Made by a program: the position numbers and the translations under genes. The notes under the pieces were generated by a model that saw only the letters and a list, made by a program, of their open reading frames with translations, was not told the origin of the DNA and ran no database searches. This document shows positions 1 to 64,000 of a DNA stretch of 64,000 nucleotides, piece by piece (the stretch's first letter is position 1; every line of letters begins with the position of its first letter). Source of the DNA: Hymenobacter caeli (GTDB taxonomy: Bacteria > Bacteroidota > Bacteroidia > Cytophagales > Hymenobacteraceae). The stretch spans positions 310,001-374,000 of the forward strand of contig NZ_JABSNP010000003.1 of the NCBI RefSeq assembly GCF_013294115.1. The letters run 5' to 3'.

Positions 1-405
1 GTGTTTGCTCAATTGCAAGAAAAAGAAGCTATCAAGGAGCTATTTGGTGAAGTAGCTGGCAAGATTGCCAACCGTCCTGGTGGCTACACCCGCATTATTA
101 AACTGAGCGATTCGCGGCTCGGCGACAACGCTGAAATGTGCGTAATTGAGTTGGTTGACTACAACGAAACCTTACTTGAAGCCAAGAATGCCGGTGCTGA
201 GAAGGCTACCACGACGCGTCGGTCGCGCCGCCGCTCGGGTGGTACCGCGCCGGTTGCCGGCGATGCTGCCGTGACTTCGGCTACCGAAGTGACGGGCGAA
301 GCCGTAGCTCCTGACGCTACTGTGCAGCAGTCGGCCCCGGAAGATACCCCCACCGAAACGGTGAAGGATGGCGAGAGCCGCGACGAGGCTAAGGCCGACG
401 CGTAA
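1..405 (+). CDS. rplQ: 50S ribosomal protein L17, 3' part
   Basis: The frame is open at the window edge, so the true start lies upstream. The visible residues match the C-terminal half of bacterial L17, a large-subunit protein near the exit tunnel: the NRPGGYTRI block at about residues 24-32, then [12 protein letters not shown]. After about residue 60 an Ala/Thr/Glu-rich, Arg-patched tail of roughly 70 residues follows. Such C-terminal extensions are common on L17 of Bacteroidota. A strong hairpin with a T run lies 21 bases after the stop, so this is the last gene of its operon, presumably the alpha operon with rpoA (not visible). The GTG at base 1 is internal, not a start. Confidence 0.93.
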
Positions 406-425
406 GCTTTCGAGGTTTGATTTTG

Positions 426-460
426 AAAAGGGATGCCCCTCGCGGGGCATCCCTTTTTTT
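426..460 (+). terminator. Rho-independent terminator after rplQ
   Basis: A 14-bp stem (AAAAGGGATGCCCC, 426-439, with its complement 444-457) closes a TCGC loop and runs into seven T. It directly follows the rplQ stop. Confidence 0.92.
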
Positions 461-611
461 GTTGGGTTTTGGGCGAGGAAGCTCGTGGGATTTTTGCGGC
501 AGCTCAACGGAATTTTCGGTGGGTTGGCGGACTATGCGGCGGGGCCGGCGGCGGGGTAGGCGTGCTTTGAAGCATTCAATCACACTCTGCGCGGCTAGGC
601 CGCTTTGCGTT

Positions 612-1904
612 ATGAAAGTCATTTTGCTTCTGCGTTACCTCTTGCTTTGGGCCGTGCTGCTACCGGGGGCCCCAGGGGCCTGGGTGCAAACTGCTGCGGC
701 GGAATCCGTATTTGCCGGAGCACCGCTGGAAACCATTGAGGCGGGCAAGGAGAAGTTTGCGCTGTTTGATAAAGTGTTTTATGATAATCAGTTATTTTTG
801 CTGGGCGAGGCGCACGGGGTGCGGGGGCCCCAAGCGCTTGATTTTGCATTGCTGAAGTACCTGAACGCCCGGGCAGGGGTGCGCACCTACGTGGCGGAAG
901 TGGATTGCGCCAAGGCCTATTACCTGAACGAGTACCTGCGTACGGGTCAGGACAGCACCCTGCGGCTAGTGTTCAGGAGTTGGGTAGCCGGCCGGGCGCA
1001 GTGGGCCAACCAGGAGTTCTACCAGAAAATCCAACGCATCAGGGCCTTGAACCAGACGCTGCCGGCGGCGCGGCGCATCCGGTTCGTTGGGCTCGATGCG
1101 TTGCAGGACTTGCCCCTGGCGGCTGACTACCTCGCGGTGCTGCTGCGCACGGCACCGCTGGCGCCGGGGGCGCGCAGCCGCATCGATTCGGTGGTGGCGG
1201 TGCTGCGGCAACCGGGGGCCCCGGGGCTAATGGGGGTGGCGCGGCGGGCGCTGGCCGGTGTGGGGCCCGAAGCTAGGTGCGATGACCTACGCCACGCGCT
1301 GGCGAATGCGGCCTACGACCTACGGGCGGGGCGGCGGGAGGACAACATTTTTGTCAATTTCCAGGCGCTGGTGCAGACGAAGCGGCTGGCCCACGAGAAG
1401 CTATACGGAATGTGGGGCCTGGGCCACGTGCTGCAAAGCCCGCTGCAAAATGGCTTTTCGGACTTGGCGGCCCGCATCCGGCAGCGTGCGCTGCCGATGC
1501 ACGACAAGGTGGTATCGGTGCTGTGCGTATTCAGCGAGTGCCGGATGCTGTACCCGACGGACGGCCTGCCGGGGCCCTGGCAGGCAGCGGGGCAGCCGTA
1601 CACCGTCACCGACAAATTTAACCACGACGGGCCCCTAGTAACGGTAACTGGCCTGGCCGACCTGAAGCAGCGCACCGCGCCGGGCAGCACTACGCTGGTG
1701 CGGCTCGACGCGCCGGGGGCCACTGCTACCCGCCAGCCCATTCAGCTGCGCTACGCACCGGGCATGCCGCTGGAGCAGCAGATGCAATTCCGCCCCGAGC
1801 TGCCGGCCACGGCTTACGTGCAGTACCTGGTGCTGGTGCGCGGCTCGGGCCCCGTGACGCCGCTGGGGCCCCCAGAAGCGGCGGTAACCAGCCGCGGCCA
1901 GTAG
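612..1904 (+). CDS. Exported erythromycin-esterase-like protein
   Basis: 430 residues from the ATG at 612; the frame stays open upstream, but only this start gives a clear signal peptide (residues 1-30, Leu-rich). The block FLLGEAHG (about 63-69), followed by an alpha-helical region and AEVDCAKAYYLNEYLRTG, resembles the erythromycin esterase / haem-uptake Tiki fold, where a GEATHG motif and a conserved Glu form the active site. The second His of the family motif (H in ATHG) is kept as EAHG. The substrate is unknown; a macrolide esterase is not implied. It stands alone between the rplQ terminator and a two-component pair. Confidence 0.6.
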   Translation: MKVILLLRYLLLWAVLLPGAPGAWVQTAAAESVFAGAPLETIEAGKEKFALFDKVFYDNQLFLLGEAHGVRGPQALDFALLKYLNARAGVRTYVAEVDCAKAYYLNEYLRTGQDSTLRLVFRSWVAGRAQWANQEFYQKIQRIRALNQTLPAARRIRFVGLDALQDLPLAADYLAVLLRTAPLAPGARSRIDSVVAVLRQPGAPGLMGVARRALAGVGPEARCDDLRHALANAAYDLRAGRREDNIFVNFQALVQTKRLAHEKLYGMWGLGHVLQSPLQNGFSDLAARIRQRALPMHDKVVSVLCVFSECRMLYPTDGLPGPWQAAGQPYTVTDKFNHDGPLVTVTGLADLKQRTAPGSTTLVRLDAPGATATRQPIQLRYAPGMPLEQQMQFRPELPATAYVQYLVLVRGSGPVTPLGPPEAAVTSRGQ

Positions 1905-1996
1905 CACAGCTGCTGCGCCGGCTTAGTGCACGAACTTAGCTGGGGGCCCCAGGCTGGCCGCCAGCTACCTTGGCCACTATTAACAACCCGTTTCGC

Positions 1997-3033
1997 ATGA
2001 ATGCTTTTCCTGCTGCGCCGCGGCTTTCGCGCTCGGACCTGGGGCTGGTGGCCGCCTACTGGCTCGTGGTGGGGCCCATCCTGCTGGTGCAGTACGGGGC
2101 CGATACTGGCTGGGGCTGGGCCCGGACGCTGCCGGTGGTGGGGGCCACGGTGCTGCTGGATACGGCCACGGTGGGCCTGCTGGTAGGCGGGCTGCTGCCG
2201 CTGTTCCTGAACCGGCGGCACTGGCTGGGCCTGGCACTACTGCCCCTGTTTTTGGGGCTGAGCGGCTGGGCTTACGTCAGCGTCTACGGGGCCCTGCTGG
2301 GGCACGCGGCGCCACTGTCGGGGGCGTGGCTGGTGCTCGGGGCCGTGGCCCACGCCAAAAGCTACGGCCTGCTGGCGGTGCTGCTGACCGGCAAGCGCTA
2401 CTTCGAGGCGCAGCAAAAGGTGTTGCAGCTGCGGCAGGCCCAAACAGAGAGCGAGCTGCGCTACCTCAAGGCCCAGATTGACCCGCACTTTCTGTTCAAC
2501 AACCTCAACGTGCTGCGGGGCCTCATCCAGCACGACCCGGCCGAGGCCCACGAGTACCTGACCCGCTTCGCCGCGCTCTACCGTTTTTTGATTCGCCACA
2601 AGGACGACGACTTTGTGACGCTGGCCGAGGAGTTGCAATTCGTGGACGAATACATTTACCTGCTGCGCCACCGCTTCGGGGCGGCCTACGAATTTCGGCA
2701 GGAGCTGCCCGCGGCGGCCGAGCTGCACCGGCTGCTGGTGGTGCCGGGCACGGTGCAGCTGCTGGTCGAAAACGCCATCAAGCACAACGCCGGCGACGAC
2801 GACGACCCGCTGCGCATCACCATCGGGGCCGCCGCTGGGGCCCTAAGTGTATCCCACCCACGCCGGCCCAAGCGCACGGCCGTCGATTCGCTGGGCACGG
2901 GGCTGGCCAACCTGCGCGAGCGGTACCGGCTGCTGGCCGGCCAGGAAATCGCCGTGATGGCCACCGCTGCCACCTTTGCCGTGGCCGTGCCGCTGGTGGC
3001 GCTGGCCCCGGGGCCCCCCAAGCCCGCTGCCCG

Positions 3034-3037
<4 letters not shown>
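1997..3037 (+). CDS. LytS/YehU-type sensor histidine kinase
   Basis: 346 residues from the ATG at 1997; a TTG further upstream is less likely. Four hydrophobic segments fill residues 15-130, followed by a short coiled linker and the His_kinase block QIDPHFLFNNLN with the phospho-accepting His at 164. The N box (VENAIKHN, Asn259) and a G box (GTGLANLRERY, 300-310) show an ATP-binding domain. It overlaps the LytTR regulator by an ATGA, so the two are translated together. The signal is unknown. The layout matches the LytS/LytTR pairs common in Bacteroidota. Confidence 0.9.
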
Positions 3038-5245
<2,208 letters not shown>

Positions 5246-5272
5246 ATTTGCTTGTTATGGCTGTTAATTGAT

Positions 5273-5305
5273 AAGCCCCCGCCGTGCCAAACAGCGGGGG
5301 CTTTT
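5273..5305 (+). terminator. Terminator after eno
   Basis: Stem AAGCCCCCGC (5273-5282) pairs with GCGGGGGCTT (5294-5303) over an 11-base loop, ending in a short T run. Confidence 0.85.
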
Positions 5306-5341
5306 GCGTAGCTTTAGGACCCGTTAAGCGGCAAATTGATC

Positions 5342-5662
5342 ATGAAAATACCCCGGTTTCTGGTGCCCGTGCTGCGGGTGGTGCGCAGCTTTTATTTTCT
5401 TGTGGGCGGGGCGTTTGTGGTGTGGATGCTGGTGTTTGATGCCAACGACATCGGCAAGCAGGTGGACATCTACCGCAAATACCAGGACCTGGTGAGCGAG
5501 AAGCAGTACTACCTCGACAACATCGAGACGGTGAAGAAGGACCGCGCCGAGCTGATGAGTAGCCCCGCGCTGCTCGAAAAATTTGCCCGCGAGAAATACC
5601 TGATGAAGCGCCCCGGCGAGGACCTGTTCATCATGGTGCCCGAGGACGCCGAAGGCAAGTGA
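5342..5662 (+). CDS. FtsB/DivIC-type septum formation initiator
   Basis: 106 residues from the ATG at 5342. A single membrane helix (about 13-31) is followed by a heptad-like coiled coil (35-75) rich in Tyr, Lys and Glu, then the conserved C-terminal pattern KFAREKYLMKRPGEDLF. In E. coli FtsB and Gram-positive DivIC this architecture builds the FtsQLB divisome bridge, with the coiled coil in the periplasm. It sits just after eno and overlaps the next gene by GTGA. Confidence 0.85.
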   Translation: MKIPRFLVPVLRVVRSFYFLVGGAFVVWMLVFDANDIGKQVDIYRKYQDLVSEKQYYLDNIETVKKDRAELMSSPALLEKFAREKYLMKRPGEDLFIMVPEDAEGK

Positions 5663-6108
5663 AGTGGTTTTTGAAGGCGGCGGCCGTAGCGGTGGCCGCC
5701 TTTTTTGTGAGCGGCGTGGCTGCCCGGATGCCCGGAGCGTTCCTGCCCCTGCGGGCGCGGCGGCCCCCGCAAGCCCACTTGGCCCGTAAATTTCTGCGGC
5801 AAGCGTTGATCCGCCCGCCCGGTGCGACCCGCGCCGCATTGGCCCCCGGGGCGGTGCTGTCGGCCCCGCAAGTGGTGGCCCAGGTAGCGGCGCTGCGGGC
5901 GCAGGCCCGGCGCTGGGGCCTCGCCATCGAGTTGTACAAGCTGGGCTGGCGCTTGCCCGAGGGGCAGCCCGCGCTGTTGTTCTACCAGTTCCGGTTTGCC
6001 GCCGATTCGGCCGGGCCGGGGCCCCACGTGCTGCTCGACGTCACGTTTCGGGACTCGCTGGCTACCCGGCCGCTGGGGTTCGGCGTGGTGGTGCGGCGGC
6101 CCCGGTAG
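5659..6108 (+). CDS. Hypothetical exported or membrane-anchored protein
   Basis: 149 residues starting with GTG at 5659, which overlaps the stop of the FtsB-like gene (GTGA), pointing to translational coupling. The N-terminus has a Lys followed by a hydrophobic stretch (residues 6-21), so it is a secreted or anchored protein. The rest is Arg/Ala/Leu/Pro-rich with a C-terminal part that looks globular (LLDVTFRDSL). I do not recognise the family. Coupling to an FtsB-like gene hints at a cell-envelope role, but this is inference. Confidence 0.6.
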   Translation: MKWFLKAAAVAVAAFFVSGVAARMPGAFLPLRARRPPQAHLARKFLRQALIRPPGATRAALAPGAVLSAPQVVAQVAALRAQARRWGLAIELYKLGWRLPEGQPALLFYQFRFAADSAGPGPHVLLDVTFRDSLATRPLGFGVVVRRPR

Positions 6109-6295
6109 GTAGGGGAGGGGTACCAGAGAAAAGGTGTTTCACCTACAAATTATTGGGGAAATCCGGTCGTCGATTTTTGCAAGGCCCCGGGCAGCAGCCC
6201 GCTGGCAGGGGGCAGAAACCTGTCTATCCATTCAGACACCTTACAATAATTCTGTATTGCAGGGGAGGCTTACCATCGTTTGACTTTCCTGCCCC

Positions 6296-6962
6296 ATGCG
6301 CGGTGCCTTGCTGCTTGGCTGGTTGTGGCTGCTGCCAGCGGTGCTGGCAGCGGGTGGCCCACCTGCGCCGGCCCCCGCTGCCGATACGCTGTTTCTGCGC
6401 TACAAGAACGACGCGCCTTTCGGGCATTATTTTGCTTATTGCCCCGATGCTTACGCTCAGGCTGGCACGGGGCACGGGCGGGGGCGCTGTGGGCGGGGGC
6501 CTGCTGCTGGGCACGGTGGCCGCGCGGCGGCGCTTTAAGCTTTCACTTACAGCTTCTTTTTTGGCACCGGCGAGTGTTTTGTTTAACCACACCGGCCTGG
6601 TCAACATCCACCCAATGAACCCCAACTTCCTCGCCTGGGGCCCGGCCCTGGAAGTGGTTGCGCTGAGCGGGCTGCTCACGGGGCGCTTCCGCCGCCTCCC
6701 GCATCGTGGCCGAGCTGCTGCACAATGCCATCCGCCACGCCCAGGCCCGCCACGTGTGGGTGGAAGTGCTGCGCCAGCCCGCCAGCCTGCGCCTTACCGT
6801 GTGGGACGACGGCCGTGGCTTCGATGCCGAGGGCCCGCCCCCGGCCCGCGGCTGGGCCCGCGCGGCGTACAGGCCCGCGCCGGCTACCTGCGCGGCCAGG
6901 TGGTGGTCAATAGCCGGCCCGGCCAGGGTGCGGTTGTTCGTGTCGAGCTGCCGATATCTTAA
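6296..6962 (+). pseudogene. Decayed 7TMR-DISM-type sensor histidine kinase
   Basis: Pieces of one sensor kinase lie in different frames. Frame 2 from 6296 gives a signal peptide and the start of an extracellular domain. Frame 3 at about 6470-6690 gives transmembrane remnants ending in FLAWGPALEVVALS, which resembles the last helix of a 7TM DISM domain. Frame 1 from 6706 gives the N box ELLHNAIRHAQARH and DDGRGFD. Frame 3 again (to the stop at 6960-6962) gives the G box and the closing SRPGQGAVVRVELP. The coiled coil and the phospho-accepting His region, expected between about 6690 and 6705, are missing. At least three frameshifts plus deletions make it non-functional. It precedes a LuxR-type regulator that was probably its partner. 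Confidence 0.8.
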
Positions 6963-7029
6963 GGGCGAAGGAGTAATCAGTGCTAAATAATTACGGTGTT
7001 TATTGCTGATTAATAAATACTTCGCATTT

Positions 7030-7656
7030 ATGCTTTGCCGTTTGATACTCGTGGACGACCACCCGGCCCTGACGCGGGGCTTGGCCGCGCTGTTCGGGCA
7101 AGAGCCCGATTTGGCCGTGGTGGGGCAGTTTGCGAGCGGGGCGGCCTTGCTGGCGCAAGTGCCCGCGCCACCCGCCGACGTGCTGCTGCTCGCCCTGCAC
7201 CTGCCGCCGCCCCACGACGGGCTGGCCCTGCTGCCGCGCCTGCGCCGCGGGTGGCCGGCGCTGCGGGTGCTGGTGTTCAGCAGCGCCACTTCGCCGGGGC
7301 TGGTGGCGCAGGTGGCAGCGGCGGGGGCCCAGGGCTTCCTCGACAAGTCGGCCGAGGCCGACGCTCTGCTGGCCGCCATCCGGGCCGTGCACGCAGGACA
7401 GGTGGTTTTTCCAGCCCACCTGCGGCCGCGGGCCAGTGGCCCGGCGGCCGACGTGCTGCTGCGCTTGCACCAGCTCTCGGCCCGCGAGCGTGAAATGGCA
7501 GGCTTGGTGCGCGAAGGCCTCTCCACCCGCGTTATCGCCGACCGGCTCTCGCTGGCCGAATTCACTGTGAGCACCCACCGCCGCAACCTGATGCAAAAGT
7601 TGGGCGTGCATGGCTTGGCCGAACTGGTGCACTCAGCCAATGAGTATGGGTTGTAA
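7030..7656 (+). CDS. NarL/LuxR-type response regulator lacking the phospho-acceptor Asp
   Basis: 208 residues from the ATG at 7030 (a TTG at 7003 is an alternative). The receiver keeps Asp9/Asp10, the Ser/Thr region (VLVFSSAT) and the Lys of FLDKSA. The residue where Asp should follow the beta-3 strand is Ala55 (VLLLALHLPP; codon GCC at 7192-7194). The C-terminal LuxR helix-turn-helix (LSAREREMAGLV to LMQKLGV) is intact and should bind DNA. The upstream kinase gene is wrecked. The protein is therefore either a phosphorylation-independent regulator or an early stage of decay. Confidence 0.88.
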   Translation: MLCRLILVDDHPALTRGLAALFGQEPDLAVVGQFASGAALLAQVPAPPADVLLLALHLPPPHDGLALLPRLRRGWPALRVLVFSSATSPGLVAQVAAAGAQGFLDKSAEADALLAAIRAVHAGQVVFPAHLRPRASGPAADVLLRLHQLSAREREMAGLVREGLSTRVIADRLSLAEFTVSTHRRNLMQKLGVHGLAELVHSANEYGL

Positions 7657-7784
7657 AGGGGCGGAGTGACCGAAAAATTACCTAAGTGTAGGTATTGTGG
7701 ATTACGATAAATAAAGGAATATTTGTGCATCCCAAGGCGTTGACCTGGCCAGGGCGTTGGGATATAATTTTTCTTCTACTACCT

Positions 7785-8105
7785 ATGAAGCAACAACTTA
7801 CTCATTTTCCCGCAGGGCTGGTGGCCAGGCGGGAATTGCCGGTTTTCTCTTGGGCGTGGCAGTCCCGCACGCCCACTTGGGAAACTGCCTCGGCCGGCGT
7901 TGCTGGCCGGCTGCGGGCCGTGGGCACGGCCACTGGCACCAGCGATGGCTTGTACCGGACTTGGTCCGGCACGGGGCCGTTGTGCATGGGCGGCGTGTCC
8001 ACCACCGGGCCGGCCGGCGTCCGCATGGCCGTGCTGCTGGGCGGCGATGGGCCGGCCGAACAGGCCGCGCCACCCATCTTGCTGCCCGTAAACCCCTGCG
8101 CTTGA
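7785..8105 (+). pseudogene. Probable remnant of an exported protein N-terminus
   Basis: An ATG at 7785 opens a 106-codon frame, but its sequence alternates between frames. The start MKQQLTHFPAG is in frame 3, a hydrophobic signal-peptide-like stretch (GIAGFLLGVAV) is in frame 2, and SRTPTWETA, which resembles the mature start of secreted repeat proteins in this group, is again in frame 3. This suggests a frameshifted signal peptide and a decayed gene. The remaining translation is low-complexity and not recognisable. It could also be a small unrelated gene; confidence is low. Confidence 0.35.
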
Positions 8106-8280
8106 CCGGCTGCCCGGCTTGACCTGCCGTCCGGCGGGCCCGCGCGGTGCCTCCGTTCCCACCTGTTCCCCTGGGCCCCGGGCGTTCTATCCCTGCCGCT
8201 GCTGAGAAAAAACTATCATTCTTGCCGGAGCTGGGCCCCCGTGTGCCTGCCGCTGGGCCGCGGGCCGGCCGCGGCCAGGG

Positions 8281-8451
8281 GCTGGCTGGGCATGGCCCAT
8301 AGTAACTACGGCGGCACCAACAACGCTTACGTGAACCCCAGGCGCCATTGCCGATTCTCGCTACCGTGTGGAGGCTCTTTCGCCCGTGGTTCTCGCGCCG
8401 CCCGTTCCTGCGCCCGAGACCCCTGCGCCGGCCCCGGCCCCGCAGCCTTAA
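8281..8451 (+). pseudogene. Fragment resembling the mature start of a DUF5723-like outer-membrane protein
   Basis: Frame 3 reads AHSNYGGTNNAYVNP (about 8295-8339) and frame 1 continues IADSRYRVEALSP before a Pro/Ala tail and a TAA at 8449-8451. Joined by one frameshift near 8340, the text resembles the first mature residues of DUF5723-type beta-barrel proteins (NPA.IADSRY). The rest of the barrel is absent, so it is a truncated remnant. It lies convergent to anmK, 10 bases from that gene's stop. Family assignment is from memory. Confidence 0.4.
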
Positions 8452-8461
8452 CTCGGGTACG

Positions 8462-9676
8462 CTACCCAGGCCAGGAGATTTTACCCATCGTGACGGCCGG
8501 TACGCGCTGCCGCCCGGCCCCCAGCTCCACCGGCTGGCCCGCCACCGCTTCGTTGGCTAGTACCGCGAACAAAATGGCCTCTTTGGCGTCGGGCGGCACG
8601 CCCAAAACGGCCGTGCTGGCGAAGGCCGCTCCCGGCAAATGGCGGCCCAGGGCCCCCAGCAGCGCCGGGTTGTGCACCCCACCGCCGCTGGTGTACACAG
8701 CCGGCAGCGGGGCCCCGGGCGCGACTACCTGCCGCACGGCCCGCGCCACCCCGGCGGCGCTTAACTCCACTAGCGTGGCCAGGAGGTCTTCCAGGCCCAG
8801 GGCGGCGGTGCCGGATTGGGCCTGGGCGGCGGCCAGGTAGGCGGGGCTGAACAGCTCGGGGCCCGTGGTTTTAGGCAACGGGGCGGTAAAAAACGGGTGG
8901 TCGAGCAGGGCCCCCAGTAGGCCGGGGTGCGCGCGGCCGGCCCGGGCCAGGCGGCCGTCTTCGTCGTAGGCCAGCCCCGGGCGGTGGGCCCGCACGGCGG
9001 CGTCGAGCAGGGTGTTGCCGGGGCCCGTGTCGGTGCTGAAGGCGGCGCGGGCGTCGGCCCCGGCACGGGGCAGGTACGTGAAGTTGGCCATGCCGCCCAG
9101 GTTGAGTAGCAGCCGTTCCTCGGCGGAACTGCTTAGCAGCAAATAGTCGCCGTAAGTAGCCAGCGGGGCCCCTTCGCCGCCGGCCGCCAGGTGCTTCTGC
9201 CGGAAGTCGCTCACGGTGATGATGCCCGTGCCTTGGGCCAGGTGGTCGCCGTCGCCGAGCTGCAAGGTGGCGCTCAGGCCCGCGAAATCGGCCTGCTGGT
9301 GCTGATGGGCGGGCGCGTGGTACACGGTCTGGCCGTGGCTGGCCACGAGGTCCACATCGGCCGGGGCCACCTGCCAGGTGCGCAAGCAATTGAGTAACTG
9401 GCGGGCGTGTAGGCGGCCGAGCCAGGGGTTTAGCAAAGTCAAATATTCGAGGCTAACTTGCCCGCGGGCAAACACCTGCCGGATGCGGCGGCGCACGTCA
9501 TCGTCGTAAGGCACCGTGGCAAAGTGCTCCAGCGCCAATTGCGTGGCCGCGCCGTGGCCCGTGAGGCGGCACAGCGCCACGTCGAGCCCGTCGAGCGAGG
9601 TGCCCGACATCAGCCCCACGATGCGGCGGCTGGGCCGCTGGGCCATTTCGTGGAGGCGGGCAATGGCTGCGTTCAT
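8462..9676 (-). CDS. anmK: Anhydro-N-acetylmuramic acid kinase
   Basis: 404 residues from the ATG at 9676; a TTG 21 bases upstream is in frame but less likely. It phosphorylates 1,6-anhydro-MurNAc recovered from peptidoglycan turnover, giving MurNAc-6-phosphate. The family signature GLMSGTSLDGLDVAL (21-35), VASHGQTVYHAP, LNLGGMANFT, DTGPGNTLLD and TSGGGVHNPALL are all present, and the length is normal. No other recycling genes are adjacent; hscA lies upstream on the same strand, about 100 bases away. Confidence 0.95.
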   Translation of the reverse strand: MNAAIARLHEMAQRPSRRIVGLMSGTSLDGLDVALCRLTGHGAATQLALEHFATVPYDDDVRRRIRQVFARGQVSLEYLTLLNPWLGRLHARQLLNCLRTWQVAPADVDLVASHGQTVYHAPAHQHQQADFAGLSATLQLGDGDHLAQGTGIITVSDFRQKHLAAGGEGAPLATYGDYLLLSSSAEERLLLNLGGMANFTYLPRAGADARAAFSTDTGPGNTLLDAAVRAHRPGLAYDEDGRLARAGRAHPGLLGALLDHPFFTAPLPKTTGPELFSPAYLAAAQAQSGTAALGLEDLLATLVELSAAGVARAVRQVVAPGAPLPAVYTSGGGVHNPALLGALGRHLPGAAFASTAVLGVPPDAKEAILFAVLANEAVAGQPVELGAGRQRVPAVTMGKISWPG

Positions 9677-9781
9677 TCTTGCGCCTTTAAGAACCAATAT
9701 TCCAGTACAAAAACAGTTTTGTGCCGGAATGTACTTTAGCGTTGGGCTTGAAAGCGCCGTGTCTGCCCGCTACTGCGGTCT

Positions 9782-11656
<1,875 letters not shown>

Positions 11657-11729
11657 AAGGCAAGGGGCCGCGGCGGAGGCGGCGCGAATAAGGGCGAGGA
11701 AGCAAGGCCGCCCGTTGCGGAGCAGCCCA

Positions 11730-11737
11730 CAAAAGTA
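11730..11737 (-). promoter_or_regulatory. Candidate -7 box of hscA
   Basis: On the minus strand this reads TACTTTTG, matching the Bacteroidota TAnnTTTG consensus, 73 bases before the hscA ATG. No clear TTG -33 box is found at the usual distance. Confidence 0.45.
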
Positions 11738-11913
11738 CGCCGGGCCCCGGCAGCCCGGGAAGGGGCGCGCCGGCCCCCCGCGCGGCCCAAAACAGCGAAT
11801 TGTATTATTTTTTTGCATGGCCAAATGCCGCACAGCGCACACTGGCCCATTATATTGAATAATGCCTAGATTTATTCACATTGGTAAGTACGTCCTAAAA
11901 GTTGTCATTGTCG

Positions 11914-11921
11914 TATGTTTG
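11914..11921 (+). promoter_or_regulatory. Candidate -7 box upstream of the DUF4331 gene
   Basis: TATGTTTG fits TAnnTTTG and lies 117 bases before the ATG at 12038. The surrounding gap (11738-12037) is AT-rich compared with the genes and holds nothing else I can name. A -33 TTG at proper distance is missing, so this is weak. Confidence 0.3.
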
Positions 11922-12037
11922 CCTGGAAGATAACTAATGCTAACGCCTTGGTTATCAGCAGGGGCAATCGTTTGCCTGGTTATATTTTTTCAATTTTTAA
12001 TCCTGTTTCTCATTCTTCACCTCTACCTCACTTTTTT

Positions 12038-14224
12038 ATGAAAAAAAATCTAACGCGCCCCGCGCTGCTGCTCACGGCAGTTGCGGCCGCTGCCGGCGGC
12101 TTGCTGCTGGGCAGCGGCGGCCACGCCCCCCTCGAAGCCTCCAGCCACCGCGAGGCCCCGCTGATTGCCGACGACCCGCTGGCCGACAACACCGACCTCT
12201 ACGCCTTCCGCTCGCCCGACGCGGCGGCCAACGACGGCAACGCCACGGTCACGATTGTGGCCAACTACATCCCGTTCGAGCTGCCCCAGGGCGGGCCCAA
12301 CTTCAATTCGTTCGGCGAGAACATCCGCTACGAGATTCACGTCAAGAACAACACCGCCACCACCGGCGACGACATCACGTACCGGTTCACCTTCACCCGC
12401 ACCAACGAAGACCCGACCACGTTTTTCCGGGTGCGGCTGGGCAAGGAAAATCTGAAGACCGTTTATAAGCTGGAGCAGATTCTCAACGGCGGCACGCCCA
12501 CCACGCTCATCGCGGCCGGGGTGGTGCCGGCCCCCAACATCGGGCCCACGTCCATCACCAACGGGGCCGGCCTGGGCAAAACCAACTACCAGAGCTACGC
12601 CGAAAGCACCATTGAGACCGGCAACGGCATGAAGGTGTTCTGCGGGCCGACCGACGACGCCTTCTTCACCGACCTGGGCAGCATTTTCGACCTGGGCGGC
12701 ATCCGCTCCAAAACGGCGGCCCGCGACGGCCTGGCCCGCAAAAACGTGCACTCCATCGTGATGCAGATTCCGGTGGCCATGCTGGCCAAGGCCGGCACGC
12801 CCGCCCTGACCGCCACCACCGACGTCCTGGCCGGCACGCCGGCCGCGGGCACCACGGCGGCCTCGCCGATTTCGCCCTACACCATCGGCGTGTGGGCTTC
12901 GGCCAGCCGCCTCTCGATGCGCACCATCAACGCCGACGGTACCCGCGTGGAATCGGGCAACTACGTGCAGGTGTCGCGCCTGGGCATGCCCCTCAACAAC
13001 GAAGTGGTGCAGGCCGTCGGCCTGAAGGACGGCTGGAACGCCGGCAACCCCTACGGCCAGGTGGCGCAGTACGACGCCGGGGCCAAAAACCCCGAGCTGG
13101 GCCTGTACATGGCCGACGACGTGCCCGCCAACGGGGCCGCGCCCAAGCCCGCCGGCCAGACTTACTACGGGCAGGCCGTACCCGGCTTCGCGCCGCTGCG
13201 CATCCAGACCAAGTCCCTGGCCGGCCTGTTTCCGGCGTCCTCGGGCCTGGCGGGCGGGTTTGACTTCCGCAACGGGGCCCCGGGCCTGTACCCGCTCAAG
13301 GGCAGCGCGGCGGTGACCGGCACGGCCCTCGACAGCACCGCCTTTGGCAAATACCTGCTCCAGGCCGCGCAGCCCCGCTCGGTGGACATCCTGCCCATCT
13401 TCCACACCGGCGTACCCAACCTGATTCCGTACCAGCTGGCCACCGGCAAAACCGGCGGCAACCCGCTCACCGCTGGTAAGCCGTTCATCAACAACTTCCT
13501 GCCCACGTTCGGCGACATGCTGCGCCTGAACATGGCCGTGCCGCCCACCTCGCGCACCTCGGCTGACTTCGATTCGGAGGGCCTGATTAAAGCCGCCGTG
13601 CTCGGCCTGACGGACCCCCGCTTCAACGCCAGCAACGCCTACCAGCTCATTCCGAACATGGACGGCTTCCCCAACGGCCGCCGCCTGGAGGACGACGTGA
13701 CCCGCATCGAGCTGCAAGCCGTGGGCGGGGCCGTGCTGGCCGCCATTGGCCTGTGGTACGACGACTACACCGTGGGCACCTCGCCCAGCCCCGTTACGGC
13801 CCAGTTGGGCGGCGTGCTGGGCTTCACCACCAACATCGAGAAGAACGACACGACCTTCCGGGTGGCCTTCCCCTACGTGCAGACGCCCTGGAGCGGCACC
13901 ACCGCCCAGCGCGTGGCCCTGGCCCAGCGCGGCCCGTCGGGCCTGGGCTTGTCGCCCAACCTGGCCGTGGCGCAGGCCTACCCCAACCCGTTCGTGGACA
14001 ACACCACTTTCCACTTCGAGCTGAACAACGCCGCCACGCTCAGCATTGTGGTGTACGACAACACCGGCCGCAAAGTGGGCACGGTGGTCGAGTCCAAAGC
14101 CTACGGCCTCGGCGCGCACGACGTGCAGTGGAAGCCCAGCGCCAAGCTGGCCCCGGGCATGTACATCGCCACGCTCTACAGCGGCAAAACGTTGTTGCAG
14201 TCCATCAATCTGGTACACCAATAA
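12038..14224 (+). CDS. DUF4331 secreted protein with type IX sorting domain
   Basis: 728 residues from the ATG at 12038, with a signal peptide (about 1-30). The mature start SSHREAPLIADDPLADNTDLYAF is the DUF4331 signature, and the domain spans most of the protein. The last 80 residues (AYPNPFVDNTTFHFEL to LQSINLVHQ) form a T9SS type A C-terminal sorting domain, so the protein is probably exported by the type IX system and cell-surface attached or released. The role of DUF4331 is unknown. A terminator follows, and the downstream genes (TPR, HupE-like, TonB receptor) on the same strand may belong to the same functional unit. Confidence 0.9.
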   Translation: MKKNLTRPALLLTAVAAAAGGLLLGSGGHAPLEASSHREAPLIADDPLADNTDLYAFRSPDAAANDGNATVTIVANYIPFELPQGGPNFNSFGENIRYEIHVKNNTATTGDDITYRFTFTRTNEDPTTFFRVRLGKENLKTVYKLEQILNGGTPTTLIAAGVVPAPNIGPTSITNGAGLGKTNYQSYAESTIETGNGMKVFCGPTDDAFFTDLGSIFDLGGIRSKTAARDGLARKNVHSIVMQIPVAMLAKAGTPALTATTDVLAGTPAAGTTAASPISPYTIGVWASASRLSMRTINADGTRVESGNYVQVSRLGMPLNNEVVQAVGLKDGWNAGNPYGQVAQYDAGAKNPELGLYMADDVPANGAAPKPAGQTYYGQAVPGFAPLRIQTKSLAGLFPASSGLAGGFDFRNGAPGLYPLKGSAAVTGTALDSTAFGKYLLQAAQPRSVDILPIFHTGVPNLIPYQLATGKTGGNPLTAGKPFINNFLPTFGDMLRLNMAVPPTSRTSADFDSEGLIKAAVLGLTDPRFNASNAYQLIPNMDGFPNGRRLEDDVTRIELQAVGGAVLAAIGLWYDDYTVGTSPSPVTAQLGGVLGFTTNIEKNDTTFRVAFPYVQTPWSGTTAQRVALAQRGPSGLGLSPNLAVAQAYPNPFVDNTTFHFELNNAATLSIVVYDNTGRKVGTVVESKAYGLGAHDVQWKPSAKLAPGMYIATLYSGKTLLQSINLVHQ

Positions 14225-14242
14225 GTTCGTATAGGAATAACC

Positions 14243-14284
14243 AAAGCCGCCGTTGGGCCCCGCGGGGCCCAACGGCGGCTTTTT
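14243..14284 (+). terminator. Terminator after the DUF4331 gene
   Basis: A 19-bp stem (14243-14261) pairs with 14264-14282 over a 2-base centre and ends in a T run. The stem includes GGGCCCC, a motif abundant in this genome. Confidence 0.88.
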
Positions 14285-14409
14285 CTTGGTACGGCCCGGC
14301 CCCGTGGGCTTTGCTGGCTTCATGTTAATCGCCACAATCGTTGCCAACTTGCAGCGTCAAGCCGTTCTGCTTTAGTGCTGGCTGCCGCGCTATTTCCTGC
14401 TCCAATCCC

Positions 14410-15738
14410 GTGAGAAAATACCTCTACCCCATTTTACTGCTGGCATTCGGGGCCCTCGTGGCGGCCATTTATGTCTTCAAGAAGCCCGAGCTGCGCCTGC
14501 CCAACCTGAAGGAGCGGCGCGGCACCCTGGCGCTGGGCGGCGAGTGGCTGAACACCAAGGGGGCCATCCAGGGCCTGCTGGCCAAGCTGCGCCAAAACCC
14601 CAAGGACCAGAAAAGCCGCCTGCTGCTGGCCCAGGCCTACATGCAGGAAGGTCGCGTGACCGGCGACCACCCCTACTACGACGCCGCCGCCGTGGAACTG
14701 CTCGACGACGTGCTGGCCGCCGAGCCCGAAAACTTTGAGGCCCTGGCCTGCAAGGCTTCCATCAGCCTCACCCAGCACCACTTCTCGCAGGGGCTGGCGC
14801 TGGCCCAGCAGGCCCAGGAAATCAACCCCAACAGCGGCTTCGTGTACGGCCTGCTGACGGACGCCAACGTGGAGCTGGGCCACTACGACGAGGCCGTGCA
14901 GATGGCCGACAAGATGAACCAGGTGCGCCCCGACCTGGGGGCCTACGCCCGGGTGAGCTACCTGCGCGAGATTCGGGGCGACGTGCCCGGGGCCATCCAG
15001 GCGATGGACATCGCCGTGAAGGCCGGCCTCGACGGCATGGAGCAAACCGAGTGGACCCGCGTGGCCCTGGGCCACCTCTACGAGGTGAGCGGCGACTTGC
15101 CCCGCGCCGAGGCCTGCTACCAGCACGCGCTGGCCGACCGCCCCGGCTACGCCTACGCCACGGCCGGCCTGGGCCGGGTGGCCGCCGCCCGCCACGACTA
15201 CGCCACCGCCATCAAGGACTTCCGCCAGGCGCGGGCCGAGGTGAAGGACTACGCCTTCACCGACGAGCTGGTGGACTTGTACCGCCTGAACAACCAGCCC
15301 GACGAGGCCAACGAGATGGCCAAAGAATCCATCGACATGCTGGCCAGCGCGGCCCAGCAGGCCAACAGCAACGAGGCCGTGGGCCACTACGCCGACCGCG
15401 AGCTGGCCTACGCCTATCTTAAAACCAACGAGCTGGACAAGGCCTTGGAGCACGCCAAAATCGAGTACGCCCGCCGCCCCGACAACATCGACGTGAACGA
15501 GACCCTGGCCTGGGTGTACTACAAGCGCGGCGAGTACGCCGACGCGGCCAAGTACATGAAAGTGGCCCGCCGCACCGGCTCCCAAAACCCCGTGCTGCTG
15601 GCCCGCGCCGGCCTCATCCTGATAAAGAGCGGCCAGGCCGCCGAGGGCCACGCCTTGCTCGAAAAATCCCTGAAGACCGCGCCCTACCTCAACCCCGAGG
15701 TGAGCGCCGAGGGCGAAAAGCTCCTGGCCCAACGCTAG
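14410..15738 (+). CDS. Membrane-anchored tetratricopeptide repeat protein
   Basis: 442 residues from the GTG at 14410, chosen because it places a membrane helix (YPILLLAFGALVAAIYVF) right at the N-terminus; a TTG far upstream adds only unlikely sequence. The rest is helical repeat, with TPR-like units recognisable at about 85-330 (LLAQAYMQEGR, LALGHLYEVSGDLPRAEACYQHAL, YATAGLGRVAAARHDYATAI). TPRs are protein-protein docking scaffolds, here probably in the periplasm. Only 12 bases separate it from the HupE-like gene, so the two are likely cotranscribed. Confidence 0.85.
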   Translation: MRKYLYPILLLAFGALVAAIYVFKKPELRLPNLKERRGTLALGGEWLNTKGAIQGLLAKLRQNPKDQKSRLLLAQAYMQEGRVTGDHPYYDAAAVELLDDVLAAEPENFEALACKASISLTQHHFSQGLALAQQAQEINPNSGFVYGLLTDANVELGHYDEAVQMADKMNQVRPDLGAYARVSYLREIRGDVPGAIQAMDIAVKAGLDGMEQTEWTRVALGHLYEVSGDLPRAEACYQHALADRPGYAYATAGLGRVAAARHDYATAIKDFRQARAEVKDYAFTDELVDLYRLNNQPDEANEMAKESIDMLASAAQQANSNEAVGHYADRELAYAYLKTNELDKALEHAKIEYARRPDNIDVNETLAWVYYKRGEYADAAKYMKVARRTGSQNPVLLARAGLILIKSGQAAEGHALLEKSLKTAPYLNPEVSAEGEKLLAQR

Positions 15739-15750
15739 GACCCCGCCGCC

Positions 15751-16419
15751 ATGCGCCCGCCCGCCGCCCGCCGCCTGTTGCCCTTGCTGCCGCTGTTGCT
15801 GCTGGCCCTGCCGGCCGCGGCCCACGTCATCGACGCCGACCTGAGCAAGCTCTCGCGCACGGCGGTGTTCTGGACGTACTTGCAGCTGGGCTACACCCAC
15901 ATTTTGCCGCTCGGGCTCGACCACATCCTGTTCGTGCTCAGCCTCTACATTCTGGAGCCGCGGCTGCGGCCGGTGCTCTGGCAGGCCACGGCCTTCACGG
16001 TGGCGCACTCCATCACGCTGGGGCTGGCCATGTACGGGTTCGTGCGGCCGCCGTCGGCCATCGTGGAGCCGGTCATCGCGCTGTCCATCCTGTTCGTGGC
16101 CATCGAGAACATCGTCAGCCGCAAGCTGAATCCGTGGCGGCTGGCGGTGGTGTTCGGGTTCGGGCTGGTGCACGGGCTGGGCTTCGCCAGCGCCCTCACG
16201 GGGCTGGGGCTGCCGCGCACCGCCTACTTCGGCTCGCTCATTTCCTTCAACGTGGGCGTGGAGCTGGGCCAGGTGACCGTGATTTTGCTGGCCTGGGCCC
16301 TCATTGGCCGCTGGGCCGCCGGCAAGCCCTGGTACCACGCCCGGGTGGTGGTGCCGGTGTCGGCCGCCATCGGCCTGGTGGCTGCCTTCTGGACGGTGCA
16401 GCGCGTGTTTTTTACTTGA
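15751..16419 (+). CDS. HupE/UreJ-family membrane protein
   Basis: 222 residues with a signal peptide (1-24) and about six membrane helices. Conserved blocks TYLQLGYTHILPLGLDHILFV, FTVAHSITLGLA and FGFGLVHGLGFASAL, with their membrane His residues, match the HupE/UreJ 2 family, members of which are linked to nickel or cobalt uptake. Metal transport is known for relatives; for this branch it is inference. It follows the TPR gene by 12 bases, and DUF4331 and TonB-receptor genes flank the pair. Confidence 0.85.
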   Translation: MRPPAARRLLPLLPLLLLALPAAAHVIDADLSKLSRTAVFWTYLQLGYTHILPLGLDHILFVLSLYILEPRLRPVLWQATAFTVAHSITLGLAMYGFVRPPSAIVEPVIALSILFVAIENIVSRKLNPWRLAVVFGFGLVHGLGFASALTGLGLPRTAYFGSLISFNVGVELGQVTVILLAWALIGRWAAGKPWYHARVVVPVSAAIGLVAAFWTVQRVFFT

Positions 16420-16456
16420 TTTTTTTGGTTATTGATGCCCGACCAACAGAATAAGA

Positions 16457-16556
16457 AGGTCGCCATGCTGAGCGTAGTCGAAGCATCTCTCCCACAGCAG
16501 CAACCCATGATTAGTGAGCGGTAGAGATGCTTCGACTACGCTCAGCATGACGACCT
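16457..16556. repeat. REP-like palindromic element, copy 1
   Basis: Two 34-base arms (16457-16490 and 16523-16556) are inverted with one mismatch around a 32-base centre. The core ATGCTGAGCGTAGTCGAAGC is also present, slightly changed, at 31838-31930. It lies in the gap between the HupE-like gene and the next gene. Confidence 0.88.
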
Positions 16557-16607
16557 AAGGTCCTCCAGCCCCACCAACCAAGCACCAACAACCAAGCCCC
16601 TCAACCC

Positions 16608-17003
16608 ATGCTCCGCGCCCTCCTCGCCGTGCTGCTGCTGGCCAACTACCTTTTGGTGGTGGGGGCGGGGCTCGTGGCGAGCCGGCCGGAGGTGCCGCGC
16701 TTTTCGGCGGCGCACCCATACGTGCACAGCCCCGAGTGCCAGCAGCGCAACTACCTGCACCTCGACTGCTTCGAGCAGTGCAACGGCGACCAGGCCACGG
16801 CCCGGGTGAAATGGCCCGCGGGCACGGGCCTGCACTTTCTGGCCCAGCTCAAAGGGCTCGACGTGCACTGCGCCCTGGGCGAGGCGCTGGCCCGGGGCCC
16901 ACGGGCCCCGGGGGCCTACCCGGCGCGGGTGGCCGCGGGGAAGCCCGGGGCAGAAATGGCCGGGTTTGAGCGCCGGGAATACCAGCCGCCCCGCGGGGGA
17001 TGA
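16608..17003 (+). CDS. Hypothetical exported Cys-containing protein
   Basis: 131 residues from the ATG at 16608. An N-terminal hydrophobic segment (residues 3-24) is probably a signal peptide or anchor. The mature part has four Cys (SPECQQ, LDCFEQCN, VHCALG) and a His-rich start (AAHPYVHSPE), which could form disulfides or bind metal. Proteins of this kind often precede TonB receptors in this phylum, so a role near the outer membrane with the following receptor is plausible. I do not recognise the family. Confidence 0.65.
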   Translation: MLRALLAVLLLANYLLVVGAGLVASRPEVPRFSAAHPYVHSPECQQRNYLHLDCFEQCNGDQATARVKWPAGTGLHFLAQLKGLDVHCALGEALARGPRAPGAYPARVAAGKPGAEMAGFERREYQPPRGG

Positions 17004-17012
17004 GTAGGAGAC

Positions 17013-17034
17013 GCGCGTCCGCTAACGGACGCGC
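17013..17034 (+). repeat. Short GC-rich hairpin
   Basis: GCGCGTCCG (17013-17021) and its complement (17026-17034) flank a CTAA loop, just after the preceding stop. There is no T tract, so it may be an attenuator or mRNA-end structure rather than a classical terminator. Confidence 0.55.
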
Positions 17035-17139
17035 TGGGGGCCCCGGCCATTGCGCTGGCGGGCCCCCGCCCTTACTTTTTCCTCACCCGACGCCGCCCGT
17101 GGGCTGTTTGCGCCCGGCCGGCGTCCTTTCTCCGGCGTT

Positions 17140-19461
17140 ATGACACTCGGTTATTTACGGAAATTTTTCGCGGCCAGCGGGCCGCTGGTACTCCTGTGGG
17201 CGCTGCTGGGGGCGGGCCCGGTGGCCGCCCAACGGCCCGCCGCGCTGCGCGGCACCGTCACGGATTCGCTCTCGGGCCAGCCGCTGGCGGGGGCCAGCGT
17301 GGGCTTGGTGGGCCAGCCCGGCGGCACGGCCACCGACGCGCTGGGCCAGTTCCGGCTGTCCAACCTGGCGGCCGGCACCTACAGCCTGCGGGTGGGGGCC
17401 TTGGGCAGCCGGGCCACCAACCAGCCGGTGACGCTGGTGGCCGGCGAAACGCAGGGCGTGGAGGTGGCCCTGGCGGCCACTTCGCTGAGCCTGTCGGAGG
17501 TGACGGTGAGCCAGCCGCGCGACCTCAACCAGAACCTGGCCGCCATCACCCACATCGACCAGACGCTGCGGCCCATCAACTCGGGCCAGGACCTGCTGCG
17601 GCTGGTGCCGGGCCTGTTCATCGCCCAGCACGCGGGCGGCGGCAAGGCCGAGCAAATCTTCCTGCGCGGCTTCGACGCCGACCACGGCACCGACTTCGCC
17701 GTGAGCGTGGACGGCCTGCCGGTGAACATGGTGAGCCAGGCCCACGGCCAGGGCTACGCCGATTTCCACTTCGTGATACCCGAAACGGTGGAAGCGCTGA
17801 AGGTGTACAAGGGGCCCTACACGGCCCGCTTCGGCGACCTGGCCACGGCCGGCGCGGGCGAGTTCCTCACCAAAACCGGCCTCGACCACAGCCAGGTTAA
17901 AGTAGAAGCCGGCTCGTACAATACCTACCGGGCCCTGGTGATGCTCGACCTGCTGGGCGGCCACCACCTGCTGAGCAAGAAGCCGGAAAATGCCTACGTG
18001 GCCAGCGAGTACTACTACAGCGCGTCGCCGTTTGTGAACGACCAGTGCTTCAAGCGCTTCAATGGCATGGCCAAGTACACGGGGCAGCTCACCGATAAAA
18101 CGTCGCTGACGCTGTTCGGCTCGTACTTCACCTCGAACTGGAACGCCAGCGGCGAAATTCCTACCCGGGCCGTGGAAGAGGGCCTCATTTCGCGCTTCGG
18201 CAGCATCGACCCCAGCGAGGGCGGCCGCACCAACCGCGCCAACGCCTACGCCGTGCTCACCACCGCCCTGCCCCACGACGCGGTGCTGCGCCAGCAGGTG
18301 TACTACACCCGCTACAACTTCAGCCTGTTTTCCAACTTCACCTTTTACAAGGACAACCCGGTGGGCGGCGATGAGATTAACCAGACCGATACGGGCCGCA
18401 ACCTCTACGGCTACACCGGCACCTACGACCGCGACAACCGCGTCGGCACCCGCAACCTGCACACCACCTTCGGCCTGGGTACCCGCCTCGACGATTCGGG
18501 CCTGGGGCTGCGCCACGCCACCCAGCGCGCCGTCACGGATACCGTTGACCTGGGCCGCCTGCACGAGCAAAACGTGAATGCCTACCTGGACGAAACCCTG
18601 GAGCTGACCGACCGCCTGACGGTGAACGCCGCCGTGCGGGCCGACCTGTTCGTGTTCGACTTTCGGGGGCAGATTGCCGATTCAACCGGGGCGTTCGGGC
18701 CGTTGCGGGGGCGCGTGAACGCGGCCCGCGTGTCGCCCAAGCTTAACTTCTACTACCAAGCCTCGCCCGCCGTGCAGCTGTTTCTGCGCTCGGGGCTGGG
18801 CTTTCATTCCAACGACGCCCGCGGCGTGGTGCGCGGCATTAACCCCGCCCAGGCGCTGCCCCGCGCCACGGGGGCCGAGGTGGGCAGCACCTTCAAGCCC
18901 GTGCCCGACCTGGTGGTGAACGCGGCCTTCTGGTACCTGCGCTTGCAGGACGAGCTGGTGTATTCCGGCGACGAGGGCACCACCGAGAGCGTGGGGCCCA
19001 CCCAGCGCTTCGGCTTCGACCTTTCGGCCCGCTACCAGCTCAGCCGCCGCCTGTTCCTGGATTTCGACGGCAACTACAGCCACGCCCGCCTGCTCGACGC
19101 CCCGGCGGGCGAGAACTACGTGCCGCTGGGCCCCGTCTTCACCAGCATCGCGGGCATTACCTACAAGCAGCCCAACGGGCTGAGCGGGAGCCTGCGCTAC
19201 CGCTACCTCGGCGGCCGCCCGGCCAACGAGGACAACACCGTGCGGGCCCTGCCCTACTTCGTGGTCGACGCGGTGCTGGCCTACACCCGGCCGCGCTACC
19301 AGTTCGGCCTCACGGTGCAAAACCTGCTCGACGTGGACTGGAACGAGGCCCAGTACGCCACCGAAACCCAGCTGCGCGGCGAAATGGCCCCCGTCACCGA
19401 CCGAACCTTCACGCCGGGCACCCCCTTCAACCTGCGGGCCAACGCCAGCATCTTTTTCTAG
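17140..19461 (+). CDS. TonB-dependent outer-membrane receptor
   Basis: 773 residues from the ATG at 17140; signal peptide about 1-32. A CarboxypepD_reg-like domain (36-115; LRGTVTDSLSGQPLAGASV) precedes a plug domain (about 125-235; RLVPGLFIAQHAGGGKAEQIFLRGFDADHGTDF) and a 22-stranded barrel with the usual terminal Phe (ASIFF). The plug sequence with HAGGGKAEQIFLRGFD is like receptors for iron chelates or metals. Given the HupE-like gene upstream, a metal substrate is possible but unproven. A SusD partner is absent, so it is not a Sus-type glycan receptor. Confidence 0.92.
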   Translation: MTLGYLRKFFAASGPLVLLWALLGAGPVAAQRPAALRGTVTDSLSGQPLAGASVGLVGQPGGTATDALGQFRLSNLAAGTYSLRVGALGSRATNQPVTLVAGETQGVEVALAATSLSLSEVTVSQPRDLNQNLAAITHIDQTLRPINSGQDLLRLVPGLFIAQHAGGGKAEQIFLRGFDADHGTDFAVSVDGLPVNMVSQAHGQGYADFHFVIPETVEALKVYKGPYTARFGDLATAGAGEFLTKTGLDHSQVKVEAGSYNTYRALVMLDLLGGHHLLSKKPENAYVASEYYYSASPFVNDQCFKRFNGMAKYTGQLTDKTSLTLFGSYFTSNWNASGEIPTRAVEEGLISRFGSIDPSEGGRTNRANAYAVLTTALPHDAVLRQQVYYTRYNFSLFSNFTFYKDNPVGGDEINQTDTGRNLYGYTGTYDRDNRVGTRNLHTTFGLGTRLDDSGLGLRHATQRAVTDTVDLGRLHEQNVNAYLDETLELTDRLTVNAAVRADLFVFDFRGQIADSTGAFGPLRGRVNAARVSPKLNFYYQASPAVQLFLRSGLGFHSNDARGVVRGINPAQALPRATGAEVGSTFKPVPDLVVNAAFWYLRLQDELVYSGDEGTTESVGPTQRFGFDLSARYQLSRRLFLDFDGNYSHARLLDAPAGENYVPLGPVFTSIAGITYKQPNGLSGSLRYRYLGGRPANEDNTVRALPYFVVDAVLAYTRPRYQFGLTVQNLLDVDWNEAQYATETQLRGEMAPVTDRTFTPGTPFNLRANASIFF

Positions 19462-19555
19462 ATGGGAGCCGGGCCGAGATTTTAGGCCGGCCGTTAAACC
19501 CGGCCTTGGGTCCCGCATCCAACCGCCGAAATCCACCCACTGTCCTCTTTCACGC

Positions 19556-19852
19556 ATGAAAAAATATCTGTTGTTGCTCGCTGGCGGCCTGTGGTGCAGC
19601 GCCGCCCATGCCCAGGCCCCCGTTGCCCAGCGCGTTGATAATCAGCGCAACCGCATCGCCGCCGGCCGCGCCGACGGCCAGCTCACCGGCCGCCAGGCCC
19701 GCACCCTGCGGGCCCAAGACCGGGGCATCCGGGCCCAGGCCCACGCCGAGCGGGCCGCCAACGGCGGCCGCCTTACCGGCCAGGAACACCGCCAAATCAA
19801 CCGCGAGCTGAACCAGAACAGCCGCCAGATCCAGCGCAAGCGGGCCGACTAA
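19556..19852 (+). CDS. Small secreted basic protein
   Basis: 98 residues. Signal peptide about 1-20 (ending HAQA), then a mature chain rich in Arg, Gln and Asn. It carries the two-fold motif GQLTGRQARTLRAQ and GGRLTGQEHRQINRELNQNS, where each LTG(R/Q)(Q/E) turn is followed by an amphipathic helix. Similar small periplasmic proteins with paired LT..E motifs occur in many Proteobacteria and Bacteroidota, without known function. It has its own terminator. Confidence 0.7.
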   Translation: MKKYLLLLAGGLWCSAAHAQAPVAQRVDNQRNRIAAGRADGQLTGRQARTLRAQDRGIRAQAHAERAANGGRLTGQEHRQINRELNQNSRQIQRKRAD

Positions 19853-19876
19853 GCCGCGCGGCCCGCGGGCAACCCT

Positions 19877-19908
19877 AAAAAAACCGGCCTGGGCAGGCCG
19901 GTTTTTTT
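19877..19908 (+). terminator. Terminator after the small secreted protein
   Basis: A 14-bp stem (19877-19890 with 19895-19908) with a GGGC loop; the A7 and T7 tracts make it bidirectional. Confidence 0.9.
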
Positions 19909-19954
19909 ATGCCTGGGCCGGGACGAAAATTGGTTCTGGTGCTACTTTAGGGGC

Positions 19955-20824
19955 ATGATGCGCAAGTTTTTTTTATTGTCGGGCCTCGCGGGGGGGCTGC
20001 TGGCCGGGGCCAGTGGCTGCCAGCACCAAGCCGCGCCGCCGGTCGTGGGGGCGGCGGTAGGGCCGGCCGTGGCGGCCCGCCCGGTGGCCCTGGTGCAACC
20101 GACCCCGCCGCTGGTGGCCTGGCCACCAATTGCGTCGCTGCCTGATTCGCTGGTGCTTACGCCCGTGCCCGGGCTGGCCGACGTGCCCGACACCCTGCGC
20201 CGCGCCATTGCCCGGCTGCACGCCGCCCTGGGCCCCGCCGCCGCCAGCCTGCGCCCCGCCGTGCTGGAGCAGGCCTGTGTGGGCTACCTCACGCTGCGCC
20301 GCACCGACCCCAGCTTCCGCGCCGGCCTGCTGGCCGTGGCCGACATGGACCTGCCCAACACCACCGAGCGGCTGTGGGTGCTCGACCTGAAAAATGCCCG
20401 CGTGCTGCACCGCAGCCTGGTGGCCCACGGCGAGGGCTCGGGCCACCTGCGGGCCCGGCGCTTCTCCAACTTAGAGCAGTCGGCCTGCACCTCGCTGGGC
20501 TTCTACCGCACGGCCGGCAGCTACGACGGCGTCCACGGCTACTCGCGGCGGCTCGAAGGGCTCGACAAGGGCGAAAACGCCAACGCCTACAACCGCTACG
20601 TGGTGCTGCACGCCGCCGACTACGCCAGCCCCGCCTACGTGCGCGAGCACGGCCACCTGGGCTACAGCCGGGGCTGCCCGGCCCTGCCGCCCGCACAGTA
20701 CAAGGCCATCATCGGCACGGTGCAGGGCGGCACCACGCTGCTGCTCAGCGGCCCGGGCCTGCACTCGCGCTGGCTCGACGGGGTGGCGGCGGGGCGGCGG
20801 TTTCTGGCCCGCGGCTGGGGCTGA
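19955..20824 (+). CDS. Murein L,D-transpeptidase family lipoprotein
   Basis: 289 residues from the ATG at 19955 (another ATG directly follows). A signal peptide ends in a lipobox (GASGC, Cys22), so it is probably lipid-anchored. The C-terminal half has the YkuD-like pattern with His219 (VVLHAADY) and a catalytic-type SRGCPALP motif, Cys241. Enzymes of this type form or trim L,D cross-links or attach lipoproteins to peptidoglycan; the target here is unknown. A related gene without lipobox follows 173 bases downstream. Confidence 0.82.
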   Translation: MMRKFFLLSGLAGGLLAGASGCQHQAAPPVVGAAVGPAVAARPVALVQPTPPLVAWPPIASLPDSLVLTPVPGLADVPDTLRRAIARLHAALGPAAASLRPAVLEQACVGYLTLRRTDPSFRAGLLAVADMDLPNTTERLWVLDLKNARVLHRSLVAHGEGSGHLRARRFSNLEQSACTSLGFYRTAGSYDGVHGYSRRLEGLDKGENANAYNRYVVLHAADYASPAYVREHGHLGYSRGCPALPPAQYKAIIGTVQGGTTLLLSGPGLHSRWLDGVAAGRRFLARGWG

Positions 20825-20997
20825 TGCGCCGGGCCGCCGCGGGCCAAGGGGAATCCTTTCGCCGAACTTTGACGTTTATGTCGCTCCACCAACACAATTT
20901 TTGCGTAGGTTTCGGCGTACTTGCGGCGGGCGAATCGATTAGATTGGCCCAACTTACCCGCTGTTCACGCTTGCTATTCAATTAATTGCCGTATTCT

Positions 20998-21840
20998 ATG
21001 GATAAGCACCAGATTAGTGTTGTGCAGCGCCAGCGGGGCCAGCGGCGTACCAAGCGGGCTTTTCGGCGGGCGCTGCCTTTTGTGGCGGCCCTTTTCCTGG
21101 CCACGCCCATCGCAGCTCCGGTAAGCCAGTCGTTGGCGGGCAGTGCCCATTTCGCCCCCCCCCGGGCGGCGGCCGCGCCCACCAAAGCCCTGCTGTTCAA
21201 CGCTAAGCTGCACGAGTCCTACGATGCCCTAGGGCCCGGGGCCCAGGGCCTCAGGTTCGACGTGTTCGAGAAAGCCATGACCGGTTACCTCAACTTAAAG
21301 CAAACCAACCGCTTGGCCACCGATAAGCAGCTGCTGACCGTGGTGGATTTCGACCTGCCCAGCACCGAGAAGCGCCTGTGGGTGGTGGATTTGGCCAGCC
21401 ATCAAGTGCTGTTCCACACGCTGGTGGCCCACGGCCACAACTCGGGCGAGAACCAGGCCACGGCCTTTTCCAACACCGACGCCAGCAACATGAGCAGCCT
21501 GGGCTTCTACGTGACGGGCCGCGAATACCAGGGCAAGCACGGCCATTCGCTGCGCCTCGCGGGCCTCGACGAAGGCTTCAACACCAACGCCGCCGCCCGC
21601 GCGGTGGTGATGCACGGGGCCGACTACGTGAGCGAGGAGTTCATCAAAGCAAACGGCCGCCTGGGCCGCAGCCTCGGCTGTCCCGCCCTGCCGATGGACC
21701 AGTACGCGCAAATCATCGCCGCCGTGAACGGCGGCACCTGCCTGTTCATCCACAAGTCGGACGCCGGCTACTCGTCGAAATTTCTGGACCAGCACGTGGC
21801 CGTGCAGGCGCTGACGACGGCTGGGCCGTCGGCTTCTTAA
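20998..21840 (+). CDS. Murein L,D-transpeptidase family protein, second copy
   Basis: 280 residues from the ATG at 20998. A basic N-terminus precedes a membrane/signal segment (residues 25-45) without a lipobox. It aligns with the preceding lipoprotein over the catalytic half: KRLWVVDL, LVAHGHNSG, VVMHGADYVS (His206) and LGRSLGCPALP (Cys228). The Ser of SRGC is kept as SLGC. The two are tandem paralogues that probably act on peptidoglycan at different anchor positions. A strong terminator follows. Confidence 0.82.
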   Translation: MDKHQISVVQRQRGQRRTKRAFRRALPFVAALFLATPIAAPVSQSLAGSAHFAPPRAAAAPTKALLFNAKLHESYDALGPGAQGLRFDVFEKAMTGYLNLKQTNRLATDKQLLTVVDFDLPSTEKRLWVVDLASHQVLFHTLVAHGHNSGENQATAFSNTDASNMSSLGFYVTGREYQGKHGHSLRLAGLDEGFNTNAAARAVVMHGADYVSEEFIKANGRLGRSLGCPALPMDQYAQIIAAVNGGTCLFIHKSDAGYSSKFLDQHVAVQALTTAGPSAS

Positions 21841-21860
21841 CCAAGCCGATTTTAAATGAA

Positions 21861-21897
21861 AAAGGGGGCCCGGCGCACATTGCGCCGGGCCCCCTTT
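21861..21897. terminator. Bidirectional terminator between convergent genes
   Basis: A perfect 17-bp stem (21861-21877 / 21881-21897) with a CAT loop; A and T tracts on both sides can serve the transpeptidase gene and the convergent Ldh gene. Confidence 0.85.
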
Positions 21898-21919
21898 GCG
21901 TTGGGCGTAGGCCGGTGGG

Positions 21920-22984
21920 CTACAGCTGCACGCCGAACTTGGCCCCCACGCCTTGCAGGTCCTGCACCACGGCGTCGAGCAGGGGGATACCGTCGAGCAA
22001 GCGGTGGGCGGCGGTTTCGCGCTCCGGGTCGCCGGGGATGAGGACGTGCTGGCCCGCCACGGCGCGGGCCTGGCGGAAAGTAGTTATCCAGTTGTCCATG
22101 TGGGCCTTGAACTCGTCGGCGGGCCGGAAGGCATCGACGCGCAGGGCTCCGAAGAAGTGGCCCAGGCCCTGGCCCACGGGGTTGGCCGAGGGCTGCAAAA
22201 AGGCCACGAACGGCGGCACCCAGGGCCCGTAGTTGGCCCCGCTGAGCACGGCGGAAAAGATGTCGACCACCGCGCCCAGGCCGTAGCCCTTGTGCGAGCC
22301 GGTGGCCCCGCCCAGCGGCAGCAGGGCCCCGCCGTCCTTCACGGCGTTGGCGTCGGTGCTGGGGCGGCCGTCGGCGGTTTGGGCCCAGCCCTCGGGCAGG
22401 GGCAGGCCCTTGCGCTGGGCAATTTCGAGCTTGCCGTTGGCGGCGGTGGTGGTGGCCATGTCGAGCACGAAATCGGGCTGCTCGCCGGCGGGTACGGCCA
22501 CGGCAATGGGGTTGGTGCCCAGCAGCCGATCGAGCGAATACGTGGGGGCCACCAGGGGCGAGGCGTTGGTCATGGCCACCCCGATCATGTCGTGGGCCAG
22601 GGGCAGCATGGCGTGGTAGCCTGCTATTCCGAAGTGGTTGGAGTTCTTCACCGACACCCAGCCGGTGCCCACCTGCTGGGCCTTTTCGATGGCCACGCGC
22701 ATGGCCCGGGGCCCCACCACCAGGCCCAGGCCGCCGTCGCCGTCCACCACGGCGGTGCTGGGCGTTTCGTAGGTGACGGCCACGCGGGGCGCGGCGTTGA
22801 TGCGGCCGGCCTCCCAGAGGCGCACGTAGCCCACCAGCCGGGCCACGCCGTGCGAATCGACGCCCCGCAGGTCGGCGGCCAGCAGGGTTTCGGTGGCCAG
22901 CGTGGCGTCGGCCTCAGGGCAGCCGATGGCTTGGAACACGCTTTCTGTAAAGGCAAAGAGCTCGTTGTAGGCGAAGGTGGGCAT
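21920..22984 (-). CDS. Ldh-family (malate/L-lactate-type) dehydrogenase
   Basis: 354 residues from the ATG at 22984. The non-Rossmann Ldh family uses NAD(P) to oxidise or reduce 2-hydroxy or 2-oxo acids. Signatures are LLAADLRGVDSHGVARL, the NSNHFGIAGYHA active-site block, SPLVAPTYSLDRLLGTNPIAVAVP and GSHKGYGLG. Malate, lactate, ureidoglycolate or sulfolactate could be the substrate; the sequence alone does not decide. The upstream TACCTTTG is only 4 bases from the ATG, so the message may be leaderless. Confidence 0.9.
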   Translation of the reverse strand: MPTFAYNELFAFTESVFQAIGCPEADATLATETLLAADLRGVDSHGVARLVGYVRLWEAGRINAAPRVAVTYETPSTAVVDGDGGLGLVVGPRAMRVAIEKAQQVGTGWVSVKNSNHFGIAGYHAMLPLAHDMIGVAMTNASPLVAPTYSLDRLLGTNPIAVAVPAGEQPDFVLDMATTTAANGKLEIAQRKGLPLPEGWAQTADGRPSTDANAVKDGGALLPLGGATGSHKGYGLGAVVDIFSAVLSGANYGPWVPPFVAFLQPSANPVGQGLGHFFGALRVDAFRPADEFKAHMDNWITTFRQARAVAGQHVLIPGDPERETAAHRLLDGIPLLDAVVQDLQGVGAKFGVQL

Positions 22985-22988
22985 GGCG

Positions 22989-22996
22989 CAAAGGTA
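22989..22996 (-). promoter_or_regulatory. -7 box of the Ldh gene
   Basis: Minus-strand TACCTTTG, a perfect TAnnTTTG, followed by CGCC and then the ATG. The distance would place the transcription start at or next to the start codon. Confidence 0.55.
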
Positions 22997-23167
22997 AAGG
23001 CGGGGGGAGGCTTGGTAGGGGCCCCCGAGAGACTGTGCTTCCCGGCCCAGTGCTGTTAAATGCTGGCTTATTGCCTTGGTCTGTGCCCCACAAAAGCCTC
23101 GGGAGCCTGCCCACGGGAAGGTGCGCAAGAAAATATAATGCTTAGCAGACAGTGTTTTACATTTAAT

Positions 23168-23203
23168 AACTAATTTTATAGTTGATGAACTAAGAATTTA
23201 GTT
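23168..23203. promoter_or_regulatory. Twin operator-like dyads before the BlaI-type gene
   Basis: AACTAATTTTATAGTT (23168-23183) and AACTAAGAATTTAGTT (23188-23203) both read AACTA-N6-TAGTT. Their centres are 20 bases apart, about two helical turns, and 32-68 bases before the start of the BlaI-like repressor gene. BlaI/MecI/CopY repressors bind such ACTA-N-TAGT dyads, so autoregulation of the repressor-protease pair is likely. Confidence 0.6.
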
Positions 23204-23235
23204 GATATTTGAGGCCATACTCTTTTGTGTTGCCG

Positions 23236-23667
23236 ATGAACCCCACCTTTCCCGAACTTACCCGCGCCGAGGAGCAGGTAATGCACATCCTCTGGCGCGA
23301 GGGCCCCAGCTACGTCAAGGACGTGCAGGGGGCCCTGCCGGCCCCGGCGCCGGCCATCACCACGGTGTCCACCATCGTGCGCATTCTGGAGCAGAAGGGC
23401 TTCGTGGGCTACGAGGCCTTTGGGCGCACGCACCGCTACCATGCCCTGGTGGGGCAGGACGATTACCGCCGCTTTTCGCTGCGCAAGCTGCTGGGCGGGC
23501 ACTTCGGCGGCTCGTTCAGCCGGCTGCTCTCCTTTTTTGCCCAGGAGGAAAACCTCGACGCCGCCGCCCTCGACGCGCTGCTCCGCCAGGCCCAGGCCGG
23601 GGGCCCCGACGACGACGCGCCCGCCGCCCCGGATGCCCCCGCCACCTCCAAAACCCCGCAGCCATGA
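23236..23667 (+). CDS. BlaI/MecI/CopY-family transcriptional repressor
   Basis: 143 residues from the ATG at 23236; a TTG at 23209 is less likely. The winged-helix domain (LTRAEEQVMHILWREGPSYVKDVQ to TTVSTIVRILEQKGFVGYEAFGRTHRY) is typical, and the C-terminal helix (LRKLLGGHFGGSFSRLLSFFAQEE) is the dimerisation segment. In the classic system BlaR1 cleaves the repressor; here the partner M56 gene follows with ATGA overlap. The acidic Pro/Ala-rich tail is likely flexible. Confidence 0.92.
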   Translation: MNPTFPELTRAEEQVMHILWREGPSYVKDVQGALPAPAPAITTVSTIVRILEQKGFVGYEAFGRTHRYHALVGQDDYRRFSLRKLLGGHFGGSFSRLLSFFAQEENLDAAALDALLRQAQAGGPDDDAPAAPDAPATSKTPQP

Positions 23668-25025
23668 ACGACTTGCTGACCTGGATGCTGGGCTCCATGC
23701 TGGGACTGGGCGCGGCCTGGGCCCTGTACCGCGGGGCCCTGCGCGCCGAGCGCTGCTTCGGCTACAACCGCGTGTTCCTGCTGCTGGCGCCGCTGCTGGC
23801 GGCCGGGCTGCCGTTGCTGCCGCGCCCCACGCTGGGGTGGCTGGGCGGTGCCGCGGCTGCGGGGGCCCCGGGGGCCGCAGCAGCTGGGGCGGGGCCCTCG
23901 TTCGTGCTGCCCACGCTGCACGTGCAGGCCAGCGGCTGGGCGGCCGAGTGGGGCGGGGTGTCGCCGCTGGTCTGGCTGTACGTGGCCGGTGTGGCGGTAG
24001 GCCTGGGCCGCTTGGCGTGGCGGCTGATGCAGCTGCACCGGGCCACGCGCCACCTGGCCCGCACCGCCGGGCCGGGCTACGCGCTGGCTAATACGGGCGG
24101 CCGGCTGCCCACCAGCTCGTTCGGCCGCACCATTTTTTGGGACGACACGGCCGCCCTCGTGCCCGCCGAGGCCGCCCAGGTGCTGGCCCACGAGGCGGCC
24201 CACGTGCGCCAGGGCCACACCTACGACGTGCTTTGGCTGGAAAGCTGGCGCGCCCTGCTCTGGTTCAACCCCTTCATCTACCCGCTGGTGCGGGCCCTGG
24301 CCCTCACCCACGAGTTGCTGGCCGACCGCGCCGCCCTGGCCGAAACCGCCGCCGCGCCCGCTGCCCCGGGGCCCGGGCCCGGGCCCACGGCCTACGCCAC
24401 GCTGCTGGCCCGGCTGGCCACCCGCCGCTTCACGCTGCCCGAAACCCCGCTGCCGCTGCTGCATTCCTTCACCCATTCCCTCACCCTCAACCGCATTGCT
24501 ATGTTAAAATCGTCCCATCCCGTGCGCCGCTGGAAGCAGTGGCTAGCCCTGCCCGTCGTGGCGGGCCTGTTGGCCGTAGCCTGCCAGCCGGCCGCCGATA
24601 CCCAACCCAACAACGGGGCCTTAGCCCCGCCCCCGCCACCTCCGCCGCCCATCGCTTCGTCGGAATCATCAGCGCAAATGAACCAATTGAAGGATGGCTC
24701 GAAGGTTTACGTATTCGTAGAGGAAATGCCACACTTGCCCGGTGGGGGCGGTAATGCGGCCATTGTAGAAGCCATCCAAAAAAGTATACAGTACCCAACG
24801 CTTGCTGCGGCCGACCAGAAAGATGGTCGGGTATTCGTAACCTTCGTCGTGTCCAAAGACGGCACCGTGGTAGAACCCAGAATCGCGAAGGGCCTAGGGC
24901 CAGCCTACGACGCGGCCGTGGTGGCGGCCGTTGCTAAGTTGCCAACCTTCGTGCCCGGCCACCAAGGCGGCAAGCCGGTGAACGTGGCTTTCACCGTCCC
25001 CGTCCAATTCGCAAGGCAGCCATAG
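23664..25025 (+). CDS. M56 (BlaR1-like) peptidase with C-terminal TonB domain
   Basis: 453 residues; the start overlaps the BlaI stop (ATGA). Membrane helices occupy about residues 1-55 and 100-120, and the zinc motif HEAAH (176-180) with a downstream Glu-Leu-Leu-Ala-Asp is intact. After a further hydrophobic segment (about 290-305) come a Pro-rich stretch and a TonB C-terminal-like domain (about 350-450; YPTLAAADQKDGRVFVTFVVSKDG). The sensor part is thus a TonB-like domain rather than a penicillin-binding one, as in many Bacteroidota BlaR1 homologues, and the inducer is unlikely to be simply a beta-lactam. Confidence 0.88.
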   Translation: MNDLLTWMLGSMLGLGAAWALYRGALRAERCFGYNRVFLLLAPLLAAGLPLLPRPTLGWLGGAAAAGAPGAAAAGAGPSFVLPTLHVQASGWAAEWGGVSPLVWLYVAGVAVGLGRLAWRLMQLHRATRHLARTAGPGYALANTGGRLPTSSFGRTIFWDDTAALVPAEAAQVLAHEAAHVRQGHTYDVLWLESWRALLWFNPFIYPLVRALALTHELLADRAALAETAAAPAAPGPGPGPTAYATLLARLATRRFTLPETPLPLLHSFTHSLTLNRIAMLKSSHPVRRWKQWLALPVVAGLLAVACQPAADTQPNNGALAPPPPPPPPIASSESSAQMNQLKDGSKVYVFVEEMPHLPGGGGNAAIVEAIQKSIQYPTLAAADQKDGRVFVTFVVSKDGTVVEPRIAKGLGPAYDAAVVAAVAKLPTFVPGHQGGKPVNVAFTVPVQFARQP

Positions 25026-25046
25026 GCTAACAGCTTTGCGAAAACC

Positions 25047-25088
25047 AACCGGGCCCCGGCGCTGTGCAGCGCCGGGGCCCGGTTTTTA
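25047..25088 (+). terminator. Terminator after the BlaI-M56 operon
   Basis: A 17-bp stem (25047-25063 / 25068-25084) with a GTGC loop, followed by T residues. Confidence 0.9.
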
Positions 25089-25099
25089 AGGAGTTATCC

Positions 25100-25128
25100 A
25101 GTTATCCACATTGCTTTTGTGGATAACT
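25100..25128. repeat. Inverted pair of perfect DnaA-box sequences
   Basis: AGTTATCCACA (25100-25110) and TGTGGATAACT (25118-25128) are 11-base inverted arms with a 7-base centre. Each contains the consensus DnaA box TTATCCACA (25102-25110 and, inverted, 25118-25126). They lie between two convergent genes. A role in DnaA binding is inference; it may be only a hairpin. Confidence 0.5.
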
Positions 25129-25147
25129 GTGGGGCGGGCTGGGGGCC

Positions 25148-26122
25148 CTATTGCTGCTGTTGTTGCTGTTGCTGTTCCCAGTCGGTGTACTTGCGGTAGG
25201 AGTTGACGGCGATTTTGGGCAAGGGGGCCTGCTGCACGTACACGGGCATCTCGGGGAAGGCGTCGGTGGGCAGGGGGTGGCCGTTTTCGATGTGCACGGA
25301 TACTTCCAGCGTGTGGGCCCCGGTGCCCTTGTAGGTGCCCTTCACGGGGGTGCAGTCGGCGAAGTGGCGGCCGATGGCCATGCGCACGTGCCCGTCGTTC
25401 ACGATGCAGTTGTTGGTCGAATCCAGCCCCAGCCAGCCGTAGAACGGGATGTAGGCCTCGACCCAGGCGTGGGTGGCCCCGCTGCCGCGCACCCCCTCGT
25501 CCTTGGGGCACACGTAGCCGCTCACGTAGCGCGCCGGGATGCCGTGCATGCGCAGCAGAAACAGCAGCAGGTGCGTGAAATCCTGGCAGACGCCGGCCCG
25601 CAGCCGCCAGATTTCCTCGGTTGGGGTTTCCACGCTCGTCACGCCCTTCTCGTACTGGAAGTGCTCGTTCACGTACTCCGAGAGCACCAGCGCGTTCTTC
25701 AGCGGCTTGTCGTTCAGGTCCACCACGCCCACCAGGGCCCCCCGGATTTCAGTTTGCAGCGCCGGGTTGTCCACGTGCAGGAAGTCGATGAACGCCGCCT
25801 CGTGGGCCACCTCGGCCAGGTGCCGCCACTGGGTGGGGGCGTCGGCCTCGTCCATCGGAAACTGGATGGCGTGCGTCACCACGGCCACGTTCGACTCGAT
25901 GCGCAGCTCGGCGTGGGGGGCCACCAGCGAAAACACGCCCACCTGGTTGCCAAAGTAATCGGTGAACAGGGCCACGTCGGGGCTGCCGGTCACGGCCACC
26001 TCCTGGCTCTTCACCTCCAGCCGGTCGTCGGCCAGCGGGTAAATCATGAGCTGGTTGGTACAGTCGGTCACGGGGGCCCCGTAGGCGTAGCGCGTCAGGT
26101 GCTTGATTTTATAGGAAGGCAT
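25148..26122 (-). CDS. Transglutaminase-like protein with poly-Gln tail
   Basis: 324 residues from the ATG at 26122. The bacterial transglutaminase N-terminal beta region (YKIKHLTRYAYGAPV) precedes the core with catalytic Cys (RAGVCQDFTHLLL), His (GATHAWVEAYIP) and Asp (LDSTNN). It is the third gene of a set with alpha-E and circularly permuted ATP-grasp genes, a combination predicted to make or modify peptides or proteins. The last residues after DWE are eight or more consecutive Gln, encoded by mixed CAG and CAA, an odd tail of unknown use. Confidence 0.9.
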   Translation of the reverse strand: MPSYKIKHLTRYAYGAPVTDCTNQLMIYPLADDRLEVKSQEVAVTGSPDVALFTDYFGNQVGVFSLVAPHAELRIESNVAVVTHAIQFPMDEADAPTQWRHLAEVAHEAAFIDFLHVDNPALQTEIRGALVGVVDLNDKPLKNALVLSEYVNEHFQYEKGVTSVETPTEEIWRLRAGVCQDFTHLLLFLLRMHGIPARYVSGYVCPKDEGVRGSGATHAWVEAYIPFYGWLGLDSTNNCIVNDGHVRMAIGRHFADCTPVKGTYKGTGAHTLEVSVHIENGHPLPTDAFPEMPVYVQQAPLPKIAVNSYRKYTDWEQQQQQQQQ

Positions 26123-26129
26123 TCTTTTT

Positions 26130-26290
26130 AGCTGTTAGCTTTTGGCTGTTAGCTGTTAGCTTTTTTATAGCCAGCTGACTTCGCCTGGAAGATGAAACGG
26201 AGGCTTTTCGTAATGATTAGCAACAAGTAGGCAAACGGCTTAAATTCCTGTAGAACAAAAGCTAACAGCCAACGGCTAATAGCTAACGGC
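26130..26290. repeat. GCTAACAGC-type imperfect inverted repeat, copy 1
   Basis: A left arm of GCTGTTAGC-like units (26130-26160) faces a right arm of GCTAACAGC/GCTAATAGC units (26261-26290). The right arm ends one base before the stop codon of the alpha-E gene. A related copy is at 27234-27332. Confidence 0.75.
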
Positions 26291-27226
26291 TCAAGAATGT
26301 CCAAAGTAATACGTGCCGAAGGCGTCGGCCACGGCGAGCAATTCCTGGCGGGTCTGCTGCAAAAAGGCGTCGAGGCCGGGCGCGTCGTCGGGGGCGAAGC
26401 GGTGGTATTCGACGTCGGTTTTCACCTTGCCCAGCAGGAAGCGCACCTGCTCGTAGTGCTCGGGCACGGTGCGCCCTTGCAGCCGCTCGCCGAAGCGCAC
26501 GAGCTGGCCCAGGGCGTAGGCCAGCGAGTGCGGAAAATCGACGTCGTGCACCGCAAAGTGCAGCGCGTGGGCCGGGCTGAACTGGCCCTTGTAGGTCTTC
26601 ACGTACTGCTCGTAGCCGTAGAGGCTCAGCAGCAGGTAGCGCACCTGGGGGCCCCCGGCGGCCTCGGCGGCGTCGGGCACCAGGGCGGCGCGGTGCAGCT
26701 GCAAGATGGCCACCGTTTGCAGGGCCCGCTCCAGGTACTTGCCCATGTTCAGGAACGTGTAGCCCTCGTCGCGCGGCATGGCGTTCTGCACCGTGCCCAC
26801 GTACAGCACGTTCTGGCGCAGCAGCGCGTCGATGCCCGACACGGGGTCGTCGGCCAGAATCTGCTGGGCCACCTCGGGCTGGCGGATGACGTGGTAAAAG
26901 TCGTTCAGGCTCTGCCACACCTCTTTGCTGATGTGGTCCTGCACGGCGCGCGCGTTTTCGCGCCCCTGCCCGATGGCGTTGAACGCCGAGGCCCCGTTGC
27001 CCTTATCCAGCAGCAAGTGGTGCAGCACCCGCGCCGTGAAGGGCGCCACGGCCTCGATTTCCTCGTCGCTCAGGTCGCCGTAGTTGTGTAGCAGCGCCTG
27101 CCACCCGGGGTAGTGCTGCTCGTCCTGCTTGGCGATGTAGTGGATGCGGACGACCTGCAACATGGTTTGCGTGCGCTCCATGTAGCGGGCCAGCCAGTAA
27201 ATGGTTTCGGCAACGCGGCTTAGCAT
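26291..27226 (-). CDS. Alpha-E domain protein
   Basis: 311 residues, all alpha-helical, from the ATG at 27226. The start MLSRVAETIYWLARYMERTQTM with its ETIYWLARYMER pattern is the signature of the alpha-E domain, a bacterial helical module almost always encoded beside circularly permuted ATP-grasp and transglutaminase genes. Its biochemical role is unknown; a scaffold for the other two is the usual guess. It is the middle gene of the three, on the same strand, flanked on each side by the same repeat type. Confidence 0.92.
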   Translation of the reverse strand: MLSRVAETIYWLARYMERTQTMLQVVRIHYIAKQDEQHYPGWQALLHNYGDLSDEEIEAVAPFTARVLHHLLLDKGNGASAFNAIGQGRENARAVQDHISKEVWQSLNDFYHVIRQPEVAQQILADDPVSGIDALLRQNVLYVGTVQNAMPRDEGYTFLNMGKYLERALQTVAILQLHRAALVPDAAEAAGGPQVRYLLLSLYGYEQYVKTYKGQFSPAHALHFAVHDVDFPHSLAYALGQLVRFGERLQGRTVPEHYEQVRFLLGKVKTDVEYHRFAPDDAPGLDAFLQQTRQELLAVADAFGTYYFGHS

Positions 27227-27233
27227 ATTTGAT

Positions 27234-27332
27234 TAGCTGTTAGCTATTAGCTGTTGGCTGTTAGCTATTCAAAATTGGTGGTTCAATGGCATTGAAAGGA
27301 AAGCCAATAGCTAATAGCTGTCAGCTAACAGC
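27234..27332. repeat. GCTAACAGC-type imperfect inverted repeat, copy 2
   Basis: Left arm 27234-27270 and right arm 27303-27332 are built from TAGCTGTTAGC-like units. The last codons and the TGA of the ATP-grasp gene (27321-27323) lie inside the right arm. Confidence 0.75.
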
Positions 27333-28787
27333 TTCGGAAGCGGGCCCCAGCACCCAGGTGTCTTTGCTGCCGCCGCCTTGCGAGGAGTTCACCACCAGCG
27401 AGCCTTCGCGCAGGGCCACGCGGGTGAGGCCGCCGGACACGATGTCGATGCCCGAGGGGCCGCACAGGGCGTAGGGGCGCAGGTCCACGCGCCGGGGCTG
27501 GAGGGTGCCGTTGATGTAGCAGGGCGTGGCCGAGAGGCTGATGATGGGCTGGGCGATGAAGCTGCGCGGGTCGGCGGTGATGGCCCGGCGGAAGTCGTCC
27601 ATCTGCTCCTCGGTGGCCGCGCTGCCGATGAGCATGCCGTAGCCGCCGCTCTCGTTGGTGCGCTTAATCACCATGCGGTCCATGCGCTCGAACACGTGCT
27701 GGCGTGCCTCGGCGTCGGCCAGCTGGTGGGTGGGCACGTTCTTGAGAATCGGCTCTTCGTTGAGGTAGTAGCGGATCATGTCGGGCACGTAGCAGTACAC
27801 GGCCTTGTCGTCGGCCACGCCGTTGCCCATGGCGTTCACGATGGCCACGTTGCCCTTGCGGTGGGCCCAGTACAGGCCCGGCACGCCCAGGGTGCTGTCG
27901 GGCCGGAACACCAGCGGGTCGAGGAACTCGTCGTCCACGCGCCGGTAAATGACGTCCACCCGGGCCAGGCCCTTGGTGGTTTTCATGTACACGAAGTGGT
28001 TGTGCACCAGCAGGTCGCGCCCCTCCACCAGGCTGATGCCCATGAGGCGGGCCAGCGTGCTGTGCTCGAAGTACGCCGAGTTGAAAATACCCGGCGAGAG
28101 CAGCACCACCGTGGGCTCGCTCACCTGGCGGTCGGCCAGGGCCAGCAGGTTGCGCAGCAGCAGGTCGGGGTAGTCCTTCACCGGCTGCACGTTATTCTTA
28201 GGCAGCAGGTCGGGGAAAATGCGGTAGGTGATGCTCCGGTTTTCGAGCATGTACGACACGCCCGAGGGCGTGCGCAGGTTGTCCTCCAGCACGTAAAACT
28301 CGCCGTCGTGGTCGCGGATCAGGTCCACGCCGGCCACGTGGGTGTACACGTCGTGGGGCACGTGCACGTTTACCATCTCGCGCAGAAACTGCGGGCACGA
28401 GTACACCAGCGCCGCCGGAATAATGCCGTCCTTGATGATAAACTGCTGGTGGTAAATGTCCTTCAGAAAAATGTTCAACGCCTTGAGCCGCTGCTTAATG
28501 CCGGCCTCAATGGTCGTCCACTCGGCGTGCTTGATGATGCGCGGAATGATGTCGAAGGGGAAGATTTTCTCGATGCCCTCGCCGTCGCTGTACACCGTGA
28601 AGGTGATGCCCTGGCTCATGAAGAGCTTCTTGGCCAGCTCGTCTTTGCGGGTCATTTCCTGGCCTTCGAGGTTGGCCAGGGCGGCCACAAACTGCCGGTA
28701 TTCGGGCCGGATGCCCCCGGCGCTGAACATCTCGTCCCACACGTGGGCCTGTTCCTGGTAAGAGCGAAGAAGCGCGTTGGCCGACAT
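27321..28787 (-). CDS. Circularly permuted type 2 ATP-grasp protein
   Basis: 488 residues from the ATG at 28787. Typical blocks are AGVDLIRDHDGEFYVLEDNLRTPSGVSYMLENR, FVYMKTTKGLARVDVIYRRVDD, GNVAIVNAMGNGVADDKAVYCYVP and KRTNESGGYGMLIG. ATP-grasp enzymes ligate a carboxylate to an amine or thiol through an acyl-phosphate, so peptide-bond formation is likely. First gene of the set with alpha-E and transglutaminase. Its substrates are unknown. The stop is supplied by a repeat, so the last few residues (EAVS) may not be ancestral. Confidence 0.92.
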   Translation of the reverse strand: MSANALLRSYQEQAHVWDEMFSAGGIRPEYRQFVAALANLEGQEMTRKDELAKKLFMSQGITFTVYSDGEGIEKIFPFDIIPRIIKHAEWTTIEAGIKQRLKALNIFLKDIYHQQFIIKDGIIPAALVYSCPQFLREMVNVHVPHDVYTHVAGVDLIRDHDGEFYVLEDNLRTPSGVSYMLENRSITYRIFPDLLPKNNVQPVKDYPDLLLRNLLALADRQVSEPTVVLLSPGIFNSAYFEHSTLARLMGISLVEGRDLLVHNHFVYMKTTKGLARVDVIYRRVDDEFLDPLVFRPDSTLGVPGLYWAHRKGNVAIVNAMGNGVADDKAVYCYVPDMIRYYLNEEPILKNVPTHQLADAEARQHVFERMDRMVIKRTNESGGYGMLIGSAATEEQMDDFRRAITADPRSFIAQPIISLSATPCYINGTLQPRRVDLRPYALCGPSGIDIVSGGLTRVALREGSLVVNSSQGGGSKDTWVLGPASEAVS

Positions 28788-29066
28788 AAGCGGAGCGAGG
28801 TTAGGTAAAGCAAGCGCGCCGGGCCAAAGGGGCCCCAGCGGCGGGGCAAACTAGCGACGCGGGGCCAGTAATTCGCCACGGGGCCCCAAAATAAAGTGGG
28901 TCTAGTCGGGAAAGGATGTAATAATTGCGGCCGCGGCCCCCCAAACGACGGCCCAGCTTGGGAAAATAAAACCCGAGAAAATGCCGCCGTGCCCGGCGGG
29001 CCCCGGCGCAAAACCGTAAGCGCAGTCGGTTTTACGCGCGGCCCGCCGCGCCTTTTCCCGTTCGTC

Positions 29067-30152
29067 ATGAAGCTCTTCACCTGCCGCCACTGCGGCCAGC
29101 TGCTCTACCTCGAAAACAACCGCTGCGAAAAGTGCCACTACCCGCTGGGCTTCCAGGCCGAAAAGCTGGCCCTGGAGCCGCTGGTGGCCACGCCCGGGGC
29201 CCCCACCGAGGGCGCGGTGCACCTCTACGGCGCGCCGCCCAAGGCCCCCGGCTACACCTACTGCGCCAACCACGGCTACCACGCCTGCAACTGGCTGGTG
29301 CCGCTGGGCAGCCCCACGCCGTTCTGCGCGGCCTGCGCCCTCAACCGCACCATCCCCGACCTGAGCCAGCCCGAGTACCTGGGCCGCTGGCAGCGCCTGG
29401 AGGTGGCCAAGCACCGCCTGGTGTTCAGCCTGCTGCGCCTGGGCCTGCCCGTGGTGAGCAAGCACGTAGCGCCCAAAACCGGCCTCTGGTTCGACTTCAA
29501 GGCCGACGAGGGCCCCGAGCCCGGCGAAAAAATTCTCACCGGCCACGACAACGGCCTCATCACCATCAACATCGCCGAGGCCGACGACATCGAGCGCGAA
29601 ATGGCCCGCAAGTCGATGGACGAGCTGTACCGCACGCTGCTCGGCCACTTCCGCCACGAGGTGGGCCACTACTACTGGGACCGCCTCATCGACCACACGC
29701 CCTTCCTCAAGGAGTGCCGCCAGCTGTTTGGCGACGACCGGCAGGACTACGCCAAGGCCCTGAAAAAGCACTACGCCCAAGGCCCCCCGCCCGACTGGAT
29801 GGCGACCCACATCAGCGCCTACGCCACCACCCACCCCTGGGAAGACTGGGCCGAAACCTGGGCCCACTACCTGCACATCATGGACACCCTGGAAACGGCC
29901 CACGCCTACGGCTTGCGCGTGGCCCCGCGCGGCGTGGACCCCGACCAGCACCTGCGCGCCACCATCCCCGACCCGTACTTAGAAGTTGATTTCGAGCCCA
30001 TCATGGCCGCCTGGCTGCCCCTCACCTTCGCCATGAACAGCCTCAACCGCAGCATGGGCCAGCCCGACCCGTACCCGTTCGTCATCGGTCCGGCCGTGGT
30101 GCCCAAGCTGGCCTTCATCCACAAGGTGTGCCGGGCGGCGAAGCCGGCGTAG
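29067..30152 (+). CDS. Zinc-ribbon putative metallopeptidase
   Basis: 361 residues from the ATG at 29067. An N-terminal zinc ribbon uses Cys6, Cys9, Cys20 and Cys23 (CRHC ... CEKC), and another Cys set occurs at 66-90 (YCANHGYHACNW, FCAAC). The long catalytic-like domain has HEVGH (197-201) with a downstream conserved EDWAETWAHYLH block. This matches the family annotated as putative zinc-binding metallopeptidase. Substrates are unknown. It lies opposite to the ATP-grasp operon, with a 280-base gap of no obvious content. Confidence 0.85.
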   Translation: MKLFTCRHCGQLLYLENNRCEKCHYPLGFQAEKLALEPLVATPGAPTEGAVHLYGAPPKAPGYTYCANHGYHACNWLVPLGSPTPFCAACALNRTIPDLSQPEYLGRWQRLEVAKHRLVFSLLRLGLPVVSKHVAPKTGLWFDFKADEGPEPGEKILTGHDNGLITINIAEADDIEREMARKSMDELYRTLLGHFRHEVGHYYWDRLIDHTPFLKECRQLFGDDRQDYAKALKKHYAQGPPPDWMATHISAYATTHPWEDWAETWAHYLHIMDTLETAHAYGLRVAPRGVDPDQHLRATIPDPYLEVDFEPIMAAWLPLTFAMNSLNRSMGQPDPYPFVIGPAVVPKLAFIHKVCRAAKPA

Positions 30153-30163
30153 GGCCCCGGGGC

Positions 30164-30304
30164 AACCTCACGAGACCCCCGCGGGGCGGGCCCCTCTCCT
30201 GCGGAGAGGAGTGCCAGCACCTGACCGTTGTGAATTGAACGGGCATATTGAACGCACCCCTCTCCGCAGGAGAGGGGCCCGCCCCGCGGGGGTCTCGTGA
30301 GGTT
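30164..30304. repeat. Perfect 46-base-arm inverted repeat
   Basis: The arms at 30164-30209 and 30259-30304 are exact complements, separated by 49 bases. The outer end of the right arm coincides with the stop codon of the ppx gene (30304-30306). The core GAGACCCCCGCGGGGCGGGC is GC-only apart from its ends. Confidence 0.95.
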
Positions 30305-31251
30305 TACGCCGCCAGCATCTCCGCCAGCAGGCCTTCCTTCAAGGCGAAAGCTGAGGTGCGGATGCGGGTGATGCCGCTGATGCCCAGCACCCAATCGATG
30401 AGCACGGCGGCCACCACCAGCATGTCGGCCCGCATGGGCAGGATGCCGGGCAGCGCCAGCCGCTCGGCGTGGTTCAGGCTGAGCAGCTGGGCGTAGCTGT
30501 GCTGGAAGCTGCCCAGGGCCAGTTCGGTGCAGGGCGGCAGCTCTTTTTCGGCGCGCAGGCGGCCGAGCTGCATGTCGGCCAGGCTGTCGAAGCTGCCCGA
30601 TGCGCCCACCAGGCCCACCGGCTTCAGCGCCTGCACGGCGGCCACCAGCGGGGCCAGCTGCCGGCCCAGCGCCTCCTGCTCGCCGGCCACGGCCCCGGCC
30701 AGGATGATGCCGCTGGGGTCGGGGAAGTAGTAATCGAGCAGGCGCTGGGCCCCAATCTCGAAGCTCTGCTTCCAGAAAATCTCGTGGTCGTTGGCGATGA
30801 TGAACTCCACCGAGCCGCCGCCGATGTCCATAATCAGCTGCCGCTCGGGGCCCAGCGGCACGGCCTGGCGCACGCCTTTCCAAATCAGCTCGGCCTCGCG
30901 CCCGCCGGCAATCACCTCTACCTCAATGCCGAACTGCTCGGAGATGTCGCGCACCAGCGCGGGGCCGTTGCGGGCCACGCGCATGGCGCTGGTGGCCGTG
31001 GCCCGCACCTGCGTCACGCCGTGCAATTCCATTTCTTCCTTGAAGCCGGCCAGCGTGTGCAGGGCCCGGGCGTAGGCCTCGGGCGCAATTTCGCCCTTAC
31101 TAATGCCGCCCTCGCCCAGGCGCACGCCGGCCTTGGTGCGCAGCAGCTCGTGCGGCGGCTGGCCGGGCGCGGCGGGCAGCTCCACAATCAGCAAGTGAAA
31201 CGTATTGGTGCCCATGTCGATGAGGGCGAGACGGGTGGGGTGGGCGTGCAT
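30304..31251 (-). CDS. ppx: Ppx/GppA phosphatase family protein
   Basis: 315 residues from the ATG at 31251. The actin-like fold shows the phosphate 1 motif IDMGTNTFHLLI, the ATSAMRVARNG motif, DIGGGSVEF and a C-terminal SGITRIRTSAFALKEG. Enzymes of this family hydrolyse polyphosphate or pppGpp. It is of the short type without the extra C-terminal HD domain, so the exact substrate is open. A GNAT gene follows upstream on the same strand. Confidence 0.88.
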   Translation of the reverse strand: MHAHPTRLALIDMGTNTFHLLIVELPAAPGQPPHELLRTKAGVRLGEGGISKGEIAPEAYARALHTLAGFKEEMELHGVTQVRATATSAMRVARNGPALVRDISEQFGIEVEVIAGGREAELIWKGVRQAVPLGPERQLIMDIGGGSVEFIIANDHEIFWKQSFEIGAQRLLDYYFPDPSGIILAGAVAGEQEALGRQLAPLVAAVQALKPVGLVGASGSFDSLADMQLGRLRAEKELPPCTELALGSFQHSYAQLLSLNHAERLALPGILPMRADMLVVAAVLIDWVLGISGITRIRTSAFALKEGLLAEMLAA

Positions 31252-31262
31252 GGGGAAGGGAT

Positions 31263-31799
31263 TCACGTAAGCGTTTTGTGCATCTGGATAATGGCCAGCT
31301 GCTCCCCGTCGGGAAAATGAATGAAGGAGCGCGCCCCGGCGGCGTAGCCCAGGGCCCCGTACAGCGGTTCGCCGGGCAAGGTTGCGGCCAGCGCCAAACT
31401 TCGGAAGCCCGCTGCGCCCGCCGCCGCCTCGCACACCCCGATAAGGGCCCGCCCCACGCCGCGCCGCGCCCAGCCCGGGTGCACAAAAAACGCCCGGATG
31501 CGCCCGGCGTCACGGGCTGGGTCCAGCAGCGGGTCGGCGGCGGCTTTGCTTTGGTCGCCGCCGTACAGGGTCTGGCGGCGGCTCCAGCCGCCGCCGCCGG
31601 CCAGCTGCCCGTCCATTTCGGCCACGTAGTAGGTGCCGTCGGCAATGAGCTGCGAGTCGATGCCGAACATGTGGCGCAGCGCGCTCTCGATTTGGGGCCC
31701 CGTGTAGTAGCCCGCGCTCAGCTGGCGCACGGCCAGCTCCACGAGCCGGTTGAGGGCGGGCATGTCGTAGAGGGTAGCCAGCCGCGTGCGAAGGTTCAC
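31263..31799 (-). CDS. GNAT-family acetyltransferase
   Basis: 178 residues from the GTG at 31799 (the next ATG is 12 codons in). The N-terminal strand MNLRTRLATLYDMPALNRL and the acetyl-CoA loop HPGWARRGVGRALI are standard for the fold. Expected to transfer an acetyl group to an amine; target unknown. The gene ends 11 bases before ppx on the same strand, so the two may be cotranscribed. Confidence 0.85.
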   Translation of the reverse strand: MNLRTRLATLYDMPALNRLVELAVRQLSAGYYTGPQIESALRHMFGIDSQLIADGTYYVAEMDGQLAGGGGWSRRQTLYGGDQSKAAADPLLDPARDAGRIRAFFVHPGWARRGVGRALIGVCEAAAGAAGFRSLALAATLPGEPLYGALGYAAGARSFIHFPDGEQLAIIQMHKTLT

Positions 31800-31837
31800 T
31801 TAGAGGGGGTAATAAAGGGCAGGATGAAGCTATTAAG

Positions 31838-31930
31838 ACGTCATGCTGAGCGCAGTCGAAGCATCTCTACTGCTCAACTAATCCTGATTACTGCCGCAGT
31901 AGAGATGCTTCGACGAGCTCAGCATGACGT
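31838..31930. repeat. REP-like palindromic element, copy 2
   Basis: Arms at 31838-31872 and 31896-31930 share the core GTCATGCTGAGC and GTCGAAGCATCTCT with the element at 16457-16556. The centre here is 23 bases. Confidence 0.88.
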
Positions 31931-31964
31931 TCAAATCGACTGCATGCTTTCTACCAAGCCGCCC

Positions 31965-32864
31965 CTAATTCGCAAACCGGCAGAACGTGCCCAGCGGCAG
32001 CTTGCGCTGGCCGGCGTCGTGCAAATAAATTTCGCCCAGCTCGCGCACCGCTGTGGGGCCCGGGAAGATGGCCGTGGTGAGGTTGTCTAATATCAGCGCC
32101 GAAAAACCCAGCGAGTACAGGTTCACCACGAAGAAGTGGTCGGCGGGGTCGAGCAGCTGCTGGCTGAGCTTGAGCAGCTCGTTGAGCTCGTCTTCGAGCT
32201 GCCACTTCTCGCCGTTGGGGCCCCGGCCGTAGGCGGGCGGGTCGAGGATGAGGCCCTGGTATTTCGAGCCGCGCTTCACCTCGCGGCGCACGTACTTCAT
32301 GGCGTCTTCCACCAGCCAGCGCACGCCGTCGAGGCGGCTGGCCTCCATGTTGTCGCGGGCCCAGAAGTTGACCTGCTTCACCGAGTCCAGGTGCGTCACG
32401 TCGGCCCCGGCGGCGCGGGCGGCCAGGGTGGCGGCCCCGGTGTAGGCAAACAGGTTCAGCACCCGCGGCTGGGTCCGACCCGGTAGGGCGGCGCGGCGCT
32501 TACGGGTCTGGTTGTAAATGAATTGCCAGTTGGGGTCCTGCTCCGGGAACAGCCCCACGTGCTTGAACGAGGAGAGGCCCAGCCGGAACTTCAGCCGCAG
32601 GCCGTCGGGCCGCTCGTAGCCGATGACCCACTGTTCGGGCATGGCGGGCTTGAGGCGCCACTGGCCCTTTTCGGTGCTGCCGGGGGCCCGGACAAAGGCG
32701 GCGTCGGCCCGTTCCCACTCCGTCGGCGGCAGGTGCGGGTCCCAGATGGCCTGGGGCTCGGGCCGGGCCAGCAGGTAGGGCCCAAAGCGCTCCAGCTTTT
32801 GAAAATTGCCGGAATCAATCAGCTCGTAGTCGGGCCAGGGCGAGGTGGTGAGGAAGTCGTACAT
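31965..32864 (-). CDS. SAM-dependent methyltransferase, RlmI/PF10672-like
   Basis: 299 residues from the ATG at 32864 (a TTG 12 bases upstream is in frame). Motif I is VLNLFAYTGAATLAARAAGA, the acidic end of strand 2 is HLDSVKQVNFWARDN, and the catalytic region has ILDPPAYGRGP (a DPP(A/F)-type motif). This is typical of class I rRNA base methyltransferases, and the enzyme probably acts on rRNA. A perfect -7 box lies just before the ATG. Confidence 0.85.
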   Translation of the reverse strand: MYDFLTTSPWPDYELIDSGNFQKLERFGPYLLARPEPQAIWDPHLPPTEWERADAAFVRAPGSTEKGQWRLKPAMPEQWVIGYERPDGLRLKFRLGLSSFKHVGLFPEQDPNWQFIYNQTRKRRAALPGRTQPRVLNLFAYTGAATLAARAAGADVTHLDSVKQVNFWARDNMEASRLDGVRWLVEDAMKYVRREVKRGSKYQGLILDPPAYGRGPNGEKWQLEDELNELLKLSQQLLDPADHFFVVNLYSLGFSALILDNLTTAIFPGPTAVRELGEIYLHDAGQRKLPLGTFCRFAN

Positions 32865-32873
32865 AGCGGGCCG

Positions 32874-32881
32874 CAAAGGTA
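32874..32881 (-). promoter_or_regulatory. -7 box of the methyltransferase gene
   Basis: Minus-strand TACCTTTG followed by a 9-base gap to the ATG, leaving at most a few bases of leader. Confidence 0.5.
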
Positions 32882-33076
32882 GGGGCGGGCCCCCGGGGCC
32901 CCGCCGCCCGGGTCAAGCCTTTCGGCGCGGGCCCTCGTACGTAGCGGGATTCTCTACAAAACGCCCCCCAAACCTCTGCTTCTTTTAGCCGTTACCGGGG
33001 GCCACTCGCAAGGCGCTGGGCGTCATTCACCGAACCGGTTGGTATGGCCGAGCAAATGGGTGCGTAGTTTTAGGCA

Positions 33077-34987
33077 ATGGCTGAAAAAAATTGGCTGATA
33101 ACGGTTTGTGGCTGGTTGGGGCTCGTGGGGCTCGGGCTGGGCGCGTGCTCGTCGCCCTCCGGCCCGGCCGCCGACAAGCCCGCCGAAGCCTACCTGCGCC
33201 GCCGCGAAATAACCGCCCCGCCCACCCGGCGCGGCCGTATCCTCGACCGCCACGACTCGGTGCTGGTGGACACCCGGCTGAACTACCTGCTGAACGTGAC
33301 CCTGCGCCCGGGGCTCGATTCGGCCACTTCCGTGGCCCTCAACCACCTGCTGGGCTGGCCCGACAGCACCCTGGCGCGCCGCCTGGGCGAGGCCCTGCCC
33401 TACGCCGGGGCCCGCCCCCGGGGCCCCGTGCAGCTCGTCCTCACCGCGGCCGAGGCCGACAGCGTGCGCCGCCACCTGCCCGAGTGGCCCCAGCTGGCCC
33501 TGGCCGAAGCCGTGCGCCGCACCTACACCGTGCGCTCGGCTGCCCCGGTGCTGGGCTACCTCGCCGCCAATGCCCAACCCTTTATCAACCAAACCATTCG
33601 TTACCGCCGCGGCCGGTTTTACCGGCTGCGCAACGGCGGCGTCGAAACCTATTACAACGGGCTGCTGACCGGCCACCGCGGCTACCTGCACCCGCTGGTG
33701 GACGCGGCCGGCGGGCGCCACGGCCGCTGGGCCCCCGACACGGCCTTCCAGGACGGGCAGGACCTGCACCTGGCCCTCGACGCCAAGCTGCAAGCCTACG
33801 CCGAAAGCCTGCTGGGCGGCCGCAAGGGCTACCTCGTGGCCCTCGACCCGCGCACCGGCGAAATCCTCTGCTCGGTGTCGGCCCCCACCTACGCGCCGGC
33901 CGCCCTCACCGGCCCCGACCAGGCCGGCCGGCGCCGCCAGCTGCTGCAGGACGAGGACCTGCCCCTGCTGAACCGGCCCGCCGTGCTGGCCAACCCGCCC
34001 GGCTCGGTGTTCAAGCTCGTGAACGCCGCCATTGCCTTGCAGCTGGGGGCCATCACGCCCGGCACCTCGTTTGCGTGCGACCAGTCGCTCATCACTTGTG
34101 TGCACGACCACCCGCGGGCCCGCAGCCTCACCATGGGCTTGCAATACAGCTGCAACCCGTTCTTCTACCAAACCATGCGGGCCCTGATTGACCACGTGCC
34201 CGACAGCCTGGCGGCCGACACCGTGGCGGCCCGCCACGCCAACCTGGCCACCTGGCAGCGCTACGCCCAGTCGTTTGGGCTCGACACGCTGCTCGGCGTG
34301 GACCTGCCCCGCGAGCAGGCCGGCTTCCTGCCCACGCCGGCTTATTATGACAAGGCGCGGGGAACCCGCAACTGGCGGTTTCGCTCCATCTACTCGCTCA
34401 GCATCGGGCAGGGCGAAATCAACCTGACAGGCCTACAAATGGCCAACATGGTGGCCATCATCGCCAACCGGGGCTGGTACTACACGCCGCATTTCGTGCG
34501 CGGCGTGGGCACCGGGGGCCCCCTGCCGCGCTTCCTGGTGCGGCACCACACCCTCGTGGACAGCGCCAACCTGGAGGCCCTGGTGCCCGGCATGGTGGCC
34601 GTGGTGCAGCGCGGCGGCACGGCCTCGGCCTCCAGCCTGGCCGACGTGGGCATTGCCGTGGCCGGCAAAACGGGCACCGTGCAGAACGACGAGGGCGACG
34701 ACCACGCCACGTTCGTGGCCTTCGCCCCCGCCCACCACCCCAAAATTGCGGTGGCCGTGTACCTCGAAAACGCCGGCTTCGGGGCCACCGAAGCGGCCCC
34801 CTGCGCCGCCCTGGTCATCGAGAAGTACCTGCGCGGCCACATTTCGTCGCCCCGCCGCAAGCGCTGGGAGCGGCGGATGAAGTACCGCGGCCAGGCCTAC
34901 GAGCGCGAGCACCGCCTGGGCCGCAAGCCGCCGCCGCCCGCGCCGCCCGCGCTACAGGTACCCGTGGTCGCGCCCGAAGGCCAGTAG
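33077..34987 (+). CDS. Penicillin-binding protein 2-like transpeptidase
   Basis: 636 residues from the ATG at 33077. The penicillin-binding domain has S310-V-F-K313 (SxxK), S358-C-N360 (SxN) and K531-T-G533 (KTG), so the active site is complete. The preceding non-catalytic domain resembles MrdA-type elongation transpeptidases (YRLRNGGVETYYNGLLTGHRGY). Unusually, the N-terminus is short and hydrophobic and ends in LGAC (Cys24), a lipobox, where PBPs normally have an uncleaved helix. The last 36 bases overlap, antisense, the end of the convergent LuxR gene. No rod genes are adjacent. Confidence 0.87.
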   Translation: MAEKNWLITVCGWLGLVGLGLGACSSPSGPAADKPAEAYLRRREITAPPTRRGRILDRHDSVLVDTRLNYLLNVTLRPGLDSATSVALNHLLGWPDSTLARRLGEALPYAGARPRGPVQLVLTAAEADSVRRHLPEWPQLALAEAVRRTYTVRSAAPVLGYLAANAQPFINQTIRYRRGRFYRLRNGGVETYYNGLLTGHRGYLHPLVDAAGGRHGRWAPDTAFQDGQDLHLALDAKLQAYAESLLGGRKGYLVALDPRTGEILCSVSAPTYAPAALTGPDQAGRRRQLLQDEDLPLLNRPAVLANPPGSVFKLVNAAIALQLGAITPGTSFACDQSLITCVHDHPRARSLTMGLQYSCNPFFYQTMRALIDHVPDSLAADTVAARHANLATWQRYAQSFGLDTLLGVDLPREQAGFLPTPAYYDKARGTRNWRFRSIYSLSIGQGEINLTGLQMANMVAIIANRGWYYTPHFVRGVGTGGPLPRFLVRHHTLVDSANLEALVPGMVAVVQRGGTASASSLADVGIAVAGKTGTVQNDEGDDHATFVAFAPAHHPKIAVAVYLENAGFGATEAAPCAALVIEKYLRGHISSPRRKRWERRMKYRGQAYEREHRLGRKPPPPAPPALQVPVVAPEGQ

Positions 34988-35716
34988 GTTCACCGTCTTC
35001 TTTGCCCCCGCCTTGCGCATCAGGTTTTTGCGGTGCGTGTTCACCGTGTTGAGGCTGATGAACAGCGCCTTGCTGATGGCCGGGCTCGTGAGCCCGCGGC
35101 CCAGCAGGCGCAGCACCTGCTGCTCCCGCTCGCTCAGCGCGGGCCGCTGCGGGGCGGCGGCCTCGGCAAAAAACTGCGGGAACGTCTCGCTCCGGGGCCC
35201 CTGCAACGACCATTTTATTTGCGCCGGAAGGCCCAGCAGGCTGATGTCGGTGCAGAAGCTGAGGTAGGCTTCTACCTCGTTGTTCGCGTTTTTCAGGAAC
35301 GGCGTGCTCTGGCGCAGCACCGCGATGTAGCTGCCGTCGTGCCGCCGCACCCGGTAGTTGATTTGGAACATCGTGACGAAGGGCCCCAGGTGCGGCGCGT
35401 GGTGCAGCACGAACGCCACCAGCGCCTTCGACACCTTGAAGTACAGGCTGCGGTCGGCGGGGTGGATGTTGCGCACGAAGAAGTCGGCCGTCAGCGCGTC
35501 CAGCGCGTAGCCCAGGCACGCGTCGAAGCCCTTGTGGTGGAACCGGCCCGTGCGCATGTCGTGGATGTACACGAACTGGTTGGGCCACAGCGGCACGGTG
35601 GCCAGGTAGTGCGCGATTTGCTGCTCGGGGCCGTCCGGCGGCGGCGCGGCGTAGTGCGCGGGCAGTCCCGCCAGAAACGACACGAAGGCCTGGCCTTCTT
35701 CAGCGGCTTGGTACAT
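34952..35716 (-). CDS. PAS-LuxR transcriptional regulator
   Basis: 254 residues from the ATG at 35716, preferred over an upstream TTG. Residues about 60-175 read as a PAS-like sensor (FVYIHDMRTGRFHHKGFDACLGY to NYRVRRHDGSYIAVLRQS), and residues about 193-250 are a LuxR helix-turn-helix (LSEREQQVLRLLGRGLTSPAISKALF to LMRKAGA). No receiver domain is present, so it is not a classical response regulator. It is divergent to the nitrilase cluster, with 289 bases between, so it is a natural candidate regulator of it. Confidence 0.85.
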   Translation of the reverse strand: MYQAAEEGQAFVSFLAGLPAHYAAPPPDGPEQQIAHYLATVPLWPNQFVYIHDMRTGRFHHKGFDACLGYALDALTADFFVRNIHPADRSLYFKVSKALVAFVLHHAPHLGPFVTMFQINYRVRRHDGSYIAVLRQSTPFLKNANNEVEAYLSFCTDISLLGLPAQIKWSLQGPRSETFPQFFAEAAAPQRPALSEREQQVLRLLGRGLTSPAISKALFISLNTVNTHRKNLMRKAGAKKTVNLLAFGRDHGYL

Positions 35717-35870
35717 CGGGAAGGTGAATAGGGCCCAGCTTGCGCCGTGCGGCCAGCAGGAGTTCAGGGCTGAACCCTGCGGCGCAGCCAAGTTGTGCTG
35801 TTTGGCTAAAATGGGGTGTTAAGACGGGGGTGTATACGAATAACCGATGTGAAAAACTACAAAAGGCCTT

Positions 35871-35889
35871 CTAGTATAAAGGGTACTAG
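35871..35889. promoter_or_regulatory. Palindrome in the divergent LuxR-nitrilase gap
   Basis: CTAGTA (35871-35876) and TACTAG (35884-35889) are perfect inverted repeats over 7 bases. LuxR-type proteins bind such 6-7-6 dyads. It lies about 70 bases before the promoter of the nitrilase cluster. Confidence 0.45.
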
Positions 35890-35909
35890 CGTGAAATTAA
35901 GTATAAATG

Positions 35910-35963
35910 CCTGAAATCACCCTTTCAGGTGATTGACATCGGCAAGGCTCCTCCTTAGTTTTG
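35910..35963 (+). promoter_or_regulatory. Promoter of the nitrilase cluster with nested palindromes
   Basis: A TTG (35933-35935, within TTGACA) and TAGTTTTG (35956-35963) are 20 bases apart and match the Bacteroidota primary promoter TTG / TAnnTTTG. Just upstream two 7-6-7 palindromes overlap: CCTGAAA/TTTCAGG (35910-35929) and AATCACC/GGTGATT (35915-35934). The second one overlaps the TTG by two bases. This fits an operator controlling the promoter. The leader would be about 35 bases. Confidence 0.6.
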
Positions 35964-36005
35964 ATAAGTTCTTGAAATCCTTCAACCATTTACACCCCCA
36001 ATCTC

Positions 36006-36488
36006 ATGCCTAAGGTCGAGCTGGAAGCCCACAAAGACGGCGATTATTTCGTTGATTACGAAGAGAAGGTATTTGAAGACGTGAAAGCCAACCCCGGCGA
36101 AAAGGCCCTGGTGACGTTCCACACCGTGGCTTTCGAAGGTTCCATTGGGTTGGTGAACATCTTGTCGGCCACGCGCTTGCAGCGCAAAGGGTTCGACACG
36201 TCCATCCTGCTCTACGGCCCCGGCGTAACGCTGGGCCTCCAGCGCGGCTTCCCCAAACTGGGCAATGAGGCCTTCCCCGGCCACCAGGTGTACGCCCAGC
36301 GCCTGGCTAAATTCATGGAAGAAGGCGGTAAGGTCTATGCCTGCCGCTTCGCCCTGCAAGCCCTCTACGGCCACGGCGAGCCCTCGCTGCTGCCCGGCAT
36401 CACGCCCATCAGCCCGCTCGACGTGCTCGACCTGAACCTGATTCACCGCCGCAACGGCTCGGTTATCATCGACTCCTGGACGATGTAG
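36006..36488 (+). CDS. MSMEG_0572/Sll0783-family nitrogen starvation response protein
   Basis: 160 residues, usual length. Strongly conserved text ([44 protein letters not shown], then [19 protein letters not shown]) identifies the family named for mycobacterial MSMEG_0572 and Synechocystis Sll0783, first gene of Nit1C-type clusters (NitB-like). Its fold looks like a DsrE-type protein and its function is unknown; in cyanobacteria the family is linked to nitrogen starvation and polyhydroxybutyrate build-up. It has the promoter at 35933-35963. A 43-base-arm inverted repeat separates it from the nitrilase. Confidence 0.88.
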
Positions 36489-36504
36489 GTCACCAGAATG
36501 GCGG

Positions 36505-36628
36505 TCTGAAACGGGGTGGTCCGGCGACTTTTTCCGTCGTCGGACCACTCTTATCCTTGAATAGGGCCGCTGTTCAATTGCCAGGGTGGCCCGACGACGA
36601 AAAAGTCGCCGGACCACCCCGTTTCAGA
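36505..36628. repeat. 43-base-arm inverted repeat
   Basis: The arms at 36505-36547 and 36586-36628 are almost perfectly complementary (TCTGAAACGGGGTGGTCCGG core) around a 38-base centre. The left arm begins 16 bases after the preceding stop. The element may act as a terminator-like or mRNA-processing structure between the first two genes of the cluster. Confidence 0.88.
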
Positions 36629-36656
36629 GTATTTTCATAAACTCAACGTCTGTCCA

Positions 36657-37643
36657 ATGGCCCCGTACCGCATCATCAAAGCCGCCGCTGCCCAGCTCCA
36701 GCCGGTGCTGAACGACGGCCGGGCCACCACCGAAAAGGTGTGCGAGGCCATTCGCACGGCCAGCCGGGAGGGCGCGGAAATTATCGTTTTTCCCGAAACG
36801 GTGGTGCCGAATTACCCCTATTTTTCCTTCGTGCGGCCGCCCGTGCTGGCCGGCAAAGACCACCTGGCCCTGTACGACGAGGCCGTGGTAGTGCCGGGGC
36901 CCCTCACCGAGCTGGTGGCCGCCGCCGCCCGCCAGTGCGGCATGGTGGTGGTGCTGGGCGTGAACGAGCGCGACCACGGCACGCTCTACAACGCCCAGCT
37001 GGTGTTCGATGCCACCGGCGAGCTGGTGCTGCACCGCCGCAAAATCACGCCCACCTACCACGAGCGCATGATTTGGGGCCAGGGCGACGGCAGCGGCCTG
37101 CGCACCGTGGCCACCGCCGTGGGCCGCCTGGGGGCCCTGGCCTGCTGGGAGCACTACAACCCGCTGGCCCGCTACGCCCTCATGGCCGAGCACGAGGAAA
37201 TCCACTGCGCCCAGTTCCCGGGCTCGCTGGTGGGGCAGATTTTTGCCGACCAGATGGAAGTCACCATCCGCCACCACGCCCTGGAAGCGGGCTGCTTCGT
37301 GATAAACGCCTGCGGCTGGCTGGATGAGGAGCAGATTGCCAGCATCACCCCCGACCCGGCCCTGCAAAAAGGGCTGCGCGGCGGCTGCTACACGGCCATC
37401 ATCTCGCCCGAGGGCGTGGTCATCGGCGGCCCGCTCACGGCAGGCGAAGGCATTGTGTACGCCGAAATGGACATGCGCCTCATTCAGAAGCGCAAGCGCA
37501 TGATGGACTCGGTGGGCCACTACGCCCGGCCTGAGCTACTGTCGCTGCACCTGAACCGCGATGTACAGCAGCCGGTGCACGGCGCTACGGCAGCCCCGGT
37601 GGCGCCCGCGCCGGTGGGCGTTGAAGCTTTGGAACGGGTGTAG
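36657..37643 (+). CDS. Nitrilase (Nit1C/Sll0784 type)
   Basis: 328 residues. The catalytic triad is Glu47 ([15 protein letters not shown]), Lys129 ([11 protein letters not shown]) and Cys163 ([13 protein letters not shown]). The family converts nitriles or hydrogen cyanide to acids and ammonia. Because the neighbours are the MSMEG_0572, radical SAM, GNAT and AIR-synthase proteins, it belongs to the Nit1C group (NitC-like), reported in Pseudomonas to support growth on cyanide. Expected substrate here: cyanide or a small nitrile. The stop (37641-37643) lies in a short inverted repeat. Confidence 0.92.
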
Positions 37644-37667
37644 AGACGCGAAGTGTCATGTCTCTAC
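37640..37667. repeat. Short inverted repeat after the nitrilase
   Basis: GTAGAGAC (37640-37647) and GTCTCTAC (37660-37667), 12 bases apart. The stop codon TAG of the nitrilase is inside the left arm. Confidence 0.65.
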
Positions 37668-37701
37668 TGCCTGGCTTTATTTAGATGTAAATCAATAGCT
37701 T

Positions 37702-38835
37702 ATGCTGACTTCCACCATCCAGCTTTCCGACGCGGTGCTGACCGAGTTGCAGTCGGTGGGCCTGCGGCTCGACGGCGCGGCCGCCGGCCCGGCGGCCCGG
37801 CAGGGCGGCGCGGGCCCCACCGACCACAAGGCCGTGCGCGTGGGCGACACCACCATCATGGTGCCCGTGTTCAGCGCCGAGGCCAGCCGCTCGCCCTACC
37901 GCGCCGGGGCCCCCGACGTGTTGGGCGTGGCCGAGCTGTTCCGGCACGATGAGCCGGTGGGCCTCATCAGCTTTCCCAAGCAGCCCAGGTTCTACGCCGG
38001 CGTGTCGTCGGACGGGGTGCCGTTTTGGAAAATCGCGCAGCTGCACAGCCACAACGTGCTGGCCACCACGCTGCTGCAAAACTGCATTCGCTACAACGAC
38101 AAGACGACTTCCTGCCAGTTCTGCGCCATCGGCGAGTCGCTGAAAAACGACCGCACCATCGCCTACAAGCGGCCCCACCACCTCATCGAGGTGGCCCGCA
38201 TGGCCATGGAGCTCGACGGCGTGGAGCAGCTCGTCATCACCACCGGCACGCCCGCCACCAAGGACCGGGGCGCGAAAATCCTTTACGATACCGTGCTGGC
38301 TCTCAAGCGCGAAGTGAACATTCCGGTGCAGGTGCAGTGCGAGCCGCCCGACGATTTTGGCTGGTTTCAGAAGCTGTACGATGCCGGGGCCGACTCGCTG
38401 GGCATGCACTTGGAGGCGGTGGAGGAGGCCGTGCGCCGGCGCATCATGCCCGGCAAGGCCGAGGTGACGGTGCCTTACTACATGGAGGCCTTCAAAGCCG
38501 CCGTGGCGGTGTTCGGGCGCGGGCAGGTTTCGACCTACTTACTGGCCGGGCTCGGCGATTCAGCTGAAAGCCTGATTAACATCAGCCGCGAGCTGGTGGC
38601 CATCGGCGTGTACCCGTTCGTGGTGCCGTTTGTGCCGGTGCGCCACACGCCGCTGGCCGCCCACCCGGGCCCCAGTCAGGCCTTTATGGCGCAGGTGCTG
38701 GCCCCCGTGGGCCAACTGCTGGCCGACGCCGGCATGACCTCCGACACCCTGAAAGCCGGCTGCGGCAAGTGCGGGGCCTGCTCCACACTAAAATCATTCG
38801 AGAAGAAAAGCGCCCCCGGGGCCCTCGCCGCATGA
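37702..38835 (+). CDS. Radical SAM protein, MSMEG_0568/Sll0785 family
   Basis: 377 residues. Conserved text is NCIRYNDKTTSCQFCAIGES and RRIMPGKAEVTVPYY. The three candidate cluster cysteines are Cys128, Cys138 and Cys141, a C-x9-C-x2-C pattern rather than the usual CxxxCxxC. A second group sits at the C-terminus (Cys354, Cys357, Cys360 in CGKCGAC). Third core gene of the Nit1C cluster (NitD-like). The reaction is unknown. It overlaps the next gene by ATGA. Confidence 0.88.
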   Translation: MLTSTIQLSDAVLTELQSVGLRLDGAAAGPAARQGGAGPTDHKAVRVGDTTIMVPVFSAEASRSPYRAGAPDVLGVAELFRHDEPVGLISFPKQPRFYAGVSSDGVPFWKIAQLHSHNVLATTLLQNCIRYNDKTTSCQFCAIGESLKNDRTIAYKRPHHLIEVARMAMELDGVEQLVITTGTPATKDRGAKILYDTVLALKREVNIPVQVQCEPPDDFGWFQKLYDAGADSLGMHLEAVEEAVRRRIMPGKAEVTVPYYMEAFKAAVAVFGRGQVSTYLLAGLGDSAESLINISRELVAIGVYPFVVPFVPVRHTPLAAHPGPSQAFMAQVLAPVGQLLADAGMTSDTLKAGCGKCGACSTLKSFEKKSAPGALAA

Positions 38836-39446
38836 TTATCGAGGTTCCCCCGCCCTACAAAAACGAGCACCTGCACTTCGGCTTCGCGCAGGTGGGCTGG
38901 CAGCTGGGGCAGTACCGGGCCCTGCGCCGCCGCGTGTTCTGCGATGAGCAGCGGCTGTTTGTGGGCACCGACGAGGACGAGCTGGACCGCCGCGCTACGC
39001 CCATTGTGGCCGTGGCCAGCTGCATGGGGGCCCCCGACCAAGTGGTGGGCGTGGTGCGCATTGATGAGCGCACGCCCGGCGTGTGGTACGGCGGCCGCCT
39101 GGGCGTGGCCCCCGACTACCGCCGCACGGCCCGCTTCACCATCACCGGCCTCTTCGATGGCGGCCAGCCGGTGGGGCCCTTCGACACATCGGTGGGTGCG
39201 GCCCTGATTTACAAGGCCGTATCGACCGCCAAGGCCCGCGGGGCCCGCCGCTTCCTGGCCAACGTGCAGGCCCAGAACGTGCCGTTTTTCGAGCGCATGC
39301 ACTGGAAAGTGCTGTTTGAAGAGAACTTGTTTGGCCTGCCCCACGCCCGCATGGCGGCCGACCTGGCCCACTACCCCGCCGCCCGGCTGGCCCCGCCGCC
39401 CAACCTGCTGGCCCCCGCGTTTCACCTGCCCATGCGCCTGCTATGA
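38832..39446 (+). CDS. GNAT-family protein, MSMEG_0567/Sll0786 type
   Basis: 204 residues from the ATG at 38832, overlapping the radical SAM stop. The conserved start (FGFAQVGWQLGQYRALRRRVFCDEQRLF), the VVGVVRIDE strand and the GVAPDYRRTARF acetyl-CoA loop identify the NitE-like GNAT of Nit1C clusters. Its substrate is unknown. The start of the following flavoprotein also overlaps (ATGA), so the three genes are tightly coupled. Confidence 0.88.
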   Translation: MIIEVPPPYKNEHLHFGFAQVGWQLGQYRALRRRVFCDEQRLFVGTDEDELDRRATPIVAVASCMGAPDQVVGVVRIDERTPGVWYGGRLGVAPDYRRTARFTITGLFDGGQPVGPFDTSVGAALIYKAVSTAKARGARRFLANVQAQNVPFFERMHWKVLFEENLFGLPHARMAADLAHYPAARLAPPPNLLAPAFHLPMRLL

Positions 39447-39988
39447 CCTCCACCCTCCTCATCTGTTGCAGCCTCACGAAGGGGTCGAAAACCAACCTGC
39501 TGGCGCACGCCGTGCATAATGCCTTTTTGGTGGAAGGCCAGGCCGTGGACCTGCTGGAGCTGAGCGACTACAACCTGCCGCTCTGCGACGGCCGCGGCTG
39601 CTACCAGCACGAAGACGTCATCGCCATCACCGAGCGCGTGGCCGCCGCCGACTGCATCGTGTTCTGCGCCCCGGTGTACGTATACGACCTTTCGGCCGTG
39701 GCCAAAAACATTGTGGAGCTGACCGGCACCGGCTCGGCCTGGTTCAAGAAAACGGTGGGCTTCGCCTGCATGGCCGGCACGGTGGCCAGCTTCATGGCCG
39801 TCATGCCCTTCGCCAACAGCCTGATGCTGGACTACAAGTGCGTCATCGTGCCCAAGTTCGTGTACGTGACGGCCAGCGCCTTCGAGGGCAACGAAATCGT
39901 GAACCCCGACATCAAGGAGCGCATCGCCAGCCTGGCCACCGATGTGGCGTGCCTGGGGGCCGTGTCGCAGGCTTTATCTAATTGGTAA
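39443..39988 (+). CDS. NADPH-dependent FMN-reductase-like flavoprotein
   Basis: 181 residues with a flavodoxin-like fold: the N-terminal strand and loop LLICCSLTKGSKTNLLAHAV is the FMN phosphate-binding region, and APVYVYDLSAVAKNIVEL resembles the FMN-reductase/NQO signature. It is not part of the usual Nit1C core, yet it is coupled on both sides (ATGA upstream, TAATG downstream). It may deliver reduced flavin to a cluster enzyme, or replace the flavin monooxygenase that these clusters usually have. The role is inference. Confidence 0.8.
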   Translation: MTSTLLICCSLTKGSKTNLLAHAVHNAFLVEGQAVDLLELSDYNLPLCDGRGCYQHEDVIAITERVAAADCIVFCAPVYVYDLSAVAKNIVELTGTGSAWFKKTVGFACMAGTVASFMAVMPFANSLMLDYKCVIVPKFVYVTASAFEGNEIVNPDIKERIASLATDVACLGAVSQALSNW

Positions 39989-40950
39989 TGAATGCCGCCG
40001 AAGTCCTCGCCGCCGCTTTGCTGGCCGTGTCCGCGGTGCAGGACAAGGTGCGCATTGCCCGCACCTACGCGCCCACCGGCGGCGTGGCGCAGGCCCGCAC
40101 CGGGGCCGTGCCGCTCGGCGACGACTGCGCGGCCATCCCCGACGGGCACGGTGGCTACCTGCTCTTTGCCGCCGAGGGCCTGGTCGAAGCCTTCGTGGCC
40201 GACCAGCCGTGGTTTGCCGGCTACTCGGCCGTGATGGTGAACCTGAGCGACATTGCCGCGATGGGCGGCTGGCCCACGGCCCTCACCAACGTCATCTGGG
40301 CCCGCGACCCGGCCGACACCGGGGCCCTGTGGGATGGCATGCTGGCCGCCTGCGCCGCCTACGGCGTGCCCATGGTGGGCGGCCACACCTGCTACCGCAG
40401 CGCCGCCCGCCACCTGGCCGTGTCGGTGCTGGGCCAGGCTACTAAGCTGCTCACCAGCTTCGATGCTCAGCCGGGCGAGGACCTGGTAATGGCCGTGGAC
40501 CTGGCCGGGGCCTACTTCGAGAATTACCCCTTCTGGAACGCCAGCACCACCCAAGCGCCGGCCGACTTGCAGCGCAAAATGCAGTTGCTGCCCGAAATCG
40601 CCGCCGCCGGCTGGTCGGGCGTGGCCAAGGACCTGAGCATGGGTGGCGTGCCCGGTACGCTGCACATGCTGGCCCGCACCTCGGGCGTGGGGGCCCGGCT
40701 CGACGTGGATGCCGTGCCGCGCCCGCCCGGGGCCCCGCTCGAAAAGTGGCTGACCAGCTTCCCCAGCTTCGGCTACCTGCTCACGAGCCGGGACGAAAAC
40801 ACGGCCCGCATCCTCCAGAAATTCAGCGAGAACGGCGTGGCCGCCGCTGTAATCGGTCAGATAAACGACACGCTGGAAGTAACCCTTAGCTACCAGGGCC
40901 ACACCGCCCTACTAGCCCCGGTAGGAACTTCTGAAATGATTATGAATTAA
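39988..40950 (+). CDS. AIR-synthase-related protein, Sll0787 family
   Basis: 320 residues from the ATG at 39988, which overlaps the previous stop (TAATG). The family is a PurM-like ATP-binding fold; GDDCAAIPDG, the DIAAMGG metal/ATP block, GGHT and DLAGAYFENYPFW are visible. NitF-like in Nit1C clusters. It probably phosphorylates or activates a small molecule with ATP, unknown which. The C-terminus (EMIMN) runs into an AT-rich repeat that supplies the stop. Confidence 0.88.
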   Translation: MNAAEVLAAALLAVSAVQDKVRIARTYAPTGGVAQARTGAVPLGDDCAAIPDGHGGYLLFAAEGLVEAFVADQPWFAGYSAVMVNLSDIAAMGGWPTALTNVIWARDPADTGALWDGMLAACAAYGVPMVGGHTCYRSAARHLAVSVLGQATKLLTSFDAQPGEDLVMAVDLAGAYFENYPFWNASTTQAPADLQRKMQLLPEIAAAGWSGVAKDLSMGGVPGTLHMLARTSGVGARLDVDAVPRPPGAPLEKWLTSFPSFGYLLTSRDENTARILQKFSENGVAAAVIGQINDTLEVTLSYQGHTALLAPVGTSEMIMN

Positions 40951-41046
40951 AAATTTAAACCCGAAAAGATTGGAAGCCATTGGGCGATGGCTATTCCTAA
41001 AATTCATAATTCATAATTTTTAATTCATAATTTTTAATTCATAATT
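40939..41046. repeat. AT-rich inverted and direct repeat
   Basis: ATTATGAATTAAAAATTT (from 40939) is inverted against AATTTTTAATTCAT units that recur directly (AATTCATAATTTTT, 41001-41045). The AIR-synthase stop (40948-40950) lies in its left part. It differs sharply in base composition from its neighbours. Confidence 0.75.
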
Positions 41047-41055
41047 AAAGAAGCC

Positions 41056-41358
41056 ATGCCCGAAACCCTCGTCCGCATTGCCTGGCCCAACGGGCAGGAA
41101 GATACCGTGTACTCGCCGTCGAGCACCATTGTCGAATACCTGAAGCCCGGCGTTGAGCTGAGCCTGAGCGAGTTCGAAGCCCAGGCGCTGCGGGGCCTGG
41201 ACTTTGCCAGCCGGCGCGTGACTGCTATCTATGGCTTTGCCTGCACGGCCGCTGAGGCCGAGAAGGAGCGCCTCGTGGCCGCCGTGCGCCAGCACCAGGC
41301 CGGGGCCCCCGCGCCCACCGATACCGTCAAAATCCTCACCGTTAAAGCCCGCGCCTGA
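41056..41358 (+). CDS. MSMEG_0570-family nitrogen starvation response protein
   Basis: 100 residues. The conserved text is VRIAWPNGQEDTVYSPSSTI and LSLSEFEAQALRGLDFASRRV. It is the NitG-like small member of Nit1C clusters, of unknown function. A Gly/Ala/Thr-rich tail follows. Only three bases separate it from the methylenetetrahydrofolate-reductase-like gene. Confidence 0.88.
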   Translation: MPETLVRIAWPNGQEDTVYSPSSTIVEYLKPGVELSLSEFEAQALRGLDFASRRVTAIYGFACTAAEAEKERLVAAVRQHQAGAPAPTDTVKILTVKARA

Positions 41359-41361
41359 CCT

Positions 41362-42285
41362 ATGGAAACGCTCACCAAAAAACGCACCTTCGCCGAGCTG
41401 CTGGCCTCGGACAAGTTCATCGTATCGGCCGAGCTGACGCCGCCGCGGCACTTCGACACGACCAAGTTTATGGAAGCGGCCGGCATCGTGAGCGAGTACG
41501 TGGACGTGGTGCAGCTCAACGACCACCTGCTCTCGCGGGCCCGCCTCAGCAACCTGGTGGCCGGGATGCACTGCAAAAACGCCGGCCTGGAGCCCATCTT
41601 GCAGTTCACGCTGCGCCACCGCAACCGCATTGCGCTGCAAGGCGATTTGCTGGGCTTTGCCAACCTGGGGCTCGAAAACGTCATCATCCTCGGCGGCTAC
41701 CCCTGCGCCATCGGCACCGACCCCGAGGCCAGGGACGCCACCGACCTGGGCAGCGTGGAGGCCATTGCCAGCATCACGGCCCTGACCCGCGAGGGCAAGA
41801 TGTTCAACGGCGACGTCATCAAGCCGGCCCCGAAGTTCACCGTCGGCACCATCGACTTCCCCTGCGCCACCGACAAAATCGAGGACAGCATGAAGCGGCT
41901 CACCGAGAAAATCGACGCCGGGGCCCGGTACATCCAGGTGCAGGCCATTTTCGAGCTGGGGCCCATGCAGTTCTGGATGGCCGAAGTGGTGCGGCGCGGC
42001 CTGCACCGGCGGGCCCGGTTCCTGGCCGCCATCTTCCCCTTCAGCGGGGCCGAGCGGCTGCACGTGCTGCGCGAAATCCCGGGCCTGAGCATCCCCGACC
42101 ACCTGCTGGCCCGCGTGGAAGGCCACAACAGCGAGCGCGAAAGCCTGGCCATCACGCTCGAACTCATCAACGGCATCCGCGACATCGAAGGCATTTCGGG
42201 CCTGCACATCCGCTCCATCGGGGCCGAGGATTGGGTGCCGCGCATCATCGAGGCCGCCGGCCTGGGCGGCGAGCTGGTGTACTAG
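41362..42285 (+). CDS. Methylenetetrahydrofolate-reductase-like protein
   Basis: 307 residues. A TIM-barrel flavoprotein of the MTHFR family is suggested by FIVSAELTPPRHFDTTKF, the FTLRHRNRIALQGDLLGF block (cf. RDRN..LQGDLLG) and the GARYIQVQAIFE barrel strand. MetF reduces CH2-THF to methyl-THF with FAD. In this place it is an addition to the usual Nit1C cluster, three bases after the MSMEG_0570 gene. Whether it acts on folate or another flavin-linked substrate is not decided by the sequence. Confidence 0.82.
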   Translation: METLTKKRTFAELLASDKFIVSAELTPPRHFDTTKFMEAAGIVSEYVDVVQLNDHLLSRARLSNLVAGMHCKNAGLEPILQFTLRHRNRIALQGDLLGFANLGLENVIILGGYPCAIGTDPEARDATDLGSVEAIASITALTREGKMFNGDVIKPAPKFTVGTIDFPCATDKIEDSMKRLTEKIDAGARYIQVQAIFELGPMQFWMAEVVRRGLHRRARFLAAIFPFSGAERLHVLREIPGLSIPDHLLARVEGHNSERESLAITLELINGIRDIEGISGLHIRSIGAEDWVPRIIEAAGLGGELVY

Positions 42286-42337
42286 CCGGGGCCCCTGGCC
42301 GGGCCCCCTTCATTCAATGGTGCTCGTATAAGCAGGC

Positions 42338-42454
42338 ATGTTCGGCATTCGCAAAGACCCGGAGCTGCCCGCGTGGGTGTTTTTAGTGCTGCGGCTGGGC
42401 ACGCTGCTGGCCGTGGCCGGCGTGGCCTGGGCGGTGGCCCGGTGCAGCACCTGA
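42338..42454 (+). CDS. Possible small membrane protein
   Basis: 38 residues, ATG 42338 to TGA 42452-42454. A charged start (MFGIRKDPELP) is followed by a single strongly hydrophobic helix (VFLVLRLGTLLAVAGVAWAVA) and a short CST end. It sits between the MTHFR-like gene and dapF on the same strand, where a 267-base gap would otherwise be empty. Size and composition fit a small membrane protein; no homologue is known to me. Confidence 0.4.
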   Translation: MFGIRKDPELPAWVFLVLRLGTLLAVAGVAWAVARCST

Positions 42455-42552
42455 GCCGCTGGGGCCCCGGTGCGCAAGCTTTGCGCCAATACTTGCGGCA
42501 CGGGTGCGCAAAATTGGCCCCGCCTGCCGAAATTTGTGCAAACCCCGGCCCC

Positions 42553-43362
42553 ATGACCCTCGCTTTCCATAAATACCAAGGCACTGGCAACGACTTCGTG
42601 ATCCTCGACGACCGCGCCGCGCAGTTCGATACCGCCGACCACGCGCGCATCGCCCAGCTCTGCGACCGCCGCTTCGGCATCGGGGCCGACGGGCTGATGC
42701 TGCTGCGTAATAAGGAAGGCTACGATTTCGAGATGGTGTACTTCAACGCCGACGGCCGCCCCAGCACCATGTGCGGCAACGGCGGCCGCTGCCTGGTGGC
42801 CTTCGCCAAGCACCTAGGCCTCGTGGCCGATGACGCCTACTTTCTGGCTGTGGACGGGCCCCACGCCGCCCGCGTGGAAGCCGACGGCACCGTGCGCCTG
42901 AAAATGATTGACGCCGCCGCCCCGCAGCTGGCCGAAGTAGGGGAGGAGGACGTATTTATGCACACCGGTTCGCCCCACCACGTGCACTTCCTCGACGCCG
43001 AGGAGGGCCACACGCTGGCCGAATTCGACGTGTACGGCGCGGGCCACGACATCCGCTACGACCAGGCCTACGACCCGGCCGGCGTGAACGTCAACTTCGT
43101 GGAAGTGCCCGCCGACCCCGCCCACCCCTGGCCCGTGCGCACCTACGAGCGCGGCGTGGAAAACGAAACCCTGAGCTGCGGCACCGGCGTCACGGCCGTG
43201 GCCCTGGCCGCCTCGCAGCGCGGCGCGGCCTCGCCCGTGCGCCTGCAAACCCCCGGCGGCCTGCTGGAAGTGGCCTTCCAAACGCAGCCCGACGGCGGCT
43301 TTGCCGACGTGTGGCTGAGCGGGCCCGCCGTGCGCGTGTTCGGCGGCGAAATCAGCCTGTAG
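42553..43362 (+). CDS. dapF: Diaminopimelate epimerase
   Basis: 269 residues from the ATG at 42553. Interconverts L,L- and meso-diaminopimelate for lysine and peptidoglycan. The two catalytic Cys are present: Cys74 (STMCGNGGRC) and Cys209 (ETLSCGTGVTA). The start (FHKYQGTGNDFVILDD) is typical. The following GNAT gene begins at the stop (TAGTG), so the two are coupled. Confidence 0.96.
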   Translation: MTLAFHKYQGTGNDFVILDDRAAQFDTADHARIAQLCDRRFGIGADGLMLLRNKEGYDFEMVYFNADGRPSTMCGNGGRCLVAFAKHLGLVADDAYFLAVDGPHAARVEADGTVRLKMIDAAAPQLAEVGEEDVFMHTGSPHHVHFLDAEEGHTLAEFDVYGAGHDIRYDQAYDPAGVNVNFVEVPADPAHPWPVRTYERGVENETLSCGTGVTAVALAASQRGAASPVRLQTPGGLLEVAFQTQPDGGFADVWLSGPAVRVFGGEISL

Positions 43363-43937
43363 TGGCCGCCGCCCTCCCCGGGCCCCTGGTGCGCCTGCGG
43401 GCCCTGGAGCCCGACGACCTGGAGTTCCTCTATGCCCTCGAAAACGACCCCGCCGTGTGGGCCGTGTCCGACACGCTGGCCCCCGTGTCGCGCCACGCGC
43501 TGCGCGAATACCTGGCCCACGCCACCGCCGATTTCCACGAGGTGCGGCAGCTGCGGCTGGTCGTCGAGCCCTCCGCTGGGGGCCCCGCCGTGGGCGTAGT
43601 CGACCTGTTTGGCTTCGAGCCGCTGCACCAGCGGGCAGGGGTGGGCATAATTATTTTGGCCGGCGCGCGGCGCCAAGGCTACGCCCGGCACGCCCTCGCG
43701 CAGCTGGTATCCCACGCCCGCGACGTGCTGCGCCTGCACCAGCTATACTGCACCGTAGCGGCCCACAACCACGCGAGCCTTCGGCTGTTTCGGGCGGCCG
43801 GCTTCCGGCGCGTGGGCACCCGCCGTGCCTGGCTGCGGGGCCCCGCGCCCGGCCAGTGGCACGACGCCGTAGAGTTCCAACTGCTGCTGGCCCCGGCAAG
43901 CCCGGCCAGCGCCCCGCCGGGCGCGTATCCTTTTTAG
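43362..43937 (+). CDS. GNAT-family acetyltransferase, RimJ/RimL-like
   Basis: 191 residues starting with GTG at 43362, overlapping the dapF stop by TAGTG; the frame is open upstream but inside dapF. The pattern GPLVRLRALEPDDLEFLYALENDP and the cofactor loop ARRQGYARHALAQLV, followed by LYCTVAAHNHASLRLFRAAGF, matches RimJ/SpeG-type acetyltransferases. Substrate unknown. Confidence 0.85.
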   Translation: MAAALPGPLVRLRALEPDDLEFLYALENDPAVWAVSDTLAPVSRHALREYLAHATADFHEVRQLRLVVEPSAGGPAVGVVDLFGFEPLHQRAGVGIIILAGARRQGYARHALAQLVSHARDVLRLHQLYCTVAAHNHASLRLFRAAGFRRVGTRRAWLRGPAPGQWHDAVEFQLLLAPASPASAPPGAYPF

Positions 43938-44030
43938 ACGGGGGGCCGTATAACCCGCAGCGCTGCACGCTAGGCCGGTTATCGGCAATTATATTATACG
44001 CGGCGCGGCATCCTCTTCCTGTTGTACCCC

Positions 44031-45269
44031 ATGCCCCACGCCCTACCGGCGGAGGCTGCTACGCGCCGCGCCGCGCCGCTGCAGGCTTCTGCTGCTCCCT
44101 CCGCACCCGCTTATACACTGCCCGACCTGGTGTGCTTCGCGCACCTGCACTGGGATTTTGTGTGGCAGCGCCCCCAGCATTTGTTGTCGCGCTTCGCGCA
44201 GCACGGCCGCGTTTTTTACGTCGAAGACGCTTTTTTTCACCCCGACCAAGTAGCGCCGCACCTCGAAGTTAAAGAGCGTAAGCACGGCTTGCGCGTGGTG
44301 GTAGCCCACCTGCCGGCCGGCCTCGGCGAGGCCGAAGCCGACCACGTACAAGCCGAATTGCTGAGCCAATACTTTGCCCAGCAAGGCATTGAGAAATATG
44401 TGTTTTGGTACTACACGCCGATGGCGCTGAATAAGTCGCGCCACTTCCGTCCCGTGCTCACCGTGTACGACTGCATGGACGAGCTGGCGGCCTTCAAATT
44501 CGCGCCGCCCGAACTGCGCCAGCGCGAGCAGGAGTTGTTCGAGCGGGCCGACCTGGTGTTTACGGGCGGCATGACGCTCTACGAAGCCAAGCGCGAGCAG
44601 CACGCCGACGCCCATGCCTTTCCCAGCAGCATCGACAAGGCCCACTTTGGCCAGGCCCGCGGCAACATGGCCGAACCCGCCGACCAGGCCGGCATCGCGC
44701 ATCCGCGCATCGGCTTTTTTGGGGTCGTGGACGAGCGCTTGGACATCGAGTTGCTGGGCCAACTGGCCGCCAGCTACCCCGCGTGGCAATTCGTCATCAT
44801 CGGGCCAGTGGTGAAGATTGACCCCGCCACGCTGCCGCGCCCGGCCAACGTGCACTACCTCGGTAGTAAAGACTACCAGGAACTTCCCGCCTATTTAAGT
44901 GGTTGGGATGTAGCTACTTTGCTGTTTGCTGATAACGAGAGCACGAAGTTTATTTCGCCCACCAAAACCCCTGAGTACTTGGCCGCTGGCAACCCCGTCG
45001 TGAGCACCCCCATCCGCGACGTGGTGCGGCCTTACGGTGACCTGGACTTGGTGCAGATTGCCGCCGATGCTGGTGCCTTTGGCCAGGCCATTGAAATTGC
45101 CCTCACGCAGCGGGCCGACGCCGATTGGCGGCAGCGCACCGATGCTTACCTGGCCACCATTTCCTGGGACCAAACCTGGCAGCACATGGTGGGCCTGATG
45201 CAGGCCCGCCTGGCCGCCAAGGCCCCTGTTCCGCGGGCCATTGCTTCGGCCAAAACCGCGGCGGTGTAG
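44031..45269 (+). CDS. Glycosyltransferase family protein
   Basis: 412 residues from the ATG at 44031 (a TTG three codons upstream is in frame). The start LVCFAHLHWDFVWQRPQHLLSRF with a GT-B fold, FGVVDERLDIELLGQL, and a C-terminal FADNESTKFISPTKTPEYLAAGNPVVSTP is typical of group 1-type transferases. Followed by the galactofuranose-making mutase, so it may add galactose or galactofuranose to a surface polysaccharide. This is inference from context. Confidence 0.82.
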   Translation: MPHALPAEAATRRAAPLQASAAPSAPAYTLPDLVCFAHLHWDFVWQRPQHLLSRFAQHGRVFYVEDAFFHPDQVAPHLEVKERKHGLRVVVAHLPAGLGEAEADHVQAELLSQYFAQQGIEKYVFWYYTPMALNKSRHFRPVLTVYDCMDELAAFKFAPPELRQREQELFERADLVFTGGMTLYEAKREQHADAHAFPSSIDKAHFGQARGNMAEPADQAGIAHPRIGFFGVVDERLDIELLGQLAASYPAWQFVIIGPVVKIDPATLPRPANVHYLGSKDYQELPAYLSGWDVATLLFADNESTKFISPTKTPEYLAAGNPVVSTPIRDVVRPYGDLDLVQIAADAGAFGQAIEIALTQRADADWRQRTDAYLATISWDQTWQHMVGLMQARLAAKAPVPRAIASAKTAAV

Positions 45270-45343
45270 CCGAAACTGCTTGCTCTTCTTTCTGTTAGAA
45301 TTCCCGTTTCCTTTATATCCTCCCTTCACTTTTTACCCTCCTT

Positions 45344-46522
<1,179 letters not shown>

Positions 46523-46610
46523 TTTTTAGTGATGGATAAAAGATAATTGATGAAGGATTGTGGGCAACTGCTCATCCCTTATCCCTTCATCCCCTCGTTG
46601 CTTCCTCAAG

Positions 46611-46639
46611 AAAAGCCCCGCCAATCTGGCGGGGCTTTT
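46611..46639 (+). terminator. Terminator after glf
   Basis: A 13-bp stem (46611-46623 / 46627-46639), loop ATC, A4 and T5 ends. Confidence 0.9.
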
Positions 46640-46642
46640 TGT

Positions 46643-46676
46643 TTGGGACGGTTTTAGCTAAGAAGCCGTAAATTTG
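46643..46676 (+). promoter_or_regulatory. Candidate secA promoter
   Basis: TTG (46643-46645) and TAAATTTG (46669-46676) are 23 bases apart, fitting TTG / TAnnTTTG. The leader to the ATG at 46718 would be about 35 bases. Confidence 0.5.
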
Positions 46677-46717
46677 GGGTGCGCCCCGGCGCTTATTCGT
46701 TAAAAAGAAATTATCCG

Positions 46718-49700
46718 ATGTTAGATTTTTTCGGCAAGACCGTCGCCAAGCTGTTCGGCTCCAAATCGGAGCGTGATTTGAAAGAAATCGTGCCCTACGT
46801 GGCCCTGATCAATGCCGAATACGCCAAACTGGCCGGCCTGACCGACGACCAGCTCCGCGAGCAGACCCAGGCCGTACGGGCCCGCATCGACGAGCGCCTG
46901 GCCGGCATCGACGGCCAGATTGGGGCCTTGCACCAGCAAATGGCCGACCAGCCCAACATGGACGTGGCCCAGAAAGAGGCCCGCTTTGAGCAGATTGACG
47001 GGCTGGAAAAGCAGCGCAACAAAGACCTTGAAGCCGTGCTGCTGGAGGTGCTGCCCGCCGCCTTCGCCATCGTGAAGGACACCGCCCGCCGCTACGCCCA
47101 AAACGGCCAACTGACGGTTACGGCCACCGATTTCGACCGCGAGTACGCCACCCGCAAGGGCAACGTGACCATCCAGAACGGGCAGGCCGTGTGGGCCAAC
47201 AAGTGGCTGGCCGGCGGCGCGGAAATCACCTGGGACATGGTGCACTACGACGTGCAGCTGATCGGCGGCGTGGTGCTGCACCAGGGCAAAATCTCGGAAA
47301 TGGCCACCGGCGAGGGCAAAACGCTGGTGTCCACCTTGCCCGCGTTCCTCAACGCGCTGTCGCGCCGCGGGGTGCACATCGTGACCGTGAACGACTACCT
47401 GGCCAAGCGCGACTCGGAGTGGAACGCGCCGCTGTTCGAGTTCCACGGCCTCACGGTGGACTGCATCGACAAGCACCAGCCCAACACCGACGAGCGCCGC
47501 CGCGCCTACGCCGCCGACATCACCTACGGCACCAACAACGAGTTTGGCTTTGATTATCTGCGCGATAACATGGCCCGCGACCCCGAGGAGCTGGTGCAGC
47601 GCAAGCACCACTACGCCATGGTGGACGAAGTGGACTCGGTGCTGATTGACGACGCCCGCACGCCGCTCATCATCTCGGGGCCCGTGCCGCGTGGCGACGT
47701 GCACGAGTTCTACCAGCTCAAGCCGCGCATCCAGCGCCTGGTGGACGAGCAGAAGAAGCTGGTGCAGAATTACTTGGTGCAGGCCCGCAAGCTGATTGCC
47801 GAAGGCAAGGACGGCCCCGAAGATGGCGACAAGAACGGCAACGGCGGCCTGCTGCTGCTGCGCGCTGCCCGGGGCCTGCCCAAGAGCAAGCCCCTCATCA
47901 AGTACCTGAGCGAAACCGGCAACCGCGCCGTGCTGCTGAAGACGGAGAACTTCTACTTGCAGGACAACTCGCGCCAGATGCCCAAGGCCGACGAGCCGCT
48001 GTTCTTCACCATCGACGAGAAAAACAACCAGATTGAGCTGACCGAAAAAGGCATCGACCTGATTACAGCCCAGGGCGAGGACCCGCACTTGTTCATCATG
48101 CCCGACATCGGGATGGAAATTGCTGCCATCGAGAACACTCCGGGCCTGAGCGCCGAGGAGAAGCTCCAGCGCAAGGAGCAGCTGATGAGCGACTACAACG
48201 AGAAATCGGAGCGGGTGCACACCGTCAACCAGCTGCTGAAGGCCTACACGCTGTTTGAGAAGGACGACCAGTACATCCTCACCGAGGACGGCAAGGTGAA
48301 GATTGTGGACGAGCAAACCGGCCGCGTGATGGAGGGCCGCCGCTACTCCGACGGCCTGCACCAGGCTATCGAGGCCAAGGAAAACGTGCGCGTGGAAGAC
48401 GCCACCCAGACCTACGCCACGGTGACCTTGCAGAACTACTTCCGCATGTACCACAAGCTGTGCGGCATGACCGGCACGGCCGAAACCGAGGCCGGCGAGT
48501 TCTGGGAAATCTACAAGCTCGACGTGGTGGTGATTCCGACCAACCGCCCCATCTCCCGCGCCGACGCCCACGACCAGGTGTACAAAACGGTGCGCGAGAA
48601 GTACAACGCCGTGGCCCTGGAAATCCAGAAGCTGGTGGAAGCCGGACGCCCGGTGCTGGTGGGTACCACGTCGGTGGAAATCAGCGAGTTGGTGAGCCGT
48701 ATGCTGAAGCTGCGCGGCATCCAGCACCAGGTGCTGAACGCCAAGCAGAACCAGCGCGAGGCCGAGATTGTGGCCGGCGCGGGCTTTCCCGGCACCGTGA
48801 CCATCGCCACTAACATGGCCGGCCGCGGCACCGACATCAAGCTCAAGGAAACCTCGAAGGCCGCCGGGGGCCTGGCCATCATCGGCACCGAGCGCCACGA
48901 GAGCCGCCGCGTGGACCGCCAGCTGCGGGGCCGCGCCGGCCGCCAGGGCGACCCGGGCACCTCGCAGTTTTTCGTGAGCCTGGAGGACAACCTCATGCGC
49001 CTGTTCGGCTCCGACCGCATCGCCAACCTCATGGACAAGATGGGGATGGAAGAGGGTGAAGTGATTCAGCACTCAATGATTACCAACAGCATCGAGCGGG
49101 CCCAGAAGAAGGTAGAGGAGAACAACTTTGGCACCCGCAAGCGCCTGCTGGAGTACGACGACGTGATGAACGCCCAGCGCGAAGTGGTGTACAAGCGCCG
49201 CCGCAACGCCCTGCACGGCGACCGGATGGAGGTGGATATCCTGAACATGATTTACGACGTGAGCGAGGACCTCGCCGTGGGCCACAAGCAAACCGGCGAC
49301 TACGAGGACTTCAAGCTGTCCGTCATCAAAACCTTCGGCTACGACACCGAAATCACGGCCCAGCAGATGGGGGCCCTGCAAGCCCCGGCGCTCACCCAAA
49401 AGCTGTACGAAGAGGCCCTGGCTTACTTTGAGAGCAAGAACGAGCACATTGCCGCCAACGCCCTGCCGATGGTGAACGAGCTGCTGGCCCAGCCCAACGC
49501 CTACGAGAACATCGCCGTGCCCTTCACCGACGGGCGCAAGCACATTACGGCCCTGGCCAACCTGCGCCGGGCCCAGGCCACGCAGGGCCACGAAATCCTG
49601 CGCGGCATGGAAAAAGTGGCCGTGCTGAGCACTATCGACACGGCCTGGACGCAGCACCTGCGCCAGATGGACGACCTGAAGCAGGTGGTGCAAAACGCCG

Positions 49701-50134
49701 TGTACGAGCAGAAAGACCCGCTGCTGGTGTACAAGTTCGAGTCGTTCGAGCTGTTCAAGCGCATGATTGGCAAGGTGAACGAGGAGACCTCGGCCTTCCT
49801 CTTCCACGCCGACGTGCCGGTGCAGGAGGAAGCCGTGGGCACCAACCACGACGCCGAGTTCTACTACGAAGACGAGATTCCGCAGCCCAAACTGGTCGAG
49901 CAGAAGGAGCTGTCGTCGGTGTCGCTCGGCGCGGGCCCCGAAGACATGGGCCCCGAGGCCCCGCCCGTGGTAGCGGCCCCGGCCCCCAAGCAGGCCCCCG
50001 CCCGCAGCCAGAAAGTGGCCAACCGCAACGACAAGGTGAGCGTGCAGTACATGGACGGCCGCGTGCTGCGCGACGTGAAATACAAAACCGTGGAGCAAGA
50101 CCTGCAAACCCAGCGCTGCGTGTTGGTGGACTAG
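46718..50134 (+). CDS. secA: Preprotein translocase ATPase SecA
   Basis: 1138 residues from the ATG at 46718; long, as in other Bacteroidota. It drives proteins through SecYEG. Walker A is GEGKT (198-202), the DEVDSVLIDDARTPLII block is motif II, and TGTAETEAGEFWEIY, NMAGRGTDIKL and GRAGRQGDPG are further helicase motifs. The C-terminus ends with VQYMDGRVLRDVKYKT and LVD without the Cys-rich SecB-binding zinc finger of other SecAs. Insertions at about 60-110 and 360-400 add to the length. Confidence 0.97.
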   Translation: MLDFFGKTVAKLFGSKSERDLKEIVPYVALINAEYAKLAGLTDDQLREQTQAVRARIDERLAGIDGQIGALHQQMADQPNMDVAQKEARFEQIDGLEKQRNKDLEAVLLEVLPAAFAIVKDTARRYAQNGQLTVTATDFDREYATRKGNVTIQNGQAVWANKWLAGGAEITWDMVHYDVQLIGGVVLHQGKISEMATGEGKTLVSTLPAFLNALSRRGVHIVTVNDYLAKRDSEWNAPLFEFHGLTVDCIDKHQPNTDERRRAYAADITYGTNNEFGFDYLRDNMARDPEELVQRKHHYAMVDEVDSVLIDDARTPLIISGPVPRGDVHEFYQLKPRIQRLVDEQKKLVQNYLVQARKLIAEGKDGPEDGDKNGNGGLLLLRAARGLPKSKPLIKYLSETGNRAVLLKTENFYLQDNSRQMPKADEPLFFTIDEKNNQIELTEKGIDLITAQGEDPHLFIMPDIGMEIAAIENTPGLSAEEKLQRKEQLMSDYNEKSERVHTVNQLLKAYTLFEKDDQYILTEDGKVKIVDEQTGRVMEGRRYSDGLHQAIEAKENVRVEDATQTYATVTLQNYFRMYHKLCGMTGTAETEAGEFWEIYKLDVVVIPTNRPISRADAHDQVYKTVREKYNAVALEIQKLVEAGRPVLVGTTSVEISELVSRMLKLRGIQHQVLNAKQNQREAEIVAGAGFPGTVTIATNMAGRGTDIKLKETSKAAGGLAIIGTERHESRRVDRQLRGRAGRQGDPGTSQFFVSLEDNLMRLFGSDRIANLMDKMGMEEGEVIQHSMITNSIERAQKKVEENNFGTRKRLLEYDDVMNAQREVVYKRRRNALHGDRMEVDILNMIYDVSEDLAVGHKQTGDYEDFKLSVIKTFGYDTEITAQQMGALQAPALTQKLYEEALAYFESKNEHIAANALPMVNELLAQPNAYENIAVPFTDGRKHITALANLRRAQATQGHEILRGMEKVAVLSTIDTAWTQHLRQMDDLKQVVQNAVYEQKDPLLVYKFESFELFKRMIGKVNEETSAFLFHADVPVQEEAVGTNHDAEFYYEDEIPQPKLVEQKELSSVSLGAGPEDMGPEAPPVVAAPAPKQAPARSQKVANRNDKVSVQYMDGRVLRDVKYKTVEQDLQTQRCVLVD

Positions 50135-50156
50135 GGGCCCCGGCTCGAAATAGAAA

Positions 50157-50187
50157 GGCGGCCTTCCCGGTGGGGAGGCCGCCTTTT
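50157..50187 (+). terminator. Terminator after secA
   Basis: Stem GGCGGCCT plus CCC (50157-50168) pairs with 50173-50185 with one bulge; T run at the end. Confidence 0.8.
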
Positions 50188-50189
50188 TC

Positions 50190-50617
50190 GTGCGCATAGG
50201 TTGCGGCCCGGGCGCTGAAGTCCGCCGTTAAAGGCCGTCAAATGCTGGCCTGGTATTTGGCTTGCTGCCGGCAAATAGCTGACTGCTGCGGGGAGCGAAA
50301 GTTCCCTTTTGGCGGTGGGTTGCAGGGCTGCTGCGCAGGGCGTGGCCATTGCAGCCGGGTAAACGAGGTACCGTGCCAATGTTGAATATAAATTTATTAA
50401 TAATCGATAAATTGCTGTTTACCATTTACTTACGGCTTAATATATTTGGTGAGCATAACCGTTAAAACGGGCTGTATTCAGGCTGTTTACAACCGCAACC
50501 CGCTGGTACCCAAAGCCCGTAAATAAGGTGTCCAATACCTATCCGCTTACGCCCCAAAGGGGCAGGCTGGCCAACACTATCAAACCGACTAATTCTACTT
50601 CCCGCTATCCATTCGTT
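50190..50617. other. 428-base gap without a recognised gene
   Basis: Between secA and a small gene. The part 50370-50460 is AT-rich and contains TATATTTG (50441-50448), a possible -7 box but without a well-spaced TTG. No conserved RNA motif or repeat was seen. Confidence 0.5.
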
Positions 50618-50809
50618 ATGAAACTATTGTTCCGCAAGTTTGCCACCGGATTGGGGGCTTTTTTATTGCTTTTGCTGGCCCTGCTGGCCGGTTTCGTCAC
50701 GCGGGCCCACGAAACGGCCCCGCCCGCCCGGCCCCGCCCGGTGGCCACGTTCGTGGCCTTTGCGCCGGCAAGTGCGCCCCTGGCGGCCCGCTTCGGCGCG
50801 GCGGGGTAG
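50618..50809 (+). CDS. Small hypothetical membrane or secreted protein
   Basis: 63 residues from the ATG at 50618. A basic start is followed by a long hydrophobic segment (GLGAFLLLLLALLAGFV) and a Pro/Ala/Arg-rich tail. It ends 28 bases before deoC. I know no family; it may be a short anchored peptide. Confidence 0.4.
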   Translation: MKLLFRKFATGLGAFLLLLLALLAGFVTRAHETAPPARPRPVATFVAFAPASAPLAARFGAAG

Positions 50810-50825
50810 GGCCCCGGCTACCCGC

Positions 50826-50833
50826 TACCTTTG
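50826..50833 (+). promoter_or_regulatory. -7 box of deoC
   Basis: TACCTTTG, four bases before the deoC ATG. Same arrangement as at 22989-22996 on the other strand. No clear -33 TTG. Confidence 0.5.
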
Positions 50834-50837
50834 CGGC

Positions 50838-51503
50838 ATGAACCTCGCCGCCCGTATCGACCACACCCTGCTGCGGCCCGACTGCACGGAGGCCCAAATC
50901 CGGCAGCTGTGCCAGGAAGCGGCAGCTCACGGCTTCGCCAGCGCCTGCGTGCCGCCGTGCTACGTGGCCTTGGCCGCGGCGCTGCTCGAAGGCAGCCGCA
51001 CGGCGGTGTGCACCGTCATCGGGTTTCCGCTGGGCTACGCCACGAGCCTGGTAAAATTCCGCGAAGCAGAGGTGGCCCTGGCCGACGGGGCCCGGGAACT
51101 GGACCTGGTGCTGAATATCTCGGCGCTGAAATCGGGCCACGTCGCCCGGGTACAGGCCGAAGTGCAGGACCTGGCCGACCTGGCCCACGTGCACGACGCC
51201 CTGTTGAAAGTCATCATCGAAACGGCCCTGCTCGACGCGGCCGAAGTGGAGCTGGCCTGCGGCCTGTGCGCCGCCGCCGGGGCCGACCACGTGAAAACCT
51301 CCACCGGCTTTGCCAGCCGGGGGGCCTCGCCCGACGACGTGCGGCTGATGCGCCGCGTGCTGCCGGCCGCCGTCAAAATAAAGGCCGCGGGCGGCATCCG
51401 CACGCGGGCGGCGGCGCTGGCCCTGGTGGCGGCCGGGGCCGACCGGATTGGCTCGTCGAACAGCTTGACCTTGATTGCGGACGATGAAACCCTCCCTGCT
51501 TAG
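50838..51503 (+). CDS. deoC: Deoxyribose-phosphate aldolase
   Basis: 221 residues. Cleaves 2-deoxyribose-5-phosphate to glyceraldehyde-3-phosphate and acetaldehyde. IDHTLLRPDCTEAQI, the Schiff-base Lys in HVKTSTGF and AVKIKAAGGIRT identify it, and the length is normal. The next gene begins inside its last codons (20-base overlap), so they are cotranscribed. Confidence 0.95.
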   Translation: MNLAARIDHTLLRPDCTEAQIRQLCQEAAAHGFASACVPPCYVALAAALLEGSRTAVCTVIGFPLGYATSLVKFREAEVALADGARELDLVLNISALKSGHVARVQAEVQDLADLAHVHDALLKVIIETALLDAAEVELACGLCAAAGADHVKTSTGFASRGASPDDVRLMRRVLPAAVKIKAAGGIRTRAAALALVAAGADRIGSSNSLTLIADDETLPA

Positions 51504-52059
51504 CGTGCTGGCCGCGCCGTTTCTGCTGCTGCTGGCCGCTTGCGCCGGCACCGCGCCCCGCGCCACCGCGGCGGCCGACACGCTGCCCGGCGGCCGGGCC
51601 GCCACCGCGCTGCCCGCCGACGACCTGCGGGCCTACCGCCTGCCAGTGCCGCCCGCGCCGCCCGCCGCGGGGCCCGAAGCCGGAGCCAAAGCCCCGGTGC
51701 CGGCCCCGGCGGCCCCCCGGCCCCCCGCGCCGCTGCCCACCAACCAAGTGAACGCCCAGGTAGAGCAGCGCCTGCGCGACCAAGCCTACACCAACCAGGC
51801 CGTGAAGTACGCCCAGGGCTTCCGCCTGCTGGTGTACCTGGGCCTGGAGCGCGACCAGGCCATGGCCATCCGGCGGGCCGTCATCGGCCGCTACCCCGAC
51901 GAGACGGACTACCTGTCGTTCAAGGCCCCCGTGTACCGGCTCTACGTGGGCGACTACCTCACCCGGCTCGACGCGGCCCGCGCCCGGGCCCGCCTGCGCG
52001 GCCTCACCCAACGCGCCGAAGTGGAAGCCACGCAGGTGTTAATCAACAAAAACCCGTGA
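51484..52059 (+). CDS. SPOR-domain lipoprotein
   Basis: 191 residues from the ATG at 51484. The signal ends in LLAAC, a lipobox with Cys21. A long Pro/Ala-rich stretch (25-85) precedes a SPOR-like domain (about 100-185; GFRLLVYLGLERDQAM ... VYRLYVGDYLTRLDAARARARLRG). SPOR domains bind denuded peptidoglycan at division sites. Coupled to M20 and deoC genes, though no functional link is evident. Confidence 0.8.
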   Translation: MKPSLLSVLAAPFLLLLAACAGTAPRATAAADTLPGGRAATALPADDLRAYRLPVPPAPPAAGPEAGAKAPVPAPAAPRPPAPLPTNQVNAQVEQRLRDQAYTNQAVKYAQGFRLLVYLGLERDQAMAIRRAVIGRYPDETDYLSFKAPVYRLYVGDYLTRLDAARARARLRGLTQRAEVEATQVLINKNP

Positions 52060-53261
52060 TTCAGACCATCCAGCGCCTCGCCGCCGCGCACGCCGCCGAT
52101 ACCGTGGCCGTGCGCCACCACCTGCACGCCTACCCCGAGCTGTCGTTTCAGGAAACCGAAACCGCGGCCTTCGTGGCCCAGGAGCTGCGCAAGCTCGGCC
52201 TCGACCCCCGGCCGGTGGCCGGCACCGGCCTGGTGGCCCTCATCGCAGGGCCGGCCGGGGGCCCCACCGTGGCCCTGCGGGCTGACATGGACGCGCTGCC
52301 CATTCAGGAGCTGAACGACGTGGCCTACAAGTCGCAGCGGGCCGGCGTGATGCACGCCTGCGGCCACGACGCCCACACGGCCTCGCTGCTGGGCGCGGCC
52401 CGTATTCTGGTGGCCCTAAGGGAGCAGGGCCAGCTGCCGGGCTCCGTGAAGCTGCTGTTTCAGCCCGGCGAGGAGCGGCTGCCGGGCGGCGCGTCGCTGA
52501 TGATTAAAGAGGGCGTGCTCGAAAACCCCGCGCCGCGGAGCGTGCTGGGGCAGCACGTGTTTCCGCAGCTGCCGGCCGGCAAAATCGGCCTGCGCCCCGG
52601 CCGCTACATGGCCAGCACCGACGAGCTGTACCTCACCATCAAGGGCCAGGGCGGCCACGGGGCCATGCCCGAGCAAAACCTCGACCCGGTGCTGGTGGCC
52701 GCCCATATTATTGTGGCGGCCCAGCAAATCGTGAGCCGCCGCGCCAACCCCAAAATTCCGTCGGTGCTCTCGTTCGGGAAGGTGATTGCCAACGGGGCCA
52801 CCAACGTCATTCCCAACGAGGTGTACATCGAGGGCACCTTCCGCACCCTGAACGAGGAGTGGCGCAACGAAGCCCACCGCCACCTGCGCCAGCTCTGCGA
52901 AGGCCTGGCCGCCAGCATGGGCGCGGTGTGCGAGCTGGAAATTCGCCGCGGCTACCCCTACCTCGAAAACGAGCCCGCCCTCACGGCCCGCACCCGCGCC
53001 GCCGCCGAGGAATATTTGGGCCCCGAAAACGTGGTGGAGCTGGACCAGTGGATGGCCGCCGAGGATTTCGCCTACTTCTCGCAGGCGGGCCCGGCCTGCT
53101 TCTACCGCCTGGGCACCCGCGCCGCCGACGGCCGCTTCGCCGCCTCCGTCCACACGCCCACCTTCGACATCGACGAAAAAGCCCTGGCCGTGGGCCCCGG
53201 CCTGATGGCCTGGCTGGCCGTGCGCGAGTTGCAAGCGCTGGCCGGTGAAAGCGTGGATTAG
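52056..53261 (+). CDS. M20-family amidohydrolase/peptidase
   Basis: 401 residues from the GTG at 52056, overlapping the SPOR-gene stop by GTGA. The zinc ligands are in RADMDALPI, MHACGHDAHTA, QPGEE and the C-terminal SVHTPTFD region; the inserted dimerisation domain (TIKGQGGHGAMPEQNLDPV) is typical. Members hydrolyse N-acyl amino acids such as hippurate or N-acetylated diamino acids. A substrate cannot be named. Confidence 0.92.
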   Translation: MIQTIQRLAAAHAADTVAVRHHLHAYPELSFQETETAAFVAQELRKLGLDPRPVAGTGLVALIAGPAGGPTVALRADMDALPIQELNDVAYKSQRAGVMHACGHDAHTASLLGAARILVALREQGQLPGSVKLLFQPGEERLPGGASLMIKEGVLENPAPRSVLGQHVFPQLPAGKIGLRPGRYMASTDELYLTIKGQGGHGAMPEQNLDPVLVAAHIIVAAQQIVSRRANPKIPSVLSFGKVIANGATNVIPNEVYIEGTFRTLNEEWRNEAHRHLRQLCEGLAASMGAVCELEIRRGYPYLENEPALTARTRAAAEEYLGPENVVELDQWMAAEDFAYFSQAGPACFYRLGTRAADGRFAASVHTPTFDIDEKALAVGPGLMAWLAVRELQALAGESVD

Positions 53262-53382
53262 TTGTCGGTTGTTCGTTGTCAGTTGTTAGTCAAAATACAA
53301 TAACCAGCTGATACCGAATGACTGACTACTTGATTTGCTTTTGAACGAGCACCCCATTATATCTTAACTATCTAGTTAATTC

Positions 53383-54174
53383 ATGCGTCGCTTACTATCG
53401 TTACTGCTGCCGCTGGCGGCTTCGCTCACGGCCCGCGCCCAAACCACCCGCGCGACGCAGCCCCTGGCGCTGGTGCCCAACGCGCAAGCCGAACTGGCGC
53501 TGCAAAACGGCGACTACCTGCTGCTGGAAGTGGGCGCCTACCACTATACCGGCGACGACTATTCCAACCAGGGGGTGGCAGCGGTGAGCTACGAGCATTT
53601 TTGGTCTCCTAATTGGAGTTGGGGCGGCCGGGTGCTAGCCACGTACTACGGCGGCAGCAGCACGACGGTGGTACCCGAGGTGCTGCTGCGCCACCGCTCG
53701 GCTGTGGGCCCCCTCACCTTTGGGCAACGTTTAAGCGTGGAACGGCGCTTTTACAGCAATAACTCCGCCGGCAACCAGAACTGGGCTCGGCTGCGGCTCG
53801 ACCTGGAAAAAATCATTCCCCTTGGCGGGGCCGACCCGGCCACCGGCCTGGCCCTGCGGCCCCGCCTGAGCTTCGAGGCCGCCACCCACCTGCGCTTGCA
53901 GAAGAACGATAACGAGCCTTCCGATCGGTTCATTCAGTACACCAACCTGCGGGCCGAAATAGGCGTGCGCACCGGGGCCCAGTTCGACTTCACGCCCTGG
54001 TTCGCTTACGGCACCAATTACATCGTCACGCTGCCCCAGTACGACAGCAAGGGCAACCAGACGGCCGGCGGCAACCTCAACACCCGCACCCCGCTGCTGG
54101 GCCTCGACGTGCGCTTCACTTTCGGGGCGGGCCTGGGCGCGGCGGGCCGCCAGCAGCTGCCAACCCAGCACTAG
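53383..54174 (+). CDS. Hypothetical outer-membrane beta-barrel protein
   Basis: 263 residues from the ATG at 53383 with a signal peptide (1-19). The rest alternates aromatic and polar residues (YHYTGDDYSNQGVAAVSYEHFWSP, TNLRAEIGVRTGAQFDFTPWFAYGTNY), as in DUF2490-like barrels. Probably a small outer-membrane porin-like protein. It is monocistronic with its own terminator. Confidence 0.65.
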   Translation: MRRLLSLLLPLAASLTARAQTTRATQPLALVPNAQAELALQNGDYLLLEVGAYHYTGDDYSNQGVAAVSYEHFWSPNWSWGGRVLATYYGGSSTTVVPEVLLRHRSAVGPLTFGQRLSVERRFYSNNSAGNQNWARLRLDLEKIIPLGGADPATGLALRPRLSFEAATHLRLQKNDNEPSDRFIQYTNLRAEIGVRTGAQFDFTPWFAYGTNYIVTLPQYDSKGNQTAGGNLNTRTPLLGLDVRFTFGAGLGAAGRQQLPTQH

Positions 54175-54244
54175 CCGGGGCCCCGCCCGGCCTGAGCCTG
54201 ACGAATTTACCGCCGCGCGGGGCCCCGCAACGCGGAGTAGTGGC

Positions 54245-54274
54245 AAAAAGGCACCCTGCCCGGGGTGCCTTTTT
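54245..54274 (+). terminator. Terminator after the outer-membrane protein
   Basis: Stem AAAAAGGCACCC (54245-54256) pairs with 54263-54274; T6 tail. Confidence 0.88.
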
Positions 54275-54524
54275 TAATTGGCTTAAGTATTGTAGTTTGG
54301 CAAGCCGAAGGAGCGGACCGGCGGAGCGAACATTTCGCGCCATTTTTTGATTTTAAGAACAAGCAACCTTGCCGCACGAATTGGAATCCTTTTTGCGTTG
54401 TGGGGGAAGCGTTCCGGGCCCCGGTGCCTAGCGGAAAGTTCCGAAAAATTCTGGCATTCCGTTTGGATTTTGGCGGGCCCGCTTCCTCGGTCGAATACTT
54501 TAATTACTTTCTCTTTAACCAATC

Positions 54525-56033
54525 ATGCAAGCAAAACAAATGATGCTCGGCCTGCTCGGTTCCGCCATTCTGGGCGGGGGCGTGGCCGTGGGCGGTTATA
54601 AGCTATTGGAAGCCGCCCCCACCAACGCCCCGCAGGCTGCGATGGCCGCCGACCCCAGCGTGCGCTACACCTCGGCCATGCGCAGCAGCAGCTACGCCGC
54701 CCCCGAGGGCCTGAACTTCGTGGCCGCCGCCGCCGCCGTGACGCCCGCCGTGGTGCACGTGATGACCGAGTACGCCGCCGCGCCGCAAGACGCGCACCGC
54801 CGCATGCAGATGGACCCCTTCCTGCGCCAGTTTTTCGGCGACGGGGGCGAGGGCCAGGGCCAGGAGCCGCAGGGCGGCGGCCAGGGTTCGGGCTCGGGCG
54901 TTATCATCGCTGCCAACGGCTACATCGTGACCAACAACCACGTGATTGACAAGGCCTCGAAAATTACGGTGGTGATGGACGACAAGCGCAAGTACGACGC
55001 CGAGCTGGTGGGGGCCGACCCCAACACCGACCTGGCCGTGCTGAAGGTGAAGGCCGACAACCTGCCCTTCGTGAAGTACGGCAACTCCGACGACGTGAAG
55101 GTGGGCCAGTGGGTCCTGGCCGTGGGCAACCCCTTTAACCTGAACTCGACCGTGACGGCCGGCATCATTTCGGCCAAGGGCCGCAACATCAACATCCTGC
55201 GCCGCGAGGACAACATGGGCATCGAGTCGTTCATCCAGACCGACGCCGTGGTGAACCCCGGCAACTCGGGCGGGGCCCTGGTGAACCTGAACGGCGACCT
55301 GGTGGGCATCAACTCGGCCATTGCCTCGCACACGGGCAGCTACGAGGGCTACTCGTTCGCCATTCCCAGCGCCCTGGTGAGCAAGGTGGTCGACGACCTG
55401 CTGAAGTACAAAGTGGTGCAGCGGGCCCTGCTCGGCGTGCAAATGCGCGAAGTGGACGCCACGCTGGCCTCGGAGAAGAAGCTCACCGGCCTCAACGGCC
55501 TGTACGTGGCCGGGCTGACGCCCAACAGCGCCGCCGCCGCCGCCGGCCTGAAGGAGGGCGACATCATCACCCAAATCAACGGCCTGGCCGTGAACACGTC
55601 GTCGCAGCTCCAGGAGCAGGTGGCCCGCTTCCGCCCCGGCGACCAGATTAAGGTGACCTACCTGCGCGGCGCCACGCCCACCACCGTGCTGGCCACCCTG
55701 CGCAACGCCACCGGCACCACCGCCGTGGTGCGCGAGGCCGCCGCCGCCGCCGCCCTCAAGTACGAAGGGGCCACGTTTGCCGCCGTGCCGGCCCCGCAGC
55801 AGAACAAGCTGGGCATTGCCGGGGGCGCGGCCGTGACCGGCATCAAGGGCAGCAATTTCCGCGAAACCGGGATGGCCGACGGCTTCATCATCACCCGCAT
55901 CGATAAGAATATTGTGCGCAAGCCCGCCGACGTGCAAACCTACCTCGACCAGGCCCGCGACAACGCCGGGGCCCTCGTGGAAGGCGTGTACCCCGACGGC
56001 CGCAAGGCGTTCTATCCCATTGGCCAGGAGTAG
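54525..56033 (+). CDS. Do-family serine protease (DegP/HtrA type)
   Basis: 502 residues, N-terminal membrane helix or signal (about 5-28). Catalytic residues are His139 (VTNNHVID), Asp169 (NTDLAVLKV) and Ser248 (NPGNSGGAL). PDZ1 (about 300-395; LTPNSAAAAAGLKEGDIITQING) and PDZ2 (about 430-500) follow. Periplasmic quality-control protease and chaperone. A Gly/Gln-rich insert (107-123) precedes the protease core. Single gene with terminator. Confidence 0.94.
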   Translation: MQAKQMMLGLLGSAILGGGVAVGGYKLLEAAPTNAPQAAMAADPSVRYTSAMRSSSYAAPEGLNFVAAAAAVTPAVVHVMTEYAAAPQDAHRRMQMDPFLRQFFGDGGEGQGQEPQGGGQGSGSGVIIAANGYIVTNNHVIDKASKITVVMDDKRKYDAELVGADPNTDLAVLKVKADNLPFVKYGNSDDVKVGQWVLAVGNPFNLNSTVTAGIISAKGRNINILRREDNMGIESFIQTDAVVNPGNSGGALVNLNGDLVGINSAIASHTGSYEGYSFAIPSALVSKVVDDLLKYKVVQRALLGVQMREVDATLASEKKLTGLNGLYVAGLTPNSAAAAAGLKEGDIITQINGLAVNTSSQLQEQVARFRPGDQIKVTYLRGATPTTVLATLRNATGTTAVVREAAAAAALKYEGATFAAVPAPQQNKLGIAGGAAVTGIKGSNFRETGMADGFIITRIDKNIVRKPADVQTYLDQARDNAGALVEGVYPDGRKAFYPIGQE

Positions 56034-56054
56034 GTTCCGGCCGCCAACACAACT

Positions 56055-56085
56055 AGCCCCGGCCGGTGCGGCCGGGGCTTTTTTT
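56055..56085 (+). terminator. Terminator after the HtrA-type gene
   Basis: Stem AGCCCCGGCCG (56055-56065) pairs with 56069-56079, loop GTG, then a T run. Confidence 0.9.
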
Positions 56086-56307
56086 GGGTATTTTTGGGGG
56101 ATAATTTTAGGATTTTAAACGAGCCTCTTGGGAGAATCCTACTGGCTGCAAGTATTTGAGCATTAGGCGGCTGTGATGGAAAATGTTGACTTTAAAAATT
56201 CAGTTATTTGCTTGTTCAAGTTGTAAGTTTGTTAGCCCGGACCACCGTCCAACCCCCGTTCTTTCGCGTAAGGGCCCCAACCTATTCTAGTCCGTTCGTG
56301 CCCTTGC

Positions 56308-57486
56308 ATGGAAAGCGTTATCAATACCTTGCATATCCAAAACTTTAAGTCTATCCGCAGTGCGCTGTTGCACCCGCGGCGGGTAAATATTATCATTGGA
56401 CAGCCCAACGTGGGCAAATCGACGCTGCTCGAAGCCATGAGCCTGCTCGGCAGTGTGCCCTACGAGCAGAAGCAGAAGTTCCTGGGCAGCTTCGTGCGCT
56501 ACGACAAGCCGCGCCAGCTGTTCCACGATAACCTGACGGCCAACACCGTGAAGGTGGAAACCGACCGCGACCTGTGCCTGCTGGGCAAAAGCAGCCAGGG
56601 CCCCGGCTACCGCTACGCCAGCTTCAGCCACGAGGCCTACCGCGAGCTGCGCACCCAGATGGGCACGCCGCTGGCCGGCGGCCACCTCTCGCGGGCCGGC
56701 GACGACGGCCTGCTGCTCGAGCGCCTGCCCGCGTTTTTGCTGGGCGGGGCGCACGTGCCGCAGCCCGGCTACTACTACACCGAGCTGGACAAGCGCGGCT
56801 ACCCCGGCCTGGTGGCCCCCGCCGAGGCCCGCTACCTGTCGTCGGGCACGCCCTGGCTGCCGCAGGCCGTGAAGGCCTACCGCTTCCGCAACAAAAACAA
56901 GCTGGCCGTGCCCCGGCCCGGCGCGGCCCTCTACCCGCCCTACGGCGACAACCTGGTGCGCGTGCTGGAAACCAACGCCGAGCTGCGCCGCGAGTTCGCG
57001 GGCCTGTTCGCCGCCCACGGCCTCACGCTGCGCGTGCGCGTGGACGCCGGCCGCCTGGAAATTTCCAAGGACCTCGACGGCCTGAGCACCGTGTACCCCT
57101 ACACCAGCACCGGCGACGCGCTGCGCCGCCAGGGCTTCCTGCTGGCCCTGCTCGAATCGAACCGCAAGGCCATCATCCTGCTCGAAGAGCCCGAGGCCCA
57201 TTCCTACCCGCAGTACGTGGCCGAGCTGGCCCGGCGCGTGGTGGCCAACGAAAACAACCAGTTTTTCCTCACCACCCACAGCCCTTACCTGTTCACGCAA
57301 ATCATCGAGAACATGGTGCCCTTCGAAAACCGGGCCCTGGAGCTGGCCGTGTTCGTGGCCTACTACCAGGACTACCAAACCAAGGTGCGCCAGCTCTCCG
57401 ACGAGGAGCTGCGCAACGTGCAGGGCGACAGCGCCAACGCGTTCCGCAACCTCAGCCACGGCGCACCCGACGGGGCGCGGCGGTAG
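56308..57486 (+). CDS. AAA family ATPase (ABC-like fold)
   Basis: 392 residues. Walker A GQPNVGKST (31-39) follows the N-terminal strand TLHIQNFKSI, and Walker B ILLEEPEAHSYP (about 289-300) and TTHSPYL (H-loop) are intact, so it is of the AAA_15/OLD-type with RecF-like topology. No TOPRIM domain follows. Such proteins occur in defence, repair or phage-related systems; here it is alone between two unrelated genes with a terminator directly after, so no system is evident. Confidence 0.85.
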   Translation: MESVINTLHIQNFKSIRSALLHPRRVNIIIGQPNVGKSTLLEAMSLLGSVPYEQKQKFLGSFVRYDKPRQLFHDNLTANTVKVETDRDLCLLGKSSQGPGYRYASFSHEAYRELRTQMGTPLAGGHLSRAGDDGLLLERLPAFLLGGAHVPQPGYYYTELDKRGYPGLVAPAEARYLSSGTPWLPQAVKAYRFRNKNKLAVPRPGAALYPPYGDNLVRVLETNAELRREFAGLFAAHGLTLRVRVDAGRLEISKDLDGLSTVYPYTSTGDALRRQGFLLALLESNRKAIILLEEPEAHSYPQYVAELARRVVANENNQFFLTTHSPYLFTQIIENMVPFENRALELAVFVAYYQDYQTKVRQLSDEELRNVQGDSANAFRNLSHGAPDGARR

Positions 57487-57506
57487 GGAACGGCCGCACC
57501 CGCCGC

Positions 57507-57541
57507 AAAAAGCCCCGCCGGATGCTCCGGCGGGGCTTTTT
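57507..57541. terminator. Bidirectional terminator between AAA and M16 genes
   Basis: A perfect 16-bp stem (57507-57522 / 57526-57541) with a TGC loop and A5/T5 ends. It can serve both convergent genes. Confidence 0.92.
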
Positions 57542-57562
57542 CATGATGAATCAAACCAGGGC

Positions 57563-60500
57563 TTACTTGGCGTCGCTGCCCTTGTCTTTCTCCTTGGTTT
57601 TTTTGCCGTCGGCGTCCTTCGATTTGCGCTTTATCTTTTCGTTGGGCGCGGGGGTGGCCGGGGCGACGGCGGCGGCCGGGGCGGGGGCCGCGGCGGGCAC
57701 GGGCTTGCCGTCGGTGTCCAGCTCCACCACTTCGTAGCCCAGGGCCTGCACGGCGGGCAGCTGCTTTTTGTCGCCTACCACCACGACGTACATGCTCTCG
57801 GGCAGGTCCTTCTGGGCGGCGGCTTGCACGTCGGCGCGGGTGAGGTTTTTCAGGATGGCGGCCTGCTGGGTCACGTAGTCGGGCTTGAGGTCGTACTCGA
57901 CCAGGCGGGCGAGGAAGGCCGCTTTCTGGCCGCCGGTTTCGTACTTCAGGGCATCGCTCTGGCCCACTGAGGATTGCAGGAACGCTAGCTCCTCGTCGGT
58001 GATGCCGGTGCGGTAGCCCGAGATTTCGCTCATGAATTCCTTCACCGAGGCGGCGGTGGCGTCGGCGCGTACGCCGGCCTGGGCTGTGAAGGGCCCCGGG
58101 TTGCGCGTGCTTTGAAAATACGACTGGGCCCCGTAGGTGTAGCCCTTGTTTTCGCGCAGGTTCAGGTTGATGCGCGAGTTGAAGGCGCCGCCAAGCACGT
58201 AGTTGGTCAGGTAGGCTTTGTAGTAGTCGCCGGTGGCGTCGTAGGGCAGCGAGGTGAGGTAGCCCACCCGGATTTCCGACTGCGCCGCGCCGTCTTTGTT
58301 CACGAAGTACACGCGCGTCTTATCCGGCTGCGGAATGGCGGCCACCGTGGGCGGAATCACCACGTCCTTCTTGGCCCAGGTTTTCAGGAAGCCCAGCTGG
58401 GGCAGCACGTCGGCCTCGGCCACGTCGCCCACCACCACCAGCGACGCCACGTTGGGCGCGTAGTTGGCGGCGTAGAAGGCTTTTACGTCGTCGAGCGTGA
58501 GGGCCCCCACCGAGGCGGTGGTGCCGATGGCGGGCACGCTCATGATGCTGGCCGGGCCGTAGAGCAGGCGGCCGTAGGTGTTGTTGGCGATGGCCACCGG
58601 CAGCGTTACCTGGTTGGCGATGCCCTCCAGGGTTTGCTTTTTAAGGCGGGCAAAGTCGGCGGCGTCGAAGCGCGGGTGCAGCAGCACCTCCTGCACGATG
58701 GCCAGGGTGGCGGGAATGTTTTTCGTCAGCGACTGCACGTACACGGTCGTGTTGTCGTTGCCGGCGTTCACGCGCACGGCGCTGCCGAGCTGGTCGAGGG
58801 CGGCGCTTAGCTGCTCGCCGGTGTACTTGGCGGTGCCCTCGTTCAGCATGGCCGCCGTGAGGACGGCAATGCCGGCCTTGGCGGGGTCGGCCTGCTCGAG
58901 GCGGTGGCCGCCGCGGATGGTGAGCAGCATCGTCACGGCTGGGATTTCGGTGTTGCGGGTGCCCACCACTTTCAGGCCGTTGTCAAACGTGGCTTCGTAC
59001 AGCGCCGGCACCTTCACCACAGGGTTGCCGCTGCTCTTGGGCTGCACATTGCGGTCAAACGTGTCCTGGGCCTTCACGTAGGTCAAGCCCGCGTACTGGT
59101 CCTTGGGGGCCTGGTAGCCCGCTTTATCCACGGTGAAGTTGTCCTTGTGGGCCACCAGCTCGGGCTTGCCCTTGGGCACCACGCTCAGGATGACGGCGTG
59201 CTTGCCCTTGAGGTACTTGTCGTACACGCGCTGCACATCGGCCTTGGTGAGGGCCCGCAGGCGCTGCAATTCCACGGCCAGGTAGTTGGGGTTGCCGGTG
59301 TAGGTTTGGTAAGCAGCCAGCAGGCTCACTTTGCCCTGTACGCTGGCCAGGCCGTTCACCACCTGGGCCTCGCGGCTGGCCTTGAAGCGCTGCAAGGCGG
59401 CATCGCTCACGCCGGTTTTCTCAAACTCGGCCAGGCTCTGGCGTAGGCGTACTTCGGTGCTGTCAAGGCCTTTGCCGGGGAAGGCGCGGGCCTGCAGGGT
59501 AAACTCGCCGGCCAGCTCGGAGGTGTTGCTGTAGGCCCCGGCCTGTACGGCCTTCTGGGTTTTGACCAGGTTTTTGTAGAGCAGCGAATTGTTGCCCTGG
59601 CCGATGATTTCGGCCAGCGCTTCGAACGCTACTTCGTCGGGCGTGTTCTGGGGCACGCTCGGAAACACCATGTCCAGCAGCGGGAAGCGCACGTTGTCCT
59701 CGTAGCTGACGTAGCGGTCAGCGGTCAGCACGGGCTCGGGCAGGTGCTGGTTTTGCACCGCGGGGCCCCGCTTGATGGGCCCGAAGTATTTCTCGGCGTA
59801 CTTCACCACGTCGGCCGTTTTCACGTCACCGCCCACGGTCAGCGTCGCGTTGTTGGGGCCGTACCAGCGCAGGAAGAAGTTCTTGAGGTCGTTGACGTTC
59901 GAGGCGTCCAAATCGCTTAGCGACCCGATGACCGACCACGAGTAGGGGTGGCCGTAGGGGAAGAGCGTCCGGCCGATGTACTCGCCCGCCTGGCCGTAGG
60001 GCGCGTTGTCCACGCGCTGGCCCCGCTCGTTTTTCACGGTAGCGCGCTGAATCTCGAACTTCTTCTGGCTCACGGCGTCCAACAGGAAGCCCATGCGGTC
60101 GGCCTCCAGCCACATTCCGGTTTCGAGCTGGTTATTGGGCAGCGTTTCGAAGTAGTTGGTGCGGTCCTGGGTGGTGCTGCCGTTCAGGGTGCCGCCGGCG
60201 GCCGTCACTAGCTTGAAGTGCTGCTGGTCACCCACGTGGTCGGAGCCCTGGAACATCATGTGCTCGAAGAAGTGGGCAAAGCCCGACTTGCCGATTTGCT
60301 CGCGGGCCGAGCCCACGTGGTAGGTCACGTCCACGTGCACCAGCGGGTCGGAGTGGTCCTCGGTCACCACCACGGTCAAGCCGTTGGGTAGCACGTACTT
60401 GCTGTAGGGGATGGTGAGGGCCCCGGGCTTGCGCACCACGGTTTCCACCAGCTTGGCGCCGGTGGCGGCGGGCTTGGCGGCCACCACGGTTTTGGGCTTG

Positions 60501-60589
60501 GGCGTGGGCGCTTTTTTGGTTTGGGCGGCGGCCGGTTGCAGGGCCAGCGCCGTGCCCAAGCCCATCAGCCAGAGTCTTTTTTGCATCAT
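57563..60589 (-). CDS. M16 (pitrilysin-type) double-domain peptidase
   Basis: 1008 residues from the ATG at 60589 (a second ATG directly follows). Signal peptide 1-22. The first M16 domain has the inverted zinc motif HFFEH (106-110), and the second half (from about 520) is a homologous but inactive M16 domain. The two form the usual clam-shaped chamber for peptides. The last 60 residues are Ala/Pro- and then Lys/Asp-rich, unlike the fold, and likely flexible. Location: periplasm or outer membrane. Confidence 0.92.
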   Translation of the reverse strand: MMQKRLWLMGLGTALALQPAAAQTKKAPTPKPKTVVAAKPAATGAKLVETVVRKPGALTIPYSKYVLPNGLTVVVTEDHSDPLVHVDVTYHVGSAREQIGKSGFAHFFEHMMFQGSDHVGDQQHFKLVTAAGGTLNGSTTQDRTNYFETLPNNQLETGMWLEADRMGFLLDAVSQKKFEIQRATVKNERGQRVDNAPYGQAGEYIGRTLFPYGHPYSWSVIGSLSDLDASNVNDLKNFFLRWYGPNNATLTVGGDVKTADVVKYAEKYFGPIKRGPAVQNQHLPEPVLTADRYVSYEDNVRFPLLDMVFPSVPQNTPDEVAFEALAEIIGQGNNSLLYKNLVKTQKAVQAGAYSNTSELAGEFTLQARAFPGKGLDSTEVRLRQSLAEFEKTGVSDAALQRFKASREAQVVNGLASVQGKVSLLAAYQTYTGNPNYLAVELQRLRALTKADVQRVYDKYLKGKHAVILSVVPKGKPELVAHKDNFTVDKAGYQAPKDQYAGLTYVKAQDTFDRNVQPKSSGNPVVKVPALYEATFDNGLKVVGTRNTEIPAVTMLLTIRGGHRLEQADPAKAGIAVLTAAMLNEGTAKYTGEQLSAALDQLGSAVRVNAGNDNTTVYVQSLTKNIPATLAIVQEVLLHPRFDAADFARLKKQTLEGIANQVTLPVAIANNTYGRLLYGPASIMSVPAIGTTASVGALTLDDVKAFYAANYAPNVASLVVVGDVAEADVLPQLGFLKTWAKKDVVIPPTVAAIPQPDKTRVYFVNKDGAAQSEIRVGYLTSLPYDATGDYYKAYLTNYVLGGAFNSRINLNLRENKGYTYGAQSYFQSTRNPGPFTAQAGVRADATAASVKEFMSEISGYRTGITDEELAFLQSSVGQSDALKYETGGQKAAFLARLVEYDLKPDYVTQQAAILKNLTRADVQAAAQKDLPESMYVVVVGDKKQLPAVQALGYEVVELDTDGKPVPAAAPAPAAAVAPATPAPNEKIKRKSKDADGKKTKEKDKGSDAK

Positions 60590-60715
60590 CGGAAGAAAGA
60601 ATGGAAAACTGTGAATATCGCCGGCAAGTTAGGCGCAAATGACACCGATTCTTCACCCGGCGCTGCACAAAACCAGCGGCTTGGGGGCCCCGGGGCGGCG
60701 GGCCGCCCGGGGCCC

Positions 60716-60723
60716 TACTTTTG
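60716..60723 (+). promoter_or_regulatory. Candidate -7 box of the ALDH gene
   Basis: TACTTTTG fits TAnnTTTG, 63 bases before the ATG at 60787. No TTG at the correct spacing. Confidence 0.4.
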
Positions 60724-60786
60724 CCTGGGCCCCGCCGCCGCGTGGGGCCCCTTCCGTTGCCTTCCCATCCCCGTTCTATTAAGAAG

Positions 60787-62397
60787 ATGAAGCAAGCCCT
60801 CGAACAAGAAACCGCCGCCGACCTCGCCGTGCCCGGCGGCCACCTCCACGCCGACCCCCACGGCCTGCAAGACGTACTGCGCCAGCTCGGCGTGGAAGCC
60901 GATAACGCTGCCTACTGCACTGGCCGCACTTGGGGTGGGGCCCCCAACGCCGACCGCCGCGTCATCAACGCGCCCGCCGACGGCCAGCGCATCGCCAGCG
61001 TGGCCTTCGCCACGGCCGCCGACTACGAAACCGTGGTGCAGGCCGCCCAAGAAGCCTTCAAAACCTGGCGCCTGGTGCCGGCGCCCAAGCGCGGCGACAT
61101 TGTGCGCCAGATTGGCAACAAGCTGCGCGAATGCAAGGAGCCGCTGGGCAAGCTGGTGAGCGCCGAGATGGGCAAAATCCTGCAAGAGGGCCTGGGCGAA
61201 GTGCAGGAAATGATTGACATCTGCGACTTTGCCGTGGGCCTGAGCCGGCAGCTGCACGGCTTCACCATGCACTCGGAGCGGCCCGCGCACCGCATGTACG
61301 ACCAGTACCAGCCGCTGGGCGTTGTGGGCATCATCTCGGCCTTCAACTTCCCGGTGGCCGTGTGGGCCTGGAACGCCATGCTGGCCGCCGTCTGCGGCGA
61401 CGTGAGCATCTGGAAACCCTCCGAGAAAACGCCGCTCACCGCTGTGGCCGTGCAGCACATTATTAAGGAAGTGCTGGCCGACAACGACATCCCCGAGGGT
61501 GTGTTCAACCTGATCATCGGCGACGCCGCCATCGGCGCGGCCATGGCCGCCGACCGGCGCGTGCCGCTGGTTTCGGCCACGGGCAGCACCCGCATGGGCC
61601 GCAAAGTGGGCGAAGTGGTGGGGGCCCGCCTGGGCCGCGCCCTGCTGGAGCTGGGCGGCAACAACGCCATCATCGTCACCAAAAACGCCGACCTCAACAT
61701 TGCCATCCGCGCCATCGTGTTTGGGGCGGTGGGCACGGCCGGGCAGCGCTGCACCAGCACCCGCCGCGTCATCATCGAGGACGGCATTTTTGCGGACGTG
61801 AAGCAGCGCCTGCTGGCCATCTACCCCAAGCTGCCCATCGGCCACCCGCTGCAAGCAGGCACCCTCGTGGGGCCCCTGATTGACGGGGCCGCCGTGGCCG
61901 CCTTCACCGGGGCCCTGGCAAAAGTGCAGGCCGAAGGCGGCACGCTGCTGACCGGCGGCGAGGTGCTGACGGGCCCCGCCTACGCCGGCGGCCACTACGT
62001 GCGCCCCGCGCTGGTGGAAGTGGAAAACCACTACGCCACGGTGCAGGAAGAAACCTTCGCGCCCATCCTCTACCTCATCCGGTACCGCGGCGACGTGCAA
62101 AACGCCATCGACCTGCAAAACGACGTGCGCCAGGGCCTGAGCAGCAGCATCTTCACCCTGAACATGCGCGAGGCCGAGGCCTTCCTGGCCGCCAGCGGCT
62201 CCGACTGCGGCATTGCCAACGTGAACATCGGCACGAGCGGGGCCGAAATCGGCGGCGCGTTCGGCGGCGAAAAGGAAACCGGCGGCGGCCGCGAGTCCGG
62301 CTCCGACGCCTGGAAAGTGTACATGCGCCGCCAAACCAACACCATCAATTACTCCACCGAACTGCCCCTGGCCCAGGGCATCAAGTTCGATATTTAG
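60787..62397 (+). CDS. ALDH7-type aldehyde dehydrogenase
   Basis: 536 residues from the ATG at 60787. The catalytic Cys322 (TAGQRCTSTRR), the Glu of LLELGGNNAI and the NAD loop are present. The C-terminal EKETGGGRESGSDAWKVYMRR is diagnostic of the ALDH7A1 group, which oxidises alpha-aminoadipic semialdehyde (piperideine-6-carboxylate) in lysine breakdown. The N-terminal 20 residues are extra. No other lysine-catabolic gene is adjacent. Confidence 0.92.
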   Translation: MKQALEQETAADLAVPGGHLHADPHGLQDVLRQLGVEADNAAYCTGRTWGGAPNADRRVINAPADGQRIASVAFATAADYETVVQAAQEAFKTWRLVPAPKRGDIVRQIGNKLRECKEPLGKLVSAEMGKILQEGLGEVQEMIDICDFAVGLSRQLHGFTMHSERPAHRMYDQYQPLGVVGIISAFNFPVAVWAWNAMLAAVCGDVSIWKPSEKTPLTAVAVQHIIKEVLADNDIPEGVFNLIIGDAAIGAAMAADRRVPLVSATGSTRMGRKVGEVVGARLGRALLELGGNNAIIVTKNADLNIAIRAIVFGAVGTAGQRCTSTRRVIIEDGIFADVKQRLLAIYPKLPIGHPLQAGTLVGPLIDGAAVAAFTGALAKVQAEGGTLLTGGEVLTGPAYAGGHYVRPALVEVENHYATVQEETFAPILYLIRYRGDVQNAIDLQNDVRQGLSSSIFTLNMREAEAFLAASGSDCGIANVNIGTSGAEIGGAFGGEKETGGGRESGSDAWKVYMRRQTNTINYSTELPLAQGIKFDI

Positions 62398-62420
62398 GGC
62401 CCCGGGTAGACTTTTGAATA

Positions 62421-62454
62421 AAGCGGCCTGCTCAAATGCTGGAGCAGGCCGCTT
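62421..62454. terminator. Hairpin between ALDH and toxin genes
   Basis: Stem AAGCGGCCTGCTC (62421-62433) pairs with 62442-62454 over 8 bases. It lies between convergent genes and may stop both. Confidence 0.7.
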
Positions 62455-62456
62455 CG

Positions 62457-62759
62457 TTATAGGTCCAAATCGAGCGGTAATAAGCCGCTGCGCACGGCAA
62501 TTACTGAAATTCGGCCATCGTCGAACAAGCGGTAGACGATGCGGTACTGACGGTACAGCAACTCTCTAATGGCCGGCTGCTGGTACTCGGGCACCATCCG
62601 GCCAAGCTGGGGAAATGCTTCCAGCTGGGTCACCTTGGTGAAAATCGATTCTATGAAGCGGGCAGCTGCGCTGGCCGAGTGTTCAGCCAGGTGTTCTTTG
62701 ATTGCTAAAATGTCTTCGAGGCAAACCGTGAGAAACTCAGGCCGCATGAGAGGCCGCAT
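62457..62759 (-). CDS. RelE/ParE-family toxin
   Basis: 100 residues; the ATG at 62759 is used, though the ATG at 62747 is also possible. The pattern LEDILAIKEHLAEHSASAAARFIESIF followed by FPQLGRMVPE, IRELLYRQYRIVYRLFDDGRISVIAV matches the ParE/RelE fold, i.e. gyrase or ribosome-targeting. It overlaps the antitoxin gene by 23 bases (11 with the inner start). The region has lower GC than its neighbours. Confidence 0.82.
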   Translation of the reverse strand: MRPLMRPEFLTVCLEDILAIKEHLAEHSASAAARFIESIFTKVTQLEAFPQLGRMVPEYQQPAIRELLYRQYRIVYRLFDDGRISVIAVRSGLLPLDLDL

Positions 62760-62925
62760 TCATTAGGCGTTGCGCTTCTTCAAAAGAAACGCCAGTACCG
62801 GGCTGCTCGGACAGCGCAATACGTTCTTCTAAGTGCTGCACAAACAGTAGCCGCTCAAATAAATCCTCTAATTGAAAATCATCAGGCAGGTTTTGCAAAG
62901 AAGTTATTACCTGTTCTTTAGTCAT
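62737..62925 (-). CDS. Antitoxin of the ParE-like pair
   Basis: 62 residues, acidic and helical (MTKEQVITSLQNLPDDFQLEDLFERLLFVQHLEERIALSE). It lacks an obvious ribbon-helix-helix DNA-binding part, and its sequence is like the short all-helical partners found with ParE toxins. It lies upstream of and overlaps the toxin gene on the same strand, as in most type II modules. The upstream gap is AT-rich. Confidence 0.7.
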   Translation of the reverse strand: MTKEQVITSLQNLPDDFQLEDLFERLLFVQHLEERIALSEQPGTGVSFEEAQRLMNAASHAA

Positions 62926-63003
62926 GGCGTAGGCAATAGGATTAGGATGGCAATTTACGCCGGAACGGAATAATAATGAATCCTATAGACTGAATAAGTC
63001 TAG

Positions 63004-64000
63004 TTACAGCAGCTTGCGCAATGCCCACAGGCTCCACAGCACCACCATCAGGCCCACGCCCAGAAACATCCAGCGGGTGGGGATGCGGCCGGCCAGGCGG
63101 GCGGCGATGGGCGCGGCCGCCACGCCGCCCACGATGAGGCCCGCCACGATTTGCCAGTGCGAGAGGCCCAGGAGCGAGAAAAACGTGAGGGCGCTGGCGA
63201 GCGTCACGAAGAACTCGACCAGGCTGACGGTACCGATGACGTAGTTGGGCGTGCGGCCGTTGGCGATGAGCGTGCTCGTGACCAGGGGCCCCCAGCCGCC
63301 CCCGCCGAACGAGTCGAGGAAGCCGCCGGCGCCGGCCAGCCAGCCGGCGTTCTTCACCTTGCGCCGCCGCTCGCGCTGCTTGCGCACGGCCTTCACCAGG
63401 ATGCGGATGCCCAAAATGAGCAGGTACACGGCCAGCAGGGGCTTGATGTAATTAGCGTATTTTTCGCCGAAGTGGGCCAGCAGCAGGGCTCCGCCCACGG
63501 AGCCGGCGACGCCCGGCAGCAGCAACACCTTGAACAGGCGCTTGTTGACGTTGCCGAACCGGTAATGGTGGTAGCCCGAGGCCCCGCTGGCAAACATCTC
63601 GGCCGTGTGGATGCTGGCGCTGACCGCCACCGGGCTCAGGCCCAGCGACATGAGGCTGATGGCCGACACCACGCCGTAGCCCATGCCCAGCATCCCGTCG
63701 ATGAGCTGCGCCCCGAAGCCCACCGCCACGAACGTGTAAAACGTGCCCGACGAGCGGACGACGCCCCACACCTGCGGCCAGGTGAAGTAGTACGACAGGA
63801 TGGTGAGCATCAAAAACAGCGCGAAGGCCCCCAGCGTGGCCGTGGCCACGTGCTGCCAGTAGGCCACGGCCGACGCCTCGTCGGCGGGCCCGAAGGCGGC
63901 CACGGCGTGCAGGCGGCGGGCCACCGCGCCGGCTTGCACGCGGCCGTGCAGGGCCGCGTCGTCGGTGGCCACCAGCACGAGGTCGTGGCCGGCTAGGTCG
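63004..64000 (-). CDS. TSUP (TauE/SafE) permease with siroheme-synthase-like N-terminal piece, 5' end missing
   Basis: The frame is open past the right edge, so the start is outside. At least eight membrane helices with the TSUP motifs IDGMLGMGYGV and FLDSFGGGGWGPL are visible. The family exports sulfite, sulfoacetate or similar anions. Before the first helix the chain reads LAGHDLVLVATDDAALHGRV, which resembles the NAD-binding Rossmann end of precorrin-2 dehydrogenase (CysG N-terminal domain). If real, this is a fusion of a sulfur-related enzyme fragment with the transporter. The comparison is from memory. Confidence 0.8.
   Translation of the reverse strand, partial: DLAGHDLVLVATDDAALHGRVQAGAVARRLHAVAAFGPADEASAVAYWQHVATATLGAFALFLMLTILSYYFTWPQVWGVVRSSGTFYTFVAVGFGAQLIDGMLGMGYGVVSAISLMSLGLSPVAVSASIHTAEMFASGASGYHHYRFGNVNKRLFKVLLLPGVAGSVGGALLLAHFGEKYANYIKPLLAVYLLILGIRILVKAVRKQRERRRKVKNAGWLAGAGGFLDSFGGGGWGPLVTSTLIANGRTPNYVIGTVSLVEFFVTLASALTFFSLLGLSHWQIVAGLIVGGVAAAPIAARLAGRIPTRWMFLGVGLMVVLWSLWALRKLL

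Follow-up and report, generated by a model that had tools for sequence, protein, structure and literature searches.

Gene content of the locus

The window analysed in this work is a stretch of 64,000 nucleotides of the Hymenobacter caeli genome (C3:310001-374000 of an assembly of 4.98 Mb in 45 contigs, referred to below as G000). Its forward strand carries, at 7030-7656, a NarL/LuxR-type response regulator of 208 aa with alanine at residue 55, which was identified by translation, by Pfam, and by alignment to orthologues and to NarL and DevR. The frame runs from an ATG at 7030 to a stop at 7654-7656 and is open over all 208 codons, free of the disabling mutations by which a pseudogene would be recognised. 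Pfam recognised Response_reg (PF00072) at residues 6-118 (63.8 bits, cut-off 30.2), followed by the GerE/LuxR domain (PF00196) at residues 148-203 (63.4 bits, cut-off 23.5), and this is the order of receiver and GerE helix-turn-helix found in NarL/LuxR-type regulators. Two further features of such regulators are missing: the phospho-acceptor Asp at the end of beta-3 is replaced by Ala55, and in the place of an adjoining cognate histidine kinase there are only remnants, at 6296-6959. With a PF00072 match and no acceptor Asp, the protein has the makeup of an aspartate-less receiver.

The phospho-acceptor position and its orthologues

Codon 55 (7192-7194) reads GCC, with C at base 7193 in the assembly. 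In phmmer alignments Ala55 fell in the Asp column of the NarL and DevR PDB chains, whose aligned Asp residues we take to be the phospho-acceptors. The initial annotation had reported Ala at this residue, one base from GAC, and had described the other receiver residues and the LuxR domain as intact. Translation and the orthologue alignment bore out the first statement, and the second held on inspection of the protein, in which D9, D10, a Ser at the T/S position, F103 at K-3 and K106 are kept, all tested landmarks other than position 55 are present, and both Pfam domains score above their cut-offs. Two other aspartates were considered as acceptors and rejected: in the orthologues D50 is matched by D, N or S and D63 by the usual 'DG', and the acceptor Asp occupies a column separate from both. 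The alignments were thus searched for another Asp at the site, and none was found that could take the place of Asp55.

The regulator was searched against 120 genomes of Hymenobacter, its own included, with matches listed to about E = 5e-30. These matches fell into two groups, one at 54-82% identity and the other at 45% or below, and we placed the cut for orthologues between them. Among the matches listed, the 54-82% group consisted of 37 loci in 36 other genomes, two of them in G097 and one, in G013, truncated (65% identity across residues 3-133). Comparison of position 55 across orthologues, as had been suggested at the outset, gave Asp in all 37 listed orthologous loci, encoded by GAC in 32/37 and by GAT in 5/37; by these alignments Ala55 is therefore private to the window genome among the genomes searched, and lies one transversion from the common codon. 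Two more distant aligned loci, L055 and L056, have Asp as well. Where the window regulator differs in length from its close relatives, which is after residue 44 and within the linker, the reading frame is preserved. No second copy of the regulator was found in G000 at the sensitivity used, the next best of the matches listed being 42% identical (C5:19020).

An orthologue at the 54-82% level was present, among the matches listed, in 36 of the 119 other genomes of the genus, leaving 83 without one, which argues that the regulator system is dispensable in the genus. One of the orthologous loci is itself broken: in L053 (G013:C1:5806600-5813600) the regulator ends after about residue 130 and the kinase frame breaks at residue 613, and these breaks may be sequencing errors in G013 or a second, independent decay.

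The upstream kinase

The remnants at 6296-6959 (+) amount to about a third of a full-length kinase gene. Eleven translated full-length kinases of relatives measured 642-679 aa (counting the stop), and in the intact kinase of G077 Pfam recognised 7TMR-DISMED2 at 68-182, 7TMR-DISM_7TM at 202-415, HisKA_3 at 448-514 and HATPase_c at 560-650. Gaps and deletions in the window were placed by eye on nucleotide alignments with four relatives. The first remnant, F1 (6296-6472), corresponds to orthologous residues 1-59, the N-terminal end, and by tblastn was 48-56% identical to the kinases of G047, G077 and G048 and 37% identical to that of G070. The junction that follows (6473-6545) is assigned a 1-bp gap near 6467 (alignment-dependent), a large deletion (about 0.8 kb, near 6525/6526), which takes most of the extracellular and 7TM domains, and a TAA at 6536-6538, in frame (frame 3) with the surrounding kinase piece. 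F2 (6546-6692) covers residues about 366-417, the end of the 7TM domain, and contains a 2-bp gap at about 6572. A second large deletion of about 0.42 kb, with its junction at 6690-6694, spans residues about 418-559 and takes out HisKA_3 in its entirety. F3 (6691-6837) holds residues about 561-608, the first part of HATPase_c, at 58-78% identity to five relatives, and F4 (6852-6959), which follows a 4-bp gap at about 6851 and reads in another frame, holds residues about 608-650, where HATPase_c ends, at 56-70% identity to five relatives. All of these features lie on the forward strand.

Six disabling changes are thereby counted in the kinase, namely two large deletions, the stop and three small frame-breaking gaps, and with HisKA_3 wholly deleted the remnant is incapable of histidine kinase work. 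The initial annotation had described this gene as being in pieces, and four remnants with broken frames and no HisKA_3 substantiate the description. Its further suggestion, that the regulator had lost its partner, also stands: the deletions take HisKA_3 and the greater part of the sensor, what is left is frame-broken, and no relocated intact kinase or second copy was found at the sensitivity used in G000, where the best matches besides the four pieces were 32-37% identical.

In relatives the kinase is in place. When orthologous loci were checked for an intact kinase, as had also been suggested, a kinase reading covering HisKA_3 was found directly upstream of the regulator in 37/37 of those listed; the upstream span inspected for 29 loci (L002-L030) was about 1.0-1.5 kb. 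The C-terminal kinase frame breaks in 2/37 loci (G017 and G013), and G060 has a second, frame-broken kinase match at the N-terminal part. At the G017 locus (L004, G017:C108) the end of the kinase reads in three frames beside a regulator with Asp, and the break lies in a GC-rich stretch shared with one of the breaks in the window.

Downstream and neighbouring genes

A fragment of the gene that follows the regulator in relatives, of DUF5723 type, was recognised near 8259-8361 (8223-8361 at its widest; +; 28 aa at 71%, 98 bp at 82%). The gene stands after the regulator in G078, G080 and G057; it was identified as DUF5723 by Pfam in G078, the copy tested, and the G057 match contains one in-frame stop. 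In G047, G048, G017 and G070 a match at 58-64% is found elsewhere in the genome, with in-frame stops in G047 and G048, and G000 itself has two matches elsewhere, both on C14, at 30-33%. G077 and G104 gave no match at E <= 1e-5, and since both keep an intact kinase and a regulator with Asp, the idea that the DUF5723-type gene was a lost target whose disappearance accounts for the rest is not supported. Between the regulator and anmK (7700-8460), no further match to the downstream genes of relatives that were tried was recognised. anmK itself (8462-9697) is an open frame with its Pfam domain present. Elsewhere in the window, a regulator named from its sequence as LytTR-type (3034-3819) has Asp by eye and lies beside a histidine-kinase-like gene at 1970-3037.

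Codon substitution rates

Rates were estimated under a branch codon model with F3x4 and kappa, in which the terminal branch of G000 had its own omega and all other branches shared a second. For the regulator, four samplings gave a branch dN/dS of 0.12-0.15 against a background of 0.08-0.11: 0.154 vs 0.077 with 10 sequences (p = 0.06), 0.130 vs 0.094 with 14 (p = 0.36), 0.149 vs 0.086 with 11 (p = 0.14) and 0.119 vs 0.112 with 5 (p = 0.85). In this dN/dS calculation, which the initial annotation had proposed, the regulator is well below 1 (p = 2e-5 with 10 sequences) and in none of the four samplings significantly above background. Taken by domain, omega was 0.113 vs 0.089 in the receiver part (10-sequence run, p = 0.65) and 0.177 vs 0.061 in the linker and LuxR part (p = 0.03, uncorrected for several tests).

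The kinase pieces gave 0.274 vs 0.152 with 10 sequences (p = 0.054), 0.265 vs 0.114 when F1 was omitted (p = 0.025, uncorrected for several tests) and 0.217 vs 0.100 for F3 and F4 alone (p = 0.12). In the 10-sequence runs both regulator and kinase pieces thus stood at roughly double their background. Two neighbouring genes used as controls, with 4 sequences each, were not raised: anmK at 0.058 vs 0.053, and a gene of 106 codons at 5342-5659 at 0.044 vs 0.091. On four other branches the regulator gave 0.051, 0.062, 0.081 and 0.077, and the kinase codons gave 0.281 (G070, with an intact kinase), 0.092, 0.190 and 0.166. Rough 95% profile ranges were about 0.08-0.32 for the regulator and about 0.16-0.49 for the kinase pieces, and these overlap.

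Neither signal was accepted as proof. The intact G070 kinase reaches 0.281 over the same codons, on a par with the wreck in the window, so that a raised kinase omega is a weak and unspecific sign of decay. A low dN/dS does not prove function either, as kinase pieces that are certainly dead show 0.27 on the same branch, presumably because most of that branch predates the loss.

Decay or retention

The likeliest account, which we hold as probable by a modest degree, is ordinary gene decay and no new mechanism, in which the window gene is a recently orphaned, unphosphorylatable regulator that is fading. The principal alternative is a possibility we rate clearly lower: the regulator would have stayed useful after the loss of its kinase, in a fixed state or under some other input, leaving Asp55 free to change while the rest remained selected. 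The two were compared with a decay model in which a fraction f of the branch is neutral, evaluated on a grid of f. A shared f of about 0.10 for regulator and kinase gave lnL -7145.81, an equally parameterised model in which the regulator was never neutral and the kinase was free gave -7147.42, and a separate f for each gene gave -7145.65. Shared, recent decay is thus mildly preferred over full retention, by 1.6 log units. The initial annotation had offered two outcomes, a regulator locked in one state or one fading after the loss of its partner, and these are the appropriate pair to weigh; this difference weakly favours fading, though the rate of the regulator on its own does not differ significantly from background, and locking in one state is plausible as chemistry.

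Several observations speak for retention. The frame is open with both domains above their Pfam cut-offs, and dN/dS on the window branch is significantly below 1, though the latter is an average over a long branch. The open frame is weak evidence: of random substitutions in the regulator frame only 1.5% introduce a stop, and the probability that it would contain none after 0.2 neutral substitutions per codon is 0.54. Small disabling changes number 0 in the 627 bp of the regulator vs four in about 660 bp of kinase remnant, a split with a chance of about (661/1288)^4 = 0.07 under equal exposure. Across the 36 other full-length orthologous loci 43 columns are invariant, and at these the window protein shows just 3 changes (L44V, D55A and F202S); the truncated G013 locus and two paralogues were left out of this count. 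The receiver landmarks tested are kept apart from Asp55. Among the other 36 loci, 24 have 0 such changes, 10 have 1 and 2 have 2, and when the count was confined to the 14 closest sequences the window protein had 4 and the other 13 ranged from 0 to 9. As proof of relaxation this count was set aside as weak, since the window genome lacks a close sister among the sequences compared and its number of changes is thereby inflated. Against retention stand the 1.6 log units and the raised dN/dS of the linker and LuxR part, where retained DNA binding should impose the strongest constraint and where F202S lies.

Alanine at the acceptor site is also known from FrzS, a characterised aspartate-less receiver cited as an example of one that can keep its fold (PMC4395418), and the window protein could likewise be stable, even with a retained role. 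The fullest version of retention, which we consider rather doubtful, is a regulator turning phosphorylation-independent, its kinase lost, its acceptor changed to Ala, and the rest selected and still regulating genes. If this were true, the intact pairs of close relatives would represent the 'before' state of a transition to a phosphorylation-independent regulator.

Proposed history of the pair

Under gene decay, the account we prefer, the ancestral pair would have consisted of a LuxR-type regulator and, adjoining it, a HisKA_3-type 7TM-DISM sensor kinase by which Asp55 was phosphorylated. Late on the branch to the window species the kinase would have been ruined by the two large deletions, the stop and the three small frame-breaking gaps, and the regulator would have lost its acceptor Asp through one base change. 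What remains would be a regulator that probably still folds and possibly binds DNA, with no switching by phosphorylation at site 55, and its gene would be a relict that has yet to meet a stop or a frameshift. In NarL-type regulators the unphosphorylated receiver keeps the LuxR domain in an inactive arrangement, which by analogy makes off, and not constitutively on, the likeliest state of the window protein.

The reverse order, in which Asp55 was lost first and a kinase without a substrate decayed later, appears improbable; the kinase carries far more lesions than the regulator, which, without being decisive, is easier to accommodate if the kinase went first. If base 7193 were wrong through base calling or assembly, the living strain would have a normal Asp; a single base would be enough for this, but it is the least probable reading of all. 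The six disabling changes of the adjoining kinase, which include two large deletions, make a setting that the loss of the acceptor fits. The assembly has a completeness of 99.75% and contamination of 0.16%, and it is improbable that a substitution error would hit exactly the key codon.

The 37 listed loci with Asp and an adjoining kinase reading define the ancestral state well, which makes gene decay at this locus a small, clean example of a two-component pair coming apart. The locus also shows a plausible route by which an aspartate-less receiver arises. The general picture is unchanged, and plain gene loss is the likeliest outcome.

Comparison with known systems

Receivers without the acceptor Asp make up about 4% (as aspartate-less receivers, ALRs) by one survey and about 6% (as pseudo-receivers, PsRs) by another (PMC12632262). 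In the ALR survey, Ala accounts for 9% of the substitutions and there are about two ALRs per bacterial genome (PMC4395418). A Pfam search of G000 found at least 58 receiver domains, with Asp in 56 and Ala in 2; this number is a lower bound, as the LytTR-type regulator of the window is absent from the Pfam receiver list. Two Ala receivers among 58 agrees with the published rates. The second of them (L119, G000:C10:122260-122604) lies in an open frame of 388 aa and has Pro in the place of Lys; it is a natural pseudo-receiver, resembling ordinary receivers such as C10:114420 and C17:6022.

With the NarL/FixJ-type regulators NarL, DevR/DosR and VraR the window protein shares the receiver and GerE domains, its best solved-structure matches being DevR and NarL, and it differs from them in having Ala for the acceptor Asp and a partner kinase in pieces. 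The remnants upstream match, piece by piece, the kinase of relatives, a 7TMR-DISM kinase with HisKA_3 and HATPase_c; unlike such kinases, they come to about a third of the length, are frame-broken and have no HisKA_3. Aspartate-less receivers and pseudo-receivers resemble the window protein in being recognised by PF00072 without an acceptor Asp. The window protein keeps both acidic residues, whereas the second of these is acidic in only 29% of ALRs (PMC4395418), and what sets it apart from ALRs and PsRs is that its Ala is one change, private to it, in a family where Asp is otherwise kept, and stands beside a wrecked kinase.
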